Below, piece by piece: positions 1-64,000 of a DNA stretch of 64,000 bases (the first letter of the stretch is position 1; every line of letters begins with the position of its first letter). The translations under genes were made by a program, and so were the position numbers. The notes below the pieces were generated by a model. The model saw only the letters and a program-made list of their open reading frames with translations, made no database searches and was not told the origin of the DNA. The DNA is from Candidatus Saccharimonadota bacterium (lineage in GTDB: Bacteria > Patescibacteriota > Saccharimonadia > Saccharimonadales > Saccharimonadaceae): contig JAFWIP010000004.1 in assembly GCA_017514805.1 (NCBI GenBank), forward strand, positions 1-64,000, in the 5' to 3' direction.

Positions 1-255
1 CCTCGCAAAAACGCGCTTACCGCGCCCCAAAAGGCGCACATCGAAGCGCTGTGCTAGTGTTTCTAGGGAATAAGTCTTCAATTCGTGGATCGCGTCGCGG
101 ACGGGCGATTCCATTAGCTCCATGCGCTCGAACTTGTCATAATCGCGCGAGTTGAACCGGCCGTTATGTTCGAGCATAAAGCTTTCAAGTTGCCTGGCGG
201 TAACCGGTATTGGCTCGCCGGGTTTAGTTTTCTTGAATGAGTGGCGTTTTGCCAT
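1..255 (-). CDS. Hypothetical protein, 3' end cut by window edge
   Basis: An open frame of 85 codons starts with ATG at 255 and runs off the left edge. It is preceded by an ACGAGG-type ribosome-binding site, which supports the start. The protein begins MAKRHSFKKTKPGEP and is basic and hydrophilic, with no signal peptide or membrane segment in the visible part. I do not recognise a family. It lies 41 bases downstream of the large ATPase gene on the same strand and could be co-transcribed with it. Confidence 0.6.
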   Translation of the reverse strand, partial: MAKRHSFKKTKPGEPIPVTARQLESFMLEHNGRFNSRDYDKFERMELMESPVRDAIHELKTYSLETLAQRFDVRLLGRGKRVFAR

Positions 256-296
256 GATAGCCTCGTTTCTTTTGAGGTTGCGCTCAATGAGCGGTG

Positions 297-3200
297 TTAT
301 TCGCTATCGTTTTCGACTGGATAGATAAGAGCATCGACGTCGATATCAATCTCACCGTCAATATATTTTTGGAACGGATTTTTAATTACTCTATATTTGC
401 AAGTGTTCGCATTTACGATATAGATCTCGTATGCATCTTTTTTATCTTTAGCTAATCTCCATTCTGATGAAGTAATATTTATGCGACCATTAAAATCCGG
501 GACGGCTTTTGATTCAATATATTTGATATCTTCGTCATTTTTCGAGATTGAAAAGTCATAACCCTGATTATTGCCGCCGAACCAGTTAACGACACAATCG
601 CTATATTTTTCTTTAAGAACGTCATATACGAGCCGCTCAACGGCGTCTCCTAGCTCTTTTTTATTGATATCCGAATCGTTTTCAGTTTTATCCTTTGATG
701 GTTTTTCTAGCATTTGGGATTTTACTGACGATTGCTTATGCTTATTAATTCCGCTATTATCCTTGCGTTCCAGTTTGAGACTATTATTAGCGACTGATTC
801 GTCTTCGGTTATAACTCCATTCTTTAGATTCGGGAAGATTTCAGTAATGCTAGGTTGTTCTATTGCTATGTTTATCGACTGGTTTTTTGACATTTTTTCT
901 TTTTCTCGAAGTTCCTTTGCGTATTCTTCTAATTCTTTACGAGATTTATCGCTCAAGCCCTCAAATGCTTTTATCGCTCGTTTTTCTTCTTCGGTTGCAA
1001 CTTCTTCAAATTTTTTCTTAAAGTCGATTCGTTCCAAAAAGCTTTCATTGCCAGTTAGGCCATACTGTTTAACGAACGATTCTTTATTAATTTCTCTAGT
1101 TCTTCGTCTTCGGCCGTTAATAAAAACCCAGGCAATATCATTTAGTGTGCGTATATATGATGCCGGTATTGGCTGTCTGATCTGCGACGTATAAGCCCTG
1201 CCACCATAGTTTCCAGATACTTCGTCTTCAGTGTCTTCTTTTGAGACGCTAGCAAGCAACGTTACCAAGGCAGATACCTCGGACTCATTTTTTAGGCTTG
1301 AAACTGTTTTCTTAAAATCTTGGATTGTGTTCAATTTTGAATACCACCATCTTGGATACATATCGATGGCCACCCCATATTTCTCTTTGAGATAAGCTTT
1401 TTCGCCATCATCAACGTCATATCCATAAGCATACGAGTACTGGTTTTCCGTAGTAATTGGCATACCCTCGATAATACCTAGGTTGGCGCAGAGGTCTTTT
1501 GAGCCTTTCTGTATAGGATTATTCTTTTTGTCTCTTTCTATGACGTCAGTCCAATAATCCTTTTGTAAGAAAGCTCCTTTCTTGAATACTAGTTTTTGTT
1601 CTTCGGTGCCGCGCATCAATTCAGATGCAATTGTCCTATATCTTTTGCCGTTTTGAATTGTAGGAAATAGCTCGCAGTTTTTTAATAGCGAAATGATTTC
1701 CGATTTATCTGAACTGCTTGCGGAATTATAGATATCGCATATTTCAAAGAATACTCTTTTCTTCTCTTTGTTGGGCAGCTTATCCCATTCGGCGAGGATC
1801 GTCGATTCTATGTATTGTCTCGGCGAACGTTCCTTGATGTCGAGCATGCTTAGGAATCGGCGCATTTCTTCCTTTGTCTCGTCTGATAGATTTTTGCTCG
1901 TAAAGAGCCCGTGAATAAGCTTTGCGCTAGGAATTCCTTTTGAGTAACGAAATACCTGCGCCTCGTCATTAATATATGCGCAAATGAATTTACCAGTTCT
2001 CGTTTTAATTATCGGCACTTCTTTAAGCTTATCGGCTTCGCTTTTTTCGTACCAACTGCTATTTTTGTTGCAATGATTTACGCATAGCGTATAGTACTTT
2101 AATAACCAGTCATTATTCTTTTTCTTAAGAATTCCATTATCTGCTAGATACTGAGAAAAATCGAGTATATTTATTCTTTCGACGCCTAATTTGTCTGAAA
2201 GAAAATGCCTAATTTTTGAATGAGAAGAATCTATGTCTAGCCACGGTCTATTGTAGTTGGAAAGGGTCGTCATTTCTTTCACGAGCGGCAATACGCCATT
2301 ATTGGCATTAATATACTTTTTAGATGTTGTGGGGAGAATATCTGTTTCGCTCAAGATGGTCACTAATTCGTCATACAGCCTGTCATAAATTCTAGATCTG
2401 CCATACATGTCGCCATCTACCGGAAGTATGTTATTTAGGAAATCTTGATCTACATAGTTTTCGTTACGTAGACTAATTAAAACTCGCTTAAAAACTGCGG
2501 CAATTTTATCTAGGATTTGTTTATTTTCCTTGGAGTCGAATTCAATCGATTCGCGCGTAGTTGCTAGGTCGAAAGGCGCATCTACATAAAATGGCAACTC
2601 GCTCCTAATTCTTGTTGGTAAGAATGAATATAAGTAGACATCGTTAATTGGGATTATTCTGCTGTCTACAACAGAGAACGAGAAAGATATGTTACTTTCT
2701 TTGTCTTTGAATAGATAGTAGCTTTTGTCGTTTCCTAAATCTTGTACCAGCTCGTAATTTTCTAGTTGTTCTCGATTTAATACAATCTCTGATTTATTGC
2801 CGTTATCGTTTATGAATATCTCGCTGATATTCCTTAAAAACATTATGGTAGCGCAGTCGAGTTCGCCAAGTTCATCACTAATCTTGTTAACTAGCTCTTC
2901 TTTAGTATATTTACTCTTGCCGCTATTGAATGGTAAAACGGTTTTAGTTGTAAAACCATTCAGATCGTCCGGATCTATTTCGTATGGTATCGATAAGTGT
3001 TCTATTTTAAAATTATATGCACGGTTATATATCAGAGGTGTATCTGTTATGGCGAAAACAGATTTGAAACCAACGCCGAATTTGCCAATCGGTCGACCGT
3101 CTTTCTTTGTGCTATTGCCGACGCCTGTAATCGATATAATGTCTTTGAGCGTAAAGTCTTTTGAACCGTTATGATAAAAAACGAGCTTATCTGAATAGAG

Positions 3201-3392
3201 CTCGAATTGTACTTTAGTAGCTAATGCATCGTCAGCATTCTGGAGTAATTCATAGACGAAATGCGTGGGTTTTTCGTAGATACCAACAAGAACACCCTCA
3301 TAATTGTCGCCATCGGCAACTTGGTCGTTATATCTCTTGAGGCGTCTACTCGTTATCTCTCCTAGAGTCTTGCAATTGTCTATAGAGTCCAT
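297..3392 (-). CDS. NO VEIN/sacsin-like GHKL ATPase with C-terminal DUF3883 domain (putative defence protein)
   Basis: The N-terminus carries a GHKL (Hsp90/histidine-kinase type) ATP-binding fold. Counting from the ATG at 3398, ELLQNADDA lies at residues 50-58 (N box) and GKFGVGFKSVF at 105-115 (glycine-rich lid), as in sacsin and plant NO VEIN proteins. The last ~110 residues look like DUF3883 (NOV C-terminal domain), a PD-(D/E)XK-like fold, with GYDFSI followed by YIESKAV as likely acidic and lysine catalytic positions. About 1031 aa, no membrane segments. A TATAAT box at 3404-3399 is 6 bases before the ATG at 3392, so a leaderless start there is preferred over the ATG at 3398. It sits directly downstream of a restriction-modification cassette. 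A role in DNA defence is inferred from domains and neighbours. Confidence 0.8.
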   Translation of the reverse strand: MDSIDNCKTLGEITSRRLKRYNDQVADGDNYEGVLVGIYEKPTHFVYELLQNADDALATKVQFELYSDKLVFYHNGSKDFTLKDIISITGVGNSTKKDGRPIGKFGVGFKSVFAITDTPLIYNRAYNFKIEHLSIPYEIDPDDLNGFTTKTVLPFNSGKSKYTKEELVNKISDELGELDCATIMFLRNISEIFINDNGNKSEIVLNREQLENYELVQDLGNDKSYYLFKDKESNISFSFSVVDSRIIPINDVYLYSFLPTRIRSELPFYVDAPFDLATTRESIEFDSKENKQILDKIAAVFKRVLISLRNENYVDQDFLNNILPVDGDMYGRSRIYDRLYDELVTILSETDILPTTSKKYINANNGVLPLVKEMTTLSNYNRPWLDIDSSHSKIRHFLSDKLGVERINILDFSQYLADNGILKKKNNDWLLKYYTLCVNHCNKNSSWYEKSEADKLKEVPIIKTRTGKFICAYINDEAQVFRYSKGIPSAKLIHGLFTSKNLSDETKEEMRRFLSMLDIKERSPRQYIESTILAEWDKLPNKEKKRVFFEICDIYNSASSSDKSEIISLLKNCELFPTIQNGKRYRTIASELMRGTEEQKLVFKKGAFLQKDYWTDVIERDKKNNPIQKGSKDLCANLGIIEGMPITTENQYSYAYGYDVDDGEKAYLKEKYGVAIDMYPRWWYSKLNTIQDFKKTVSSLKNESEVSALVTLLASVSKEDTEDEVSGNYGGRAYTSQIRQPIPASYIRTLNDIAWVFINGRRRRTREINKESFVKQYGLTGNESFLERIDFKKKFEEVATEEEKRAIKAFEGLSDKSRKELEEYAKELREKEKMSKNQSINIAIEQPSITEIFPNLKNGVITEDESVANNSLKLERKDNSGINKHKQSSVKSQMLEKPSKDKTENDSDINKKELGDAVERLVYDVLKEKYSDCVVNWFGGNNQGYDFSISKNDEDIKYIESKAVPDFNGRINITSSEWRLAKDKKDAYEIYIVNANTCKYRVIKNPFQKYIDGEIDIDVDALIYPVENDSE

Positions 3393-3404
3393 ATACATAT
3401 TATA

Positions 3405-3866
3405 ACATATTTCCTATATTTACGCCAGTATTAGCAGTATATCCTACCATTGACATTGCATTTCTTTTATTTTCTTCATTGTCATTGTTTTAAGCCTCTC
3501 CGGCTCCAGCTAAGCTAGAAATCCTTAAAAGTTCGAATCTCTTTGCCTGTATATGTATACCTCAGAACTCGCACGGCATCAGAATAGGGTAATCCTTTTT
3601 AGGTATAACCTTGATCTTAGCCGTGTATTCGGGGTGGTCAATACACCAGTCTACAACCATGCAAAGCCGAGCAACAACGCCTGGTCGCCCCTCACCAATT
3701 AAGACAAAAAGATAGCCCGAAGGGCTAATTTTTTTGTCTTAAACAAATGGTTGAGTTGGATGTGTTGAGAACCCACGCGGGTTCGCCCAAAGCCCAGTTT
3801 CCGTCAGGAAACGACGGCGCATTGCTTATATCCCACCCGACACCCCACTAGCGTACTAAAAGCCGA
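3405..3866. other. 462-base gap between the methylase cassette and the GHKL ATPase
   Basis: There is no convincing gene. The stretch holds the -35 region of the ATPase gene, a strong palindromic terminator (3701-3740) and two smaller hairpins (GAACCC/GGGTTC near 3769-3784 and GTTTCC/GGAAAC near 3802-3817). A 32-codon minus-strand frame at 3562-3660 (MVVDWCIDHPEYTAKIKV...) reads like protein but has no ribosome-binding site; open frame continues upstream of its ATG through the terminator stem, which suggests the tail of a decayed gene. A tRNA T-loop-like string (GTTCGAATC) near 3532 lacks a matching acceptor stem. Confidence 0.5.
3701..3740. terminator. Palindromic terminator ending the restriction-modification operon
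   Basis: AAGACAAAAA and its complement flank an inner stem TAGCCC/GGGCTA with a GAA loop. Read on the minus strand the stem is followed by a T-run, placing a terminator ~127 bases after the last methylase gene. The symmetry would allow termination in both directions. Confidence 0.7.
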
Positions 3867-4625
3867 CTAGTCTTTTTTAAAGATAAATAAGAACTCGTGA
3901 GCCAGTAAGAAAAAGTTGTATTTTATACTGCTAGTCTTCCAATAGCCTGTTGCTCGACAGTTGTGCTGCTCCTTTAATATAATCTCTTTTAGCCTAAAGC
4001 CCGCATCTTCAAATAGCTGCATTGTCTTAAAGCTAAGGGGGATAACATGGCCTTTCTTCCGTACGTCGCCCATGAGAATTGCGCAGAATTTACCTTTCTT
4101 TAGCACGCGATAGCTCTCTCCTGCTACGGCTTTCATTTGTTCGAGGAATTCGTCAATCTTATAGTTCGATATATCTTCCGGAATGTCTTTTCCTTCGCTG
4201 TAATGTATGATGTCTGCGTATGGTGGATGTGTGCAAATTAAATCTATGCTTTCGTCTTTTATACCGCATAGTTTGCGCGCGTCGCCTTTATGTATTTTAA
4301 CGATACCATCCGCACCTTTGCGTTTAAACTTTGTTTTTTCTCGGCAACGGCTTAGGGCCTCGTCATTTACATCGAGGCCAATAATGTTGCGGTTTAGTAG
4401 CTTTGCCTCTACAAGCGTAGTGCCACCACCTGCGAATTGATCTAGTATTAAGTCGCCTGCTTTCGAGTAGCGAAGCAGTATATTACGGGGAATATATGGC
4501 GACCAATTACCGCGCCACTTAGCATCATGTGTTGCCCAGTCCCCGCGCTTCGGAAAGCTCCAGACACTGGTCATTTCTAATTCGAAATCGTCTGGCTCCC
4601 ATTTTTTGATATTATTACTAATCAT
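3867..4625 (-). CDS. DNA N4/N6 methyltransferase (second methylase of the cassette)
   Basis: 252 aa. QFAGGGTT at residues 63-70 is the S-adenosylmethionine-binding motif and HPPY at 133-136 is a variant of the catalytic (D/N/S/T)PPY motif of amino-methyltransferases. Binding motif before catalytic motif is the N6_N4_Mtase order. The ATG has GGAG 6 bases upstream. It is the last gene of a five-gene minus-strand operon, 11 bases after the unknown 177-aa gene. A second methylase in a GATC system recalls DpnA, which protects incoming single strands in the DpnII system; alternatively it could pair with the GIY-YIG nuclease. His in place of Asp/Ser/Asn in the PPY motif is unusual. Confidence 0.85.
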   Translation of the reverse strand: MISNNIKKWEPDDFELEMTSVWSFPKRGDWATHDAKWRGNWSPYIPRNILLRYSKAGDLILDQFAGGGTTLVEAKLLNRNIIGLDVNDEALSRCREKTKFKRKGADGIVKIHKGDARKLCGIKDESIDLICTHPPYADIIHYSEGKDIPEDISNYKIDEFLEQMKAVAGESYRVLKKGKFCAILMGDVRKKGHVIPLSFKTMQLFEDAGFRLKEIILKEQHNCRATGYWKTSSIKYNFFLLAHEFLFIFKKD

Positions 4626-4636
4626 AGATGCTCCAG

Positions 4637-5170
4637 CTATTTCCTGCCATTGAAGCCTGCCGTGGACATTATCTTGAAAATATCCCTGTCAATATTGAGA
4701 AGTTCAGTAATAATATTTCCGAACATATAAGCATCGGGCCTATTTGTTTTCTCCTGGATTGCTAATAATTCCATTAATACGTAGAGAAATTCTACGTCAT
4801 ATTCGCCGTAACTGTTTAGCGGCTTAAAGCATTCAATTTTGATTTCTTTCTCACCGTCGAGTATTAAATCTCTTATTGTCTCAAAAGTATTATCGGGCAA
4901 CGGAGCGCAAGTTTCCCAGCATTTTTGGATAACCTCGAGGTATTTTCTAGTCAGGGCGTCGTTTCCTTGCATTTTCATTAACACGTCAACGGCCCAATGG
5001 ATATGCTTTGGGGTCCTGATCCGTTTTCCGTCTTTTCGGTATTTAATAATAATATCGTATTTAGAAAGACTCCCCTGAAAAACATAGATAATATAGTCAT
5101 CAAAAACGAACTCGATGATAGCTTTTAGCGTCCCTTTTTTGATAGTTTGAGTCCCCTTCAAAATTTCCAT
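4637..5170 (-). CDS. Unknown protein inside the restriction-modification operon
   Basis: 177 aa, soluble, mixed charge, no recognised domain. It has a strong ribosome-binding site (AAGGAGG 4 bases before ATG) and lies 9 bases after the HTH-Dam gene and 11 bases before the second methylase, so it is surely co-transcribed with them. The N-terminal third looks beta-rich (alternating IIEFVFDDYIIYVF), the rest helical. It could be a specificity or accessory subunit, a third nuclease of unknown fold, or an immunity partner; no motif settles this. Confidence 0.8.
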   Translation of the reverse strand: MEILKGTQTIKKGTLKAIIEFVFDDYIIYVFQGSLSKYDIIIKYRKDGKRIRTPKHIHWAVDVLMKMQGNDALTRKYLEVIQKCWETCAPLPDNTFETIRDLILDGEKEIKIECFKPLNSYGEYDVEFLYVLMELLAIQEKTNRPDAYMFGNIITELLNIDRDIFKIMSTAGFNGRK

Positions 5171-5179
5171 CTAACCTCC

Positions 5180-6253
5180 TTAAAAATTAGTTATTAATAA
5201 TTCATTAATTTTTCCGCGCGCATCGCTATTGCGGTTTATCATTCTATTTGCTGCTACTCTGCGAATATTCTGTTTCGAATATGCGTCATCAAAGAAATTA
5301 TCGTTTTCGTCTGTGTTCTTAGGATCTGAATTGCTAATAACGATTAGCGCTCCTTTATTGTCTAAGTCCTGTACAAAATTCGCAAGCTCAAGCTGTTTGC
5401 TATCGTCAAATAAATGTTCAGTATATGATGTAAAGTTAGCAGTCTTAGTTAGTGGACGATATGGCGGATCGAAATATACAAACGTCTTGTCGTCAATGAA
5501 ACTCGCCGAGTCCTTATAGTCACCGCATATAATATTTGCGTTTTGCAACTTCTTTGAGACATTCAACAAGTTATCTTCGTTGCAGATTTGTGGATTTTTG
5601 TAGGCTCCCATCGGCACGTTATAATCCCCGGCCTTATTTACACGATAAAGACCGTTGAAGCAAGTCCTGTTTAGGAATATCATCAGCGTCGCCGCTTCAG
5701 CATCGCGAATACCGTCGCGTTTGAGCGCATTAAAGCGCGCACGTGCTTCGAGGTAGGCCTTTTTGCGTGCGTCTGCGTCTTTAGCGAGATAATCGCTCTC
5801 CATGGTCTTAAGGCGCGAAATAAGCTCGTCCGAATTGTCACGAATGGTAATGTAAGTGTTAATAAGCTCGGCGTTAATGTCGCTAATATAAACTTCGTCG
5901 ACAGTATGTTTATTTAATACGTCGAAGAGGACAGCGCCACCACCAACGAATGGCTCTGCATACTTCTTAATATGTTTCTTTTCGGCAAAAGGATAATACT
6001 TACCGATTTCGGTTAGTAATTGACCTTTACCGCCAGCCCATTTTAGGAATGGCTTTGCTTCGCCAGACTTTGCCTTTGCGGTCTTCGTCCTAGCGTCGAC
6101 TGGCTTCTTTGTATTTTTTGGAATTAGCCAGTCTTTTTTGCCTTCCCATCTCTTAGCTCCGGGAATTCTGCCATTATTACAATAGTCGTTCACCCACCTT
6201 GGCGTCACTTTCCATTTCTTTGCCGCCGTTTGGACTGATATATAGTCGTCCAT
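5180..6253 (-). CDS. HTH-Dam fusion: adenine-N6 DNA methyltransferase with N-terminal DNA-binding domain
   Basis: 357 aa. Residues 1-48 form a short helix-turn-helix domain of the excisionase/MerR-like type (QTAAKKWKVTPRWVNDYC). From 68 on it is a class D12 (Dam/DpnM-type) methylase: FLKWAGGKGQLL (69-80), PFVGGGAVLF (101-110, SAM site) and DPPY (262-265, catalysis). Dam-family enzymes methylate A in GATC, matching the MutH/Sau3AI-like nuclease encoded just upstream. The ATG has GAGGTAAT before it. A 74-base gap upstream contains its own TATAAT and direct repeats, unlike the other tight junctions of the operon, suggesting separate control, perhaps by its own HTH domain. Confidence 0.9.
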   Translation of the reverse strand: MDDYISVQTAAKKWKVTPRWVNDYCNNGRIPGAKRWEGKKDWLIPKNTKKPVDARTKTAKAKSGEAKPFLKWAGGKGQLLTEIGKYYPFAEKKHIKKYAEPFVGGGAVLFDVLNKHTVDEVYISDINAELINTYITIRDNSDELISRLKTMESDYLAKDADARKKAYLEARARFNALKRDGIRDAEAATLMIFLNRTCFNGLYRVNKAGDYNVPMGAYKNPQICNEDNLLNVSKKLQNANIICGDYKDSASFIDDKTFVYFDPPYRPLTKTANFTSYTEHLFDDSKQLELANFVQDLDNKGALIVISNSDPKNTDENDNFFDDAYSKQNIRRVAANRMINRNSDARGKINELLITNF

Positions 6254-6287
6254 ACATTACCTCGCTTTCTGAATATGCTTATATACT

Positions 6288-6317
6288 ATTATATTCCAAA
6301 GCTAGAATAATGCTAGA
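6288..6317 (-). promoter_or_regulatory. Probable internal promoter and operator in front of the HTH-Dam gene
   Basis: On the minus strand TATAAT (6293-6288) lies 35 bases before the Dam start. Two direct GCTAGA repeats, 11 bases apart start to start (6301-6306, 6312-6317), occupy the spacer and the -35 position, where the match to TTGACA is weak (CTAGCA). One helical turn of spacing fits a bound dimer. That the HTH domain of the methylase binds here is inference. Confidence 0.4.
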
Positions 6318-6327
6318 TCTGATTTTG

Positions 6328-7002
6328 CTAAATGTCGCGACCGTCTACTTTATTGATGTAATAGACGAATTCTTTCTTGAAATAGAACGCATGATTCTTG
6401 TTAGAAACATAGCGATTGTATGTGTCTGAGTAGATCGGGTGATAATTTCCACTCGAATCGCGCGCATCTTTGCTGCGGATTTGAATCTGACTACCGTTGG
6501 AAGTATGAATGAAGCCATCTGAGCTATGTTCAATGTGTTGTTTCAATTGTCCGCAAATAGAGTAATAATCATCGCGCCATATATCCTTTAGCGCGGCGTA
6601 TTTTGGATTGGACAGATCGACGTGGATGCTTGGCAAAAAGAACCAATCTTCTGGCTTACCGTCTTTGCAAACTGGTACATATAAGATATTACCGATTTTC
6701 TTGTAGAGCTTTGTCTTTTCGAATTCTTTTTTCGCGAGTAGTTCGTCAATCATCGCGCTAATTTGCGTAATGAATACTGTTTCATACGGTTTTCCATTCT
6801 TGTCGCATTTGTTAGTCTTAAGTTCGCCATCTTCAAAGTCTAGATCTGCGCTTGAGAGATTCATGCCTAGTGCTAGTTCTAGAAGCTGGCCGGTTTTTCC
6901 TTTGGCTATAATAATATCTCTCATTTCTTCGGTCGAAAAAAGAGAGGAGAATTTGATTCCGACAAGCTTGTTTAGTTTGTCGCAAGCTTCTTGTAATTTC
7001 AT
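6328..7002 (-). CDS. MutH/Sau3AI-family restriction endonuclease (predicted GATC cutter)
   Basis: 224 aa, the size of MutH. GKTGQLLELALG at 35-46 matches the conserved helix of MutH/Sau3AI enzymes, followed by D53, E60 and K62 with the D-x6-E-x-K spacing of the MutH active site (known as D70, E77, K79 in E. coli). The family cleaves unmethylated GATC. Start ATG has AAGGA upstream. It follows the GIY-YIG gene by 15 bases and precedes the Dam-type methylase, so it is most likely the restriction half of a Sau3AI/DpnII-like system rather than a mismatch-repair enzyme; no MutS or MutL is visible here. Confidence 0.85.
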   Translation of the reverse strand: MKLQEACDKLNKLVGIKFSSLFSTEEMRDIIIAKGKTGQLLELALGMNLSSADLDFEDGELKTNKCDKNGKPYETVFITQISAMIDELLAKKEFEKTKLYKKIGNILYVPVCKDGKPEDWFFLPSIHVDLSNPKYAALKDIWRDDYYSICGQLKQHIEHSSDGFIHTSNGSQIQIRSKDARDSSGNYHPIYSDTYNRYVSNKNHAFYFKKEFVYYINKVDGRDI

Positions 7003-7017
7003 ATAAGATATCCTTGC

Positions 7018-8202
7018 TTAGAGCGATTTCTTATATTTTAGCACTGATTCGTTGATTTTATGCTTTAATTGCTCGATCTTATAAAGAGCAGAAAGGGCGA
7101 AGAAATATTCGTTAATCCTATCTAGGACAAGCTCGTCATGTATGTTAAAAATATAATCTGATTTCCATGCAGTATGGTTAGCGAGTGGGATTTTTAGCAT
7201 GTCGGCGATTTCTCTTTGTATTTCAATCCTACACTCGGGCCTCTTCTTATATAAATGGTACCTAACGCATACGCCCTCGGCGTATACTATCTGGTCGCCG
7301 AAATGAATATCTTTTTCTGGTACACCATAGCACGTCAGTTTATTTTTAATTTTATTTTTTATCATATAATCAACACTCGTCTCGAGCACGTTTCTGTCTT
7401 CAACTATGAGCCCAACATTGATTAAATATTTATAGACGTCTTGTAGGCTATATATTTTTTTATTATCTTGCCGGTATCTTATGTATAAATCTTCGCATAA
7501 ATATCCGGCCACTAGAACGTTAGCCGTTTTTGCGGTTACCGAAGAATACACCCTTCCATTATTTGATTTAATATACGTAGATATTGATTCTATCATTCTG
7601 CTCGTATTTTGCTCATATTCTTCGGGAGGTATTCCAGCTTTGTGAAAATATGATAAAGAATAATCTCCGTCATGAGGTAAATCGAAATATGGCTTTTGGT
7701 TGATATTGTAGTATTTTTCGTAAAAACCAGACCATTCTATGGCCGAGCCTTCAGTTGTGACAGTGTTTGATTTAAGATATTTGTTTGGCACGCCCTCATA
7801 GCAAAGAAGAAACTCGCCCTCGTTTAACAACTTTAATTTATAGCACTCTTCATATATGTATGATTCGAAATTTGTTAAATTGTTAGCTAAAATTTCATAA
7901 TCGATGCCAAATGATTTTTTGAGCATCGCATAAAGTCTCCAACGGCGCATACTGCTATGGCGTACTGTCGCTTTTTCTATGTCCGCGAGAATGTGATTGA
8001 CTCTATCTCCCGTGCCTTTCCCGACATAGAAATATTTTTTTGGGGTGGTTTTTGTATGCCAGGCATAGACATAATACTTTCTTGGCCCTATAGAATCGCT
8101 AGGGCAAAGGGGCGTGATATATTTATTACAGTCCGATTGATGCTCGTAATAAAGTTTTTTTACGTCGTCTCTAATGTCTTTTGAAGCGCATAAATCTTTC
8201 AT
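7018..8202 (-). CDS. GIY-YIG endonuclease, LEM-3-like, first gene of the restriction cassette
   Basis: 394 aa. Residues 43-130 carry a GIY-YIG nuclease domain: YVYAW (44-48), YFYVGKGTGDRVNH (57-70, with the conserved Gly and Arg) and the metal-binding glutamate in NFESYIYEE around 111-119. The YxYxW...FYVGKGxGxR form resembles the LEM-3/ANKLE1-like subgroup. The C-terminal ~250 residues are unrecognised and probably bind DNA. No good ribosome-binding site is seen; TATAAT at 8234-8229 would give a leader of about 20 bases. As promoter-proximal gene of the operon it may be a second restriction nuclease or a nicking or processing enzyme. Confidence 0.75.
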   Translation of the reverse strand: MKDLCASKDIRDDVKKLYYEHQSDCNKYITPLCPSDSIGPRKYYVYAWHTKTTPKKYFYVGKGTGDRVNHILADIEKATVRHSSMRRWRLYAMLKKSFGIDYEILANNLTNFESYIYEECYKLKLLNEGEFLLCYEGVPNKYLKSNTVTTEGSAIEWSGFYEKYYNINQKPYFDLPHDGDYSLSYFHKAGIPPEEYEQNTSRMIESISTYIKSNNGRVYSSVTAKTANVLVAGYLCEDLYIRYRQDNKKIYSLQDVYKYLINVGLIVEDRNVLETSVDYMIKNKIKNKLTCYGVPEKDIHFGDQIVYAEGVCVRYHLYKKRPECRIEIQREIADMLKIPLANHTAWKSDYIFNIHDELVLDRINEYFFALSALYKIEQLKHKINESVLKYKKSL

Positions 8203-8228
8203 ATATAGATATATAGTTATTAATTATG

Positions 8229-8234
8229 ATTATA
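8229..8234 (-). promoter_or_regulatory. -10 box of the restriction-modification operon
   Basis: TATAAT on the minus strand, 26 bases before the GIY-YIG ATG. The -35 region is poor. The remaining bases of 8203-8455 hold no other feature I can support. Confidence 0.5.
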
Positions 8235-8455
8235 ACGCTATTTCCGTGCTAAATAACTAGACGCTCGAATGTAATGAGCTTTAGTTCATGAAGAATAGAA
8301 ATGAAGTATTTCGCAAAAGCAGCTTTATCTTGTGGAAAGATATGCCATCGCTTGATGCGAAAAAGTCGCATAGCGCTCTGTTTGATTATTTAAAAAAGAA
8401 CGCAAAAAAGATAGAGATATTCTCTTTGGTAATTCTTAATCTGAGCCAACATTAT

Positions 8456-8764
8456 CTATCGTTTTTTAAACTTGGTTTTTAGTCCCGCGACAGTTGCATT
8501 AATAATCTCCGCAACCATCTCCGCATTATCAATATCTTCCACAAAATACATCGGTTTCGCGCCGTCGTACGGAATTTCTTCGGTCATTTTGTATCGTTCG
8601 TTTTCTGGAACAATTTTTACAAGTAGGCGATCATCATAAATGCCACCAAATAACACTCCGTCTAAATATAACAGGAACTCCCCCATCATCGGCCGGCAAG
8701 TAATGCCCGGCAAGTCGCGGAGTTGCTCTAGAATAAAGTCTCGATATTCTTTTGTGCTGGACAT
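8456..8764 (-). CDS. TfoX N-terminal domain protein
   Basis: 102 aa, the usual size of stand-alone TfoX-N proteins. RPMMGEFLLYLDG at 24-36 followed by GGIYDDRLLVK (40-50) is the typical core. TfoX/Sxy of gamma-proteobacteria regulates competence, but the isolated N-terminal domain is widespread and its role is not established. The start overlaps the stop of the deaminase-like gene by one base (TAATG), so the two are translationally coupled. Confidence 0.85.
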   Translation of the reverse strand: MSSTKEYRDFILEQLRDLPGITCRPMMGEFLLYLDGVLFGGIYDDRLLVKIVPENERYKMTEEIPYDGAKPMYFVEDIDNAEMVAEIINATVAGLKTKFKKR

Positions 8765-9363
8765 TATTTCTCCTTGTAGCGTTTATCGCCCCACCAGTTC
8801 GGAATGAGGTCTTTTAACTTGACGGTTTTGCGCGATTTGAAATCGGTTATTATTTCCATATTGCGATTTTCGTAGGCGAATTGCATGAAGAACTCGCGGC
8901 AAGCACCGCAAGGCATGCCGCCATTAACTTTTGGCGGCTCAGCGCGAAAAGCAATCATGCGACGAACGACTGTATTATGTTCGTTTATATACATGTTCAA
9001 TGCCGCCACGCGCTCAGCACACAGATTCATTACTCCGCTCGCGCCTTCAATACAAAAGCCAGCATAAATCTTGCCAGTTTTCGCGCTTTGTACTGCGGCG
9101 ACAACATGATGCGCGTCAAAGAATGGCGAAATCTCTTCAGGATGATATTCTTTACGCGCCGCTTCGTACATTTCTTGCCAGATATCGTCCTTCGCGGAAG
9201 GCTCCTCTGCCGACTTCTCATCTACGCCATTAAATTTCGCTTTCTCCGCTTCGGTATAATGAATGATTTTTCCACCACGCGCTAAATAGCTTTCTGCTTG
9301 ATCTTTTGGCACGACATAAGTCGTATCGCCACAATCGATAACTACCATCTCTTTTTTAGGCAT
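8764..9363 (-). CDS. Cytidine deaminase-like zinc enzyme
   Basis: CAER and PCGAC (121-124 and 157-161 counted from the ATG at 9381) form the zinc-binding and proton-shuttle motifs of the cytidine/blasticidin-S deaminase fold. The ~75-residue N-terminal extension is not part of that fold. Pyrimidine salvage is the likely role, important in a genome with little nucleotide synthesis. Start choice: the ATG at 9363 has AAGGAG 6 bases upstream; the in-frame ATG at 9381 has no such site but lies only 9 bases after a TATAAT, so a nearly leaderless start there is possible. Coupled to the TfoX-N gene. Confidence 0.75.
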   Translation of the reverse strand: MPKKEMVVIDCGDTTYVVPKDQAESYLARGGKIIHYTEAEKAKFNGVDEKSAEEPSAKDDIWQEMYEAARKEYHPEEISPFFDAHHVVAAVQSAKTGKIYAGFCIEGASGVMNLCAERVAALNMYINEHNTVVRRMIAFRAEPPKVNGGMPCGACREFFMQFAYENRNMEIITDFKSRKTVKLKDLIPNWWGDKRYKEK

Positions 9364-9429
9364 ATGTTTCTCCTTTGCCATCTTGCAATTATTATAGCTA
9401 TATTCGCGAATAATCGTCTAGCAATCGAA

Positions 9430-10359
9430 TTAGCCAAAATTAATCAGCGCTAAGCCGACAATACAAACGATAACGGCAACTACGCGTTTCGCAATCTCGG
9501 CCTTCGTTATAGCCTCGCGTTCGATCTTTGGAAAGAAAATCGTAATTAAAATACCAAGTCCCATCACAGCGAATGGTTGAAAACTTTGCGAGACAAAAGA
9601 AACGAGCGCAACGGAAGCTAGCATGCCGGCAGCCGTCGAAAGTACATTACCAAACGAACTCAATAATTCATTGGCGAGGTTTAGGCTAATAATTTTCTTG
9701 CCATTCGTGCGGAGCATTTTATGAAAAGATTTTCGGAATGATGGAAGAAATACGTAAATCAAGACACCGACTGTAAACTGCGAAACACTCGTCCAGAACA
9801 TCGTTTGATTAAAGTCGTGGTCAAGCGTGACATAGCGTTGTAAAATAAACCAAATCGCATAAGCAATCGACACAAGCGTCATTATGCCTAACACGGTTAG
9901 TTTTCCTTTATTGAAGCGCTTTTTTGATGGTTCAAAGGTCACTAAAATTGCCGCAAAGGTTGCAACTATTCCACCAACTATCTGAAGCGGAGAAATACTT
10001 TGATTCGGTAAAAACAATGGCGACAAAAATAGCATAAATACCGGAATTAGCTGGAACATTATTGCGACGATTGTCGTGTCTTCGCGAGCGAGGGCTTTGA
10101 AATATAGAACATACGCTACCGAAACAATCACAGAGTTCGCGAGCAAGATTAAGAAACTTTTCCATTCAAAAGTAATTGAGAACCCGCAAACAAAAAGATA
10201 AATAATCGACATCACTGCGCCAGCGATTACTGTCGAAACAACCAGCAGCGAGCGGAAATCGGCATTCTTAACGCCTTTCGAAATCAAATATTTATCGATA
10301 TGGTTAGTCGCAGCATAAAGTGTTGCTGCAATCATCGCCATTATTGCCGGAAGAATCAT
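9430..10359 (-). CDS. EamA/DMT-family membrane transporter
   Basis: 309 aa with about ten hydrophobic helices in two five-helix halves, the pattern of drug/metabolite transporters (EamA repeats). Such proteins export or import small metabolites; the substrate cannot be told. TATAAT lies exactly 6 bases before the ATG with no ribosome-binding site, so translation is predicted to be leaderless. Divergent from the XRE regulator gene at 10466. Confidence 0.85.
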   Translation of the reverse strand: MILPAIMAMIAATLYAATNHIDKYLISKGVKNADFRSLLVVSTVIAGAVMSIIYLFVCGFSITFEWKSFLILLANSVIVSVAYVLYFKALAREDTTIVAIMFQLIPVFMLFLSPLFLPNQSISPLQIVGGIVATFAAILVTFEPSKKRFNKGKLTVLGIMTLVSIAYAIWFILQRYVTLDHDFNQTMFWTSVSQFTVGVLIYVFLPSFRKSFHKMLRTNGKKIISLNLANELLSSFGNVLSTAAGMLASVALVSFVSQSFQPFAVMGLGILITIFFPKIEREAITKAEIAKRVVAVIVCIVGLALINFG

Positions 10360-10465
10360 AAGACAATTATATAATAAACTGCCGGAGTCCAGATTCTACC
10401 TACAGTTTGTGGTCTTTCGGCCACGCCAACCGTAAAATAAGGTAAAATTTAACCAAAGGACAATT

Positions 10466-11071
10466 ATGGACCTACGCAAAATTGGCAGATTCATCGCCGC
10501 GAAACGCCAGGAAAATAGCTACACCCAAGAGAGTCTGGCCGAAGCGCTAGACGTCTCGAATCGCTCCGTTTCAAAATGGGAGCGCGGGATTTGCTTGCCA
10601 GATTCCGGCCATATGGCCGAGCTCTGCAAGCTGCTCAAAATCTCCATCAATGACTTATTTAATGGCGAGAAGGTAGATATGAAAGATGCTAATAAAAAAT
10701 CCGAACAACTATTAATCGAAATGACTAAGCGCCAAGAAGCCAACAATAAGCGCGCATATGCGAACATCTGCATTGTCGCGGTCGGCGCGATGTTGCTCTA
10801 TTTTACAGTCATCGGTATAACCGCTCGTTGCATGACAAAGGAAGATTTTTGGCCGATTTTAATAGTCGTTGCCGCTACGCTAATACTCCTCATAACATTC
10901 TTCTTTGCATTCCGCACTGAAGTTGATCTTGGACACTATGCCTGTAAACATTGCGGGCATAAGTTCACGCCAACATACGGCCAGGCCGCTCGCGCGATAC
11001 ATGTCGGCACTACGCGCTATCTCAAATGCCCAAAGTGCCACAAGCGTTCTTGGTCAAAAAAGCATTTCTAG
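10466..11071 (+). CDS. XRE-type regulator with two membrane helices and zinc ribbon
   Basis: 201 aa. Residues 6-60 are an XRE helix-turn-helix (TQESLAEALDVSNRSVSKWERG). Two hydrophobic helices follow at about 101-119 and 129-149, then a zinc ribbon with CxxC pairs at 160/163 and 188/191. This HTH-membrane-ribbon layout is common in small Gram-positive regulators that sit at the membrane. Ribosome-binding site AAAGGA, with TAAAAT 17 bases before ATG. The Ham1 gene follows after 14 bases and is probably in the same transcript. Confidence 0.85.
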   Translation: MDLRKIGRFIAAKRQENSYTQESLAEALDVSNRSVSKWERGICLPDSGHMAELCKLLKISINDLFNGEKVDMKDANKKSEQLLIEMTKRQEANNKRAYANICIVAVGAMLLYFTVIGITARCMTKEDFWPILIVVAATLILLITFFFAFRTEVDLGHYACKHCGHKFTPTYGQAARAIHVGTTRYLKCPKCHKRSWSKKHF

Positions 11072-11085
11072 ATTACAATAGAGAC

Positions 11086-11721
11086 ATGAAACAGATTCTT
11101 ATTGCCACCACTAATCCAGGCAAAATTGCTGCTACGAAGCAGATTTTAGCTAAGCTTGGCTACGAAGGTTTGAGTTTTGCCGACCTAAATCTTCAGCTCA
11201 AAGAGCCAGATGAAACGATGCTAACAGCAGAGGAAATTGCTGCCGAGAAAGCACTTGGTTACGCGAAGCAGTTTAGCGATATGCCCGTACTTTCACGCGA
11301 TGACACGAATGAACTAATTGGCGTCGACGAAGAAGATGACCCGAAGAATCATAACAAAGCATTCGTTGCGCGTCGCAAAGGCGTCTATACTGACGATAAC
11401 GGCTCTGAATTATTGGCGGAAATCGCCCATAAGTACGGCGGCTCAATTCCCTGCCGCTTCGTGTGGGGATACGGCCTAGCATGGCATGACGGCAACGAAA
11501 TCAAAGTCGTTCAAGGTACCGCCCAAACCAACATCAATGATATTATAATTGTCGATAAAATCTCGCCAAAACGCGTGCCTGGCTTTTGCTTTGCACCAGT
11601 CATGAAAGTAAAAATTGGCGACGAGTGGAAATACGATTCCGAGCTCAGCCCAGATGATAACTGGGAAGCCTACTGGAATATTCAGGCCGCCACAATCAAA
11701 GAATTATTAGACCAACTATAG
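11086..11721 (+). CDS. Ham1/RdgB-like non-canonical purine NTP pyrophosphatase
   Basis: 211 aa from the ATG at 11086. ATTNPGKIAATKQIL at 7-21 is the Ham1 nucleotide-binding motif and SRDDTNEL (70-77) corresponds to the conserved DDSG-type catalytic loop. The family hydrolyses dITP/XTP to keep damaged purines out of DNA. The frame is open upstream to 11026 but that part lies inside the XRE gene; starting at 11086 gives the proper family N-terminus. The 3' end overlaps the convergent HD gene by six bases. Confidence 0.8.
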   Translation: MKQILIATTNPGKIAATKQILAKLGYEGLSFADLNLQLKEPDETMLTAEEIAAEKALGYAKQFSDMPVLSRDDTNELIGVDEEDDPKNHNKAFVARRKGVYTDDNGSELLAEIAHKYGGSIPCRFVWGYGLAWHDGNEIKVVQGTAQTNINDIIIVDKISPKRVPGFCFAPVMKVKIGDEWKYDSELSPDDNWEAYWNIQAATIKELLDQL

Positions 11722-12348
11722 ATTGCGCTTCTTATTGTGCTCGCGCATGATTTTTGAGAAGGTCTCAAAATCACGCGTCGCATTTTCGACCGCATCGACT
11801 GTGCTATTAAAATCAGGGTCGTCAAAATACATCGTCTTTAACGCGTAGCCGCCCTTCGCATATTTTTCGCGGAGATGGATACGAGCCTCTTCGAGAACCT
11901 CTTCTTCGGTCATTTCCGGATGAATATGCCGAGTGTAGTCAAAAACACGGCTGAGCATGTTCTCGAAATTAATATCGCGGTCAGCCGACGAAACAATTTT
12001 GCCATAAACGCTGCGCGGCTCACGACCGAGCGAAGCGCGATGATCTTCAACCGCCTCGGCCATCATTTCGATTTCGTCTGGTGAAAAATGCGCTTTTAGA
12101 AAATCGTCATTACGCAACATTTTTGCCGATTCAAAATTGTGAGTTTCGTTATCAATCAAGCGACCCAAGTCGTGATAGGCGGCAATAATATAGACCATGT
12201 CGATATTAACGCCTGGCGCCTGCTCGGCAAAGCGAAGACTACGGCTAATTACATAGTTGATATGGTCGCCGGTATGGCCGCCAAGCTCTCCGTATCTCGG
12301 CAAGATTTTTGTTTCGATATAATTCTGTATTTCTGTACTCGGTTTCAT
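11716..12348 (-). CDS. HD-domain phosphohydrolase
   Basis: 210 aa. H29 (GDHINYV), H59-D60 (AAYHDLGR), H103 (EDHRAS) and D123 (SADRD) are the metal ligands of the HD superfamily, which removes phosphates from nucleotides or signalling molecules; the substrate is unknown. Start at 12348 is chosen because GGAG lies 9 bases upstream; the longer frame to 12393 would overlap the methyltransferase gene by 44 bases. Here the two genes just abut (stop of the upstream gene at 12350), so they form an operon. Confidence 0.85.
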   Translation of the reverse strand: MKPSTEIQNYIETKILPRYGELGGHTGDHINYVISRSLRFAEQAPGVNIDMVYIIAAYHDLGRLIDNETHNFESAKMLRNDDFLKAHFSPDEIEMMAEAVEDHRASLGREPRSVYGKIVSSADRDINFENMLSRVFDYTRHIHPEMTEEEVLEEARIHLREKYAKGGYALKTMYFDDPDFNSTVDAVENATRDFETFSKIMREHNKKRNL

Positions 12349-12349
12349 T

Positions 12350-13003
12350 TTATTTCTCCAACACGAAGCAATGCCAATCATTATGGCCGCCATGCTCGTG
12401 CCATTCTTTTATTAATTTGAAATTGGTTTTCATTATCATATTCATAATTTCTTCCTTGCGATAATAGGCAAAATAACGCTTGGCGCCCATTTCGTAATCA
12501 CCAGGAAAATCCTTCATTTCAGAATCGCGATCATGCGTGGCACGATCGAATACATTAAATACAAATCGTCCGCCCGGAAGCAATGCGTCATAGACGCGCG
12601 TCAGTGCCAAAGTAATATCTTCGCGCGTAAAATGTGCAAATACACGCCAGCAAAAAATGCCGCTCAATTCAGTAGGAAATACATCCGTAAGAACGTTGAA
12701 TTTAATCGTCTTTAACCCCCGTTTTTCGCAGGCCGTGATAAAGGCTGGCGCAATGTCGGATGCGATAACGTTATAGCCTAGAGATTCAAGAATTTTAGCA
12801 TTGTCGCCATCAGCGGAACCAATTTCAAGCAACTTCGCACCAGATGGCAAGTTCCCGAATGCGTCGCGAATCTTTTCCGCCAATTGTTCGCGTTTTTTGC
12901 GTGCATGTTCGGGATTCTTCCGATCGCGAATAGCCGAACCATCTAGGTATGCCTGTGCGAATTTTTCATACACAGCCAAGGTCTCGCTATTTTCTTTGCT
13001 CAT
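12350..13003 (-). CDS. Class I SAM-dependent methyltransferase
   Basis: 217 aa. EIGSADGDN at 60-68 is motif I of Rossmann methyltransferases, with ASDIAP (motif II) and GGRFVFNVFD (post-motif strand) later. Substrate unknown. TATAAT lies 6 bases before the ATG at 13003, giving a leaderless transcript; the GTG at 13009 immediately abuts the -10 box and is unlikely to be in the mRNA. It heads an operon with the HD gene. Confidence 0.8.
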   Translation of the reverse strand: MSKENSETLAVYEKFAQAYLDGSAIRDRKNPEHARKKREQLAEKIRDAFGNLPSGAKLLEIGSADGDNAKILESLGYNVIASDIAPAFITACEKRGLKTIKFNVLTDVFPTELSGIFCWRVFAHFTREDITLALTRVYDALLPGGRFVFNVFDRATHDRDSEMKDFPGDYEMGAKRYFAYYRKEEIMNMIMKTNFKLIKEWHEHGGHNDWHCFVLEK

Positions 13004-13033
13004 ATTCACATTATACTATTTCGACAAGAAAAA

Positions 13034-13083
13034 GAGGCCCGCACCCCAAAACTAGTAAAACTAGATGCAGGGGTTCGGACCTC
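13034..13083 (-). terminator. Intrinsic terminator of the 88-aa gene
   Basis: Stem GAGGtCCG..CCCC / GGGG..CGGgCCTC around an inner CTAG hairpin, followed on the minus strand by TTTTTCTT. It lies 17 bases after the stop at 13100 and just before the leaderless methyltransferase promoter. Confidence 0.75.
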
Positions 13084-13099
13084 AGTTAGCGCGTTTTAA

Positions 13100-13366
13100 T
13101 TATTCCCATAAAACTCCTTTTGAATTCTGCATAAAGACCTGATAATAAGCGCCTGAGGTAATATTGTGCTTATTTCGAAAACACTCCTTTGCAAAATACC
13201 ATCCTTCAGGATAAGTTAACTCTTTAGGATTGATGTCGGTCACAAGAACCATCTCGCATCCTTCATACTCAATCCATACATCGCCTTCATTCAGAAGAAC
13301 GAATAGCTGTGCAGCTATCTCCTTAGGTAAATTCACGCTAGATACGTAATGCTCCATATTAATCAT
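13100..13366 (-). CDS. Small hypothetical protein with structured leader
   Basis: 88 aa, soluble, with acidic and aromatic residues (DVWIEYEGCEM; PEGWYFAKECF). No known family. It forms a complete single-gene unit: consensus promoter (13514-13542), ~140-base leader with a long hairpin, GAGGAA ribosome-binding site and its own terminator. Investing in such a unit suggests a regulated or stress-linked role. Start could also be the ATG three codons later. Confidence 0.65.
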   Translation of the reverse strand: MINMEHYVSSVNLPKEIAAQLFVLLNEGDVWIEYEGCEMVLVTDINPKELTYPEGWYFAKECFRNKHNITSGAYYQVFMQNSKGVLWE

Positions 13367-13418
13367 AGGCTCGTGTTCCTCTCTTTCGATCTATCTAGAA
13401 AAGTCAGAGCGCAGACTA

Positions 13419-13470
13419 TTCTGCGGCTCATTTCAGCCACAATTATTTATGGCCAAGATGAGTCGCAGAA
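13419..13470 (-). promoter_or_regulatory. Long hairpin in the mRNA leader of the 88-aa gene
   Basis: TTCTGCGgCTCAT and ATGAGtCGCAGAA pair over 13 positions with one mismatch, enclosing an inner GCCA/TGGC stem. It begins about 37 bases after the predicted transcription start and ends about 50 bases before the ATG. It matches no riboswitch I know; a cis-regulatory RNA element or protein-binding site is possible. Confidence 0.5.
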
Positions 13471-13513
13471 CGAACATAACATAAAAATCATACTAAAGAA
13501 CAATTATGCCTTT

Positions 13514-13542
13514 ATTATAGCACACCATAAGCATTTTGTCAA
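13514..13542 (-). promoter_or_regulatory. Consensus housekeeping promoter of the 88-aa gene
   Basis: TTGACA (13542-13537), 17-base spacer, TATAAT (13519-13514) on the minus strand, a perfect match to the sigma-70 type consensus. The start point should be near 13507. Confidence 0.85.
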
Positions 13543-13551
13543 TAGGTGAAC

Positions 13552-13956
13552 CTATTTGACCGACTCGTTCATCTCTTGAACTCTGCGCTCGTATTCGCGC
13601 TGCGACTTCTCCATCATTTCCTGCGAATTGCGCTCATATTCGCGCTGAGATTCCTCAACTCGCTCATCAAAGTTCTTGCGTGAGTTAGCAATGTTAATCA
13701 CCGAAATAGTTGTTCCGATCGCCACGATAGCAAAGAAGATAATTACTATTGCGATTATCATTCGGCGGACTGGGCGTAGGCTAATATCAGCGGCACCGAG
13801 CGCGTCTTGAGCTTTTTTGCTCAGCTGGTCAAAATCAATATCGCCATATTCTACAGCATACTTACGACGACAGCTCTTGCAGACAATATCGTGCTCGCCG
13901 ACTTTAAAATCTAGATTTGCGCCACAGTTTGGGCATTTCTTTTCAATAATTTTCAT
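13552..13956 (-). CDS. Zinc-ribbon, single-membrane-helix protein with coiled-coil tail
   Basis: 134 aa. N-terminal zinc ribbon with C8/C11 and C26/C29, one membrane helix at about 66-88, then a charged coiled coil from 93 in which SQREYER is repeated (103-109 and 118-124). The ribbon probably faces the cytoplasm and the coil the outside. Function unknown. Its start overlaps the DUF1653 stop by four bases (ATGA), so the two are coupled. Confidence 0.8.
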
Positions 13957-14198
13957 TTCACTACGCTCCTTATCTCTTGTAATTCAAAACGATATTTTTG
14001 TTTTACGTCTGGATATTTTTCATGATCGACCTCACTCAAGAACATTTCCCGTGGGCGCGCATATAGTTTCCCTTCTCCATATAACTGACGATATAAAACT
14101 AACTCTTCGCCCGTCTCGGAATGAGTGGCGGTGCCTACGACAAGGTAACTATCGCCTTTAAAATGTTTATAGATGCGATCAATCTTCAATTCTTGCAT
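13953..14198 (-). CDS. DUF1653 family protein
   Basis: 81 aa. [20 protein letters not shown], then LVLYRQLYG and RPREMF, are the conserved positions of DUF1653, a small single-domain family of unknown function. TATAAT 6 bases before the ATG implies a leaderless mRNA. It is divergent from the methyltransferase at 14255, whose start is also leaderless; only 56 bases separate the two start codons. Confidence 0.85.
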
Positions 14199-14254
14199 GT
14201 TTATATTATATATCGAGAAGCATCGTAAATGGCGTTTATGCTATAATTCCCTCA

Positions 14255-14764
14255 ATGCCGATAGTGTTTTGGATTATTGCGATTATTGCCCTGGTTTTTT
14301 GCCTAACCGTGATTTTTGGCGCGCCATATGTTCCGAGCCGAAATGAAGAAATCAAGAAAGCCTTCAAAAATCTATACCCACTTAGTAAAAATGATTTACT
14401 AATCGATCTCGGCAGCGGCGATGGCAAAGTTTTAATTGCGGCAAATAAATTCGGCGCAAAAAGCATTGGCATCGAGCTAAATCCTATCCTCGTCGCGATT
14501 AGCCGCTGGCGAACTCGCCGCATAAAAAATGCGAAGATATTTTGCCGCGATTTCTTTCTGTATGATTTCCCTTCCGAGACGACGGTAGTATATGTATTTG
14601 GTGACGGGCGCGATATGCCGAGAATCGTCCGCCATATCGAGAAGCAAGCAGCAAAAATTGGACACCCAATTTACTTAATTTCTCACGCCTTCAAAGCCGA
14701 GGGTTATAAAGCAGAAAAAACACATCGCGCTTACTATCTTTACAAGATAAAGGAGAAGAAATGA
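14255..14764 (+). CDS. Membrane-anchored class I methyltransferase
   Basis: 169 aa. A membrane helix at about 4-24 is followed by a small Rossmann methyltransferase with DLGSGDGK (51-58) and GIELNP. TATAAT with a TG extension (TGC) lies 7 bases before the ATG, no ribosome-binding site. The substrate is unknown; the anchor suggests a membrane or lipid-linked target. The next gene overlaps by four bases (ATGA). Confidence 0.8.
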   Translation: MPIVFWIIAIIALVFCLTVIFGAPYVPSRNEEIKKAFKNLYPLSKNDLLIDLGSGDGKVLIAANKFGAKSIGIELNPILVAISRWRTRRIKNAKIFCRDFFLYDFPSETTVVYVFGDGRDMPRIVRHIEKQAAKIGHPIYLISHAFKAEGYKAEKTHRAYYLYKIKEKK

Positions 14765-15330
14765 AAATAGAATGGTTTGGCCACTCATGTTTTAGAATAA
14801 ATGGTTCGCTCGTAATCGATCCATACAAAGATGGAAGCGTGCCTGGATATTCTCCACTGCGCCTACGCGCCGATGAAGTAATCTGCACACACGAGCACGC
14901 CGATCATTCTGGTCGCGAGTGCGTAGAATTGTCTGGAAGAGAATGTCTGCTAAATATTAGCAAAGCAGAAAGTTGGCACGATGACCAAAAAGGCGCCTTG
15001 CGTGGCCCGAATACAGTATTCATTATCACTGACAGGGACGAAAAACTCGTACATCTCGGCGACATTGGTCATTTCCCCGACGGCGAGCTCCTATCCATCA
15101 TTTCTAATGCAGACTATCTATTGATTCCAGTCGGCGGGCACTATACAATCGACGCAGAAATGGCGGTCAAAATTTGCGAGGCCGCACAACCAAAACACAT
15201 TATCCCTATGCATTATCGCTGGGAGAATTACGGCTATCCCGAAATCGCCGAGCTAGCAGATTTTCTTGAGGCAATAAAAACGACCACACTAGCTGATCGT
15301 GTGGTCGTACAAGATTTAGCAAGGAATTAA
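14761..15330 (+). CDS. Metallo-beta-lactamase-fold hydrolase (UlaG-like)
   Basis: 189 aa. HEHADH at 44-49 is the MBL metal motif, with further histidines in PVGGHYTID and PMHYRW, the pattern of the UlaG/L-ascorbate-6-phosphate-lactonase-like branch often annotated as Zn-dependent hydrolase. Substrate unknown. Translationally coupled to the upstream methyltransferase. It runs towards the exported protein gene at 15334 with three bases between stops. Confidence 0.85.
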   Translation: MKIEWFGHSCFRINGSLVIDPYKDGSVPGYSPLRLRADEVICTHEHADHSGRECVELSGRECLLNISKAESWHDDQKGALRGPNTVFIITDRDEKLVHLGDIGHFPDGELLSIISNADYLLIPVGGHYTIDAEMAVKICEAAQPKHIIPMHYRWENYGYPEIAELADFLEAIKTTTLADRVVVQDLARN

Positions 15331-15333
15331 TAA

Positions 15334-15879
15334 TTATTTTTCAAATACAAGTCCGGTCGAAATCTTAAAACTCAATGGACCGATATCTTGCGAATCTTCT
15401 TTATAAGTCGCAGTAATAAACATCTGGCGACGACCAACTTGGCCGCGGCCAATATACGCATTCACATTATATGAAGTGCCAATATAATCTTCGTCTTCGA
15501 AACTAATATGGAAATCAATATGATCAGCGATTGACTGGTCTAGCTCGTTCATTTTAATCTGAGAAAGCACCTCGGGAACATTGCCAGTATTGACGATATT
15601 TATCATTGCCGCGTAGCTATCGCCAGGATGGGTGAGCTGAAGTTCAGCCTCGAGCTCGTCAGATGTAATTACTTTTTCGGCAGGCGCGATAGAATTATCG
15701 CTTTCCTGGTATGAATTTGCATCAAAACCAACATTATGGATAGCGTCGCTTCTGCCCAGCGCAGACGCATTATCATTATTTATTAATTGAGCATAGGCCG
15801 CGAAACCGACTGCCATAAATAGCAGCGCGAAGCCAAGCACGCCAATCACGGCGTAATGAAATTGTTTTCGTTTGTGCAT
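15334..15879 (-). CDS. Exported or membrane-anchored protein, possibly TasA/camelysin-like
   Basis: 181 aa from ATG 15879, which has AAGGA about 10 bases upstream; the longer frame to 16011 runs across the divergent promoter region. A lysine-rich start and one hydrophobic helix at about 8-30 form a signal or anchor. The rest is beta-rich; HPGDSYAAMINIVNTGNVPEV recalls the PGDxxxxxxxxxNxG segment of TasA/CalY proteins, but similarity is short. A surface role is likely; the family assignment is a guess. Confidence 0.6.
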   Translation of the reverse strand: MHKRKQFHYAVIGVLGFALLFMAVGFAAYAQLINNDNASALGRSDAIHNVGFDANSYQESDNSIAPAEKVITSDELEAELQLTHPGDSYAAMINIVNTGNVPEVLSQIKMNELDQSIADHIDFHISFEDEDYIGTSYNVNAYIGRGQVGRRQMFITATYKEDSQDIGPLSFKISTGLVFEK

Positions 15880-15976
15880 TTTTGTTTTTCCTTGCTTTTG
15901 TAATCTATAGATTATCATAAACATAACTATTTTGCAACTCGGAGCGAAACAGAGAACGATATGATATAATGATTTT

Positions 15977-16357
15977 ATGTTAGGCGTAAGCTTTTTACAG
16001 TGGTGGTACACACGCGGATGGGGGATTTATTTTCGCGGTTTCCGCGAACGCATGAGCAATACTGCTGACTTTTTCTCGATTGGCCTCTTACTCCGAACTC
16101 TTTTCCAGCCATTCCGCCAAATTTCGGCGAACGAAACCGGCGAGCGTGGCGGACTAGAAGGCGCGTTAGTAGCATTCTTTGATCGCTTATTGTCGAGAGT
16201 AATTGGATTTCTCGTTCGAGTCGGTTTAATTATTACGGGCGTCATAGCGATGACGATATCTTTTGTGCTAGGATCAGCACTAGCCATCATCTGGCCATGC
16301 GTGCCACTCTTACCAATTGCGGGAATTATTGTTAGTACTATGGGGATAGCATTCTGA
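15977..16357 (+). CDS. Small membrane protein paired with the Clp-like ATPase
   Basis: 126 aa with an N-terminal amphipathic part (FLQWWYTRGW) and two long hydrophobic helices at about 70-125. TATAAT preceded by TGA lies 6 bases before the ATG, so leaderless. The stop overlaps the start of the AAA+ gene by one base (TGATG); tight coupling suggests a shared membrane complex. No family recognised. Confidence 0.75.
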   Translation: MLGVSFLQWWYTRGWGIYFRGFRERMSNTADFFSIGLLLRTLFQPFRQISANETGERGGLEGALVAFFDRLLSRVIGFLVRVGLIITGVIAMTISFVLGSALAIIWPCVPLLPIAGIIVSTMGIAF

Positions 16358-18750
16358 TGGCCGGTTATTCTGCATTCAGTCACCGCGCAATAGAGGCACG
16401 AGCGGACAAAATAATCAATTCAGCGCCAGTGAAGGCCCTGTTAGTTCTAGCGATGCTTGCTCTGATTGGCTTCGGCGTCGCACTACTCGTCGTAACGCAT
16501 CAATCAATCGGCTGGATTCTAATAGGATGTAGCGCAATTCCGTTTGAGTTCCTAATCTGGGGAAAATACGAGCTAAAGGAAATCCCAGTTGGAAGTAGCA
16601 AAAGCATCAATGACCTACTCAGCAATGAATGTTTGGCGCGACTCGGCGCACACCCTACTCCACAATCAATTGCGAGCTGGATATATAAAACTCGCAGCGG
16701 CGCTTTCCTAGCGATGCGTTATGCGATTACCCCACGCATGCTCGAAGCAATTACGCGCGATATGCATAATAATCTCGACGACATTTTTAACCGCGCAATC
16801 GAGATTCGCGAGAAGACAAATTCCGAGGTCATTTCCGGTGGCGTATTGGCAATCGCAATTATCGAATGTCGCCCCGACCATGAGCAGATTCTAAAATCAA
16901 TGAAGCTAGAAATTACCGACCTCTACGATGGTATTGTCTGGTTTAATTATTTAAATGGTTTAGTAAAAGGTCTACGCCAGCGCCGACATACCGGCGGCTT
17001 TGCGCGCGACTTAATGTTTGGCTACACGCCGTTGCTACAAAACTATGCAACAAATATTTCTCGCGAACACGAATCAACGCGCGGAGGTAATGTTTCTGTT
17101 TCGCTCCATCACGAGCAAATTCAGCAAATGATTGACACTTTTTCAAAAGGCGGACGACAGAATATTGCGATTATTGGCCCAGATGGTTCAGGGCGCAGTA
17201 CGCTAGTAAACGAGTTCGCTTCAGAGATTTTGAATGCTGACAACAAGATTTCATCAGCAATCAAATTCCGTCAGATTTTCAAACTAGACGCGGGCGCGCT
17301 AATTAGTTCTGCGTCGGAGCGTGGCGAAATGGAGACAATCATGCGTCGCATTCTAAGTGAGGCTTACTACGCAAAGAATGTCATACTCTGGCTCGATAAT
17401 GCTCAGCTATTCTTCGAAGAGGCAACTGGCTCGATCGATATTTCAAACATTCTTCTACCGGTGCTCGAGAATGGCTCATTGCGCGTAATCTTGACGATGG
17501 ATCAACAAAGATATCTAGAAATCTCTGCGCGCAAATCTACACTCGCAAATGCTCTCAATAAAATTATCGTCGAGCCGGCTTCAGAAGCCGAGACAATCAA
17601 GGTCATGCAAGACCGCGTGCCGCTACTAGAGCATCAATATAATGTTACTTATACTTACTGGTCACTACGTGAGGCCTATCGCCTGTCCGAGCGCTATGTT
17701 CACGACTTAGTCATGCCTGGTCGTGCAATTAACCTACTAGAAGCCGCTGCATCGTTCCCTGATAACGGGTATATTACCGATGCATCTGTACAGCAGGCGA
17801 TCGAGAAGACTGTAGGCGTCAAGATGCAGTCAAGTACTGACGAAGAAGATAAAAATCGTTTATTAAATATGGAAGAATATATCCATCAACGCCTTATCGG
17901 GCAAGATATGGCTGTGCGCGCAGTCAGCGATGCCTTACGTCGCGCAGCAGCAGGCGTGCGCAACGAAAATCGCCCAATCGGTACTTTCCTATTCCTTGGT
18001 CCAACCGGCGTAGGTAAGACCGAGCTCGCAAAAGCAATTTCCGAAGTATACTTTGGCGGCGAAGGAACAATTGTTCGCATCGACTTAAACGAATTTGTTT
18101 CGGCTGACGACGTATCGCGTTTAATTGCCGACGGCGCAACCGATGAATTAAGTCTAACCGCGCAGGTCATGAAGCATCCATTCTCAGTAGTCCTCCTAGA
18201 CGAAATCGAAAAAGCGCATCCGCTCGTTCTTACTACCCTGCTCCAGCTCCTCGACGAAGGTATTCTCCGTGATGTCAAAAACCGTGAGGTAAGTTTCCGC
18301 GATACGATTGTCGTAGCAACGAGTAATGCTGGCGCAAATAATATCCGCGATTATATTGATCGAGGTCTAGATATGAACGCCGTCAAAGAGCAGCTAACAA
18401 ATGATTTAATTTCAGGCGGTGAGTTTAAGCCAGAATTCCTAAACCGTTTCGACGAAATCTGCGTATTCCAGCCGCTTAGCAAGGAAGCTCTACTTTCGAT
18501 TGTTGATTTGATTATCGCGAGCACAAACAAGACGCTCGAGCCGCGCAAAATTTCCGTTACACTCGAACCAGACGCAAAGACGTTACTAGTTGAGCGCGGT
18601 TATGATCCTAAGCTTGGTGCACGCCCAATGCGCCGCATCGTTTCAAAGACAGTTGAGAATATCGTGGCGCGTGCAGTATTGAGCGGCGAAGCCGGTTCTG
18701 GCGCAAGCATCACAATCACTGCTGATATGATTCTCGCGGCATTGCAATAA
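16357..18750 (+). CDS. Membrane-anchored ClpB/ClpC-like AAA+ ATPase
   Basis: 797 aa. Two membrane helices at about 25-47 and 51-69 precede an N-domain and two AAA+ modules. The first has GPDGSGRS (274-281), with Arg at 280 replacing the Walker A lysine, and LDNAQ (346-350) replacing the usual DE of Walker B, so it probably cannot hydrolyse ATP. The second is canonical: GPTGVGKT (548-555), LLDEIEKAHP (613-622), ATSNAG sensor (654-659), then the Clp C-terminal domain. Membrane unfoldase or quality-control work is inferred. Translationally coupled to the small membrane protein upstream. Confidence 0.9.
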   Translation: MAGYSAFSHRAIEARADKIINSAPVKALLVLAMLALIGFGVALLVVTHQSIGWILIGCSAIPFEFLIWGKYELKEIPVGSSKSINDLLSNECLARLGAHPTPQSIASWIYKTRSGAFLAMRYAITPRMLEAITRDMHNNLDDIFNRAIEIREKTNSEVISGGVLAIAIIECRPDHEQILKSMKLEITDLYDGIVWFNYLNGLVKGLRQRRHTGGFARDLMFGYTPLLQNYATNISREHESTRGGNVSVSLHHEQIQQMIDTFSKGGRQNIAIIGPDGSGRSTLVNEFASEILNADNKISSAIKFRQIFKLDAGALISSASERGEMETIMRRILSEAYYAKNVILWLDNAQLFFEEATGSIDISNILLPVLENGSLRVILTMDQQRYLEISARKSTLANALNKIIVEPASEAETIKVMQDRVPLLEHQYNVTYTYWSLREAYRLSERYVHDLVMPGRAINLLEAAASFPDNGYITDASVQQAIEKTVGVKMQSSTDEEDKNRLLNMEEYIHQRLIGQDMAVRAVSDALRRAAAGVRNENRPIGTFLFLGPTGVGKTELAKAISEVYFGGEGTIVRIDLNEFVSADDVSRLIADGATDELSLTAQVMKHPFSVVLLDEIEKAHPLVLTTLLQLLDEGILRDVKNREVSFRDTIVVATSNAGANNIRDYIDRGLDMNAVKEQLTNDLISGGEFKPEFLNRFDEICVFQPLSKEALLSIVDLIIASTNKTLEPRKISVTLEPDAKTLLVERGYDPKLGARPMRRIVSKTVENIVARAVLSGEAGSGASITITADMILAALQ

Positions 18751-20925
18751 TTAAACTGTATCTTGGCGAATTGTTTCGATGATATTTTGTTTGGAAACTT
18801 GGCGCACGGCATAGCGCATAATGAAAGTAATTAGTAGAGCAACAACCGCGATTGAAATGATGATTGGAATTAGCGGCAATTGGTACGAGAGCGAAATATT
18901 GGATTCGATTAGGAGATAGTGGATCCCATACGAAATCAAAATTCCAATAGGCAAGCCGATTAGCAATGCGCGAAGCGTATAAAGAATCGTCTCAAAACGA
19001 ATCATGCGATTAAATTCATCGTCCGTCATGCCAACGGATTTTAGCATCGCAAATTCTTTGGCGCGAAGCTGAATATTAGTCGTGATCGTATTAAATATAT
19101 TCGTGACGCCAATTAGTGCCACTACGACAATGAAGCCATACATAAATATCGCGGCAAGCGTGATGATATTATTCGTCTGGTCGCGGCTAGCTTTAAAATC
19201 GACGCCCATTAAGATATTTTCACCCTCTTTGGCTTCGCTGCTTCGTTCGAGGAGATAGGCGGTAATCCCTTTAGACTGATCGCCTGGATTTGCGAACATT
19301 TGCGAGTATCCGTCGGCAAATATTAACGATTTAATGTCGTAGTAATCATTAGAAATATAGAAAGTCGGGTTGTCGTTCTCGTAAGTACCCATTGGATTCT
19401 TATCAGTAATTGCCGAAATCTTCAATTTATACTCGATCGTATCGGCACTATTTTCGTCAGGGTACATTTTTATCGTGTAATCGTCGCCAGGCTTATACTC
19501 GTCGAGCACTTTTTTAAATGAGCGCGAGCCATTGCTGTGTGTCTCAGACAAGTAACTATTTAAAATTACCGCGTGTTCGAAATCGTCTTTCACGCCAGCG
19601 TTATGAGCGTATTTTTCAAAATAATCGCGAGAAAGAGTGACGACCGAAATTCTGCCCGCAGTACGAATGCTACGATGAATAACGTAATCGTTGAGATTGA
19701 ACTTCTTCACTATTTCATCATAGTCGGATTCATCTCCACCATTAACAATATAGTCGGCACCAAAATCTGGATAGAAATTTTCGATAATGCGTTGGCTATC
19801 AATTACGAAGCTCGACATACCAACGAACACAGCAACGCTAACGACAATCGAAACGACTGTGGTGCGATATTTTTGACGACTACGCTTGAGATTCTTGTCC
19901 GCAATTACGCCACCGATACCAAAATAACTCCGAATGAAGCGATTGGTTTTGATGCGTTTATTTTTTGCCTTAATATCTTGATTACTACGAATCGCCTCGA
20001 TTGGCGTAAGGCGTCCAGCACGAATTGCAGCGCTAGCGCTAGACAGCAGCACGATAATAAAGCCAAGTACTGCATCAGCAAGATAAACCCACCAAGGCAC
20101 AAATAGACTGAGTCCATTCTGAATAATGCCAAGTAACGTGTTCGTAACAAGAATTAAGACGACCGTCGCAATAAAACCAAGAGCAATACCTGCTGGAATC
20201 GAGAACACGCCAATAGTTAATGCCTCGAGGTAAACCGAGCGACGAATCTGACGCGGTGTAGCGCCGACCGAGCTAAGCATACCAAATTCCCGCGTGCGCT
20301 CCGTCGTCGAAATATTAAACGAATTGCGGATCGTGAATATACTCGCAATGACAATAATGCCCAAAATTAATGCGCCAAAGCAGGCAAAAATTGTCGTCGT
20401 ATTATAGTCAATGTCGCCATCAAATAGAAGCAGCTGATTATTAGTGCGGCGCGTATACGTATAGATTTCGGCGTCTTCTAGTGCATAGCCAATATCTTTG
20501 CCGCGGCGTTCATGCCTCTTCGGATTATCGTAGCGAACAAATACAACATATTGCTGGTCGGCCGTACGCATCGAATCATCTAACGAATAGATTGGTTCGT
20601 AGATTTTTGATGGGAGCGGCATTTCACTGCCAGCGAGATATAGATATTCTTCGCTAAAATTAAATTCTTTTGCATAAAAAACCGATTCAACGCCTGCAGC
20701 ATTTTCTACAATCGAAAGTTTGTCGCCGGGAATAAATTCAAACGATTCATGATAATCGCCATATTCAGTAATCGCGTAATCACGCATGGTCTGCCAAAAG
20801 CTAGTCGCAATTGAAATGACCGCAAAAATCAGAGCAACCGATAATGCAACGCCAATCATCGTCACTATACTACGTTTGCGATTCTTGCGTAGATTCGCGA
20901 TAGTCAGTCTGTTGAGGGCGCGCAT
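18751..20925 (-). CDS. MacB/FtsX-type ABC transporter permease
   Basis: 724 aa. One N-terminal helix (about 15-37), an extracytoplasmic loop, an FtsX domain with three helices (about 180-300), another helix and large outer domain, then a second FtsX domain (about 590-715). This is the duplicated layout seen in Gram-positive peptide exporters and lipoprotein-type systems. It starts immediately after the stop of the ATPase gene. Likely cargo: antimicrobial peptides or lipids; not determinable. Confidence 0.9.
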   Translation of the reverse strand: MRALNRLTIANLRKNRKRSIVTMIGVALSVALIFAVISIATSFWQTMRDYAITEYGDYHESFEFIPGDKLSIVENAAGVESVFYAKEFNFSEEYLYLAGSEMPLPSKIYEPIYSLDDSMRTADQQYVVFVRYDNPKRHERRGKDIGYALEDAEIYTYTRRTNNQLLLFDGDIDYNTTTIFACFGALILGIIVIASIFTIRNSFNISTTERTREFGMLSSVGATPRQIRRSVYLEALTIGVFSIPAGIALGFIATVVLILVTNTLLGIIQNGLSLFVPWWVYLADAVLGFIIVLLSSASAAIRAGRLTPIEAIRSNQDIKAKNKRIKTNRFIRSYFGIGGVIADKNLKRSRQKYRTTVVSIVVSVAVFVGMSSFVIDSQRIIENFYPDFGADYIVNGGDESDYDEIVKKFNLNDYVIHRSIRTAGRISVVTLSRDYFEKYAHNAGVKDDFEHAVILNSYLSETHSNGSRSFKKVLDEYKPGDDYTIKMYPDENSADTIEYKLKISAITDKNPMGTYENDNPTFYISNDYYDIKSLIFADGYSQMFANPGDQSKGITAYLLERSSEAKEGENILMGVDFKASRDQTNNIITLAAIFMYGFIVVVALIGVTNIFNTITTNIQLRAKEFAMLKSVGMTDDEFNRMIRFETILYTLRALLIGLPIGILISYGIHYLLIESNISLSYQLPLIPIIISIAVVALLITFIMRYAVRQVSKQNIIETIRQDTV

Positions 20926-21603
20926 TTATTTCCCTCTTTTGATTTTGCCATCTGCGACAGTAATAATACGGTCTGCCTGTTTTGCGATCTCGAGATCATG
21001 CGTAACAACGATGACGGTTTGTTTGAATTTGCGGTTGGCGAGCTTAAGAAGCTCGACGATTTCTTTACTGGATTTCGAATCGAGGTTGCCGGTTGGCTCG
21101 TCAGCAAGAATAAGCGCTGGCCTGCCATAGAGTGCGCGGCCAATTGCAACGCGCTGTTGCTGACCGCCAGAAAGCTGGTTCGGCAAATGCGTTTCTCGAT
21201 TCTTCAAGCCGAGTGCCTCGATCAGTTCATTGAGATACTTTTCGTCTACCGGTTTTTTATCCAAGTCTTGGCTGAGCGTGATATTTTCGCGGACATTAAG
21301 AACTGGGATTAGGTTATAGAACTGGTAAATAATACCGATGTTTTGACGGCGGAAAATTGCCAATTTATTATCGCTAAGTTTAGTGATGTCTGTGCCGGAA
21401 ATTTCAATTGTGCCGGAGTTTTTATCTGGGCGATCGACGCCGCCAATCATATGAAGGAGCGTGGATTTGCCTGAGCCGCTCGCGCCAATAATTGCAACAA
21501 ATTCGCCTTCTTTAACTTCGAGGCTAACATTATCTACGGCCTTTACGAGACTATCGCCCTTACCGTAGGTCTTGGTGAGTTTTTTTACAGAAAGAATATT
21601 CAT
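20926..21603 (-). CDS. MacB/LolD-type ABC transporter ATPase
   Basis: 225 aa. GASGSGKST (40-48, Walker A), LSGGQ (144-148, signature), LILADEPTGNLD (164-175, Walker B and D-loop), and VTHD (H-loop). The NLD form is typical for MacB/LolD ATPases. TATACT lies 8 bases before the ATG with no ribosome-binding site, so the leader is at most a couple of bases. Operon with the permease. Confidence 0.93.
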   Translation of the reverse strand: MNILSVKKLTKTYGKGDSLVKAVDNVSLEVKEGEFVAIIGASGSGKSTLLHMIGGVDRPDKNSGTIEISGTDITKLSDNKLAIFRRQNIGIIYQFYNLIPVLNVRENITLSQDLDKKPVDEKYLNELIEALGLKNRETHLPNQLSGGQQQRVAIGRALYGRPALILADEPTGNLDSKSSKEIVELLKLANRKFKQTVIVVTHDLEIAKQADRIITVADGKIKRGK

Positions 21604-21655
21604 ACTATTCTAGTATAACACCGGGTCAAAACCTCGGTGCTATAATTAATCTAAT

Positions 21656-21731
21656 GCACCCGTAGCTCAGTGGATAGAGCACTGGTTTCCGGTACCAGGT
21701 GTCGTGGGTTCAACTCCCGCCGGGTGTACCA
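21656..21731 (+). tRNA. tRNA-Arg (anticodon CCG)
   Basis: 76 bases with encoded CCA. Acceptor GCACCCG/CGGGTGT, anticodon stem CTGGT/ACCAG with loop TTCCGGT, T-loop GTTCAAC. TATAAT ends 11 bases upstream of the 5' end. Confidence 0.95.
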
Positions 21732-21753
21732 TTTTTTGCTATAATATCCTTAT

Positions 21754-21830
21754 GCACCCGTAGCTCAGCGGATTAGAGCACTAGTCTTCGGAACTAGGTG
21801 TCACAGGTTCGAATCCTGTCGGGTGTACCA
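21754..21830 (+). tRNA. tRNA-Arg (anticodon TCG)
   Basis: 77 bases with encoded CCA. Same acceptor sequence as the neighbour 22 bases upstream; anticodon stem CTAGT/ACTAG with loop CTTCGGA. TATAAT lies in the short spacer. Its 3' end is 13 bases before the murB start codon. Confidence 0.95.
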
Positions 21831-21843
21831 GGAAATAGATTAT

Positions 21844-22860
21844 ATGAAGATAGAAGAAAATATTCCAATAGCAAAGATTACGACGATGCGTCTGGGCGGC
21901 AACGCACGCTATGTCATTACGATCGAAAACGAAGAAGACGTGGCAGAGGCCTACAATTTTGCTGAAGAGAAAAAACTGCCTGTCTACGTACTTGGTTGCG
22001 GTAGCAATATCATTGGACGCGACGGCGGTTTTGATGGCGTGATTTTGATTAATAAAATCAAAGGCATGGGCGAACATACAAAGGAAGATGAAGGTGCGAT
22101 TCAGCTCTATGCATATAGCGGCGAACTCCTTGATGATTTCGTATGCTATTCGACCAAGCTTGGCTATTCCGGAATCGAGGCACTAAGTGCAGTTCCTGGC
22201 ACAGTTGGCGCAGCACCGGTCCAAAACGTCGGCGCGTACGGTCAAGACATTTCTCAAACGCTCGTTTCGGTCCGCGCTTACGACACTAAGAAAAAAGAAT
22301 TTGTCGAACTTGAAAAAGACGAATTAGACTTGAGCTATCGTCACAGTATTTTCAATAGCGGAAAAGAAATTGGGCGCTACTTCATTACGCGCATTATTGT
22401 AGAAGTAAAACGCGGTGAATTACAGCCACCATTCTATAACAGTCTACAGAAATACTTGGACGAACATGATATTCACGAATATTCACCAGAAACAATCCGC
22501 AAAGCTGTTCGTGCCGTACGCGAGGCAAAGTTGCCAGACCCAGAAGAAATTGCTAGTAGCGGTAGCTTTTTTAAGAACGTTTATCTAAAGACTGATAAAG
22601 AAATAAAGGCAGCTGAGGCGGCAGGTATTCCAGTTTGGGATGGTGGAAAGATTCCGTCTGGTTGGCTAATTGAAAATGCTGGACTAAAAGGCCAGGTGTT
22701 TCATGGCATGCGCGTTTCCGACAAAGCTTCCCTGGTACTTATTAACGAATCAGCAAGGAACTATGCGGATTTGGATGCAGCACGCAATGAAATTATCGAG
22801 CGCGTACGTGAGAAATTTGGCTACACCCTAGAGCAAGAGCCAATGGAGCTCGGCAAATGA
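21844..22860 (+). CDS. murB: UDP-N-acetylenolpyruvoylglucosamine reductase
   Basis: 338 aa. Reduces UDP-GlcNAc-enolpyruvate to UDP-MurNAc with FAD and NADPH in the cytoplasm. GCGSNIIGRDGG is the FAD phosphate loop, AVPGTVGAAPVQNVGAYG is the hallmark MurB segment, and SSGSFFKNV carries the catalytic serine. The frame stays open into the tRNA, but the ATG at 21844 is the first start outside it. An AGGA lies 10 bases before. There is no separate promoter in the 13-base gap, so murB appears to be transcribed through tRNA-Arg; RNase cleavage would leave it a ~13-base leader. Overlaps folD by four bases. Confidence 0.95.
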   Translation: MKIEENIPIAKITTMRLGGNARYVITIENEEDVAEAYNFAEEKKLPVYVLGCGSNIIGRDGGFDGVILINKIKGMGEHTKEDEGAIQLYAYSGELLDDFVCYSTKLGYSGIEALSAVPGTVGAAPVQNVGAYGQDISQTLVSVRAYDTKKKEFVELEKDELDLSYRHSIFNSGKEIGRYFITRIIVEVKRGELQPPFYNSLQKYLDEHDIHEYSPETIRKAVRAVREAKLPDPEEIASSGSFFKNVYLKTDKEIKAAEAAGIPVWDGGKIPSGWLIENAGLKGQVFHGMRVSDKASLVLINESARNYADLDAARNEIIERVREKFGYTLEQEPMELGK

Positions 22861-23636
22861 GAGAGTTGAATGGGCGCGAACTCGCCGGTTTTATTAAAGA
22901 ACGCCAGGCACACCAAGTACGACATCTACGCGCAATCAAAAAATTTCCGAAGCTTGTGATTCTTTACGATAACAATAGTCCGGTGATCGCAAAATATATG
23001 TCGCTTAAAGAACGCTACGGCGAAGACATTAAAGTCGACGTCGAAGTACGCAGGCTCGAGGCTGCGACGGCCGCAGAAGCAGTAAAGGCTGCCGCTGAAG
23101 ATGATTCGGTTTCCGGAATTATCGTACAACTACCGCTCGCCGAATGCGACATGGCAATTCTTGATTTAATTCCAAACAAGAAAGATGTCGATGGCTTGCG
23201 CGGAGAGCGCGATACGGCAACCGCAATGGCGATCCATTGGTTGCTCACTGGCTATGGCATAGAGCTGCCTTCACTAAAACTCGCCGTCGTTGGACGCGGC
23301 AAACTCGTCGGTGCTCCACTGCTCAAAATGTGGCAGGAAAGCAATTATGATGTCGAGATGTTTCATCGCGGCGATGATTTAATGCGACTACGCGATTTTG
23401 ATGTAATCGTGACTGCGACCGGTGTACCAGGATTGATTACTTCCGAAATGCTCAAACAAGGCGCAGTCGTTGTCGATGCTGGCACCGCAAGCGAAAAAGG
23501 CGTAATTGTTGGCGATGTTGCCGAAGACGTACGTAAAAATCGCGACGATCTCACCATCACGCCAAAAATTGGTGGCGTTGGCCCACTAACCGTCGCAATG
23601 CTATTCGAAAATGTAATTCGCGCTGCGGGCGAATAG
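22857..23636 (+). CDS. folD: Methylenetetrahydrofolate dehydrogenase/cyclohydrolase
   Basis: 259 aa, slightly short (E. coli 288). Interconverts methylene-, methenyl- and formyl-tetrahydrofolate. YMSLK keeps the Tyr-x3-Lys catalytic pair, VQLPL and KDVDG line the folate site, GRGKLVGAP is a variant of the usual GRSxxVGxP nucleotide loop, and GGVGPLTVAML closes the protein. Start overlaps murB (ATGA), so the cell-wall and folate genes are translated together. A bidirectional terminator follows. Confidence 0.93.
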   Translation: MRELNGRELAGFIKERQAHQVRHLRAIKKFPKLVILYDNNSPVIAKYMSLKERYGEDIKVDVEVRRLEAATAAEAVKAAAEDDSVSGIIVQLPLAECDMAILDLIPNKKDVDGLRGERDTATAMAIHWLLTGYGIELPSLKLAVVGRGKLVGAPLLKMWQESNYDVEMFHRGDDLMRLRDFDVIVTATGVPGLITSEMLKQGAVVVDAGTASEKGVIVGDVAEDVRKNRDDLTITPKIGGVGPLTVAMLFENVIRAAGE

Positions 23637-23650
23637 ATTCTAAAGCGCAA

Positions 23651-23680
23651 TAAAAAGACTGCCACTTGGCAGTCTTTTTA
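23651..23680. terminator. Bidirectional terminator between folD and the VirB6-like gene
   Basis: TAAAAAGACTGCC/GGCAGTCTTTTTA with a four-base loop, T-runs on both strands, between convergent genes. Confidence 0.9.
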
Positions 23681-23691
23681 TTGAAGAGAGA

Positions 23692-26600
23692 TTAGCCGTT
23701 TTGCTCTTTTGGCTTATCGTCAGATACTAACTTATATCCACCTTTAGGCACATTCTTCTTCGCATCTGGATTGTGGCCAACCTTCAATGTTTCAACTACG
23801 CCCGCATTACCGAGGCCGCTAGCGGCACTATCTTGCGCATTGTGACCAGTTGTTGCCGCAGTAGATCCAGGAGCCGTATTCGCTACAGAAACACCTCTAT
23901 CATTAAGCTCTTTCTGAATAATTTCGCGCTTCTTAAAGTCAGTAGCGAGATTAGGGTCCTGAAGCGCCGCTTGAAGCTGTTGAGTAGAAATGATTGAATT
24001 TCCATCTGCGTCTCTCCTCTTGACTGCTTCTTCCATTGCAGTCGAAGACTGAGAATAGAGATCCTTATTATCAGAAAGGCTTCCAATAGTACCGTTAAGC
24101 GTCTTGGATCCAGCCCCGCTAGCCCATTCGTCGTACGATTGCATTTCTCCGCCTTTGCCCATTTCCTCAAGATAGCTTGCCGCTGCTCTATCTTTATCAT
24201 TAACAGCAGCACGAACAGCGCCATCCTTCGCTAGTTCAGCAATAGCGGCAGCACTAAAGCCCTTTTTGCCTCTTGCTGCTTCGGCAAGAGCCTTCTTACC
24301 TTCGGCGGTGGAGGCAAGTTTTCTTTGATTAGCCAAGAACTTCTTTTTGTTTTCAGCGTCCTCTAAGCCATTATCTTTAGATAATTCTGCCATGTTCGCA
24401 ATCATTGCAGTGATGCTACCGTGGTTCGTGCTTTCATCGAACTCAGCAGACTTCATGTATGTATCGACAGCTGAGTTCTCGGCCTCTTTGCTATAGTTTC
24501 TAATCATTGACTCGGTGTTACCCTGTTCTTGCTGATTCTTAATATAGGCAGCACGTGCGCGCGCAATACGATTTGCTCTTGGACCGGTCGTAGGCAGCGC
24601 TTTTTCCTGACCCTTCTTAGAACCGAATTTATAGGTCTTTGGATTGCCGTGCCAATCTAGCTTAGCAGCGCGGCGAAGCTTAGTCTGCTCTTGGCGGCGA
24701 CGGAGATCCTGAGCACCGTTGCTCTCGCGGTATTTCTTCTGACCCCAGCCTTTAATTCCGCGCCCAACACCCATGATACCGTCCGAAAGCATACCCATCG
24801 AAGATCTGAGCACCTTTGGAATGTAATAGATTGGTACAATACTAATGACTGCCGCAGATAGCGCCATGACAAATGGGGTACTGCCAGCATTTGCACTAAT
24901 AATGATGCGTGCAACGAGTTGACCGCCATAAACAAGCATACTACAAATCGGGAATAGAAGTACAACACCCTGGAAGGACTTGAACCATTTATCATAATAC
25001 TTCTTCGTATTCGGAAGCATATATGCCACAAAAGCGACAGGCGATAATGCTACCAATATAACTGCCATACCTTTACGTACACTCAAAAGAACGAAGACCG
25101 TAAGAATCGCAACGACAATAGCAATAAGGCCAAGGAAGATTGGAATAAGGACTCCCCAACTCATAGATAATACGACGCCCGTGCAAATTGCACCAACAAG
25201 TAGTACGGTAATGCCGCCTGCAACAACTGGACTATGCGATGTGCCAGTTTCCGCAATCGTGACGCTTGCAACATCTGAGCCGATACCCTCAAAGATGCCC
25301 TTAATGCCGTAGCCGACAATGTTCGATACGTCGATTACTAACTGACAAATGATATATGACAGGTTAATTAGGATTGCGCCAGCAATAAGCTTTGGCAAGA
25401 TCTTCTTGATGCCGTAGTTATCGATACCGAGACCGGTAAGCTGCGAAAAGATAACAAATAGAAATAGTATTGTAAAGGCGATGTTCGCGATACCCTGGAA
25501 ACTCTGCCATGCCAAATATGTTCCACTGCCATCACCCGATTGGAACAACTCGGCGTCAAGTACGAAGAATGTAGGAACCAATACTTCATAGGCACTCTGA
25601 ACAAAGTTCTGAGACGCGTCAATGATTGGACAAAGAATCCAGCCAATAGAGCCAGCGCCGGAATAGCAGTCGGGCTCAACCGCCTCGGTATCGTCATCAT
25701 CTTCTGACGTAACGCCATCATTGTTTGCAGCAGTGTCAGTGACGGCTTTCAGCTCGTCATTCGTAACCCCATTCAGCTTCTTCGCCGTTGAAGCATTTAG
25801 CTCGTCAACAATTGCGGATATTGTTACCTGACCTTGCTCCGCAACAATACTAGCGTCACCGACAGCAACATAATAATCATCAATTTTTGTTAAGAAGTGG
25901 CCTTTATAGTTCTTTGTACTCTTAGCAATAATAGAATATAACTTCGAGCTATTTCTCCAGTCCATTGTCTCGATTGCGCAGGTCTTAACTTCAGTAGTCG
26001 AAACAAACCAGCGCACCGTGCCCATATCGTCTTCAGTCGAATCGCAATTTACGCGGATGCCGGCAACATCAGCAACATAGTGTTGATACATGTAGATCTT
26101 CTCAGATTCAGTAACAATCTGGTCGCCGAATGAGGCATTAGCGAGCGATTTTAGCGCCGTTACGCCAGGATTATGCTTTGCATAATCGATCTCGAATTTA
26201 ATACTGCGTGAAGTATCCGCACTAGACGAATCCGCATCTTCGACTATCTTTAAGTCACTAACACAGAAATAGTAGTCGCCAACATATGGGCTTTTGCCGT
26301 AGCTCTCGATTAGCTCTTTATGAAAACTCGCCGGAAAACGCTGGCATCTAATGCCGGTTGAAGATATTTCGGAATTATTAACCGCGTTTATGCTTTTTTG
26401 AAGCTCGTCCATGAAAGTGTCGACGTTTTGATACATCGGCGCCGTACCGAAGTTTCCTGAATATAGACCACTCGAGTCGCCATGTGCTTTATTGTAATAA
26501 ACGCCACAGTTAGTGCCGTCTGGCGAGTACAGAGATATTATGTCGTTACCTAAATCGCCACTTTCAACACCGCATGATTCGACATTTTTCTCTGGCTTAC

Positions 26601-27270
26601 CATCACCATCAGAATCCGTTTCGGCGTCCCACTGAATTACAATCGATGTCGTCGATACGTTCTCTTGAGAGCCAATGCTCGCCGTCTCTCTAAATGATCC
26701 GCTACTTTCGGCGTCATGATATATCTTATAGCCATAAGAGAGATGAACTTTTTTCTGTCCTTTATTGTCCGGGGTCATCTCTTCGGTAGTTTTCTGGTAA
26801 CCCATATTTGTCAAGAAGCTCTCGATTTCGGCCGTGGAAGCGGTTGTGGACAACATATTCCCCCATTGCGCTTTGCCGAATCTACTATAAATCGTGTCCG
26901 AGAAGCCATCGCCGCCATTCATGAGATGGTAACAGTTAGTAGCAGCATCAGGGCTGCTAGCCTTTTCTTCATCAGTCCAACCATTCGGCAAGTAGATTTT
27001 TACACCCGCACTTTTATATGGAGTAATGCCTTCCGATATTTTAGACGTACTCCTGCCGACCGTGCCAGCAGTCGTTGTTTTTCTAATCTGATAATTTGAG
27101 GAATCTCCCGCTTTATTACTAGTGCTCTTTGGCAAGGTATAGCATCTGTATAGGCCGTTTAGATACGCCTTCTTCGCGACGGTTTCTGCCGTCGATGCGC
27201 CAGCATTGTTACTGAATAACATGAAGCTAAATAGGCCGGCTAATGCAACTACTTTAATTATCTTTTTCAT
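23692..27270 (-). CDS. VirB6/TrbL-like giant membrane protein
   Basis: 1192 aa. Signal peptide (about 1-25), a ~500-residue extracytoplasmic region with many Cys and Ser/Thr residues, a cluster of about seven hydrophobic helices between roughly 585 and 830, and a ~350-residue charged, helical, alanine-rich cytoplasmic tail. Large polytopic proteins of this kind in Saccharibacteria and other CPR are usually compared with VirB6/TrbL of type IV secretion. No VirB4, VirD4 or relaxase gene is in the window. Start overlaps the upstream partner by one base (TAATG). Confidence 0.7.
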   Translation of the reverse strand: MKKIIKVVALAGLFSFMLFSNNAGASTAETVAKKAYLNGLYRCYTLPKSTSNKAGDSSNYQIRKTTTAGTVGRSTSKISEGITPYKSAGVKIYLPNGWTDEEKASSPDAATNCYHLMNGGDGFSDTIYSRFGKAQWGNMLSTTASTAEIESFLTNMGYQKTTEEMTPDNKGQKKVHLSYGYKIYHDAESSGSFRETASIGSQENVSTTSIVIQWDAETDSDGDGKPEKNVESCGVESGDLGNDIISLYSPDGTNCGVYYNKAHGDSSGLYSGNFGTAPMYQNVDTFMDELQKSINAVNNSEISSTGIRCQRFPASFHKELIESYGKSPYVGDYYFCVSDLKIVEDADSSSADTSRSIKFEIDYAKHNPGVTALKSLANASFGDQIVTESEKIYMYQHYVADVAGIRVNCDSTEDDMGTVRWFVSTTEVKTCAIETMDWRNSSKLYSIIAKSTKNYKGHFLTKIDDYYVAVGDASIVAEQGQVTISAIVDELNASTAKKLNGVTNDELKAVTDTAANNDGVTSEDDDDTEAVEPDCYSGAGSIGWILCPIIDASQNFVQSAYEVLVPTFFVLDAELFQSGDGSGTYLAWQSFQGIANIAFTILFLFVIFSQLTGLGIDNYGIKKILPKLIAGAILINLSYIICQLVIDVSNIVGYGIKGIFEGIGSDVASVTIAETGTSHSPVVAGGITVLLVGAICTGVVLSMSWGVLIPIFLGLIAIVVAILTVFVLLSVRKGMAVILVALSPVAFVAYMLPNTKKYYDKWFKSFQGVVLLFPICSMLVYGGQLVARIIISANAGSTPFVMALSAAVISIVPIYYIPKVLRSSMGMLSDGIMGVGRGIKGWGQKKYRESNGAQDLRRRQEQTKLRRAAKLDWHGNPKTYKFGSKKGQEKALPTTGPRANRIARARAAYIKNQQEQGNTESMIRNYSKEAENSAVDTYMKSAEFDESTNHGSITAMIANMAELSKDNGLEDAENKKKFLANQRKLASTAEGKKALAEAARGKKGFSAAAIAELAKDGAVRAAVNDKDRAAASYLEEMGKGGEMQSYDEWASGAGSKTLNGTIGSLSDNKDLYSQSSTAMEEAVKRRDADGNSIISTQQLQAALQDPNLATDFKKREIIQKELNDRGVSVANTAPGSTAATTGHNAQDSAASGLGNAGVVETLKVGHNPDAKKNVPKGGYKLVSDDKPKEQNG

Positions 27271-28394
27271 TATTTATTCCCCTCATTTTTGCCACTTAAG
27301 GTATCACGAATTCTCATAATGCCAGATACGATATCTATATAGTATTGGTTCGTGTCCGATGCGAAGACTTGCCCAGCTCGCCTTGCCTCTATGAATCTCT
27401 GATTGCCATCGACAGTATTAACATAGTCGCCAACACAACTCTCATCGAGACTATTATCTACTAAACATCCCGCATCGGCATAGGCTTTATATAGATCAAT
27501 CTTTGCGTCCATATAATCTCTGATCGTATCAAAGGTGCCGTCGAGGCCAAGATTCTCCGCCGAGATATCTTCCATAATGGTCGACCAGCGCGCGTCATCG
27601 CTAGCATAGCTGGTCTTAGCGTAATCAATAAAGTTGGATTCATTCATTTCGCGAACGATATATAGTACCATTAGGTCGCCAAAATATGTTTTGAGGTCAT
27701 CGAGATCGCTGCTGATTTCTTTGCGGATGCTCTCATCAGTAACGCTCTCGTCATATTTGCCGAGCTTATCAAGAATATTCTGGTATCTGCCACTATCAAC
27801 ACCTTCATTGCCGATAACAATCTTTGTATTGACAAATGAGAGACTACTACTTGGCAAATCATCATCTTTCTCTTCATCAAAGAGAATATAATTTCCTACA
27901 CGATTCCAATCCTTCAAAGCAGCGCCCTTAGCAAGTGAACGCTGAGCGCTAGGCGCAACGACGAGCGCAACAACGGCAACTATTGCCAATACCCCAACAA
28001 GCGAAGCGATGATAATTAGGCGTTTCTTATTGCTTGTTCTAGCTGGCTGTTCGCCGATAGTAATATAGTCTGAGTTTTGAGCGGCAGCCTCGTTAAAGAA
28101 ATCTGGCGCGCCAGCAAAAGTAGTTGGCGCAGATACGGTATTCTTCTTATTAAAATGACGACCAAACATATGTGAACCGGCAGAGGTCGACACGGGAGCA
28201 CTCGGCGCGCTCGAAGTAATCATCGGTTTCGGGTCGGCGTCAGTGATAGCGGCCGCAGCAGCAGCAACGCTCGTATTGGCCGGTTCCGTAGGAACTGCAG
28301 TAGGCTGCTCAACGGACGGGATATTATTCTGCTGGATATTTGGCGACGAAAAAGAAGGAGTTTGCGACATAGCAGTATTCCCATCCTGATCCAT
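27270..28394 (-). CDS. Single-pass membrane protein, partner of the VirB6-like protein
   Basis: 374 aa. A ~120-residue Pro/Ser/Ala-rich N-terminal cytoplasmic part, one membrane helix (about 125-147), then a ~225-residue helical outer domain with two cysteines close together (AGCLVDNSLDESC) that could form a disulfide. The N-in, single-helix shape resembles VirB8 in outline only. TAAAAT 6 bases before the ATG gives a leaderless mRNA. Coupled to the VirB6-like gene. Confidence 0.7.
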   Translation of the reverse strand: MDQDGNTAMSQTPSFSSPNIQQNNIPSVEQPTAVPTEPANTSVAAAAAAITDADPKPMITSSAPSAPVSTSAGSHMFGRHFNKKNTVSAPTTFAGAPDFFNEAAAQNSDYITIGEQPARTSNKKRLIIIASLVGVLAIVAVVALVVAPSAQRSLAKGAALKDWNRVGNYILFDEEKDDDLPSSSLSFVNTKIVIGNEGVDSGRYQNILDKLGKYDESVTDESIRKEISSDLDDLKTYFGDLMVLYIVREMNESNFIDYAKTSYASDDARWSTIMEDISAENLGLDGTFDTIRDYMDAKIDLYKAYADAGCLVDNSLDESCVGDYVNTVDGNQRFIEARRAGQVFASDTNQYYIDIVSGIMRIRDTLSGKNEGNK

Positions 28395-28455
28395 GCCTAT
28401 ATTTTAACATAAGCAGAAAGTGGCGCGCAAGCAAAAATGCGGCGTTTTTCGCAAC

Positions 28456-28487
28456 AAAAAGCCGGCACTTTTCAGTGTCGGCTTTTT
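28456..28487. terminator. Bidirectional hairpin terminator after the LPKTG adhesin gene
   Basis: AAAAAGCCGgCAC/GTGtCGGCTTTTT with a six-base loop. On the minus strand it lies about 58 bases after the stop of the adhesin gene. Confidence 0.85.
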
Positions 28488-28544
28488 GTAAGTATTTCCC
28501 GTCCATCAAAGCTTCTGGGAAAGCTCTATAGATTGGCGGTCAAC

Positions 28545-30674
28545 TTAGTTTAACTTTTTGCGGCTAATGATATAATAACCAGCTGCGGTTGCTACGCTAG
28601 CAGCACCGATCACACCTGAAATAACAGTACCAGCACCAGTCTTTGGTAGTTCTGGGGTTGATGGTGGAGTGACAGTACATTCCTTAGCGTTAACAGTTAC
28701 ATCAGCGGCGTCAGACTTTTCAGTCGAAGCGTCGTTGTTATACTTACCCTTTGCGATGTTGCGAAGAGTAGAATCTTTACATTCATCAGCTGGAGTATCT
28801 ACAGTAGCGTAGAAGTAGATCGTAGCTTCAGTACCCTTAGCGTAATCACCGATGTTGATACCATCGTTGCTTACGATGCCGTCACCAAGAGTTTTACCAT
28901 TGGTATTAGCAGCGTTGTAAAGAACAGTGCTGCCCTTGACATAGGTCATACCTGCTGGAAGAACGTCGCGGATAACAACATTCTTGAGGGTAGTGTTGCC
29001 GATATTCTTGAACTGGATGCGATAGCGAACAGTGTCGCCAGCCTTAGCGGTAACATCTTCTGCCCACTCATTGCCACCCTTGAGCTGAACCATCTTGTTG
29101 ATAGTAAAGCCTGGATTTTCTTTCTCAGTACAATCCTTGCCGTCAACAGAGACAACTGCGGTGTCAGACTTTTCAGTCTTAGCATCGTTGTTGTACTTAG
29201 CCTTAGCAGTATTGGTGAGTTCAACCTTCTCACAGATATCTGCGAGAGAGCCGTTCATCGTAACGAAGAAGTAGAGGTTAACAGTTTTACCTGCGCCAAC
29301 CGTACCAATGTTGATACCGTCAGTGGTGATAACACCGTCAGCAAGAGCCTTGCCGTCGAGGTTAGTGCTACCCTTTACGTAAGTTTCGTTAGATGGAAGA
29401 ATATCGCGAATTACAACATTCTTGAGATCCGTATTGCCGGTGTTCTTGAATTGAATACGATATTCAACCTTGTCACCAGCCTTTGCAGTGATCTTCTCAG
29501 CGAAGTCGTTGCTGCCGATGCGTACTTTCTTATCGAGAGTAAAGCCTTCGGTACAAGTCTTGCCCTGAACGAATACGTCTGCAGAGTCTTCTTTCGTAGT
29601 CTTAATGCTACTAGAAGTTAACTGAGCAATGTTACGGAGAATAGAGTTGTTACACTTTTCAGCAACAGAGCTGTTAACCGTAGCGTTAAAGTAGATGTAA
29701 GCAACAGCGCCAGCATCGAAAGTACCGAGATTTACGCCGCTATTAGTCATAATATTGTCGGAAACCGTAGTACCCTTTGGATAACGAGCAGTTGCAACGG
29801 TCGTGCTACCCTTAACATAAGTTAAGCCGGTAGGAAGAATATCACGGATAGAGAAATTCTCGAGGCTAGTGTTGCCAGAGTTCTTTGCCGTAATACGATA
29901 ACGAACCGTTTCGCCAGCTTTGGCGGTTACTTCTTCGCTCCATTTATCACTACCAAGGAGTTTAACTTCCTTCTGGATAGAAATGTTAGGAGTTTCAGTT
30001 TTCTTAGCAAACTGTGCTTTAACGTGGAAGGTTAGGTAACCAGAGTATTTGTTACAACCTGGAATCTTACCATCCATCTGATCGTAACCAAGAAGAACAC
30101 CTTCATTGGTAAATAGCTTATCGCTAAGCTTAAAGCTACGAAGCTTCATGTTAGCGTCCTGGTTAGTGTAAGTAGCAGTACCAGGGACATAAGCTAGATT
30201 AAATACTTCGCCATTCTTGGATTTAAGTATAGTTTCATCCCAAACTTTATTTGGGTTTGCGTTTGAAGACGCAACAGTACCGGTAATCGTGATAGATTTT
30301 GCGGTAGTGGTTGGGAGGGTTACATAAGCGCGAACGTTTTCTGCAACACCCTTACCAGTTTTAACGTCAACGAGGTTGGAAGCCATGTTGTTGTGTACAT
30401 ACATACGAACAACATATTCTTTGTCGGCCTCTACTTCCGTGCCGTCAGAGTAAAAGTTATCTTTGGTGTTACCAGTCCAGCGAGATGCTGAGACGAAGTA
30501 ACGTTCATCACCGATAACGTTATCGGTAATAGAGTTAAATGTAATGTAGTCAGCTGGATGTTCCATCGTAAAAGTCTTACGAGCAGAGCCCCAAGCGAAG
30601 ACTGCAAGTGCGCTAGCAGCGGACACCGCAGCGACGGCTGCGAGACCAATACCAGCTTTTGTAAGTTTCTTCAT
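28545..30674 (-). CDS. LPKTG-anchored surface protein with three DUF11 repeats
   Basis: 709 aa. Signal peptide 1-27, a unique N-terminal domain (about 30-230), then three ~145-residue DUF11-type beta domains starting near 231, 376 and 522, each with the core AGDKVEYRIQFKNTGNT-like strand and a YVKGST strand. The tail has LPKTG at 676-680, a hydrophobic stretch and RKK, the sortase sorting signal of Gram-positive surface proteins. Ribosome-binding site AAAGGAA. It probably forms a rod that lifts the N-terminal domain off the cell; a host-binding role is inference. No sortase gene is in this window. Confidence 0.9.
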   Translation of the reverse strand: MKKLTKAGIGLAAVAAVSAASALAVFAWGSARKTFTMEHPADYITFNSITDNVIGDERYFVSASRWTGNTKDNFYSDGTEVEADKEYVVRMYVHNNMASNLVDVKTGKGVAENVRAYVTLPTTTAKSITITGTVASSNANPNKVWDETILKSKNGEVFNLAYVPGTATYTNQDANMKLRSFKLSDKLFTNEGVLLGYDQMDGKIPGCNKYSGYLTFHVKAQFAKKTETPNISIQKEVKLLGSDKWSEEVTAKAGETVRYRITAKNSGNTSLENFSIRDILPTGLTYVKGSTTVATARYPKGTTVSDNIMTNSGVNLGTFDAGAVAYIYFNATVNSSVAEKCNNSILRNIAQLTSSSIKTTKEDSADVFVQGKTCTEGFTLDKKVRIGSNDFAEKITAKAGDKVEYRIQFKNTGNTDLKNVVIRDILPSNETYVKGSTNLDGKALADGVITTDGINIGTVGAGKTVNLYFFVTMNGSLADICEKVELTNTAKAKYNNDAKTEKSDTAVVSVDGKDCTEKENPGFTINKMVQLKGGNEWAEDVTAKAGDTVRYRIQFKNIGNTTLKNVVIRDVLPAGMTYVKGSTVLYNAANTNGKTLGDGIVSNDGINIGDYAKGTEATIYFYATVDTPADECKDSTLRNIAKGKYNNDASTEKSDAADVTVNAKECTVTPPSTPELPKTGAGTVISGVIGAASVATAAGYYIISRKKLN

Positions 30675-30824
30675 AAATATTAATTCCTTTCTTTGAAAAT
30701 ATTTCCTAGAATGGAGTATTTATTTTCGAATCATTAGCCGGATTGTTAAACATCCGCTTGCAAGTCAGATCGTTGCTGAACACAAATATATGTAAACGGC
30801 GGGAGACACTAAATGTGTCCCCCA

Positions 30825-30862
30825 CCGAAAAAAGATCAAACAGGGACTGCGGAAGCTCCCTG
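30825..30862 (-). terminator. Terminator after the proline-rich exported protein gene
   Basis: CAGGGA/TCCCTG stem (30841-30862) followed on the minus strand by TTTGATCTTTTTT. A second hairpin, GGGaGACAC/GTGTCcCCC, lies at about 30802-30824. Confidence 0.65.
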
Positions 30863-30884
30863 CTAAAATAGATGCTATTTTCTG

Positions 30885-32198
30885 TTACTCCGGAGCCGTA
30901 AAATTATCATCGGCTGGAGTGGAGCCATCGGTGTAACCGTCTTCTTTAGGATTTCTGGAGTTGCTATCATTGACGTTGTCGTTGAAGTTTCCATTATCCT
31001 TATCGTCGTCAGCGGTTACCTCGCCTGACTTTCCATCTTTGGTTGTTTCAGTCTTTCCGTCAGTGTCGTCGGAAATATTAGAGTCATTTTTCGGATCGAC
31101 TTCTGTACCATCTGATGGCTGAGTTGCAGCCGGTTCCTCAGTCGGAGCTTCCGGAGTTTTATATTCGCTCGGATTATTTTTCTCCGGTTCAGGGTCCTTT
31201 GTCTGCTCAGTTGAAGTCTCCCTTGGCGAAGTTGGATCTGACTCGTAATAATCATAATTTGGAGCCTCGGGATTATTCATTGGATCGTTTTTAGGATCCT
31301 TTGATTCCACTTCTGGAGGAGTCTTCGGAGTTTCCGGTGTCTTTGGGTTGTCTGGAACTGATGGGCCACTAGGTGTCCAATTCGGAATATCAACTGGTTG
31401 ATATCCGCATTCAAGTCTAAACTTGAGTTCCGTACCCTTGTAGTTGATGCAGATGAAGTGTCCGCCTGCGTTTGTTGTTTCACGAACAACTACAGATGGT
31501 ATTCCATCAGCTACTCCGTCCTTCACGGAATACATACCGGAAGTATAGTTATCAAGCTCCTTGAGCTCGATTGTATTTTCTTCATTCCAGAGTATTTCTG
31601 TGATGCGGGTAATAGTGTCATCCCATTCCTCTGAATTCTGAATAAATCTCTGAGTTGCGGCATCTGGTCTCAGTTCAACTGAGAGATCCTGCTCGGCAGA
31701 TAATATAGGATTATCGCCAGTCACTCCCATCTGATCCAGATAGCATCCCCATGCACTTGCGTACATTGGGTCATAATAGAGCAAGAAAGCCATTTTACCT
31801 GAATCGTCATGCTTGCGCATATAATCCAGAACGCTTTCTGCCTCGCCTTTGGTTACTGCTTCCTGAGCCTTTGATAAAGCATCTTTATCGAAGTTTATGT
31901 CATACACATAGTCGATAATAGATTCAGCCCTACCAGCAGCTACTGCTTCTTCCGCTTTACTATAGCAATCTTCAAAGAAGAAGTATTCGCCACCTTTATC
32001 AGGCGAATATGTCATAAAGACATAATCTCTAGTAGTAGGATCGTCTTTAGACTCTTCTGTGGTTGCGTCTTCCTTTTTGACATCGTCGTCAGCAGAAACA
32101 ATCGACATGAGCGGCTTGAAGAAAAGAATTATCAGTATGACTATCATCATCAGGAAGATGAGGATCAAAAGAATATTATTTTTGGTATTCTGTTTCAT
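30885..32198 (-). CDS. Exported proline- and acid-rich low-complexity protein
   Basis: 437 aa. N-terminal anchor or uncleaved signal helix (about 8-34), a globular part (about 55-270) containing two copies of a short helical repeat (KAEEAVAAGRAESIIDYV and KAQEAVTKGEAESVLDYM), then ~165 residues rich in Pro, Asp, Glu, Thr and Asn with no fold. It looks like a stalk-tethered surface or secreted protein. Ribosome-binding site GGGGGTGA. It follows the coiled-coil gene by 13 bases and shares its strong promoter. The style resembles Firmicutes surface proteins, and acquisition from a neighbour is possible. Family unknown. Confidence 0.7.
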   Translation of the reverse strand: MKQNTKNNILLILIFLMMIVILIILFFKPLMSIVSADDDVKKEDATTEESKDDPTTRDYVFMTYSPDKGGEYFFFEDCYSKAEEAVAAGRAESIIDYVYDINFDKDALSKAQEAVTKGEAESVLDYMRKHDDSGKMAFLLYYDPMYASAWGCYLDQMGVTGDNPILSAEQDLSVELRPDAATQRFIQNSEEWDDTITRITEILWNEENTIELKELDNYTSGMYSVKDGVADGIPSVVVRETTNAGGHFICINYKGTELKFRLECGYQPVDIPNWTPSGPSVPDNPKTPETPKTPPEVESKDPKNDPMNNPEAPNYDYYESDPTSPRETSTEQTKDPEPEKNNPSEYKTPEAPTEEPAATQPSDGTEVDPKNDSNISDDTDGKTETTKDGKSGEVTADDDKDNGNFNDNVNDSNSRNPKEDGYTDGSTPADDNFTAPE

Positions 32199-32211
32199 TC
32201 ATCTCACCCCC

Positions 32212-32775
32212 TTACCTATTCTTTTGAATGTTGGATCCGATAAATATAAATACAAAACAAGCTAGCAATCCAGTGCAAACTGTCAGCATTTTTATCATCG
32301 TCTCGTATACGGTTCCGTCAGCAGCAACAAACATCGGATCGCCATTAGCTGCCTGGTGAATCATAACTATATAAGCTACGAAAGCCGCAACTATGCCGAA
32401 AATTGCTCCAAGAAACAGCACAGGTCCACTGATTGAGCTTCCTGAATTAACCTCTTCTTTGATTTCTTCAGTAGCATTGTCAATGTGAGTCTTGATTGTC
32501 TTGGTTGTCTTGTCGGCATTAGAGCTTACCACTTCAGCAACTTTGTCACCCGTAGCATAAATACGCTCTTCGAGCTGCTTTCCAGCTGTTCCAACTACAT
32601 TGTTCGTATGATCATTGACAACCTCAGCGAGCTTGTCGCCAGTTGCAATAATCCTGTCCTCGAGTTGCTTTCCGGCTGTTCCAACTACATCATCGGTGTG
32701 GGAATTTATTTCCTTGCCGGTGCCCAAAATGAGCTGATACATGTTCTCATAATTGAGTTCCTTTTTCTTTTTCAT
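32212..32775 (-). CDS. Membrane protein with two tandem 30-residue repeats
   Basis: 187 aa. Two nearly identical 30-residue units at 26-55 and 56-85, built on VVGTAGKQLE.RI.ATGDK.AEVV, predicted coiled coil, then two membrane helices at about 117-139 and 161-180. The ATG at 32775 has AGGTGA 5 bases upstream; the GTG nine bases earlier is part of that site. Methyl-accepting or t-SNARE-like helical bundling is imaginable but no family is recognised. First gene of a two-gene unit with a ~230-base leader. Confidence 0.75.
   Translation of the reverse strand: MKKKKELNYENMYQLILGTGKEINSHTDDVVGTAGKQLEDRIIATGDKLAEVVNDHTNNVVGTAGKQLEERIYATGDKVAEVVSSNADKTTKTIKTHIDNATEEIKEEVNSGSSISGPVLFLGAIFGIVAAFVAYIVMIHQAANGDPMFVAADGTVYETMIKMLTVCTGLLACFVFIFIGSNIQKNR
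32525..32704 (-). repeat. Tandem 90-bp coding repeat
   Basis: Two in-frame ~90-bp copies encode the 30-residue units of the membrane protein. Identity is high but not perfect at the DNA level (for example TTTCCAGCTGTTCC versus TTTCCGGCTGTTCC), indicating a moderately old duplication. Confidence 0.7.
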
Positions 32776-33009
32776 ATTAATCACCTGTTCCTTTCAATTA
32801 TTAGGAATCCCCCTTAGGTGATTCCCGGGTTTGTAATATATAGGGTTAATTTATCTAAACGACAAAATTCACCCCATTACCCGGGGAGTGAACTCCGTCG
32901 ATAATGAGATTTAAAGAAAATTAGCATCTACTGCACTTATGTGCAGCAATGATCTGACTTGTTAACGTTACGCCTCTTGCTAAAGCTTTTCGCACCTCCG
33001 CAATTAGCT
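32776..33009 (-). promoter_or_regulatory. Structured ~230-base mRNA leader
   Basis: From the predicted start near 33009 to the ATG at 32775 the minus strand can form several hairpins: CTGCAC/GTGCAG, TTCACtCC/GGgGTGAA and GGAATC/GATTCC, the last close to the ribosome-binding site. A GGAGGTG string early in the leader has no start codon. I recognise no known riboswitch class. Together with 33045-33122 this fills the 347-base gap. Confidence 0.45.
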
Positions 33010-33015
33010 AGAATC

Positions 33016-33044
33016 ATTATATCAAATTTTTGGTATTTTGTCAA
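33016..33044 (-). promoter_or_regulatory. Consensus promoter of the coiled-coil/proline-rich unit
   Basis: TTGACA (33044-33039), 17-base spacer, TATAAT (33021-33016) on the minus strand. Confidence 0.85.
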
Positions 33045-33122
33045 TAGTCTTTTATGCTAGTTTACTATAAGCGCAATTTGTTTTATACATAAGCGGATTA
33101 GCGTGCTATAATCATAATCAAT

Positions 33123-33653
33123 ATGGGCCTAAATACGAAGTTAATACAGCGAATTACGAACAATTCCGTATCGGACGTAGCGCACAGCAGCGGCTATGCA
33201 GACGCCCAGAATCATGGCTCGTTTGGCGTAAGCGATAACACGACCTTTTCAGAGAGACAGCAAATTGAGCAGCGGCGCAAATATGTACAGGGGTACAGGA
33301 ACGCGCGAATAGCTCAGGGCGTGAACTATATGCCAAAGGCAAAGAGCGTCGAGGAGCAAGCGCAGCTCGCTGTTGCGGCCGCAATCGCGCGCGGCAAGGA
33401 AGAAATGAAAGAGAGCCACCAAGAGTATAATTCGCATCTAGAAAAAGGCGGTTTACAGAGGTACGATACGCGCAATCGCGACAATAGCAACTTAGGACAG
33501 CCAGACTCATTCAACAGAGGTCAGACCGGTTTTGCGCGCCAGGCAGGATCAGTGAATCGCCAAGAGGCAGCCGCAGCACGTGCGGCACAGGCAGAACGCT
33601 TTTCCGGACATGCGCATCCGATACCAAAAACTGGCGGTTTTACGCGACATTAA
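33123..33653 (+). CDS. Hypothetical hydrophilic protein
   Basis: 176 aa, rich in Gln, Asn, Arg and Ala, no membrane segment or signal. The C-terminal half (SNLGQPDSFNRGQTG...) is low complexity and probably disordered. TATAAT lies 10 bases before the ATG and there is no clear ribosome-binding site. Followed by a strong terminator. No family recognised. Confidence 0.7.
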   Translation: MGLNTKLIQRITNNSVSDVAHSSGYADAQNHGSFGVSDNTTFSERQQIEQRRKYVQGYRNARIAQGVNYMPKAKSVEEQAQLAVAAAIARGKEEMKESHQEYNSHLEKGGLQRYDTRNRDNSNLGQPDSFNRGQTGFARQAGSVNRQEAAAARAAQAERFSGHAHPIPKTGGFTRH

Positions 33654-33682
33654 AAAACGACCTCTATTGGAAGGTCGTTTTT
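33653..33682. terminator. Bidirectional terminator between convergent genes
   Basis: ACGACCT/AGGTCGT stem flanked by A5 and T5 runs, between the hypothetical gene and prfA. Confidence 0.85.
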
Positions 33683-33684
33683 GA

Positions 33685-34713
<1,029 letters not shown>

Positions 34714-34774
34714 ATCTGTTATTTTAATAGATTTCTAGACGCGCGTCAACAGGGGTGATATAATGCTCCTAGGC

Positions 34775-34851
34775 GGATCTTTAGCTCAGTTGGCTAGAGC
34801 GTGCGATTCACATTCGCAAGGTCACTGGTTCGAGCCCAGTAAGATCCACCA
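34775..34851 (+). tRNA. tRNA-Val (anticodon CAC)
   Basis: 77 bases with encoded CCA. Acceptor GGATCTT/AAGATCC, anticodon stem TGCGA/TCGCA with loop TTCACAT. TATAAT ends about 11 bases upstream. Confidence 0.93.
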
Positions 34852-34872
34852 TTATTTTTTAGATGGAGAATA

Positions 34873-36156
34873 ATGATGGGCCGCAAAATAGTAGCAATCA
34901 CAGGTACAAAAGGTAAAACAACCGTCTCTTTTTTAGTTGATCAAATCATGCAAAAACTCGAGAAAAACACGATCCGCGTCGATACCACTGGTCATTTCGT
35001 GAATAACGAGCGAAAAAGCACTCTCGAGGAAAGTAAGGACATCTGGGGACTAGTTCCAACGGTCTGCCCAGGTCGTTTCTTGTGGGAAATGAAGGATTTT
35101 ACCCCTGAAGAGCGCGATAATACTGTCGCCGTGCTCGAGTGCGCAATCGGCTGTAGCAATATGGTCGGTACAGGTATGCGCGGGCATGATGTCGCAATTT
35201 GGACTAATGTACTACAGGATCATCTTGGCTCGACCGATCGCTTACAGACACGCGCAGATATTGCCGATGCCAAAGAGTTCATCTTTAGCCGCCTAGAATA
35301 CAATGGCTACGCCATTTTTAACGCTTGCGATGATTTGGTTTGCAGCAAGCTATATCATGTGCAGCCAACTGCCACGAAGGTGCCATGCGTCTTCGATATG
35401 GACAAGGTCTGCATTAATCTCGATGAGCATCTAGCTAACGGCGGAATTGCTTTCTTGGTTGAAGGCGCTCAGATTTACAAATTATCAAAAGACGGCAAAG
35501 ATTTCGTCTACGATGCGACGAATCTACCATGGACTTTTAGAGGCTTCTTTAAGCCATCGATGATTAACCTCTGCCTTACAATTGCGGGCGTTTATGGCGT
35601 ACTTGAAGGAAAATTGCCAGATAACCTAGCTGAAATTCTTGATTCTATTCGCTTGGATCAGTACGGCGGGCGTTTGACGACATTGGTTGCGAAGTCCGGA
35701 ACGATGATTATCGCCGACTACGCACACGAGAAAGAATCCTTGGTTTCGATTGGTCACCTCGCAAAGAAGCTTGCGGAAGAGCGTGGCGGTAAGACGATTG
35801 GCGTCGTTCGCTTAGCTTATGACCGTACCGATGAGTTAATTGACGAGACCGGTCGAGCGGTAGGCGAAGCTTTTGACTCCCTCGTCGTCTATGATAAGAT
35901 TGACGGTTATTGGAGAAAGCCAAAAGAGACACACCATAGTAAATTCGTCCAAGAGGTCGGTAGAATTTCTAGCCTCCTCAGTGCCGCAATCAAGAAAACG
36001 AACCCGAATGTCACGACAATTCTACGCGAGGACGAAGCACTCGAATACGCCGCAAAGACGGCCGGCGAAAACGATGTCGTTATCTTTATTGTTAACGACG
36101 ACGTTCATCGCTCGGTAGACTGGGTACGCGAGAAATTTGACGCTGATTTCGCCTAA
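34873..36156 (+). CDS. Stand-alone Mur ligase resembling the C-terminal half of cyanophycin synthetase
   Basis: 427 aa. GTKGKTT at about 11-17 is the Mur ligase P-loop, LECAIGCS carries the second metal/ATP region, TNVLQDHLGS matches the conserved histidine strand, and ADYAHEKESL the domain-3 start. The combination resembles the Mur-ligase half of cyanophycin synthetase and CapB/PgsB more than MurC-F. It should add an amino acid to a carboxylate at ATP cost. Two ATGs (34873, 34876) are equally placed after GGAG. It begins 21 bases after tRNA-Val and may be read from the tRNA promoter. An ATP-grasp partner (RimK) lies at 42.3 kb. Confidence 0.75.
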   Translation: MMGRKIVAITGTKGKTTVSFLVDQIMQKLEKNTIRVDTTGHFVNNERKSTLEESKDIWGLVPTVCPGRFLWEMKDFTPEERDNTVAVLECAIGCSNMVGTGMRGHDVAIWTNVLQDHLGSTDRLQTRADIADAKEFIFSRLEYNGYAIFNACDDLVCSKLYHVQPTATKVPCVFDMDKVCINLDEHLANGGIAFLVEGAQIYKLSKDGKDFVYDATNLPWTFRGFFKPSMINLCLTIAGVYGVLEGKLPDNLAEILDSIRLDQYGGRLTTLVAKSGTMIIADYAHEKESLVSIGHLAKKLAEERGGKTIGVVRLAYDRTDELIDETGRAVGEAFDSLVVYDKIDGYWRKPKETHHSKFVQEVGRISSLLSAAIKKTNPNVTTILREDEALEYAAKTAGENDVVIFIVNDDVHRSVDWVREKFDADFA

Positions 36157-36169
36157 AGATTAGCAAAAT

Positions 36170-36199
36170 ATCCCCTCTGCTATAGCTTAGGGGATTTTT
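36170..36199 (+). terminator. Terminator after the Mur ligase gene
   Basis: ATCCCCT/AGGGGAT with a 12-base loop, followed by TTTTTG. Confidence 0.8.
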
Positions 36200-36224
36200 G
36201 TTGCGCTTTAAGACAGAATATGTC

Positions 36225-36317
36225 ATAATATAGACATCCGTCGTTCACGTTTTGCGTGGGCGATATTGGCGTAGGAGCGAAAGCTCCTTTTTCTACCGAA
36301 TAGGAGGGGAAAGAGGC
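36225..36317 (+). promoter_or_regulatory. Promoter and hairpin leader of the 95-aa gene
   Basis: CATAAT (36224-36229) with TTGCGC 17 bases upstream starts a leader of about 80 bases. It holds a CACG/CGTG hairpin and GGAGC-GAAA-GCTCC followed by TTTTT (36274-36292), which looks like a short intrinsic terminator. Its CTCCT can also pair with the downstream AGGAGGGG ribosome-binding site. Attenuation or start-site masking is inferred. Confidence 0.45.
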
Positions 36318-36605
36318 ATGAAGCACATTTGCAGTAGCAAGATGGTCTGGAAAGTTAAAAATGAAGGCGGAGAGGTCGCAGTCCTCTATAGTGGCGACGA
36401 AAAGATTTGCGCCGTCTATAAAGAACTAGGGGTCTGGAAGATTAATATGTATGTCTTCAGCTGGAGAGCAGGAAGATTTCTTCCTACCCCTAAAGCCAAC
36501 CTATCTATCGAAGATGCCGAGGAGACGGCTGTAAGGTTGATCTGGCAAGAATGCGCAGACCAGATACGATATTACAATAAAATCAGACGCCACCTCCCAG
36601 ATTGA
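36318..36605 (+). CDS. Small hypothetical protein
   Basis: 95 aa, soluble, basic C-terminus, two tryptophan-rich strands (KMVWKVKN, GVWKINMYVFSW). No family recognised. Start at 36318 is placed after AGGAGG (11 bases upstream); the frame is open further to 36252 but that part covers the leader hairpins. Monocistronic: own promoter, leader and terminator. Confidence 0.65.
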   Translation: MKHICSSKMVWKVKNEGGEVAVLYSGDEKICAVYKELGVWKINMYVFSWRAGRFLPTPKANLSIEDAEETAVRLIWQECADQIRYYNKIRRHLPD

Positions 36606-36622
36606 CCATAGTTCTTCTATTT

Positions 36623-36649
36623 AAAAGCCTGGCTTGATGCCGGGCTTTT
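36623..36649. terminator. Bidirectional terminator between the 95-aa gene and GH30
   Basis: AAAAGCCtGGC/GCCgGGCTTTT with a five-base loop. The stop codon of the minus-strand GH30 gene lies at its edge. Confidence 0.8.
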
Positions 36650-37838
36650 ATAATTTGACGCTTTTTAGTGCTGATGCGGCAAGTTTTATGGTCTTTTCGT
36701 GGCCGCCCTGCTCGATGGTAAGTTTTTGCGGTTTATCGGTAAGGTTAACGAGAATCAATTCATATCCTCTATTAAGCTTGCGAGCAACAGCGGCTACCTC
36801 TATCGAATCGTAGTCGCAACGGACGATTTTACTGCCCGCCGGACATAGTTTGGCAAAGTTTTTGAGGGCTTTATAGATTGGAGTAAGGATAAAATCACTC
36901 CCTGCTTCGTTTAAAATAATCGGGCTTTTGACGAAGTTGTGGCAGTAGCTTGGGCCACCTTCATAAGACAAGAGCATATTCCAGTCAATCCAAGCACTCG
37001 TGCCGCAATTGATATCTGCAATAATCTCACCGAGATAGAGCTGAGCGTCGCGCGACCAATCTGGGCCGTAAGGCGAGAATCCGCAGCACATTTCGGAGCT
37101 GACGAGCATCTTGTCGGGGTATTTCTGGCGGACCCGCCACATTTGGTCAGGATGAGTGCCATTATACCAGTGAAAGCAGAGACCGGCGGCCGGGCTATCA
37201 GGGAGAAGTTTGTCGGCGACCTTCGCGAGATACTTCTTATTGTGGTCCCAGAGGAGAAGCTCAACATTAAGGCGCGAAAGCGTGCGGGCGAGTTTGCGTT
37301 GGGCGCGATAAGAATAGCGACAAGATTCCCAGATTTGAGTGGCATGAGGCTCGTTTTGCGGCGAAAGATAGTCGATTTTTACCCCTTCGGTAGCATAGGC
37401 GTCGAGCCATTTATAGAGGTAATCGGCGTAGCGTTCATAGCGCCAAGGTTTCAAAAAGCCACCGTGGCGCTGTATAGGAGGCCATTTAAGGCACTTTGGT
37501 GGCGACCAGGGTGATGCGAGGGTTTTAAGCCGCTTACGCTTTAGAACGCGTTTTAGCAGGGGTAGGAGCCATTTTTGATCATGTTCGATTGAAAAATCGC
37601 TCAAATCGACCTTTTTTGTATATTCATAGGATTTGAGACAAAAATCATTACTTCCAACCGAAATCCGTAGCCAGCGGTAATCAAGACCATCTTTGCCGTA
37701 GTAGGCATCGAGGAATTTCTCCTGTTTGGCGGGCGGCAATTTAGCAAAATTATAGGCGGTCGCCTCTGTAATGGCGCCGCCCATTCCCTGCCAAACGCCT
37801 AGCTCTAGATCGGATCTGACAGTTATTTTAATACTCAT
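36648..37838 (-). CDS. GH30-family glycoside hydrolase
   Basis: 396 aa from ATG 37838 (nine residues longer from 37865). The N-terminal WQGMGGAITEA and RISVGSNDF are typical of GH30 (glucosylceramidase/xylanase clan). The acid/base glutamate is in SPQNEP and the nucleophile in LVSSEMCCG (E163 and E249 from 37838), followed by a short beta-sandwich end. No signal peptide, so it may act in the cytoplasm or leave by another route. It begins one base after the nrdG stop and is read as the third gene of nrdD-nrdG, an odd pairing. Substrate unknown; host or biofilm glycans are possible. Confidence 0.85.
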   Translation of the reverse strand: MSIKITVRSDLELGVWQGMGGAITEATAYNFAKLPPAKQEKFLDAYYGKDGLDYRWLRISVGSNDFCLKSYEYTKKVDLSDFSIEHDQKWLLPLLKRVLKRKRLKTLASPWSPPKCLKWPPIQRHGGFLKPWRYERYADYLYKWLDAYATEGVKIDYLSPQNEPHATQIWESCRYSYRAQRKLARTLSRLNVELLLWDHNKKYLAKVADKLLPDSPAAGLCFHWYNGTHPDQMWRVRQKYPDKMLVSSEMCCGFSPYGPDWSRDAQLYLGEIIADINCGTSAWIDWNMLLSYEGGPSYCHNFVKSPIILNEAGSDFILTPIYKALKNFAKLCPAGSKIVRCDYDSIEVAAVARKLNRGYELILVNLTDKPQKLTIEQGGHEKTIKLAASALKSVKL

Positions 37839-37839
37839 T

Positions 37840-38448
37840 TTATTCGACGGACTCGATTTCGCCATTTTTTAGGTGAAGAATGCGCTGGTTGCGGCTACCG
37901 CGGAATTTGAGCGTTAAATCGCGTTGGCTCTGAATAAATGGGCCATCAATTAGGGCGTCGAGCTCTTTAATAAACTCCCATTCAATACCGTCGCGCGGGA
38001 TACGTTCGTAGACAAGACCCGTGAAAGACCAAACATTCCAGCCGAGCTCTTCGTGACAGAATTTTGCAATTTCAAGGAGAGCTTTGCATTGAAGCATTGG
38101 CTCACCACCGCAGAAAGTGATGCCGCTCTGCCCTTTGAGTTTGCGAAGTTCTTCTTTGACCTTTTCGATTGAAACGGTAGCGCCGACGGTCGGATCTTCT
38201 GTCCAGGTCTCAGGATTCTGACAGCCAGGACAATGCTGGCGGCAACCCTGAGTCCAGAGAACAGCGCGAAGACCGGGGCCATTCACAATAGAATCGCGCT
38301 CGAGGTCACCGGATAGGCGAATATAGCCATCCGGAACGTCGAGTTGAGGGCGACAGAGAGAAATTTGTGGTTCGCCAGTTCTGTCGCCATCAGCTGGTTT
38401 ACGAGTCTTTGAAACGGTGTTTGGATCTAAATCTTCTTTGGCAGGCAT
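37840..38448 (-). CDS. nrdG: Anaerobic ribonucleotide reductase activating enzyme
   Basis: 202 aa. Radical-SAM activase that generates the glycyl radical on NrdD. C69, C73 and C76 form the CX3CX2C iron-sulfur site, CGGEP is the SAM-binding GGE motif. The ~40 N-terminal residues (dipeptides rich in Lys, Asp, Pro) are an extension. Start overlaps the nrdD stop by one base (TAATG). Confidence 0.93.
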   Translation of the reverse strand: MPAKEDLDPNTVSKTRKPADGDRTGEPQISLCRPQLDVPDGYIRLSGDLERDSIVNGPGLRAVLWTQGCRQHCPGCQNPETWTEDPTVGATVSIEKVKEELRKLKGQSGITFCGGEPMLQCKALLEIAKFCHEELGWNVWSFTGLVYERIPRDGIEWEFIKELDALIDGPFIQSQRDLTLKFRGSRNQRILHLKNGEIESVE

Positions 38449-40793
38449 TAAGCTTTACCGACCGCTTTCTTGGCGCTAGCTTTCTTTTGCTCGCGCTTTA
38501 CCTTGGTGTCGACGTCGAATTGACCAACCTTAACGTCATGCTTGACGCGGGCGGCTTCCTCGGCTTTCTTGCCATCATTCCAGCGTTCGAGTGAGCCAAC
38601 GAGATAACCAGTAATGCGGCGGAGACGCTCGAAGCCGAATTCGCCATCACATTCGCGGCGGCCACAGCCTGGACAGACATCGCCTTCGATGATACCAGAG
38701 AAACCACAGACTGGATCGCGGTCAACTGGGTGGTTGACGGAGCCGTAGCCAATACCGGCTTCCTTCATATGGCGAATAACTGCTTCGAAGGCTTCGATAT
38801 TTTCGCTTGGGTCGCCATCCATCTCGATATAAGTGATGTGGCCAGCATTACAGAGAGCGTGATATGGAGCCTCAATATCAATCTTCTCAAAGGCAGAAAT
38901 TGGATAGTAGACAGGTACGTGGAAAGAATTAGTATAGAAATCGCGATCAGTAACACCTGGAATTACGCCGTATTCTTTGCGGTCAAACTTCGTGAAGCGA
39001 CCAGCGAGACCTTCGGCTGGGGTAGCAAGAAGCGAGAAGTTGAGATGATGTTCTTTAGTAAGTTCATCACAGCGGTCGCGCATATGACCAACGATATCAA
39101 GACCGATTTCCTGAGCTTCAGTAGATTCGCCATGATGCTTGCCAATCATTGCAACGAGCGTTTCGGCGAGGCCGATGAAGCCGATAGAGAGCGTACCGTG
39201 CTTAATAACATCACGGAGCTTGTCATTTGGGCCAAGCTTTTCGCTACCGACCCAGTTGCCTTGACCCATGAGGAATGGGAAGTTCTTAACCTTTTGGTTA
39301 CCCTGGAATTCGAAGCGCTGGAGGAGCTGATCAGCGATAAGATCAATCTTCTCGTCGAGCTCTTGATAGAAGGCATCCCAATCCGGTTTCTTGCGATCAC
39401 CAGTGCAGACACCGTGCTTGATACCAATGCGGACAAGATTCAAAGTAGTGAAGGAACAGTTACCACGACCAGAAACGTGACCATCAGTTTCCTTGAAGCA
39501 GGAACCGAAGACACGCGTGCGGCATCCCATGGTTGCAATCTCGGTGTCTGGATCACCTGGCTTGTAATACTGAAGATTGAACGGTGCATCAATGAAGGTA
39601 AAGTTCGGGAAGAGACGCTTGGAGCTGACTTCCATACTGCGCTTGAAGAGGTCGTAGTTTGGATCGCCTGGATTGTAGTTAATTCCCTCTTTGACCTTAA
39701 AGATGGAAATTGGGAAGATTGGCGTTTCGTGGTGGCCAAGACCGTTCATAGTTGCTTCGAGAAGCATCTTGCTGACGAGGCGGCCTTCTGGGCTCGTATC
39801 GGTACCGAAGTTAATGGAGGTAAATGGAACCTGAGCGCCGGCGCGGCTGTGCATCGTATTGAGGTTATGGACGAAGCCTTCCATTGCCTGAAGAGTCTGA
39901 TGCTCAGTGTCTTCATTTGCCTCTTTAACAACTGCTTCTGGGAGCTTCTTGAGAAGCTTCTTGTCATCGCCATAACAGACCTTATCGTCGACCTTGAACT
40001 TGAGTTCTTTGCCAGTGAATTCTTCGTATTTCTCGATGTTGCTCTTGAGGCTCTTGCGGAAGGTCTTGTCGACAGATGGAGCGAGAGCATAGTCGAAGTT
40101 TGGAATGGACTGACCGCCGTGCTGTTCGTTCTGGTTGGCCTGGAGGATAATTGCAGCGAGAGCAGCAGCAGTGCCGATAGAATTTGGCGTGCGGAGGAAA
40201 CCGTGACCAGTATTAAAGCCATTCGTAAACATCTTGAGAACGTCGGTCTGGCAGCAAGTAAGCGTACCGGTTGCCATGAAGTCGAGATCGTGAATATGAA
40301 TATCGCCGTGATCGTGAGCGTAGGTGAATTCTGGCTTCAAGAGACAGATCTTTGCGTATTCCTTGGAGCCCTCAGCACCAAACTGAAGCATCTTACCCAT
40401 TGCGGAGTCGCCATCGACGTTTGCATTGCTGCGCTTAACATCGGAATCTTCCTCAGCATCAAGCTTGGAAATAGTATTATAAGTCTGCATAAGCTTAGAC
40501 TTGGCTTGGCGTTTGCGAGTGCGCTCAGCGCGATATTCGATGTAAGCCTTAGCGGTACGCTTGAAGGCGGACTGCATGAGAACTTCCTCTACGATATCCT
40601 GGATCTGCTCGACAGTTGGGATGCGAGTAGTGATTTTCTCGCTAGCGACACGGACAACCTTATCAGAAATGTTCTGAGCGCGGTCATATCCGAATTCACC
40701 AGTAGCAGCACCAGCCTTAGCGATAGCCTCGGTGATTTTATCCTGTTTAAAAGAGGCGACCTTACCGTCGCGCTTGCGTACAGATTTGAACAT
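38448..40793 (-). CDS. nrdD: Class III (anaerobic) ribonucleoside-triphosphate reductase
   Basis: 781 aa. Makes dNTPs from NTPs without oxygen. An ATP-cone occupies about 1-95 (VRKRDGKVASFKQDKI), the 10-stranded barrel follows, then a Cys4 zinc site (CGFSGI...CPGC..REC) and the glycyl-radical motif RITGYLVG with Gly729. About 50 charged residues follow the usual end. GGAGG precedes the ATG. Two pairs of NrdR-like boxes lie upstream. This implies an anaerobic or microaerobic life. It is the main dNTP source visible here. Confidence 0.95.
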   Translation of the reverse strand: MFKSVRKRDGKVASFKQDKITEAIAKAGAATGEFGYDRAQNISDKVVRVASEKITTRIPTVEQIQDIVEEVLMQSAFKRTAKAYIEYRAERTRKRQAKSKLMQTYNTISKLDAEEDSDVKRSNANVDGDSAMGKMLQFGAEGSKEYAKICLLKPEFTYAHDHGDIHIHDLDFMATGTLTCCQTDVLKMFTNGFNTGHGFLRTPNSIGTAAALAAIILQANQNEQHGGQSIPNFDYALAPSVDKTFRKSLKSNIEKYEEFTGKELKFKVDDKVCYGDDKKLLKKLPEAVVKEANEDTEHQTLQAMEGFVHNLNTMHSRAGAQVPFTSINFGTDTSPEGRLVSKMLLEATMNGLGHHETPIFPISIFKVKEGINYNPGDPNYDLFKRSMEVSSKRLFPNFTFIDAPFNLQYYKPGDPDTEIATMGCRTRVFGSCFKETDGHVSGRGNCSFTTLNLVRIGIKHGVCTGDRKKPDWDAFYQELDEKIDLIADQLLQRFEFQGNQKVKNFPFLMGQGNWVGSEKLGPNDKLRDVIKHGTLSIGFIGLAETLVAMIGKHHGESTEAQEIGLDIVGHMRDRCDELTKEHHLNFSLLATPAEGLAGRFTKFDRKEYGVIPGVTDRDFYTNSFHVPVYYPISAFEKIDIEAPYHALCNAGHITYIEMDGDPSENIEAFEAVIRHMKEAGIGYGSVNHPVDRDPVCGFSGIIEGDVCPGCGRRECDGEFGFERLRRITGYLVGSLERWNDGKKAEEAARVKHDVKVGQFDVDTKVKREQKKASAKKAVGKA

Positions 40794-40842
40794 TGTTTAA
40801 TACCTCCAGAATGTTCTTTATCGTGAATTGTCTTTTTACTTA

Positions 40843-40858
40843 ACACTATATTTAGTGT
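40843..40858. promoter_or_regulatory. NrdR box 1 (upstream of nrdD)
   Basis: ACACTATATTTAGTGT matches the NrdR operator consensus (ACACwATATwTwGTGT). It lies 50 bases before nrdD. A weaker copy, ACGCTATATGTGG, starts 33 bases further at 40876, fitting the usual tandem arrangement about three helical turns apart. Confidence 0.85.
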
Positions 40859-40950
40859 TGTATGTCATAATGTTAACGCTATATGTGGACCTTTGTCCAT
40901 ATAGGTTGTAAAAAAAACAATGTTTACAGATTGAAAAAATTGGGCCTAAA

Positions 40951-40966
40951 ACACTATATATAGTGT
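40951..40966. promoter_or_regulatory. NrdR box 2 (between nrdD and dut)
   Basis: ACACTATATATAGTGT is a perfect palindromic NrdR box. A weaker copy, ACGCTATTTGCGT, starts again 33 bases downstream at 40984, near the dut promoter. Each strong/weak pair faces one of the two divergent genes. Confidence 0.85.
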
Positions 40967-41006
40967 TTATGCGTGAAATGCATACGCTATTTGCGTGAAA
41001 TTTGAC

Positions 41007-41034
41007 TGGCGAAAAGTTTGTGATACAATGTCTT
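41007..41034 (+). promoter_or_regulatory. Promoter of dut
   Basis: TTGACT, 16-base spacer, TACAAT. The weak NrdR-like half of the second pair ends just upstream. The leader is about 40 bases and ends with AAAGGAGGTGATC. Confidence 0.6.
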
Positions 41035-41077
41035 TCATATTGGGAGGCGGGGATCGTTCTTTAAAGGAGGTGATCAT

Positions 41078-41518
41078 GTGGATTCAATTAAAGTAAATTT
41101 TAAGAGACTCAGCCCATTAGCTAAGATACCAAAATATAGTACCGCCGGAGCAGCTGCTTTTGATCTCTATGCTGCTATTGAAGAATCGATTACTATTCAG
41201 CCCGGAGAACGCGTAGAGATTTCATTCGGATTTGCTATAGAAATTCCAAAGGGATATAAGATGGACATACGTAGTAGAAGTGGCCTTTTTAGGGACCATT
41301 ATATAGAGGTTTATCCCGGATTAATCGATAGCGATTATCGTGGGCTGATTTCGGCCTGGGTGACAAATGGCGGCGATGAAGCTTTCACGGTCGAATGTGG
41401 CGACAGAGTCGCTCAGGGTGAAATTAGCACGTATCAGAGAGTTCATTTCGCAGTCGGCGAGACCCTATCTGAGACACAGCGTGGCGAAAAAGGTTTCGGT
41501 AGCACTGGTATTAAGTAA
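41078..41518 (+). CDS. dut: dUTP diphosphatase
   Basis: 146 aa. Hydrolyses dUTP to dUMP, keeping uracil out of DNA and supplying thymidylate synthesis. The five trimeric dUTPase motifs are present: AAFDLYA, RSRSGL, GLIDSDYRG (with catalytic Asp), RVAQGEI and RGEKGFGSTG. Start is GTG with a perfect AAAGGAGGTGAT 7 bases upstream; an ATG two bases earlier opens only a six-codon frame. Placement opposite nrdD behind NrdR-like boxes suggests joint control of dNTP pools. Confidence 0.95.
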   Translation: MDSIKVNFKRLSPLAKIPKYSTAGAAAFDLYAAIEESITIQPGERVEISFGFAIEIPKGYKMDIRSRSGLFRDHYIEVYPGLIDSDYRGLISAWVTNGGDEAFTVECGDRVAQGEISTYQRVHFAVGETLSETQRGEKGFGSTGIK

Positions 41519-41588
41519 CTCGTAAACTCCTCGATGGACTGTTTTTCTCCTGCACGCAGTCCAATTCGAGTTAGTCCTCCTGTATTAT

Positions 41589-41629
41589 GCCCTTCCGTCT
41601 GAGTTTATCTCTGGCGGGAGGGCAATTTT
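41589..41629 (+). terminator. Terminator after dut
   Basis: GCCCTTCCG/CGGGAGGGC stem, then AATTTT. An additional AACTCG...CGAGTT / GGACTG...CAGTCC double stem lies just after the dut stop. Confidence 0.7.
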
Positions 41630-41649
41630 CATGGTAAAATAGAAGAGCT

Positions 41650-41735
41650 GGAGGGGTGGCCGAGTGGTTGATGGCACTGGTCTTGAAAACCAGCAGGTTA
41701 ACGCCTCGCAGGTTCGAATCCTGTCCCCTCCGCCA
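41650..41735 (+). tRNA. tRNA-Ser (anticodon TGA)
   Basis: 86 bases with encoded CCA and the long variable arm of class II tRNAs. Acceptor GGAGGGG/CCCCTCC, anticodon stem CTGGT/ACCAG with loop CTTGAAA. TAAAAT lies just upstream. Confidence 0.95.
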
Positions 41736-41778
41736 GAACAATAAAAGAAGACCCGTAGCAGTCTTATTTTATTGTTCT
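41735..41778. terminator. Long palindromic terminator after tRNA-Ser
   Basis: AGAACAATAAAAgAAGAC pairs with GTCTTaTTTTATTGTTCT; it starts right at the tRNA CCA. Confidence 0.75.
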
Positions 41779-41817
41779 GCTTGAGGCAAAATACAACATT
41801 CCGTCATACGAATGGAA

Positions 41818-41841
41818 AACGGCGCAGCCAACTGCGCCGTT
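41818..41841 (-). terminator. Terminator of the 35-aa peptide gene
   Basis: Perfect 10-bp stem AACGGCGCAG/CTGCGCCGTT with a four-base loop, followed on the minus strand by TTCC; it lies 2 bases after the stop codon at 41844. Confidence 0.75.
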
Positions 41842-41843
41842 CC

Positions 41844-41951
41844 TCAGAAGTCCATATACTCAATAATGAGCGCAATAAAGATTCCGATAATAAAACTTGC
41901 TAGCCAAAGTAAACCAATGGCAGCGATAATTACGAGAATAGCTAACAACAT
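41844..41951 (-). CDS. 35-residue hydrophobic membrane peptide
   Basis: ATG at 41951, stop TGA at 41844. The peptide starts MLLAILVIIAAIGLLWLA and is one membrane helix of about 28 residues ending in Glu-Tyr-Met-Asp-Phe. Every element of a real gene is present: promoter TTGACT-17-TATAAT (42030-42002), a ~45-base leader, GGGGGTGAC ribosome-binding site 5-6 bases from ATG, and an immediate strong terminator. Function unknown. Size and charge fit a type I toxin-like peptide, a small membrane regulator or a subunit of a membrane complex. Confidence 0.7.
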   Translation of the reverse strand: MLLAILVIIAAIGLLWLASFIIGIFIALIIEYMDF

Positions 41952-42001
41952 ATTTGTCACCCCCTTTGTCTATTCTATTCTGCAAGGTACTTATGATTCT
42001 T

Positions 42002-42030
42002 ATTATAGCACATTTGGCGACAATAGTCAA
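42002..42030 (-). promoter_or_regulatory. Promoter of the 35-aa peptide gene
   Basis: TTGACT (42030-42025), 17-base spacer, TATAAT (42007-42002) on the minus strand. Confidence 0.8.
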
Positions 42031-42104
42031 GAATAAGGGCTTTAGTCGCCTCTGTAAAAAAGGTTTGGCAATTCCCCGTCCTCTATGTTATAATATCTCG
42101 GTAT

Positions 42105-42181
42105 GGCACCGTAGCTCAGCTGGTTAGAGCGTAGGACTCATAAGCCTAAGGTCACTGGTTCGATCCCAGTCGGTGCTACCA
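42105..42181 (+). tRNA. tRNA-Met (anticodon CAT), elongator type
   Basis: 77 bases with encoded CCA. Acceptor GGCACCG/CGGTGCT, loop CTCATAA. No GGG/CCC run in the anticodon stem, so not the initiator. The last stem pair is A-G. A CAT tRNA could also be the Ile type modified by TilS (encoded at 57.1 kb); Met is more likely from the overall sequence. TATAAT upstream at about 42089. Confidence 0.88.
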
Positions 42182-42235
42182 CACAACGGACCTTTTTCTT
42201 AAAAAGAAAAAGTCCGACAAAAAGAACTTATTACG

Positions 42236-42270
42236 AAAAATGAATCAGGCACATGTCCTGATTCATTTTT
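42236..42270. terminator. Bidirectional terminator between tRNA-Met and rimK
   Basis: AAAAATGAATCAGG/CCTGATTCATTTTT with a seven-base loop. A further GGAC..CTTTTTCTT/AAGAAAAAG..GTCC hairpin lies at about 42188-42214, just after the tRNA. Confidence 0.85.
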
Positions 42271-42283
42271 TGATTAATCGATA

Positions 42284-43195
42284 TTAGGCGCCGACGCGAT
42301 CTTTCTTCTGAGTGCGCTTTGCGTTATGCTCGACATATTCAATGATTTTGCCAGCAACATCGCGGCCGGTCACCTTCTCGATACCGAAGCCAGGAGAGGC
42401 ATTGACTTCAAGAACTAGCGGACCGCGAGCAGAGCGCATAATGTCGACACCGGCAACGTTTAGACCCATTGCCTTAGCGGCGGCGACAGCCATCTTTTCT
42501 TCTTTTGGCGTGAGTTTGATTGGCGTACCTGAGCCACCCTTATGAAGATTCGAGCGGAAATCGTCGTCAAGACTCTTGCGCTGCATCGAAGCAACCACCT
42601 TGCTACCAACGACGAAGGCACGGATATCTGTACCGGCAGATTCCTTGATAAATTCTTGTAAGAGAATACTGACACCATCATTATTCGAGAGGTAGAAGGC
42701 TTGAAGCGTAGATTTAGTAGCCTTCTTGGTCTCGGCAAGGATAACACCGTTACCATGAGTACCATAAGCGAGCTTGATAATCACTGGCATCTCGCCGAGC
42801 TTATCGAGAAGCTCGTCGATATCGGCCGTGTTGCGCGAAACGACGGTTTTTGGAATATCGACACCATATTTCGCCAAGAGCTGCATCGAGCGAAGTTTGT
42901 CGCGAGCGCGCATAATCGCGATCGACTTCGAGAGAACATATTGGCCTTCCATCTCGAGCTGACGAACAATCGTGGTGCCGTATTTTGTCATATTTGCGGA
43001 AATACGCGGAATAATCGCATCGTAATTGCCGAGCGGTTTACCCTTGTAATAGACCTTGTTCTGACGTGATTCGATTGAGATATAACAGTTCTTATACTTA
43101 ATGACACGGACTTTGTGGCCGCGCTTCTCCGCCTCTTCTACGAGGCGCTTGGTCGAGTAGTTGGCGTTGCCGTTGGATAGGATTGCGATTTTCAT
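42284..43195 (-). CDS. rimK: RimK-like ATP-grasp ligase
   Basis: 303 aa. Same length and layout as RimK, which adds glutamate to ribosomal protein S6, and as LysX/MptN-type ligases. KLAYGTHGNGVIL is the ATP-grasp loop, LLQEFIKESAGTDIRAFVVG the central strand with acidic ligand, VDIMRSARGPLVLEVNASPGFGIE the metal-binding end. Its start overlaps the retropepsin-like gene by one base, the typical RimK-protease pair. Target could be S6 or another protein; a link with the Mur-ligase at 34.9 kb is speculation. Confidence 0.88.
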   Translation of the reverse strand: MKIAILSNGNANYSTKRLVEEAEKRGHKVRVIKYKNCYISIESRQNKVYYKGKPLGNYDAIIPRISANMTKYGTTIVRQLEMEGQYVLSKSIAIMRARDKLRSMQLLAKYGVDIPKTVVSRNTADIDELLDKLGEMPVIIKLAYGTHGNGVILAETKKATKSTLQAFYLSNNDGVSILLQEFIKESAGTDIRAFVVGSKVVASMQRKSLDDDFRSNLHKGGSGTPIKLTPKEEKMAVAAAKAMGLNVAGVDIMRSARGPLVLEVNASPGFGIEKVTGRDVAGKIIEYVEHNAKRTQKKDRVGA

Positions 43196-43707
43196 TACTT
43201 CTGGCCTCCTTTGAGGTATTGTTCTTTATAAAATTTGTATGGATCTTTTTGCATTTCTTCGTTAATTATTCCCGAGCGTTTCGGTGGACGCTTAACTAGG
43301 TTTTCGGTCTGGCTAACGTCTACGACAAACTTTCCTTTTAGTGTTCGCAGACCGATTAGAATCGGATAATTATGCGTCGAGCGATTGCTAAGACCGAAGC
43401 TTGCGCGGATCTTGCGACCGGCAATTCTGACCGAAAGCTTCACTTTATACTTAAGTCGCTTTTCGCCAAGAGAGCTCTTGGTTACGACGACACTGTATTC
43501 CTTGGTCATATGCTCCTTGCCGGTGTAATACGGCGAAGATTTGCCAAACAATTTAAAGTGTAGGACGTGGTTTTCGTCGACAAAAATGTCACTTGCCCAG
43601 ACAGCCGAGCCATCTGCGCCAGTATCAACCTTAGCTGGTACGTTTTTTACCTCTTCGCCGAAATCAACGGCGACTTCGCGTCCGATGGTTATCTTATTTT
43701 TGTCCAT
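43195..43707 (-). CDS. RimK-associated retropepsin-like protease (ATP-dependent zinc protease family)
   Basis: 170 aa. KVDTGADGSAVWA carries the DTGA motif of aspartic retropepsin-like proteases (PF05618), a family regularly encoded beside rimK-like genes. It may process or regulate RimK products. ATG 43707 is chosen over TTG 43716; AGGA lies 10 bases upstream. First gene of a two-gene operon with a consensus promoter. Confidence 0.85.
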   Translation of the reverse strand: MDKNKITIGREVAVDFGEEVKNVPAKVDTGADGSAVWASDIFVDENHVLHFKLFGKSSPYYTGKEHMTKEYSVVVTKSSLGEKRLKYKVKLSVRIAGRKIRASFGLSNRSTHNYPILIGLRTLKGKFVVDVSQTENLVKRPPKRSGIINEEMQKDPYKFYKEQYLKGGQK

Positions 43708-43730
43708 AAAAAACAAATCCTAACTTTTCT

Positions 43731-43759
43731 ATTATAGCACAAACGGTATTAATTGTCAA
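43731..43759 (-). promoter_or_regulatory. Promoter of the protease-rimK operon
   Basis: TTGACA (43759-43754), 17-base spacer, TATAAT (43736-43731), perfect consensus on the minus strand. Confidence 0.85.
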
Positions 43760-43782
43760 TCTGTTAGGCCTCTGTTCAGCGC

Positions 43783-43811
43783 TTGACTTTTCTTTCCCCT
43801 TATGCTAATCT
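43783..43811 (+). promoter_or_regulatory. Promoter of the InlB-repeat surface protein gene
   Basis: TTGACT (43783-43788), 17-base spacer, TAATCT (43806-43811). The start point is ~55 bases before the ATG at 43873. It lies back to back with the protease-rimK promoter. Confidence 0.65.
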
Positions 43812-43872
43812 GATAGCAGGACTAAGGTCAAAACAAAAAGTTCAAACAACAAACATAAACAAGAGAAAAAAT

Positions 43873-45855
43873 ATGCGTGGAAGAACGAGAAATTTTGGGC
43901 ATCTCAAACTGCTCGCAATATTCCTTTTTGTGTCAGTAGTAGTGCCGAATGTATTGAATGCTATTAACACTAATGCCGCTGACAATCTTGGTTCTTTCGA
44001 AAGCGGTGAGACCGGCATTAAACTATGTGCCCAAATTGATGGCGGTCCAGAAGATAGCTTGCGCTTCCTAGTAACCAACGATCAAGGTTTCTCTTCTGAT
44101 GTAATTGTTGCAAATGATACTTGCCAAAAGATTAAGGCCGAAGCGGCTACTTATACAATCAAGCAATATTTGAGCCAGGAATATACTCTTGATTCTGTTT
44201 CTGGCGGCACTGTATCTGCCGACAATACACCATTCATCGCAACCGCAGCTGGTCAATATTCGATTATCTACTCCAATGAATATACGGCGAAGGGGTATCT
44301 ACACTCTTTCGGCTATACCGCCACCAAACAATACGCCACGGCCGTAGATGTCTACTTTGACGCCAATGGCGGAACTGGCATGATGAATGCGCAGAGATTC
44401 GGCATTAATTCTAGCCAGACGCTTACCGCTAACGCGTTTACGCGCGCAAATCACAACTTTGCCGGTTGGAACACCAAGGCTGACGGTAGCGGGACTAGCT
44501 ACACCGATGAGCAGAGCGTAGCATTTGCGACGGGCGGCGAGATTACGCTCTATGCGCAGTGGCGCAATACGGAGACCCTTTATCACGCAATCACGACCCG
44601 CCCAAATAACGGCGTAGATACAAATGTGAACTTCGGTCAGAAAGCCACGGTTGCCGACGGCAACGGAAACGGCTTGAATATCGTCAACGGCACTGAGAAT
44701 GACCAATATCCAGTTTATTATTTCCGTGGACAAGTAACCGACAATAATGTAATCTGGGGAGATTACTGCTGGAGAGTGTTCCGCACTACCGAAACTGGCG
44801 GAACCAAAATGATATACAGCGGCACTCCGTCATTGGTCCAGGACGGCGAAAACACCGTGAAGCAATGCTTGTCTAACGGTATTATTTCTACCGAGATAAA
44901 TGGAAGTATAACGAACGCAATACGATACAATAACGACCAAGACTCTCCCGCCGACGTTGGTTATATGTACGGCGAACGGGTCGGGTATGAAAGCTTGACG
45001 GCCGGCAGTACGGAATACACATTCTCGAATAATGTAAGCCGAAATGGAAATACCTACACATTGGATACAAGCACTGGTCAATCAATTACTGGAACCTGGG
45101 CAGACAAGCATAATATTGTCGCCGAAAGATATCACTATTTCTGCACTGACGGCACTACGAGTTGCGATGAGACTAAAATTGCCTACAATTTTTATGCCTA
45201 TTCTTCTAATACTCGATATATCTATTATTTCCCGATTGGCGGTTATGACGATATCGAAGATGTTAAGGCTGCAATGTTCGCTAATGAACACGATAGTGTC
45301 GCTAAGACGGCCATAGAGGGCTGGTTCGAAGAAAACAGTCTCGACGCACACGAGAATGATCTTGAGGACACTATCTTCTGCAACGATCGTGAACTCTTCA
45401 GCGGCGCGCTAAAAGACAAGGATAGCAGCGCTGCAGATAGTAGCTACTTCTCCGGTGAAGCGCGCATTCATATTCGCGACCTAGACGGGAACGTGGCTCC
45501 ATCGTTAGATTGCACAGATAAACGCGACTCATTCACAAAAACGGAATCGGCTACTGGCAATGGCAAGCTAGGACACAAAGTCGGCATGATTACAGCCGAC
45601 GAAATGACCTATGGCGGCATGGGCTGGCATTCTAGCGATTTCAGCAACTATCTCTGGATTGGCAGCTCAGTATTCACAATGACCCCACAAACCTTTATGG
45701 GCGGCGTACGTGCTTATCTATTCGCAGCAAATACCCAGCTAAATCAGAACCCAACGATGAGCTCAATGGGGCTTCGGCCAGTTATATCAATTAGCAATCC
45801 GGTCGTATATGAAAAAGGCGACGGTTCAAGTACTAATCCATATATCGTAGAATAA
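43873..45855 (+). CDS. Secreted surface protein with InlB B-type repeat
   Basis: 660 aa from ATG 43873. Signal peptide about 1-36 (LAIFLFVSVVVPNVLNA). A Listeria-Bacteroides/InlB B-repeat (Flg_new) lies at about 157-230: VYFDANGGTG..., FAGWNTKADGSGTSYT..., ITLYAQW. The ~400-residue C-terminal part (WGDYCWRVFRTTETGG...; ending GLRPVISISNPVVYEKGDGSSTNPYIV) resembles the DUF6273-like domain of Firmicutes surface proteins. No sorting signal or membrane tail, so anchoring is unclear. The upstream frame to 43783 covers the promoter and is not coding. Confidence 0.8.
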   Translation: MRGRTRNFGHLKLLAIFLFVSVVVPNVLNAINTNAADNLGSFESGETGIKLCAQIDGGPEDSLRFLVTNDQGFSSDVIVANDTCQKIKAEAATYTIKQYLSQEYTLDSVSGGTVSADNTPFIATAAGQYSIIYSNEYTAKGYLHSFGYTATKQYATAVDVYFDANGGTGMMNAQRFGINSSQTLTANAFTRANHNFAGWNTKADGSGTSYTDEQSVAFATGGEITLYAQWRNTETLYHAITTRPNNGVDTNVNFGQKATVADGNGNGLNIVNGTENDQYPVYYFRGQVTDNNVIWGDYCWRVFRTTETGGTKMIYSGTPSLVQDGENTVKQCLSNGIISTEINGSITNAIRYNNDQDSPADVGYMYGERVGYESLTAGSTEYTFSNNVSRNGNTYTLDTSTGQSITGTWADKHNIVAERYHYFCTDGTTSCDETKIAYNFYAYSSNTRYIYYFPIGGYDDIEDVKAAMFANEHDSVAKTAIEGWFEENSLDAHENDLEDTIFCNDRELFSGALKDKDSSAADSSYFSGEARIHIRDLDGNVAPSLDCTDKRDSFTKTESATGNGKLGHKVGMITADEMTYGGMGWHSSDFSNYLWIGSSVFTMTPQTFMGGVRAYLFAANTQLNQNPTMSSMGLRPVISISNPVVYEKGDGSSTNPYIVE

Positions 45856-45928
45856 TTCGCGCATTTGTCAATTGCGACGGATTATGCTATAATTAGCGAA
45901 ATATCAGATTAGACGGGAGTGATCTAAT

Positions 45929-46531
45929 ATGAAGAAAGAGCTATCGAAGATCCAGCACGCGCGCAGTGCGAAGGATTTTCCAGAAATCGATCTAGAGCAA
46001 GACGAATACGTCGTGCTTCATATCAAGCGTTCGCGTCTAGGTATCGCTATTATTTGGGCGATTGTCGCAATCTTGGTTGTAGCGCTTAGCTTAATCTTGA
46101 TTTTCTTCGCCAAGAACAATAATGGCATCATGAATACTGTCTTTAGCGTGAATGATGCTTCGATGCATTACTTGCGCCTAGCGGTGTTTGCGCTATATAT
46201 CGTGTTCTTCTTTGGCGGTTTCGTCGTCCAGAATATCTATGATTCGAATCAAATATATGTCACTAATCACCGTCTGATTCAGAAGTCGCGCGTTTCTATC
46301 TTTGCGAATTCGACAAATATTATTGAGCTACGTCGCATTGAGGATGTTTCCTTCCGTCAGAATTCTCTATTTGACCAGATTTTCCATATGGGCGTGCTTC
46401 GCATGTCGACCGTCGGCGATGAAACAACCTATACGCTGAAATATGTCGACACTCCTCACGATGAGGTTAAGACAATTTCCCATCTGGTCTACGAATGCAA
46501 AAAGACTAACGACGACACTTCGGTTAATTAA
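45929..46531 (+). CDS. Bacterial PH-domain membrane protein (YdbS-like)
   Basis: 200 aa. Two membrane helices at about 38-62 and 85-107, then a bPH2 domain (QIYVTNHRLIQKSRVSIF...NIIELRRIEDVSF) to about 185. Such proteins sit at the membrane with unknown function. TATAAT upstream and GGGAGTGA ribosome-binding site. Ends at a terminator shared with the convergent pilin gene. Confidence 0.85.
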   Translation: MKKELSKIQHARSAKDFPEIDLEQDEYVVLHIKRSRLGIAIIWAIVAILVVALSLILIFFAKNNNGIMNTVFSVNDASMHYLRLAVFALYIVFFFGGFVVQNIYDSNQIYVTNHRLIQKSRVSIFANSTNIIELRRIEDVSFRQNSLFDQIFHMGVLRMSTVGDETTYTLKYVDTPHDEVKTISHLVYECKKTNDDTSVN

Positions 46532-46559
46532 AAAATCCCCTCAATCGAGGGGTTTTTTT
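46530..46559. terminator. Bidirectional terminator between the PH-domain gene and pilin
   Basis: AAAAAATCCCCTC/GAGGGGTTTTTTT with an AATC loop; it overlaps the last two bases of the pilin frame. Confidence 0.88.
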
Positions 46560-46950
46560 AATTGCGACTAGTCTTGATATAGTCGTCTTCTTTTTCTAGT
46601 GTGGTACGAAGCGTATATGCCTTGCATTTGCCGTCCTGACAGTCGCTGGTTTCGTAACTAAAGTCACTACCATCATCCCAAAGGTTCATGCCGTATGGAT
46701 CAGTGAAGAGATTTGGATCAATCCAAGGTAGAATCTCAGAGTTCTCGATATTCTCCGGATAGTAGCCATTGTCGGCATAGTAGCCTTCCTCAAGTGCGTA
46801 ATAAATCGCATTAATAGAGGTCTTGCGATTCTCGTCGCGACGCATCGCCTCGACACTCTGCTTCTGAAGGAAAAATAATACGACGAAAATTCCAACGAAT
46901 ATAATTGCTAAAATAAGTTCTAGTACAGTAAAGCCTTTTCTCGTTTTCAT
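46558..46950 (-). CDS. Type IV pilin-like protein
   Basis: 130 aa. MKTRKGFTVLELILAIIF is a class-III signal: short basic leader, Gly-Phe cleavage site, Glu at mature position 5, then a hydrophobic helix. The C-terminal domain has DPYGMNLWDDGSDF, typical of PulG-like pseudopilins, and a C-x5-C pair. It builds type IV pili or a related filament, used for twitching, adhesion or DNA uptake. TATAAT 6 bases before ATG; leaderless. Confidence 0.88.
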   Translation of the reverse strand: MKTRKGFTVLELILAIIFVGIFVVLFFLQKQSVEAMRRDENRKTSINAIYYALEEGYYADNGYYPENIENSEILPWIDPNLFTDPYGMNLWDDGSDFSYETSDCQDGKCKAYTLRTTLEKEDDYIKTSRN

Positions 46951-46994
46951 AAGACTATTATACTACAAATCTCCCTTGATTTCTGATAGTGTTT

Positions 46995-47492
46995 ATGTTA
47001 ATATTTTGGCAGGAATTAACAAAAACAAACATTATGGTATTAGCAGTCTTCTTAGCAGCACTTCTACTACTCTTCGTCATCGTGCGACATAATGTTGGCG
47101 TGCCTTTCCTTGCAATGATTGCCGGCGTAGCAGTCTACGAAAACTGGGGTGCGCAGTTTGCGAATTATATCTCCGAATGGCTTCCTGGGACGAGTGTAAT
47201 GTGGGTGCAGTATGCGATTTACGGCATGCTCGTAGTCGGCTTTCCGCTGATTTTATACCTCCGCGCAGGCAAAAGCGGCCTCTTTGGCGTATTGCGCATC
47301 GCGGAATCGTGCGTCTTTGCCGTAATCCTTACGATTATGGTTGCCGACACATTGGCTGGCATTTTTGCCTTCGACAATCTTGCCTATGATATTGCGAGCT
47401 TCCTCAGCAGTATTCGTGGCATCGCAATGATTATCGGTATTATTGCGGCGTACGTAGATGTTTTCTTGTTCCACTCAGGGAAGACTTGGTAA
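46995..47492 (+). CDS. Hypothetical four-helix membrane protein
   Basis: 165 aa with hydrophobic helices at about 13-30, 33-50, 75-95 and 105-160. No family recognised. Start uncertain: ATG 46995 gives the longest sensible frame (GTG 46989 precedes it), but a promoter TTGATT-17-TAATAT lies across that start and would favour ATG 47034. The 3' end overlaps the convergent methyltransferase gene by 53 bases. Confidence 0.65.
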   Translation: MLIFWQELTKTNIMVLAVFLAALLLLFVIVRHNVGVPFLAMIAGVAVYENWGAQFANYISEWLPGTSVMWVQYAIYGMLVVGFPLILYLRAGKSGLFGVLRIAESCVFAVILTIMVADTLAGIFAFDNLAYDIASFLSSIRGIAMIIGIIAAYVDVFLFHSGKTW

Positions 47493-47961
47493 TCTCCCAG
47501 AGGGCGATGCCGGTCGCGACTGACACATTAAAGGATTCTTTTTGACCTAGCATTGGAATTTCGAGGAGATGATCGCACTCCGCGAGCAGTTCTGTAGGAA
47601 TACCGTGGACTTCTTCGCCTAGAATTAGGGCGATTTTTTCTGGTAACTCTGGCGAGTCGGCAAGATTAAGCGAATGTTCGCCCTGCTCTAGCGCGACGAT
47701 TGCATAGCCTTGCCCTTTGAGTTCTCGAATCGTATCGTTGATTTCAGCGCGCGACCAATCCAATATCTCCTCGGCGCCGAGGGCAGTTTTATGAATTTGC
47801 TTGCGCAGTTTTTCTTGCTCATAAGGCAGACCTTTGTCAAAGAAAGGCGTATAGCCGGTAAAAATCACTCGCTCTACCCCTAGACAATCGCAAGTGCGCA
47901 AAATTGCACCAACATTATATGTTGATCGAATATTATATAGAATAACCGTAAGCTGTTTCAT
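47440..47961 (-). CDS. SpoU/TrmH-family RNA 2'-O-methyltransferase
   Basis: 173 aa, only the SPOUT domain. NIRSTYNVGAILRTCD is motif 1 with the catalytic Arg, LILGEEVHGIP motif 2, and IPMLGQKESFNVSVATGIALWE motif 3 forming the trefoil knot. It methylates ribose in tRNA or rRNA; which site is unknown. Leaderless: a TATAAG box lies 6 bases before the ATG, inside a 14-base gap shared with pilB. Confidence 0.9.
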   Translation of the reverse strand: MKQLTVILYNIRSTYNVGAILRTCDCLGVERVIFTGYTPFFDKGLPYEQEKLRKQIHKTALGAEEILDWSRAEINDTIRELKGQGYAIVALEQGEHSLNLADSPELPEKIALILGEEVHGIPTELLAECDHLLEIPMLGQKESFNVSVATGIALWEITKSSLSGTRKHLRTPQ

Positions 47962-47975
47962 GATATACTTATATT
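47962..47975. promoter_or_regulatory. 14-base bidirectional promoter between two leaderless genes
   Basis: Between the outward-facing ATGs of the SpoU gene and pilB lie 14 bases with TATACT on the plus and TATAAG on the minus strand, each 6 bases before its ATG. The -35 regions must lie inside the opposite gene's coding sequence. Confidence 0.75.
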
Positions 47976-49595
47976 ATGGACGAAGGTGAGGTTCAAGCCA
48001 AGCGTAGACAGAATGAAGAAGATGCGACCGCGCGCCGGGCGCACATTTTGGGCATGATTTATCTTGATACGCGCGAGTTTGAGCGCGATATCCCTTTGAC
48101 TGTCGGCGTGATATCTAAAGAACAGATGCACAAGGATTTCATTATCCCACTACAAGAGGGTGATGAAGTAAGACCATATCAGTTTATGGTAACTAGCCAA
48201 ACGCCTAGCAGTGCAATCGACAAGATTGAAACTGATTATAGTAGCCGCGGCCTTAGGACTGAATTTTATCTTATTTCTAATTCGGCTTATCAGGTTTTTA
48301 TGCTGCGCCACGATCCGCCAATGCAGGTTCACTATGACGATATCGAGATCGCTTCCGAGGGCGACAGTGAAACAATTCAGCAAGTCTCCAAGACGCTCGA
48401 TAGCGTTTCGACCGACAAAGTCTTTGATTATCTCTTAAATCAGGCTGATAAACTCGGCTCGAGCGATATTCATATTGAGAATATGCGCGACGTAATTCGC
48501 ATTCGTATGCGCGTCGATGGCATTCTTCACCCAGTTGCCGAGATTAGTCGCGATAAATACCGTATCTTTATGGGCGAACTTAGCTCGCGAGCGAATGTTT
48601 CGACCGCTAGCATGAAGCCGCAGTCTGGTCACATGCAGATGGATATCCATCGCGATGGCGCTTCGCATGTGCTCAATATTCGTGTCGAGATGGTGCCGAC
48701 GATGTATGGCCATGACGCTGTTTTGCGCTTATTTAACTTCGATGAGAGCTTATTGAATCTCGATTTGCTCGGTATTACAAAAGAAGAACGTGACGCAATT
48801 GAAGAGATTATCTCGCATCCACGCGGCCTAGTCTTGATGGTTGGTCCAACTGGTTCCGGTAAATCTACGACACTCTATTCGATTCTAAACGCACTCAATA
48901 CCACTGAACGCAAAATTATCACGCTTGAGGATCCGATTGAGTATGGCATCCCTGGCATTTCGCAGATTCCAATCGCCACTAATGAAGGCGGCTCGTTTGC
49001 CGAGGCTTTGCGCAGCGTTTTGCGCTTGGACCCAGACGTAGTGATGGTTGGCGAGATTCGCGATGGCGATACGGCGCGCACCGCAATTCAGGCCTCGATT
49101 ACTGGCCACTTAGTGCTATCGTCGTTCCACGCAAACTCTACTTCCGCAGCATTCTCGCGTATGATTGATTTGATTGGCGTAAACCCAATTTTCTCATCGT
49201 CGATTCGTCTCTTGATTGCGCAGCGCCTCGTTCGCAGACTCGACGACAACAAAGAGGCCTACCATCCGGACGAAAGCACAGTGCGCTACATCCGCCAGGT
49301 ACTTGAAGGCGTAGATCTGAGTAAGTATGATTTCGACCTGAATAATATTACACTCTGGCGCGAAAAGCCGTCCGAAGAAAGTCCATTCGGTTTTAATGGC
49401 CGTACGGCAATCATGGAGCAATTAATCGTATCTGAACCAGTCCAGAAGTTTATTCGTGGCGATGTGCGTGATATTAATACGAACGAAATCGAAAAGACCG
49501 CTCGCGCCGAGGGGATGCTTACGCTCGAGCAAAAAGGCGTCCTTGCGGCACTTCGCGGCGATACAACAATTGACGAAATTGGACGCGTAATCTAG
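47976..49595 (+). CDS. pilB: Type IV pilus assembly ATPase PilB/GspE-like
   Basis: 539 aa. Powers pilus extension. GPTGSGKST (290-298, Walker A), ITLEDPIEY (Asp box), VVMVGEIRD (355-363, Walker B) and GHLVLSSFHANS (His box). The N-terminal N1 domain is short, about 130 aa. The Cys4 zinc motif that normally follows RLVRRL in PilB/GspE is missing: no CxxC occurs there. Leaderless start, -10 TATACT 6 bases before ATG. Pilin lies 1 kb away. Confidence 0.9.
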   Translation: MDEGEVQAKRRQNEEDATARRAHILGMIYLDTREFERDIPLTVGVISKEQMHKDFIIPLQEGDEVRPYQFMVTSQTPSSAIDKIETDYSSRGLRTEFYLISNSAYQVFMLRHDPPMQVHYDDIEIASEGDSETIQQVSKTLDSVSTDKVFDYLLNQADKLGSSDIHIENMRDVIRIRMRVDGILHPVAEISRDKYRIFMGELSSRANVSTASMKPQSGHMQMDIHRDGASHVLNIRVEMVPTMYGHDAVLRLFNFDESLLNLDLLGITKEERDAIEEIISHPRGLVLMVGPTGSGKSTTLYSILNALNTTERKIITLEDPIEYGIPGISQIPIATNEGGSFAEALRSVLRLDPDVVMVGEIRDGDTARTAIQASITGHLVLSSFHANSTSAAFSRMIDLIGVNPIFSSSIRLLIAQRLVRRLDDNKEAYHPDESTVRYIRQVLEGVDLSKYDFDLNNITLWREKPSEESPFGFNGRTAIMEQLIVSEPVQKFIRGDVRDINTNEIEKTARAEGMLTLEQKGVLAALRGDTTIDEIGRVI

Positions 49596-49613
49596 TCTTA
49601 ACAGGGGGTGGAG

Positions 49614-49643
49614 ATTGATTTTTTGGCGCAAGTGTGCTATAAT
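49614..49643 (+). promoter_or_regulatory. Promoter upstream of the 143-aa gene
   Basis: TTGATT (49614-49619), 18-base spacer, TATAAT (49638-49643) preceded by TGC. Confidence 0.75.
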
Positions 49644-49649
49644 ATAAGT

Positions 49650-49680
49650 ATGAGCTACCTTTGGTAGCCAAGTTTTTTGT
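49650..49680 (+). promoter_or_regulatory. Possible leaderless leader peptide overlapping a terminator hairpin
   Basis: Six bases after TATAAT a five-codon frame begins (ATG AGC TAC CTT TGG TAG; Met-Ser-Tyr-Leu-Trp). It overlaps a GCTACC/GGTAGC hairpin (49654-49668) followed by CAAGTTTTTT. This fits a small attenuator, or simply the terminator of pilB beside a downstream promoter. Confidence 0.4.
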
Positions 49681-49730
49681 CAACATTTTATGGTATTATT
49701 CATATTCCCCACAGATAAGGAGGTGATATC

Positions 49731-50162
49731 GTGGGAAAAGTTTATACGAAATGCGTACCTGGTGCAAAAGACGAAGAGCTATTCAGGATTGTCAAACGCG
49801 CAGCAATACACGCGTTTGGCCCATTCGCCGATAAGGCAGCTCGCCACCGACTAATTATTGCATTTGGCGGCGGGCATTTCATTTGTCTATCTAACAATAA
49901 GGACGACCTCTTAAACAAATTCGATGACATCGCAGACCGAAGTTCATATTACTACAGATTATGGTCACAAATTGATGTAGCTAGGATTACTCCAGGAGAT
50001 GGCGAAGGGATAATTAAGTATTATCAAACTAGAATCACTTTTGAAGCTCGTAGAGCAAACGACGATATTGAGCAATTCGATAGAGATGAAGCCTTAAGAA
50101 AATCCTTTGAGGAATGTTTGAAAGAATGTATCTCATCGTCGGACAATTATTGTATGGCATAA
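49731..50162 (+). CDS. Hypothetical protein
   Basis: 143 aa, soluble, with a central IIAFGGGHFICLSN strand-turn and a charged helical C-terminus. No family recognised. GTG start with a perfect AAGGAGGTGAT 3-8 bases upstream. About 88 bases of leader follow the promoter at 49614. Own terminator downstream; monocistronic. Confidence 0.75.
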   Translation: MGKVYTKCVPGAKDEELFRIVKRAAIHAFGPFADKAARHRLIIAFGGGHFICLSNNKDDLLNKFDDIADRSSYYYRLWSQIDVARITPGDGEGIIKYYQTRITFEARRANDDIEQFDRDEALRKSFEECLKECISSSDNYCMA

Positions 50163-50166
50163 TACC

Positions 50167-50200
50167 AAAAAAAGAAGCCCCTTTTACGAGGCTTCTTTTT
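50167..50200. terminator. Bidirectional terminator between the 143-aa gene and tsf
   Basis: AAAAAGAAGCC/GGCTTCTTTTT with a ten-base loop. Confidence 0.85.
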
Positions 50201-50210
50201 AATATTTTAA

Positions 50211-50801
50211 TTACTCAGTGACACCAAGCTCGATGCGCTTGAACTGGCGGACAGTGATGTTCTCGCCGGTCTTTGCGATTGCTTCCTTGATGAACTGCTC
50301 GACAGTCTTAGAATCATCAAGGATGTATGGTTGATTCATGAGAACCTTGTCAGAGAAAGCTTTCTTGACCTGGCCTTCGAGAATCTGATCCTTCATGTTC
50401 TCTGGGCCCTTGAAGTTAGCTTCAAGTTCTTTAATCTTTGCAGCCTTAACCTCTTCTGGGATATCGGCTTCAGAGACGTAAAGTGGGTTCATTGAAGCGA
50501 TCTGCATTGCGATCTGATGTGCGAGAGTCTTGAACTCGTCGGTCTTTGCGACGAAGCTAGTCTCACAGTTAACTTCTACGATTGCGCCGAGGCGGCCATC
50601 GTGGATGTAAGCATCGATAACACCTTCGCGAGTCTCGCGGTCACCGCGCTTCTCTGCCTTGGTGAGACCTTTTTTGCGCATAGCTTCGAGTGCCTTATCG
50701 AAGTCACCGTCAGCTTCAACGAGAGCTTTCTTTGCATCAGTAAGACCCACACCGGAGAGCTCTTTGAGTTTTTTGATTGATTCAATGCTGATTTCAGCCA
50801 T
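50211..50801 (-). CDS. tsf: Elongation factor Ts
   Basis: 196 aa, a short form (E. coli 283). Exchanges GDP for GTP on EF-Tu. The N-terminal UBA-like domain (LKELSGVGLTDAKKALVEADGD) and the TDxF-type core region (CETSFVAKTDEFKTLA) are present; one core half is reduced, as in many short bacterial EF-Ts. 21 bases downstream of rpsB, the classical pair. Confidence 0.95.
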   Translation of the reverse strand: MAEISIESIKKLKELSGVGLTDAKKALVEADGDFDKALEAMRKKGLTKAEKRGDRETREGVIDAYIHDGRLGAIVEVNCETSFVAKTDEFKTLAHQIAMQIASMNPLYVSEADIPEEVKAAKIKELEANFKGPENMKDQILEGQVKKAFSDKVLMNQPYILDDSKTVEQFIKEAIAKTGENITVRQFKRIELGVTE

Positions 50802-50822
50802 TTTATAGCTCCTTTTTACTAA

Positions 50823-51521
50823 TTATTTTGCAATTTTTGCCTTGCCCTCTTTGATAGCAGCGGCAAAGTAATCGAGAATAAGTTTGACGGCCTTGATAGC
50901 ATCGTCGTTAGCTGGGATAGGGAAATCTACCTCGCTTGGATCAGTGTTAGTATCGCAGATTGCGAAGACTGGAATGTTAAGAGTCTTTGCTTCTTTGATA
51001 GCATTCTTGTCCTGAATCGTATCGGTTACAATAACGGCAACTGGCTGCTCAGCCATATCTTTGATGCCGCCATAGCGTTCATTAAGAGTATCGATCTCTT
51101 CCTGGAAACGCTGAACCTCGAGCTTGTTATAGCGCTTTTCGAGCTCACCCGAAGCCATGCGGCGCTCGAGATCTTTGAGCTTGCGAATCTGCTTAGTAAC
51201 AGTCTCAACGTTGGTAAGCATACCGCCAACCCAACGAACCGTAACATATGGCATGTCGACGGATTCGGCAGCTTCTTTTACTGCACCCTTGAGCTGTTTC
51301 TTCGTACCGACGAAGAGAATCTTCTTGCCCTTAGCGGCGAGCTTAGTCATCTCTGGCAAAGCTTCGTCGAGAGCGTCGACGGTCTTTTCAAGGTTGATAA
51401 TGTGTGCGCCTTCGCGCTTGCTGTGAATGTATGGAGCCATCTTTGGGTGCCAGCGGCTGGTCTTGTGACCAAAATGTGCGCCAGCAGCAAGAAGCTCCTT
51501 GATATCTGCTTTTACAGGCAT
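50823..51521 (-). CDS. rpsB: 30S ribosomal protein S2
   Basis: 232 aa, normal length. LLAAGAHFGHKTSRWHPKMAPYI at the N-terminus, FVGTKKQ and AICDTNTDPSEVDFPIPANDDA are S2 signatures. GGAG-type ribosome-binding site. Operon rpsB-tsf. Confidence 0.97.
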   Translation of the reverse strand: MPVKADIKELLAAGAHFGHKTSRWHPKMAPYIHSKREGAHIINLEKTVDALDEALPEMTKLAAKGKKILFVGTKKQLKGAVKEAAESVDMPYVTVRWVGGMLTNVETVTKQIRKLKDLERRMASGELEKRYNKLEVQRFQEEIDTLNERYGGIKDMAEQPVAVIVTDTIQDKNAIKEAKTLNIPVFAICDTNTDPSEVDFPIPANDDAIKAVKLILDYFAAAIKEGKAKIAK

Positions 51522-51630
51522 CTTCTACCTTCTCCTTTGCTACATAGTAGCTGTTTCATTAAAATTAATTACTCGGTAATTATACCACGGTTTCCATCGT
51601 AGCGCAAGAGATAACAGCTTTGCCTGAAAC

Positions 51631-52851
51631 TTAGTCTTCGTAGGCTTCGAGTTCGACTTTCGTGACTTTTGTTTCGCCGTCGCGAATATATGTTATTTCA
51701 ATAACGTCGCCAACCTTGTATTCGCCAATTAATGTCGAGATAGAGCCCGCACGACCAACCTCGATGTTGCCAACCTTAGTAATAATATCGCCAGTTTCAA
51801 TGCCAGCCTTATCAGCTGGACCATCTTTAATCACAGCATTACCGGAGCTCTTTGAGGAGTTATAAATGTAGGCACCTTGATTAACGGGGAGCTTGTATTC
51901 CTTTGCAACTTCAGCCGTAACCGCCACATAGGTCAAGCCAAGATACGCGCGCTCTGCCTTACCAGTCTCAATAATGCGATTTAGCATACCCTTTGTCGCT
52001 GAAATAGGGATCGCGAAACCAAGACCATTAGCAGAGGTCGATACGGCTGTATTGATGCCAATGACTTCCCCGGCCGCATTTACGAGCGGACCACCAGAGT
52101 TGCCCGGATTAATTGCAGCATCGGTCTGAATCATATCGGTTAATGTCTCGGAGTTGCTACCATTAGAATCGCTAGCAGTTACGGATCGACCCGAGCCAGA
52201 CACGATGCCTTGCGTTACCGAGTTCTGGTAGACACCGAGAGCGTTACCAATAGCAAGAACTGGCTGACCGATCGCGATAGTCTTAGAATCGCCGAGCGTA
52301 ATCGTCGGTAAATCTTTTGCATCTTTTATCTTGAGGTAAGCAACGTCATTCAATGGATCGGCGCCAACAACTTCTACGTCTTCGTAAGTGTCGCCCGCTT
52401 GAGTAATAACCTGTACGCTCGTAGCGCCATCAATGACATGCTTGTTCGTAATAATATATCCGTCGCTCGTAACAATCATGCCCGTACCGGCCGATTGAGT
52501 AGTGCCGGAACTAAAATATGAATAATAACCAGATTTGCGACTCTCGGTGATAATCGAAACGACCGCCGGAGTTACTTTGCTCGCGATATTAGCGACTGAA
52601 GTTTCTTCAAATTCAACTGAATTTCCCTGATAATAACCGTCTGCGGAAGCCGTAGAAACTGGCGCGTTGCCCTTAAGTCCACCGAGAAGCGCAATAATGC
52701 CGATTGCGAGACCGGCGGCCCCGATCAATAACGAAAACACTGTTAGCGCGATTAGCCCGCCATTTGAGGACTTGCGTTCTTTAGCTGGTGTCGGGACGTC
52801 TTTTTTCATGACATTATTATTAGTTGTAAAATCTGGTTTTTCGCTTTCCAC
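51631..52851 (-). CDS. HtrA/DegP-like serine protease, membrane-anchored
   Basis: 406 aa. One membrane helix at about 33-57, then a trypsin-like protease with H138 (TNKHVID), D169 (DPLNDVAYLKI) and S252 (PGNSGGPLVN), and one PDZ domain (about 305-400). It degrades or refolds misfolded proteins outside the membrane. GTG start with AAGGAGGT upstream. It begins 24 bases after the eight-helix membrane protein gene, likely the same operon. Confidence 0.93.
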   Translation of the reverse strand: MESEKPDFTTNNNVMKKDVPTPAKERKSSNGGLIALTVFSLLIGAAGLAIGIIALLGGLKGNAPVSTASADGYYQGNSVEFEETSVANIASKVTPAVVSIITESRKSGYYSYFSSGTTQSAGTGMIVTSDGYIITNKHVIDGATSVQVITQAGDTYEDVEVVGADPLNDVAYLKIKDAKDLPTITLGDSKTIAIGQPVLAIGNALGVYQNSVTQGIVSGSGRSVTASDSNGSNSETLTDMIQTDAAINPGNSGGPLVNAAGEVIGINTAVSTSANGLGFAIPISATKGMLNRIIETGKAERAYLGLTYVAVTAEVAKEYKLPVNQGAYIYNSSKSSGNAVIKDGPADKAGIETGDIITKVGNIEVGRAGSISTLIGEYKVGDVIEITYIRDGETKVTKVELEAYED

Positions 52852-52875
52852 CTTTACCTCCTTTTATAAACGAAA

Positions 52876-53670
52876 TTAGATATCGAAGCTAGCTACTGAG
52901 AAGAAGAATATCATTACAAGAATAATTGAAACTGAAAATATCGCAGGAATCACGATATCGTCTGCGCGGATTTTGCCATCATGGCGGAGGGCAGATTTGT
53001 AGCCACGTGCAAAGAGGAAGAATAATACACTACAAGCAATCGGGAGCTGAGGAATATTGAAAGTGACGCTGTCGCCGAAGCTATACACGATTGCCCAGTG
53101 ATAGAAAATCCAGCTCATTTCGGCCATCAAGAGACCGCAAATAAAGGTCGTGAGCGTAAAATCATGATCGTCGCCTTGCATGAGCACGTGGCGACTAGCA
53201 CCATAACCAATCACGAAACAAGAAGCAACCCCTACAAGCGGATCTAGACGAGAAGCGACAATCGCGCTCGCAAAAGAGCCGAAGAAGATTGCGAACATCG
53301 CCTGAACTTCCGTCATAAAGGTTTCACTACGAGGCTTGATCACGATCAACCAGATGGCATAAATCGCCGTTAAGATAACGTGCCAGATATTAAAATCTTT
53401 AGTCTCACCAAGCGCAACGAATACTAATAGCGCAAGGCTAATGCCGACTGTAAAATCAACAAGGTTTGCCTTGATATTAATCCACCAATAACGCGGACGA
53501 ACCGCCACGACGCGCCACTTTGAAAGCAAAACTAAAAGAACGCCAAAAATCCAGTTACCACTAATAACAGTAAGCGCCGTAGAAACCACCGCTAACGCGA
53601 GGTTTAGCGCAATATGAGTAACAGTACTGAGAGCATTGCGCCCTTTACGAAGGGCAATATAATCTGCCAT
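52876..53670 (-). CDS. Hypothetical multi-pass membrane protein
   Basis: 264 aa with about eight hydrophobic helices throughout and short basic loops. No family recognised. TAGAAT lies 10 bases before the ATG; a GGGAG is too close (2 bases) to be typical. It precedes the HtrA gene and diverges from lepB. Confidence 0.75.
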   Translation of the reverse strand: MADYIALRKGRNALSTVTHIALNLALAVVSTALTVISGNWIFGVLLVLLSKWRVVAVRPRYWWINIKANLVDFTVGISLALLVFVALGETKDFNIWHVILTAIYAIWLIVIKPRSETFMTEVQAMFAIFFGSFASAIVASRLDPLVGVASCFVIGYGASRHVLMQGDDHDFTLTTFICGLLMAEMSWIFYHWAIVYSFGDSVTFNIPQLPIACSVLFFLFARGYKSALRHDGKIRADDIVIPAIFSVSIILVMIFFFSVASFDI

Positions 53671-53740
53671 AACTCCCTATATTCTATCACGATATAGCCT
53701 CGCTCGCCACTTTTAGAGATTCTTATGCTAAAATATAGTA

Positions 53741-54382
53741 ATGGAACAAAAACCAAGCTTTGCACAAAAATACCCAGCACTGAAAGACATTATCAATTTC
53801 TTAATTTTTGCTGGCGCAGTAGCCTTGGGCACTTTTATCCTTAATTCATTCGTTTTTCGAAGCTACAACGTCATTGGTGGTTCGATGGAAAATACCCTTC
53901 AATCAGGTGACCGCGTAATTGTCAACCGCGTTCCTGTCTCCTTGGCTCATTTTGCCGAGAAGGAATACATTCCAGAACGTGGCCAGGTAATCGTTTTCTC
54001 GAATGGCGGCAATACGTCAATTACTAATTGCGACGCACTGACAGATGTCAAGGATCAATATATTATTAAGCGCGTAATCGCTTTTCCTGGCGAACGCGTA
54101 ACGGTTGAGGACGGAGTTCTAACTGTTTATAACGAGGAACATCCGGACGGTTTTCATCCTGACGATTCTACACATAAGTCAGACACTGAAGGGCCGAAAA
54201 AAGACACCTCTGGCAGCGTCAATATGATCGTGCCAGAAGGCGAAATCTTTGTTTCCGGAGATAATCGTGAAGGATCTAATTCTTATGATTCGCGCAACGG
54301 ATTAGGGACAATTCCGTTCTGCCGAATTATAGGACCGGCAGTAATGCGCATCTTCCCGTTCACTGGAATGAAATTCTTTTAA
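53741..54382 (+). CDS. lepB: Signal peptidase I
   Basis: 213 aa. One membrane helix at about 17-37, then S48 in GGSMENTL (nucleophile) and K110 in YIIKRVIAFPGE (general base), with SGDNREGSNSYDSR near the end. It removes signal peptides from the exported proteins encoded here. TAAAAT with TGC extension 6 bases before ATG; leaderless. It abuts the convergent tail-anchored gene with no gap. Confidence 0.95.
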   Translation: MEQKPSFAQKYPALKDIINFLIFAGAVALGTFILNSFVFRSYNVIGGSMENTLQSGDRVIVNRVPVSLAHFAEKEYIPERGQVIVFSNGGNTSITNCDALTDVKDQYIIKRVIAFPGERVTVEDGVLTVYNEEHPDGFHPDDSTHKSDTEGPKKDTSGSVNMIVPEGEIFVSGDNREGSNSYDSRNGLGTIPFCRIIGPAVMRIFPFTGMKFF

Positions 54383-55033
54383 TTAGTTTTGCGAAACGAT
54401 AACTGCAATTACTACTGATACGACAGCTATAATTGCGAGACCGATCAAGACATAAGTTGGAGTTTTTGATTTTTGACCAACTGACGCATCGGCTGCAGGA
54501 GTAGCCTGAGCTGGCTGTACGTCTGCAGGAGGCATTGCGGCTGGAGCAGCCGTAACGGTTTGATCAGCTGGATTATCTGCGGCGGCATTAGCTAAGTCTG
54601 CGATTGTCGGAGTTTCTGCTGGAGCAGCTTCCGCGACGGGTGCAGTCTCTATGGTATCGACAGCTGGAGCTGGCTCTACGACCGGTTCTGCAGTAGGTTC
54701 ACTAATCGTACCAAAATCAGCAGTCATATCTGCTACTGGCGCTGGTTCCGCAACAGGCTCAGCCGTTGACTCGACTGGTTCATTTGTTAAATCGCCATCA
54801 ACGAAACCCGCTACTTCTGGTGCAGGAGCAGCTTCGGTGCTTGCTGCACCAGCTAAATTATTGTCAGCCGCTATTGGCTGTGCCTGTAAATTCGTCGTGT
54901 CAGCTACTGGCATATCGGCTTCGCCACCCGCAGCAACAGCTTCGTTGATTGCGCTCATATCTAAGCCAGGCGCAAACGAAGTCGCACCGCTATCATTTGT
55001 TAGCGGATCTTGATTAATGTCGCTTGAATCCAT
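54383..55033 (-). CDS. Ala/Pro-rich tail-anchored protein
   Basis: 216 aa. Residues 1-185 are low complexity with repeats of AEPVAEPAPVAD and APAETP types; a single membrane helix at about 191-212 ends the protein. It is probably C-tail anchored with a disordered cytoplasmic arm, or reversed. AAGGGA ribosome-binding site. No family. Confidence 0.75.
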   Translation of the reverse strand: MDSSDINQDPLTNDSGATSFAPGLDMSAINEAVAAGGEADMPVADTTNLQAQPIAADNNLAGAASTEAAPAPEVAGFVDGDLTNEPVESTAEPVAEPAPVADMTADFGTISEPTAEPVVEPAPAVDTIETAPVAEAAPAETPTIADLANAAADNPADQTVTAAPAAMPPADVQPAQATPAADASVGQKSKTPTYVLIGLAIIAVVSVVIAVIVSQN

Positions 55034-55080
55034 AAAAATGTCCCTTGTTTAAGTGTTTATTAACGCTTACGCTTATCGTA

Positions 55081-55848
55081 TCAGTTTTTTATGGATTTTT
55101 CAAGGTTAGCCCACTGCTCGATAGTGAGGTCAGCGGGGCGTGCATTTTCAGGTATGCCGTTTTCGGCAAAATACTGCAAAATGCGTTCTTTTGGCAACTT
55201 TAAGCCGACAGCGAGATTGGCAACAAGTTTCTTACGGGGAGAAATAAAACCAAGTTTAATTAGCGACATCGTCGTTTCGCTTGCGCGCGGGTTAGCAAGT
55301 GGCTCGAGTATGACAACTTGGCTATCAACCTTTGGCGGCGGAGTAAAGAATTCGCGCTTCACGACCGGGCCAAGTGTCACGTTTGCGTAAATCTGAGCAG
55401 AAAGACCGAGGACCGAATAATCGCCGGCACCCGCAGCTAGACGTTCGGCGACCTCTTTCTGAATCAATAGAACAATCTTTTGCGGACGGTGTTCGACGTG
55501 GAGGAATTTTTGGATAATTGGGGAAGTAATGTAATATGGAATATTCCCTGCCACGACGTATTTTTCAGGCAAATCAAGTTCGCCTAAGTTTAGACTGAGG
55601 ACATCTTTGTGAATTACTTCGAGATTTTTGCCAGGAAAGGATTTTGGCAGATTCTCGGCGAGTCGATCATCAAGCTCGACGGCAATTACTTTCTCGAAAA
55701 ACTGAAATAACGCTGAAGTAAGCGTACCTAGGCCTGGACCAATTTCTACGACAACATCCGTTTCATCGGCTGATGCATGGTCGGCAATATCAAGCAAAAT
55801 GTCACGATCTTTTAACCAGTTTTGACCAAGGGATTTGCGGTTCTTCAT
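55081..55848 (-). CDS. rsmA: 16S rRNA adenine dimethyltransferase
   Basis: 255 aa. KNRKSLGQNWLKD start, EIGPGLGTLT (SAM site) and NIPYYITSPI (NxPY catalytic motif) identify KsgA/RsmA, which dimethylates two adjacent adenines near the 3' end of 16S rRNA. Three bases after the Rpf-like gene. Confidence 0.95.
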   Translation of the reverse strand: MKNRKSLGQNWLKDRDILLDIADHASADETDVVVEIGPGLGTLTSALFQFFEKVIAVELDDRLAENLPKSFPGKNLEVIHKDVLSLNLGELDLPEKYVVAGNIPYYITSPIIQKFLHVEHRPQKIVLLIQKEVAERLAAGAGDYSVLGLSAQIYANVTLGPVVKREFFTPPPKVDSQVVILEPLANPRASETTMSLIKLGFISPRKKLVANLAVGLKLPKERILQYFAENGIPENARPADLTIEQWANLEKSIKN

Positions 55849-55851
55849 TCC

Positions 55852-57063
55852 CTACCACCATCCTTGCGCACGCCAGCGATTATAGGCATTCGCCCAGCTT
55901 CCATAGCGAGAGACAGCATAGCCATTCGCAGATTGGAGCTGACAGACTGGCTGGTTCGCCCAATCGCTACCACAAGCGTTAGTAAGCGTAGTTAATTTTG
56001 TCTGATATAAGCCATAGTATTTGCCGTTTGATGCATTTGTGCGCCAACCGGACTCATGCGAAATGATAAAATTAACATAGCCATAGTCGCTTGGCGAGAT
56101 ACCGGCGGCAGCCATCCAATCCTCATGCGAGCCAGATGGAAGGTTAACTTTCATGCCAACTTTTACTTCTTGAGTAACCGGCTGTTTTGTCACGATTTCT
56201 GAAATCTGAACGCGAGATAACTCAACGCCATCACGCATATCGACTTCATAAGTAACAGTCTTTTCGCCAACGACGCCAGCTCTAGTTACTTGGCGCTGAC
56301 CGTAAGATAAATCATAATCCTGCGTCACAGTTTCGCCGTAAGGGACAGTTTCGTTAACTGTGATAGTTTGCTTACCCTGAGGTTGAATAGCGAAGCTAAT
56401 TTGATCAGTAATCTTTGAATCGAGCGGGATTGAAACCCAGTTCTTATCTGCATTAGTATCAATACTCTGTTCGCTGAGGAATTTTGCCACCGTAGTAGCC
56501 TGAGTACGAAGATCTAGCTTCTGGCCATAGTAGTTCAAATGAACGACCTTTGCGCGAACCACCTGATAGGCTAGAACATTTCCGCTCTCGAGAATATTAT
56601 TGTAGGGAATTAGTTGAACGCGATCCGCCTCTAGCAGCTCTATGCCCGCATCGGTAACAATGCTTTCCGGATTGGTGCTAGCGGTTTTAACATGAACGCG
56701 ACGGCGACCATCAAGAACAAGCATATCGCGTGCGCGATAAATATTGATATTAAAATCTTCCGAAGCAACAGGCTCATCGAGCGCCGGCTCGACTTTGTCG
56801 CCGTCATTAAGGCTAATATCTGCACGAATCAAAGCCTCACGGACAGTCGCTGCGTCGCTGCGGACATTTATGCGCTTATCCTCGTCGAAGAAAGAAATAA
56901 AATGCGTGCCATCGGTCGATTCTGGCTTTTCGGATGGATTTTCGGAAGAAGTAGCAAATGCGCCTAGCGAGAATTGATGCAATATGACGGCAAAAAGCAA
57001 GCCAACAAGCAAAAATCCTAGTAATAACAGAGAGAGATTGCCTCTCATTCGACGCATTTTCAT
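55852..57063 (-). CDS. Rpf-like cell-wall protein: DUF348 repeats, G5 domain, lysozyme-like domain
   Basis: 403 aa. Anchor helix at about 12-33, ubiquitin-like DUF348 repeats (about 50-200; DAATVREALIRADISLNDGD), G5 domain (about 215-290), then a lysozyme/transglycosylase-like C-terminus with ISHESGWRTNASNGKYYGLYQ and a final RWRAQGWW. The layout is that of actinobacterial resuscitation-promoting factors and YabE. It likely cuts peptidoglycan, of self or host. TATAAT 8 bases before the ATG. Operon with rsmA. Confidence 0.9.
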   Translation of the reverse strand: MKMRRMRGNLSLLLLGFLLVGLLFAVILHQFSLGAFATSSENPSEKPESTDGTHFISFFDEDKRINVRSDAATVREALIRADISLNDGDKVEPALDEPVASEDFNINIYRARDMLVLDGRRRVHVKTASTNPESIVTDAGIELLEADRVQLIPYNNILESGNVLAYQVVRAKVVHLNYYGQKLDLRTQATTVAKFLSEQSIDTNADKNWVSIPLDSKITDQISFAIQPQGKQTITVNETVPYGETVTQDYDLSYGQRQVTRAGVVGEKTVTYEVDMRDGVELSRVQISEIVTKQPVTQEVKVGMKVNLPSGSHEDWMAAAGISPSDYGYVNFIISHESGWRTNASNGKYYGLYQTKLTTLTNACGSDWANQPVCQLQSANGYAVSRYGSWANAYNRWRAQGWW

Positions 57064-57114
57064 GCTCTTCTATTATAGCATTTTTACCCTTAAAAGCCAA
57101 GGGAGCGACGGCTA

Positions 57115-57924
57115 TCAGACCAATTCAAAAGTATATTTGTTCACCTTGATAAAGTGGTCCTTATCTAGACTATGGAGCTTCCCCGGCGCGAAAGATTTGA
57201 TTGCGCGCTGACACTGGGCAAGCTGCGGCCTAGTGAGGTGAATATTGTTTTGGGAGAGGATATAACGAAGTATCTCTTGCTCGGATGCTAGAGATTTGTC
57301 ATATCGAGCCTGATGCTGGATTTTTGAGAGAATCTGATCAATTTCGGCCTTAATTTTACATTGTTTTTCATAAAGGTCCAGAAGAGCTTTCTTGGACTCG
57401 TCCGGATAATAGCGCAGCTTTTCTCTAACGCGATTGCGCAAATATCCATCTTCAGTATTCGTCGGATCCTGACGGAAGGATAAGTGATTATCGGTTGCAT
57501 ATCGATAGATTTTTGACTTCTTCCATGAGCGTAGCGGGCGTTCAATCGCGGCATTTTGCATCGGCGCCAAGCCACGCCACCCGGTACCACGCAATAGATT
57601 AATAACAATCGATTCAATAATATCGTCCGAATGATGCGCAACGCAAATGATTGCCGAATGTTCCTCTGCTAATGAATAGAGAAAGTCATAACGTGCCTTT
57701 CTAGCGTTTGCCTCACTACAGCCCGCGCCAAGCTTTGCTTGCTCACAAGCAAAGGGAAGTTGGTACTGCTTAGCGAGACGCTCGACGAACTCTGCGTCTT
57801 GATGTGAATTCTGCCGAATGCCATGATCAAAATGCGCAACCAAAAGCTCGTCGTCGCAATTATGCGCGAGATAGTCTAGCATTACAACAGAATCAATGCC
57901 GCCGGAAACCGCCAAAATTTTCAT
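57115..57924 (-). CDS. tilS: tRNA(Ile)-lysidine synthase
   Basis: 269 aa, much shorter than E. coli TilS (432), lacking the C-terminal tRNA-binding domains. SGGIDS at 7-12 is the PP-loop; HHSDDIIESI and RPLRSWKKSKI are further signatures. It makes lysidine at the CAU anticodon so that AUA is read as Ile. TATAAT 7 bases before ATG; leaderless. Confidence 0.93.
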   Translation of the reverse strand: MKILAVSGGIDSVVMLDYLAHNCDDELLVAHFDHGIRQNSHQDAEFVERLAKQYQLPFACEQAKLGAGCSEANARKARYDFLYSLAEEHSAIICVAHHSDDIIESIVINLLRGTGWRGLAPMQNAAIERPLRSWKKSKIYRYATDNHLSFRQDPTNTEDGYLRNRVREKLRYYPDESKKALLDLYEKQCKIKAEIDQILSKIQHQARYDKSLASEQEILRYILSQNNIHLTRPQLAQCQRAIKSFAPGKLHSLDKDHFIKVNKYTFELV

Positions 57925-57973
57925 TAATTAAATTATACCCCCTTATATCGCTTATGCTACAATAGTAGTAATT

Positions 57974-58603
57974 ATGTTGTTGATTGGGTCTAAGATGATT
58001 GGCATGCCAGTACTAAGCCTGCATGTTGGTGGAGCGATAGCTAGCACAAACGAAGCTATTATCGATCCTGAAGATTTGCGCGTGATAGCTTATGGTCTCG
58101 AGGGTCCAATCATCAAGAACGATCCTGAAGTCGGAGACATCTTGAGCGTAGATGACGTTCGCGAAGTAAGCGCAACTGGCCTAATCGTAGATTCTGCTGA
58201 TAGATTCGTGACGCGCGAAGACGTAATACACCTAGACGAAGTAATGAACTTAGGCTTCAAGCTTGTAGGCCTAAAGGTAGTGACGCAAGACGGCAAAAAG
58301 ATTGGCAAAATCAGTGACTATACCTTAGATTCAAGCACCTTTATGATTTATCAGCTAATTGTCCAACGTCCATTCATGTCGTCGCTAATCGACCCTGAAC
58401 TCACAATCAATCGTTCCCAGATTGTCGAAATCGATGATTTTAAGGTAACTATCAAGCACGATAAAGCTCAAGTTAAAGTCTCAAAAACAAAAAAGAAAGC
58501 CAACGTAGAGGAAGAATTCGTGCCAAACTTTACGAATCCATTCCGGAAACCGGCCTATACCGATGAAGACTCAATCGACAGTTCTTCCGATATATCCGAG
58601 TAA
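57974..58603 (+). CDS. PRC-barrel domain protein
   Basis: 209 aa. Two PRC-barrel-like halves: about 1-80 (GSKMIGMPVLSL) and 85-165 (LVGLKVVTQDGKKIGKISDY), then a charged tail. PRC barrels bind RNA or proteins (RimM, YlmC); the exact role is unknown. TACAAT lies 10 bases before ATG. The 3' end overlaps the convergent recX by 49 bases. Confidence 0.82.
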   Translation: MLLIGSKMIGMPVLSLHVGGAIASTNEAIIDPEDLRVIAYGLEGPIIKNDPEVGDILSVDDVREVSATGLIVDSADRFVTREDVIHLDEVMNLGFKLVGLKVVTQDGKKIGKISDYTLDSSTFMIYQLIVQRPFMSSLIDPELTINRSQIVEIDDFKVTIKHDKAQVKVSKTKKKANVEEEFVPNFTNPFRKPAYTDEDSIDSSSDISE

Positions 58604-59286
58604 TTAAAACCCTGACGCATGAGATACTGAATTAACTTTTGCTCGTCGGGGTATTTTTTTGCTTTGCGAGAGATTACTTTACGAAGCTCTTCACGATCAT
58701 TTCGGCCCGAATCTGCTAATACCTCGTCGATTATTTGTGACGAGATACCTTTCTGCTGAAGTTCGAGGCGAAGTTTTTTGACGCTAGTTCCCTTACTGGC
58801 ATTTCGATTCTCTGCCCATGTAGTAGCAAATCGATAATCATCCACATACCCCCGCTCAGTTAGGCGCTGAAGGACTGGCTCAATAAGTGACTCGTCATAG
58901 CCCTGTTTAACCTTGGTTTGGTATTCGCCGGTCTTCTGATTCTTAATGCGCACTTTACGATCGAGCGTCTTGCGCTTGAGATAGTCCTTTATTTCTTTCT
59001 TCGAGCGCGGTCGCATCAGGGCATATTCTAATGCGCGCGCATAAAACTTGCCAAAATCCGATGCACGCTTTAACGAATCCAATTCCTCGTCGCTTAATTC
59101 GCGGCCAATTTTTATATGGAGGTCGACAACCTGCGAAATATCTAGGGAACAAAAATACTTATCGTTAATGAAGATATTGACGCGGTTTTTATCGCGAACC
59201 GCCTCTTTTATATCAGTAACGCGATAAGCTACCGGCTTTTTGAAGCCGGTAGTATCCTCATCGAAAATCGTATGCGTTTCGAGCAT
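58555..59286 (-). CDS. recX: Regulatory protein RecX
   Basis: 243 aa. Tandem three-helix RecX repeats: ALRPRSKKEIKDYLKRK-type, QRLTERGYVDDYRFATTW and KLRLELQQKGIS. RecX restrains RecA filaments. It starts 2 bases after recA. Overlaps the PRC-barrel gene at the 3' end. Confidence 0.93.
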   Translation of the reverse strand: MLETHTIFDEDTTGFKKPVAYRVTDIKEAVRDKNRVNIFINDKYFCSLDISQVVDLHIKIGRELSDEELDSLKRASDFGKFYARALEYALMRPRSKKEIKDYLKRKTLDRKVRIKNQKTGEYQTKVKQGYDESLIEPVLQRLTERGYVDDYRFATTWAENRNASKGTSVKKLRLELQQKGISSQIIDEVLADSGRNDREELRKVISRKAKKYPDEQKLIQYLMRQGFNYSDISEELSIESSSV

Positions 59287-59288
59287 TA

Positions 59289-60329
59289 TTACTCGTCGTT
59301 TTTAGCAGCCTCGCGAACCTTTGCCTCAATCTCAGCCATGAGTTCTGGCTTTTCTTTAAAGAGATTCTTGACCGCTTCACGACCTTGGCCAAGCGTCTCG
59401 CCATTATACTTAATAAATGCGCCAGACTTCTCAAGGATATTGTGGCTAACGGCGAGATCGAGCACGTCGCCCGTCTTGCTAATACCTTCGTTATACATAA
59501 TGTCGAATTCGGCAGTACGGAATGGGGCCGCAATCTTGTTCTTAACTACCTTGATCTTAGTACGGTTACCCGAAATATCGTCGCCAGACTTAATCTGGCC
59601 AATGCGGCGAATATCAATGCGTACCGAAGCGTAGAACTTGAGCGCGTTACCGCCAGTAGTAGTTTCTGGGTTACCAAACATTACGCCGATCTTCATGCGA
59701 ATCTGATTAATAAAGATAACAGTCGCCTTAGTCTTGCTAATAATACCGGTAAGCTTACGCATTGCCTGCGACATAAGTCGGGCTTGGAGACCCATCTGAG
59801 CATCGCCCATATCGCCATCAATTTCCGCCTGAGGAACAAGAGCCGCAACGGAGTCGACGACGATAAGATCAACAGCGCCAGAGCGAACAAGCGTCTCACA
59901 AATTTCGAGAGCTTGTTCACCATTGTCGGGCTGAGAAATTAACAAATCGCCAGTATTAACACCAATCTTGCGCGCATAAGCTGGATCAAGCGCATGCTCT
60001 GCATCAATGAAAGCTGCTTGACCGCCCTGCTTTTGAATTTCAGAAATCGCATGAAGAGCCAATGTCGTTTTACCAGAGGATTCAGGGCCATAGATCTCGA
60101 TGATGCGGCCTTTTGGATAACCGCCACCAAGCGCTAAATCAAGTGCAAGCGAGCCAGAAGAAAATAGCTCAACGTCAATCTTGGACTGATCACCCAGCTT
60201 CATAATCGAGCCATCGCCAAATTGTTTTGTAATCTGCGATAGGGCAAGATCAAGAGCTTGTTTTTTGTTTGAATCGTTTTTTGTTTCGGTCTTACCGTCG
60301 CCCACCTCTTTCTGACTCTTTTTGGCCAT
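59289..60329 (-). CDS. recA: Recombinase RecA
   Basis: 346 aa, normal length. GPESSGKTT (81-89, Walker A), [21 protein letters not shown] and [20 protein letters not shown] (L2) are RecA hallmarks. GGAGG ribosome-binding site, so it is not leaderless. No clear LexA-type box seen. Needed for repair and for any natural transformation. Confidence 0.98.
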
Positions 60330-60403
60330 TAGAAATACCTCCTATTAATACCTATATTTTAACATCTGCAGTAGCAAAATGCTCCTATTTTATAGAGCCT
60401 CTT

Positions 60404-60754
60404 TTAAGATTCGCTATAGATAGGTAGCTTTTCGAAGAAATAGTGCAGAGCATGCTCGATGTTTTCTTTGTCTTTCGGAGAGAGTTCTCCGTCGACGTTA
60501 ACCGTCGGATTACGACGGTTTATCTGTGCTACATAGTTAATTTCCCCAGTCTCTAAATCGAAGCCGATTCCAAAAATATCTTCTGGATTACAACGATGAA
60601 CTAATAAAACATCACGCAAATCCGCCAAATAGTCATCGCCTAATGAAATAATGCACTTTTGCGGGTCAATTGCGGCCCAGATATAATTCTCGCAAACCTC
60701 GCGAAGCTGAATAATCTCCCTCTTCTTTAACTGTAGTCTTTTATATAATTTCAT
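60404..60754 (-). CDS. Small protein resembling DUF5674
   Basis: 116 aa. ISLGDDYLADLRDVLL, IFGIGFDL and QINRRNP followed by a helical end align in pattern with DUF5674, a ~110-residue family common in CPR bacteria with unknown role. Start ATG 60754 has AAAGGAG 6 bases upstream; the frame is open back to 60838 but without a ribosome-binding site. The divergent promoter region with yebC spans 60755-60928. Confidence 0.65.
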   Translation of the reverse strand: MKLYKRLQLKKREIIQLREVCENYIWAAIDPQKCIISLGDDYLADLRDVLLVHRCNPEDIFGIGFDLETGEINYVAQINRRNPTVNVDGELSPKDKENIEHALHYFFEKLPIYSES

Positions 60755-60928
60755 TTTTTCTCCTTTTTCGGTTAATTTAATACCTAATTTTTCGGTATTT
60801 CGTGTAGAGTAACACCGATTCTGGATCGCAAAAAGCATAAGTATAATATTTTTGGCACTTTTTTGATTTTATGTTGTAATATTATGATAAAATAGAATAA
60901 ATTAGCGAAAAAACAAGGATTATTTTTA

Positions 60929-61630
60929 ATGAGCGGACACAGTAAATGGGCAACCACCAAGCGCCAGAAGGCCGTCGTAGACGCAAAGCGCGGTGCGTTG
61001 TTTACAAAAATCGGTAACCAAATTGCAATCGCAGCACGCAGCGGTACCGACCCAAATATGAACCCATCTCTCGCAATGGTACTCGAGAAAGCACGTCTCG
61101 CTAACATGCCAAAGGCAAATATTGAGCGTGCAATTGCTCGCGTTGAAGACAAGAACGCAGCAGCCCTAATTGAAGAAACTTATGAAGCATATGGCCCTGG
61201 CGGCGTCGGCATTATTATCGAGGTTGCAACCGACAATAAAAACCGTACGATGCCAGAAGTGCGCCATACGCTCGAGAAAAACGGTGGCCGTATGGCAGAT
61301 CCAGGTTCAGTTATGTTCCAATTCACGCGTAAGGGTGTAATCTTCACTAAGTCTAAAGGCGACGAAATTATGATGGCTGCCCTAGATGCTGGCGCCGAAG
61401 ATGTCGCCGAAGAAGAGGATGGCACGACTATCTATACCGTCTCTTCCGACTTGATGAAGGTACGTAGCGCTCTTATTGATGCTGGCTTCGAAATCGATTC
61501 GGCAGAGTTGCAATATGTACCAAACAATACTGTTCCAGTAGAGGGCGAAACGGGCGAAAAAGTCGAGAAAATTCTCGATGCAATCGACGACCTAGATGAC
61601 GTCGTCGCCGTACATACTAATGCAGAATAA
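60929..61630 (+). CDS. yebC: YebC/PmpR family protein
   Basis: 233 aa, normal length. MSGHSKWATTKRQKAVVDAKR start, GPGGVGIIIEVATDNKNRT and DAGAEDV in the middle. Members act as transcription regulators or, as shown for TACO1 and YebC2, help ribosomes through proline runs. Given several Pro-rich proteins here the second role is attractive. AAGGA ribosome-binding site. Terminator follows. Confidence 0.95.
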   Translation: MSGHSKWATTKRQKAVVDAKRGALFTKIGNQIAIAARSGTDPNMNPSLAMVLEKARLANMPKANIERAIARVEDKNAAALIEETYEAYGPGGVGIIIEVATDNKNRTMPEVRHTLEKNGGRMADPGSVMFQFTRKGVIFTKSKGDEIMMAALDAGAEDVAEEEDGTTIYTVSSDLMKVRSALIDAGFEIDSAELQYVPNNTVPVEGETGEKVEKILDAIDDLDDVVAVHTNAE

Positions 61631-61632
61631 TT

Positions 61633-61663
61633 AAAAATGACCTCAAAATGAGGTCATTTTTTT
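61633..61663 (+). terminator. Terminator after yebC
   Basis: AAAAATGACCTC/GAGGTCATTTTTTT with a five-base loop, about 25 bases before the next leaderless gene. Confidence 0.88.
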
Positions 61664-61688
61664 ATGCGCCGAGTGATATACTAAATGT

Positions 61689-63230
61689 ATGAAGAAGCAA
61701 GCAGATTACATGGTTGAAATAGGGAATATAATTGCGATGGCGCGCACTCGCAAAGATATGACCCAGGCAGAACTAGCAAAGATAATCGGCACTAGCCAAT
61801 CTGCCATCAACCGAATAGAGCATGGCAAGCAAAATGCATCTCTTGAGATAATTTCTAAGATAAGCCGCGCACTAAATTACCAGATTATTTCAATTAACGA
61901 AAGTGCCACTCAGGGCTTCCGCATCAATGGCGGCAAAGAGTTGCACGGCAGCGTTACGATTAACACTTCAAAAAATGCCGCCGTCGGTCTGCTTTGTGCT
62001 TCACTCTTAAACGAGCGCTCAACTACTCTTAAACATCTCGCGCATATCGAAGAAGTATATCGCATTATCGAAGTGCTAGAATCGATTGGAGTTAAAACAA
62101 CTTGGATCAACGATAATCGCGACTTATTAATTGAGCCACCGAAGAAATTAAACATAGAAAACTTAGATATCGCCGCCGCTCGTCGCACGCGCACGATAAT
62201 CATGATGCTTGGTCCATTACTTCACCACTTTAAGCATTTTAGACTCCCCTACGCCGGTGGATGTTCGCTCGGTTCTCGCACAGTAGAGCCACACCTACAT
62301 GCTTTAAAGAGCTTCGGGCTCGATGTTGACGCCATTAGCGAACCGGGCTTCTATAATGCAGCTGTACGCAAGGTAACAAATGATAGTCGCAAGATTGTTT
62401 TAATAGAACGCGGAGATACAGTGACAGAGAACGCGTTGATGGCCGCCGCACTTTGTCCTGGCGAAACCACAATTGTCGGCGCTAGCCCGAACTATATGGT
62501 CCAAGACGTTTGTTTCTTCCTACAAAAACTTGGCGTACAGATCGAAGGAGTTGGCACGACAAACCTAGTCGTACGCGGCATAGAACGAATTGCAACCGAT
62601 ATCGAATACGAACCGAGCGAAGACCCAATCGAAGCAATGAGCTTTATTGCTGCCGGGATTGTCACTAAGTCTGAAATCGAAATTAAGCGCGTGCCAATTG
62701 AATTCTTGGAAATTGAACTCGAAATACTTAGAACAATGGGCCAAAAAATGACTGTCTCTCCTGAATATCTCGCAGATAATGGGCGCACTCGCTTAGCGGA
62801 CGTCCGCTTAAAGAAATCAAAACTCGTGGCGCCGATTGATAAAATTCACCCGATGCCATTCCCTGGACTCAATATCGATTCTCTACCATTCTTCTCAGTT
62901 ATTGCTGCCACCGCAAAGGGGCGCACACTAATTCACGACTGGGTGTTCGAGAATCGCGCAGTTTATTCGACCGAGCTTTCTAACCTTAATGCAAAAGTCG
63001 AATTACTTGATGCGCATCGCGTGTTTATCACCGGCCCAACGAATTGGCGTCCAGCCGAATTAATGGCACCACCAGCCCTCCGTCCAGCAGTAGTCGTAAT
63101 GCTTGCGATGTTAGCAGCTCCGGGGAAGTCAATTTTGCGCAATACATACTCAATTGCGCGCGGATACGAGAACTTTGCTCGACGTCTCGTGGAGCTTGGC
63201 GCCGACATAGAGCAATTATCAGATATATAA
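61689..63230 (+). CDS. murA: HTH-MurA fusion (UDP-GlcNAc enolpyruvyl transferase with N-terminal XRE domain)
   Basis: 513 aa, about 80-90 longer than MurA. Residues 9-66 are an XRE helix-turn-helix (TQAELAKIIGTSQSAINRIEHGK). From 76 on it is MurA-like: K95-N96 in INTSKNAAV, C192 in AGGCSLGSR (the phosphoenolpyruvate/fosfomycin cysteine) and MPFPGLNIDSLP with the conserved Asp. Several loops differ from textbook MurA, so activity is likely but not certain. It would start peptidoglycan synthesis upstream of MurB (21.8 kb). TATACT 6 bases before ATG; leaderless. Confidence 0.9.
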   Translation: MKKQADYMVEIGNIIAMARTRKDMTQAELAKIIGTSQSAINRIEHGKQNASLEIISKISRALNYQIISINESATQGFRINGGKELHGSVTINTSKNAAVGLLCASLLNERSTTLKHLAHIEEVYRIIEVLESIGVKTTWINDNRDLLIEPPKKLNIENLDIAAARRTRTIIMMLGPLLHHFKHFRLPYAGGCSLGSRTVEPHLHALKSFGLDVDAISEPGFYNAAVRKVTNDSRKIVLIERGDTVTENALMAAALCPGETTIVGASPNYMVQDVCFFLQKLGVQIEGVGTTNLVVRGIERIATDIEYEPSEDPIEAMSFIAAGIVTKSEIEIKRVPIEFLEIELEILRTMGQKMTVSPEYLADNGRTRLADVRLKKSKLVAPIDKIHPMPFPGLNIDSLPFFSVIAATAKGRTLIHDWVFENRAVYSTELSNLNAKVELLDAHRVFITGPTNWRPAELMAPPALRPAVVVMLAMLAAPGKSILRNTYSIARGYENFARRLVELGADIEQLSDI

Positions 63231-63257
63231 ACAGATTAAGTATGGTAAAATTTAAGT

Positions 63258-63545
63258 ATGTCAATTACTAGAGAAGATGTGCTACATTTAGCGGAACTGT
63301 CAAACATCTCACTTAATGATGCTCAGATTGAACCGCTTATCAAAGACCTCGACAATATTGTTAACTATTTCTCGCAGCTAGACGAATTAAATACCGAGAA
63401 TGTCGAACCGACCTATCAATGTTTCGATATGCAGAATGTTTGGCGCGAAGACGTAATCGAGGATTTCGAAGCGAATCGCGAAGATTTGCTCTCACTAACG
63501 GTCGAAAGTGAAGATAATCAGATAAAGGTACCGAAAGTTCTATGA
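63258..63545 (+). CDS. gatC: Aspartyl/glutamyl-tRNA amidotransferase subunit C
   Basis: 95 aa. VLHLAELSNISLNDAQIEPL and the YFSQLDELNTENVEPTYQ stretch are GatC signatures. It stabilises GatA/GatB for Gln-tRNA or Asn-tRNA formation. TAAAAT (TGG extension) 6 bases before ATG; leaderless. Stop overlaps gatA start (ATGA). Confidence 0.95.
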   Translation: MSITREDVLHLAELSNISLNDAQIEPLIKDLDNIVNYFSQLDELNTENVEPTYQCFDMQNVWREDVIEDFEANREDLLSLTVESEDNQIKVPKVL

Positions 63546-64000
63546 AAATTGCAGACAAAGACACAAAAGCCGTTGATTTAGTACGCGCCGCCTTAGAAAA
63601 GGCAAAAGAATATGAAGACTATCATGCTTTCATCTCAATGAATGAAGCTCGCGCATTGGAACGCGCACGCGAAATCGATGCAAAAATCGAACGCGGCGAG
63701 AAGGTCGGACGCTTAGCCGGTGTTCCGTTTGCCTTAAAAGACAACTACCTCAGTCCAGAGGGGGAGACGACTGCGGCTGCAAAGATGCTCGAAGATTTCG
63801 CTTCCCCAATTACTGCAACAGCGGTTGCGAAGATTGAAGCCGAAGGTGCAATCATGATTGGTCGCACTAACCTTGATGCCTACGCGCATGGCGGAAGCAC
63901 CGAGAACTCTTATTTTGGTCCAACTTCCAACGCTTACGACAAGACACGTGTTGCAGGTGGCTCAAGTGGCGGTAGCGCCGTAGCAGTTGCACTCGACATT
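63542..64000 (+). CDS. gatA: Aspartyl/glutamyl-tRNA amidotransferase subunit A, 3' end cut by window edge
   Basis: 153 codons visible. K66 in FALKDNY and S141 in GGSSGGSAVAVA (139-150) are the catalytic lysine and cis-serine of the amidase signature; the nucleophilic serine lies beyond the window. The visible frame runs open to the last base. Coupled to gatC. Confidence 0.95.
   Translation, partial: MKIADKDTKAVDLVRAALEKAKEYEDYHAFISMNEARALERAREIDAKIERGEKVGRLAGVPFALKDNYLSPEGETTAAAKMLEDFASPITATAVAKIEAEGAIMIGRTNLDAYAHGGSTENSYFGPTSNAYDKTRVAGGSSGGSAVAVALDI

Follow-up and report, generated by a model that had tools for sequence, protein, structure and literature searches.

The five genes of the operon described here are best read as a single modular, GATC-directed type II restriction–modification (R–M) cassette, a reading to which we give a probability of about 0.75. 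They lie in the window, that is, the whole 64,000-nucleotide stretch of Candidatus Saccharimonadota DNA that was analysed (contig JAFWIP010000004.1), and are read from position 8202 to position 3867 on the minus strand, with intergenic gaps of 15, 74, 9 and 11 bp along the operon (table 1). In the proposed mechanism, a Dam methylase would mark the host's own genome at double-stranded GATC, its HTH domain probably regulating the operon. A MutH-like enzyme would attack incoming DNA at GATC sites that lack the methyl mark, by cutting or by nicking each strand. The protein with the HPPY motif would be a second GATC methylase, unlike DpnA in architecture and standing in its place, and would most likely guard DNA imported single-stranded through competence. 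The 177-aa protein, encoded in an exchangeable slot, would be an accessory of the restriction enzyme. The GIY-YIG gene may be a recent local acquisition whose nuclease acts independently or as an auxiliary.

Table 1. Features of the cassette and its 3' flank in window coordinates; those of the MutH-like and HPPY catalytic motifs were counted from the start codon.
Feature	Position	Strand	Basis
Putative GIY-YIG nuclease, 394 aa, first gene of the operon	7018..8202	-	weak family match and FYVGKG...GDR motif
MutH-like nuclease, single domain, 224 aa, proposed GATC restriction endonuclease	6328..7002	-	PF02976
MutH-like catalytic motif D55...E60-L-K62	6817..6840	-	alignment with homologues and MutH
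Dam-family (D12) adenine methylase with N-terminal HTH, 357 aa	5180..6253	-	PF02086, TIGR00571
HTH domain of the Dam protein	6116..6244	-	HTH_17; exchanged relative to congener G367
DPPY catalytic motif of Dam	5459..5470	-	read from the sequence
177-aa accessory protein (proposed), conserved TPKHIHW and GEYxVEFLYVLM motifs	4637..5170	-	comparison of homologues
Second methylase, circularly permuted N6/N4 type, 252 aa, FAGGGTT before HPPY	3867..4625	-	PF01555, PADLOC PDLC03376
HPPY catalytic motif	4218..4229	-	invariant in alignment A1
Terminator-like hairpin 3' of the last gene, TAGCCCTTCGGGCTA followed by a T-rich stretch	3713..3727	-	sequence

The host genome (881 kb in 11 contigs) is 98.9 per cent complete. 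Among named organisms, the cassette has its nearest kin in Candidatus Saccharibacteria MAGs of ruminant guts, from which the host is presumed to be a member of the Saccharibacteria. A further defence-type gene adjoins the cassette, and a gene beside it is scarce in the genus (2/31).

Most of the gene assignments made in the first-pass annotation agree with our searches. The five ORFs are co-directional and all occupy the coordinates that it gave. The Dam protein matches PF02086 with 215 bits and TIGR00571 with 284 bits (cut-off 114.85), and the HTH reported as fused to it is recovered at its N-terminus by HTH_17 at 25.7 bits, slightly below the cut-off. The HPPY protein is a methylase, as proposed: it matches PF01555 (N6/N4 methylases) with 83 bits and the PADLOC type II methylase model PDLC03376 with 430 bits. 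The PF01555 match is permuted, profile positions 133–216 coming first and 1–110 second; motif I precedes HPPY and the protein is thus circularly permuted. It resembles the PDB entry named DpnA only weakly (E = 0.003). The 177-aa protein, described as unknown, has no match in Pfam, NCBIfam or PADLOC.

The 224-aa protein matches the MutH profile PF02976 with 29 bits (cut-off 23); NCBIfam NF003458 covers its residues 7–214 (E = 5e-13, below the equivalog cut-off), and the PDB structure of MutH aligns with it over profile positions 25–213. D53, E60 and K62 had been named as an intact catalytic set. E60 and K62 are indeed invariant in an alignment of five homologues (A3) but D53 varies, and the acidic residue is D55, which is likewise invariant and lines up, together with E60 and K62, with the D..ELK motif of MutH. 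Neither MutS (PF00488) nor MutL (PF01119) has a match in the genome of the window, each profile being positive in 11 of 14 control genomes; a mismatch-repair role for the MutH-like protein is therefore rejected. The gene is scarce, occurring in two of 151 genomes of the family and both times inside an R–M cassette of this kind.

The nuclease partners of the cassettes point in the same direction. Among 81 HPPY-type cassettes, 60 carry a DpnII nuclease (PF04556) and six a MutH-like one (those of the window, of congener G367, and loci L025, L027, L034 and L061). DpnII is found in none of the six cassettes with MutH and in 60 of the 75 without it (Fisher p = 1.7e-4, uncorrected for relatedness). 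Five prophage-like cassettes on viral contigs (L105–L109) combine DpnA-like, DpnII and MutH proteins and have no close HPPY homologue; the mutual exclusion of MutH and DpnII is thus peculiar to cassettes of the HPPY type. Together with the missing MutS and MutL, this exclusion makes the MutH-like protein best read, from its sequence and context, as the restriction enzyme of the cassette, filling the place of DpnII.

A scan of GTDB genomes with the HPPY protein gave more than 570 relatives; the analysis used the best 80. Dam adjoins HPPY in 67 of the 69 loci with sufficient upstream sequence (68 of the best 80 plus locus L007), a count that takes in one divergent Dam and one Dam–DpnII fusion; L087 and L095 have HPPY without Dam. 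The close HPPY homologues of these loci are 73–87% identical and mostly arranged as Dam-[slot]-DpnII nuclease-HPPY. The neighbourhood recurs in Saccharibacteria, Bacillota and Fusobacterium; a plasmid search added a Fusobacterium vincentii protein, 74% identical, in an operon Dam-DpnII-Mrr-HPPY (L007), and three relatives from the phylum, with HPPY proteins 54–58% identical, likewise have Dam-nuclease-HPPY operons. In distant homologues (<40%) Dam is missing and the only partner is a downstream gene of HNH-like or unidentified type, which restricts the tie with Dam to the close HPPY subfamily. Within that subfamily the linkage places HPPY with the GATC system; by its sequence neighbourhood the protein appears to be a recurrent second methylase of GATC cassettes. 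The suggestion in the first-pass annotation of an elaborated, DpnII-like GATC system with a second methylase is thus upheld.

No DpnA-like beta methylase was found in the 80 HPPY loci (the best 80 of more than 570) or in L007, as would be expected if both enzymes shared one job; the replacement is not strict, since L110 has HPPY and a DpnA-like methylase together. DpnA methylates single-stranded DNA and shields transforming DNA (PMC3573125), natural transformation in Saccharibacteria is comEC-dependent (PMC10633639), and ComEC is present in the genome of the window. By analogy, the role of HPPY is most likely like that of DpnA, protecting DNA that enters as single strands. GATC itself is depleted in the genome, with an observed/expected ratio of 0.67, the second lowest among 16 palindromes; congener G381, without a MutH match, shows at least as strong a deficit (ratio 0.63), and the depletion is therefore not diagnostic of the cassette either way.

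The first gene of the operon stands apart. Beside its FYVGKG–GDR motif, the 394-aa protein has a weak match to LEM-3_GIY-YIG (E = 0.0039; 17.6 bits, cut-off 27) and one to phrog_5356 (E = 9e-6); a single-sequence structure model, at pLDDT 40, is uninformative. Searches of plasmids, phages, viral contigs, 287 genomes of the phylum, 151 genomes of the family and the fetched loci gave no homologue; in the GTDB scan, this gene and that for the 177-aa protein were sought in HPPY neighbourhoods only. The recurrent module therefore consists of the other four genes. Among the sequences searched, this extra nuclease is apparently unique to the window, a lineage-specific, local addition to the cassette. 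The first-pass annotation had staked its five-gene unit on the genes occurring together elsewhere: all five are together in no other locus found, but four, MutH-Dam-177-HPPY, stand in the same order in L025.

Comparison with congener G367 supplies direct evidence both for this addition and for piecewise exchange. Its cassette reads MutH-Dam-(DUF6996/6997-type)-HPPY, without a GIY-YIG gene. The MutH proteins of G367 and the window are 99.1% identical and the methylase parts of Dam 99.0%; the HTH parts are 45% and the HPPY proteins 86.5% identical. At the DNA level, identity stops just upstream of MutH, where the window has its GIY-YIG gene; it is high over MutH, the spacer to Dam and the greater part of Dam, falls over the HTH (window positions ~6260–6090) and ends at the Dam stop codon, beyond which the slot gene differs. 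In the HPPY tree, the seven Saccharibacteria-type sequences (window, G367 and L025–L029) form one clade (support 100/98) surrounded mainly by Bacillota, a position consistent with horizontal transfer. This clade holds MutH with the 177-aa protein (window, L025), MutH with a DUF6996/6997-type protein (G367), MutH with PDDEXK_11 (L027), PDDEXK_11 alone (L026, L028) and DpnII (L029).

The slot is a variable position with Dam on one side and the nuclease or HPPY on the other. Among the 81 cassettes it contains the 177-aa family in 13, PDDEXK_11 (PF20472) in 20, Mrr in four, a DUF6996/6997-type protein in three, the family c7 in two and nothing recognised in 39. Slot state changes 36 times on the HPPY tree, against a mean of 37.4 with shuffled labels, and is thus without phylogenetic signal, in a test limited by weakly supported branches and by recombination of HPPY itself. 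The 177-aa family is accompanied by a MutH or DpnII nuclease in all 13 of its cassettes, PDDEXK_11 in nine of 20 (Fisher p = 0.0016, uncorrected for relatedness). The 177-aa protein would therefore be an accessory; PDDEXK_11, alone in the other 11, is plausibly the restriction enzyme there.

The 177-aa protein gave a good structure model (pLDDT 86.5, pTM 0.85), with an N-terminal four-strand beta part and a predicted helical remainder. Among the matches listed, none in the PDB had E < 0.4 or a probability > 0.4, the viral library gave no match, and neither the model search nor Pfam revealed a PD-(D/E)XK fold or motif. A role as second restriction enzyme is disfavoured, the protein being never the sole nuclease candidate (13/13) and showing no nuclease fold. 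Kinship with c7, a 178-aa family that accompanies MutH on viral contigs, is suggestive only (hhalign E ~1e-3, probability 22%). Tentatively, the 177-aa protein may be an undescribed component of GATC R–M systems with a new fold, acting as cofactor, licensing factor or brake of the restriction enzyme; bacteria might then retune a fixed Dam/HPPY pair by swapping the genes of a slot shared with accessory nucleases, the nuclease and the HTH. Among open-licence papers, we found none that describes this modular family or its 177-aa component, or that treats HPPY as a second GATC methylase; the methylase itself is already represented by a PADLOC model.

Several other explanations were weighed against the single GATC cassette. 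The first-pass annotation had offered two interleaved R–M systems, the MutH-like and Dam proteins acting on GATC, the GIY-YIG and HPPY proteins on a second motif and the 177-aa protein belonging to either. GIY-YIG type II restriction enzymes such as Eco29kI and Hpy188I are known, the GIY-YIG and HPPY genes lie at opposite ends of the operon, and distant HPPY homologues do without Dam. This reading is nevertheless improbable: close HPPY homologues accompany Dam, also in G367 where the GIY-YIG gene is absent, and the latter accompanies nothing found in any fetched locus. A less doubtful possibility, though still on the unlikely side, is that HPPY acts on double-stranded DNA, placing a different mark to shield it from the slot nucleases rather than protecting single strands; the mark could, for instance, be N4-methylcytosine in GATC, or lie at a degenerate or hemimethylated site. 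HPPY differs from the usual DPPY of adenine methylases, the family is of N6_N4 type, the accessory nucleases PDDEXK_11, Mrr and DUF6996/6997 are frequent in the slot, and the hosts include many Clostridia, which need not be competent; yet 37 of the 81 cassettes hold DpnII alone, with no recognised accessory, and retain HPPY.

That the MutH-like protein serves repair or control at hemimethylated GATC is suggested by its family name and catalytic motif. With MutS and MutL missing, the gene confined in the family to two R–M cassettes, and DpnII excluded where it occurs in HPPY-type cassettes, such a role is very improbable. The cassette could also be chiefly a selfish, mobile addiction module of incidental defence value, which we consider unlikely. 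Its patchy distribution, with the Saccharibacteria copies in one clade amid Bacillota, the breakpoints within the operon, the rarity of the adjoining gene and the kindred cassettes on viral contigs would fit; but integrase, terminal repeats and element boundary were not identified, and the adjoining defence-type gene suits a defence island equally well.

If the single-cassette reading holds, the textbook Dam/DpnII pair may be a member of a wider modular family with constant methylases, whose nuclease and accessory are exchanged even among congeners of a tiny symbiont; its interchangeable parts are recombined by many gut bacteria. Two testable parts can be named: the 177-aa family as a conserved R–M component and HPPY as an alternative second methylase. 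MutH-like nucleases become candidate stand-alone restriction enzymes. If HPPY is a single-strand GATC methylase, it would account for the coexistence of DNA uptake and restriction in transformable Saccharibacteria.

The MutH-like protein resembles E. coli MutH along most of its length, including the D..ELK and QIR-K regions, but is encoded in an operon with methylases and in a genome without MutS and MutL. Two facts speak against the proposed restriction role. E. coli MutH without MutL is a weak nicking enzyme. The MutH-like enzyme of a mitochondrial R–M locus gave no toxicity in E. coli (PMC8099122). With Sau3AI the cassette shares a MutH-like nuclease fold and presumably the GATC target. Sau3AI-class enzymes have two MutH-like domains (N and C domains in a 463-aa homologue) and a cytosine-C5 methylase partner (PMC10305163), whereas here a single 224-aa domain adjoins an adenine methylase and the two methylases are of D12 and N6_N4 types, with no C5 partner; the Sau3AI-type system once proposed for the MutH-like/Dam pair is thereby ruled out. 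A close parallel is L025, from a ruminant-gut Saccharibacteria MAG, with the same four genes in identical order (MutH, 177-aa and HPPY proteins 77–85% identical, Dam 70%) but no GIY-YIG gene. The Fusobacterium vincentii operon has HPPY (74%) and Dam (60% identical) in the same flanking positions; DpnII and Mrr replace the MutH-like and 177-aa proteins, the GIY-YIG gene is absent and Dam lacks the HTH. Like the Streptococcus DpnII system (dpnM-dpnA-dpnB), the cassette is an operon that joins a second methylase and a putative GATC nuclease to a D12 Dam methylase, and its close kin carry the PF04556 nuclease. It differs from that system in its nuclease, which is MutH-like (PF02976) instead of PF04556, in the permuted order of its second methylase (motif I before HPPY, against the beta order of DpnA with DPPY before motif I), and in the addition of the 177-aa and GIY-YIG genes and of an HTH fused to Dam.

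The GATC restriction–modification cassette of the window and its counterpart at locus L120, in the congener genome G367, have MutH nucleases and Dam methylase domains about 99 per cent identical; the HTH of Dam is replaced between the two. From these sequences, it is as if the regulatory domain had been exchanged by itself. The neighbouring genes also differ: the G367 cassette is followed by a PLD/DEAD helicase and an SMC-like ATPase. Immediately downstream of the window cassette lies a 1033 aa sacsin-type ATPase with a NO VEIN C-terminal domain, matched by the PADLOC TmtA models at 242 bits, which suggests a small defence island. A TfoX N-terminal-domain protein (PF04993, 34.5 bits) is encoded close upstream.

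Coordinates of the cassette features and neighbouring genes.
Feature	Locus	Position	Strand
Sacsin-type ATPase	window	297-3398	minus
Replaced stretch at the HTH of Dam, compared with L120	window	6090-6260	
TfoX N-terminal-domain protein	window	8456-8764	minus
Helicase and SMC-like ATPase	L120	2074-6317	
Distant 177 aa homologue and convergent MutH-family nuclease	L004	806-2007	
Viral-contig cassettes	L105, L106, L108, L109	around 4400-8260	
Dam–DpnII fusion	L098	1920-3692	

In another member of the phylum (L004), a distant homologue of the 177 aa protein is convergent with a different MutH-family nuclease, accompanied by an N6/N4 methylase. The viral-contig cassettes, ordered c7-MutH-Dam-DpnA-like-DpnII, each combine two putative GATC nucleases with a 178 aa protein of family c7. 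Dam and DpnII are fused in a single 590 aa ORF at L098. Dam-PDDEXK_11-HPPY cassettes without DpnII or MutH occur at L026, L028, L039, L052, L053, L065, L073, L078, L080, L083 and L088, and the PF20472 (PDDEXK_11) proteins are therefore candidate stand-alone GATC nucleases.
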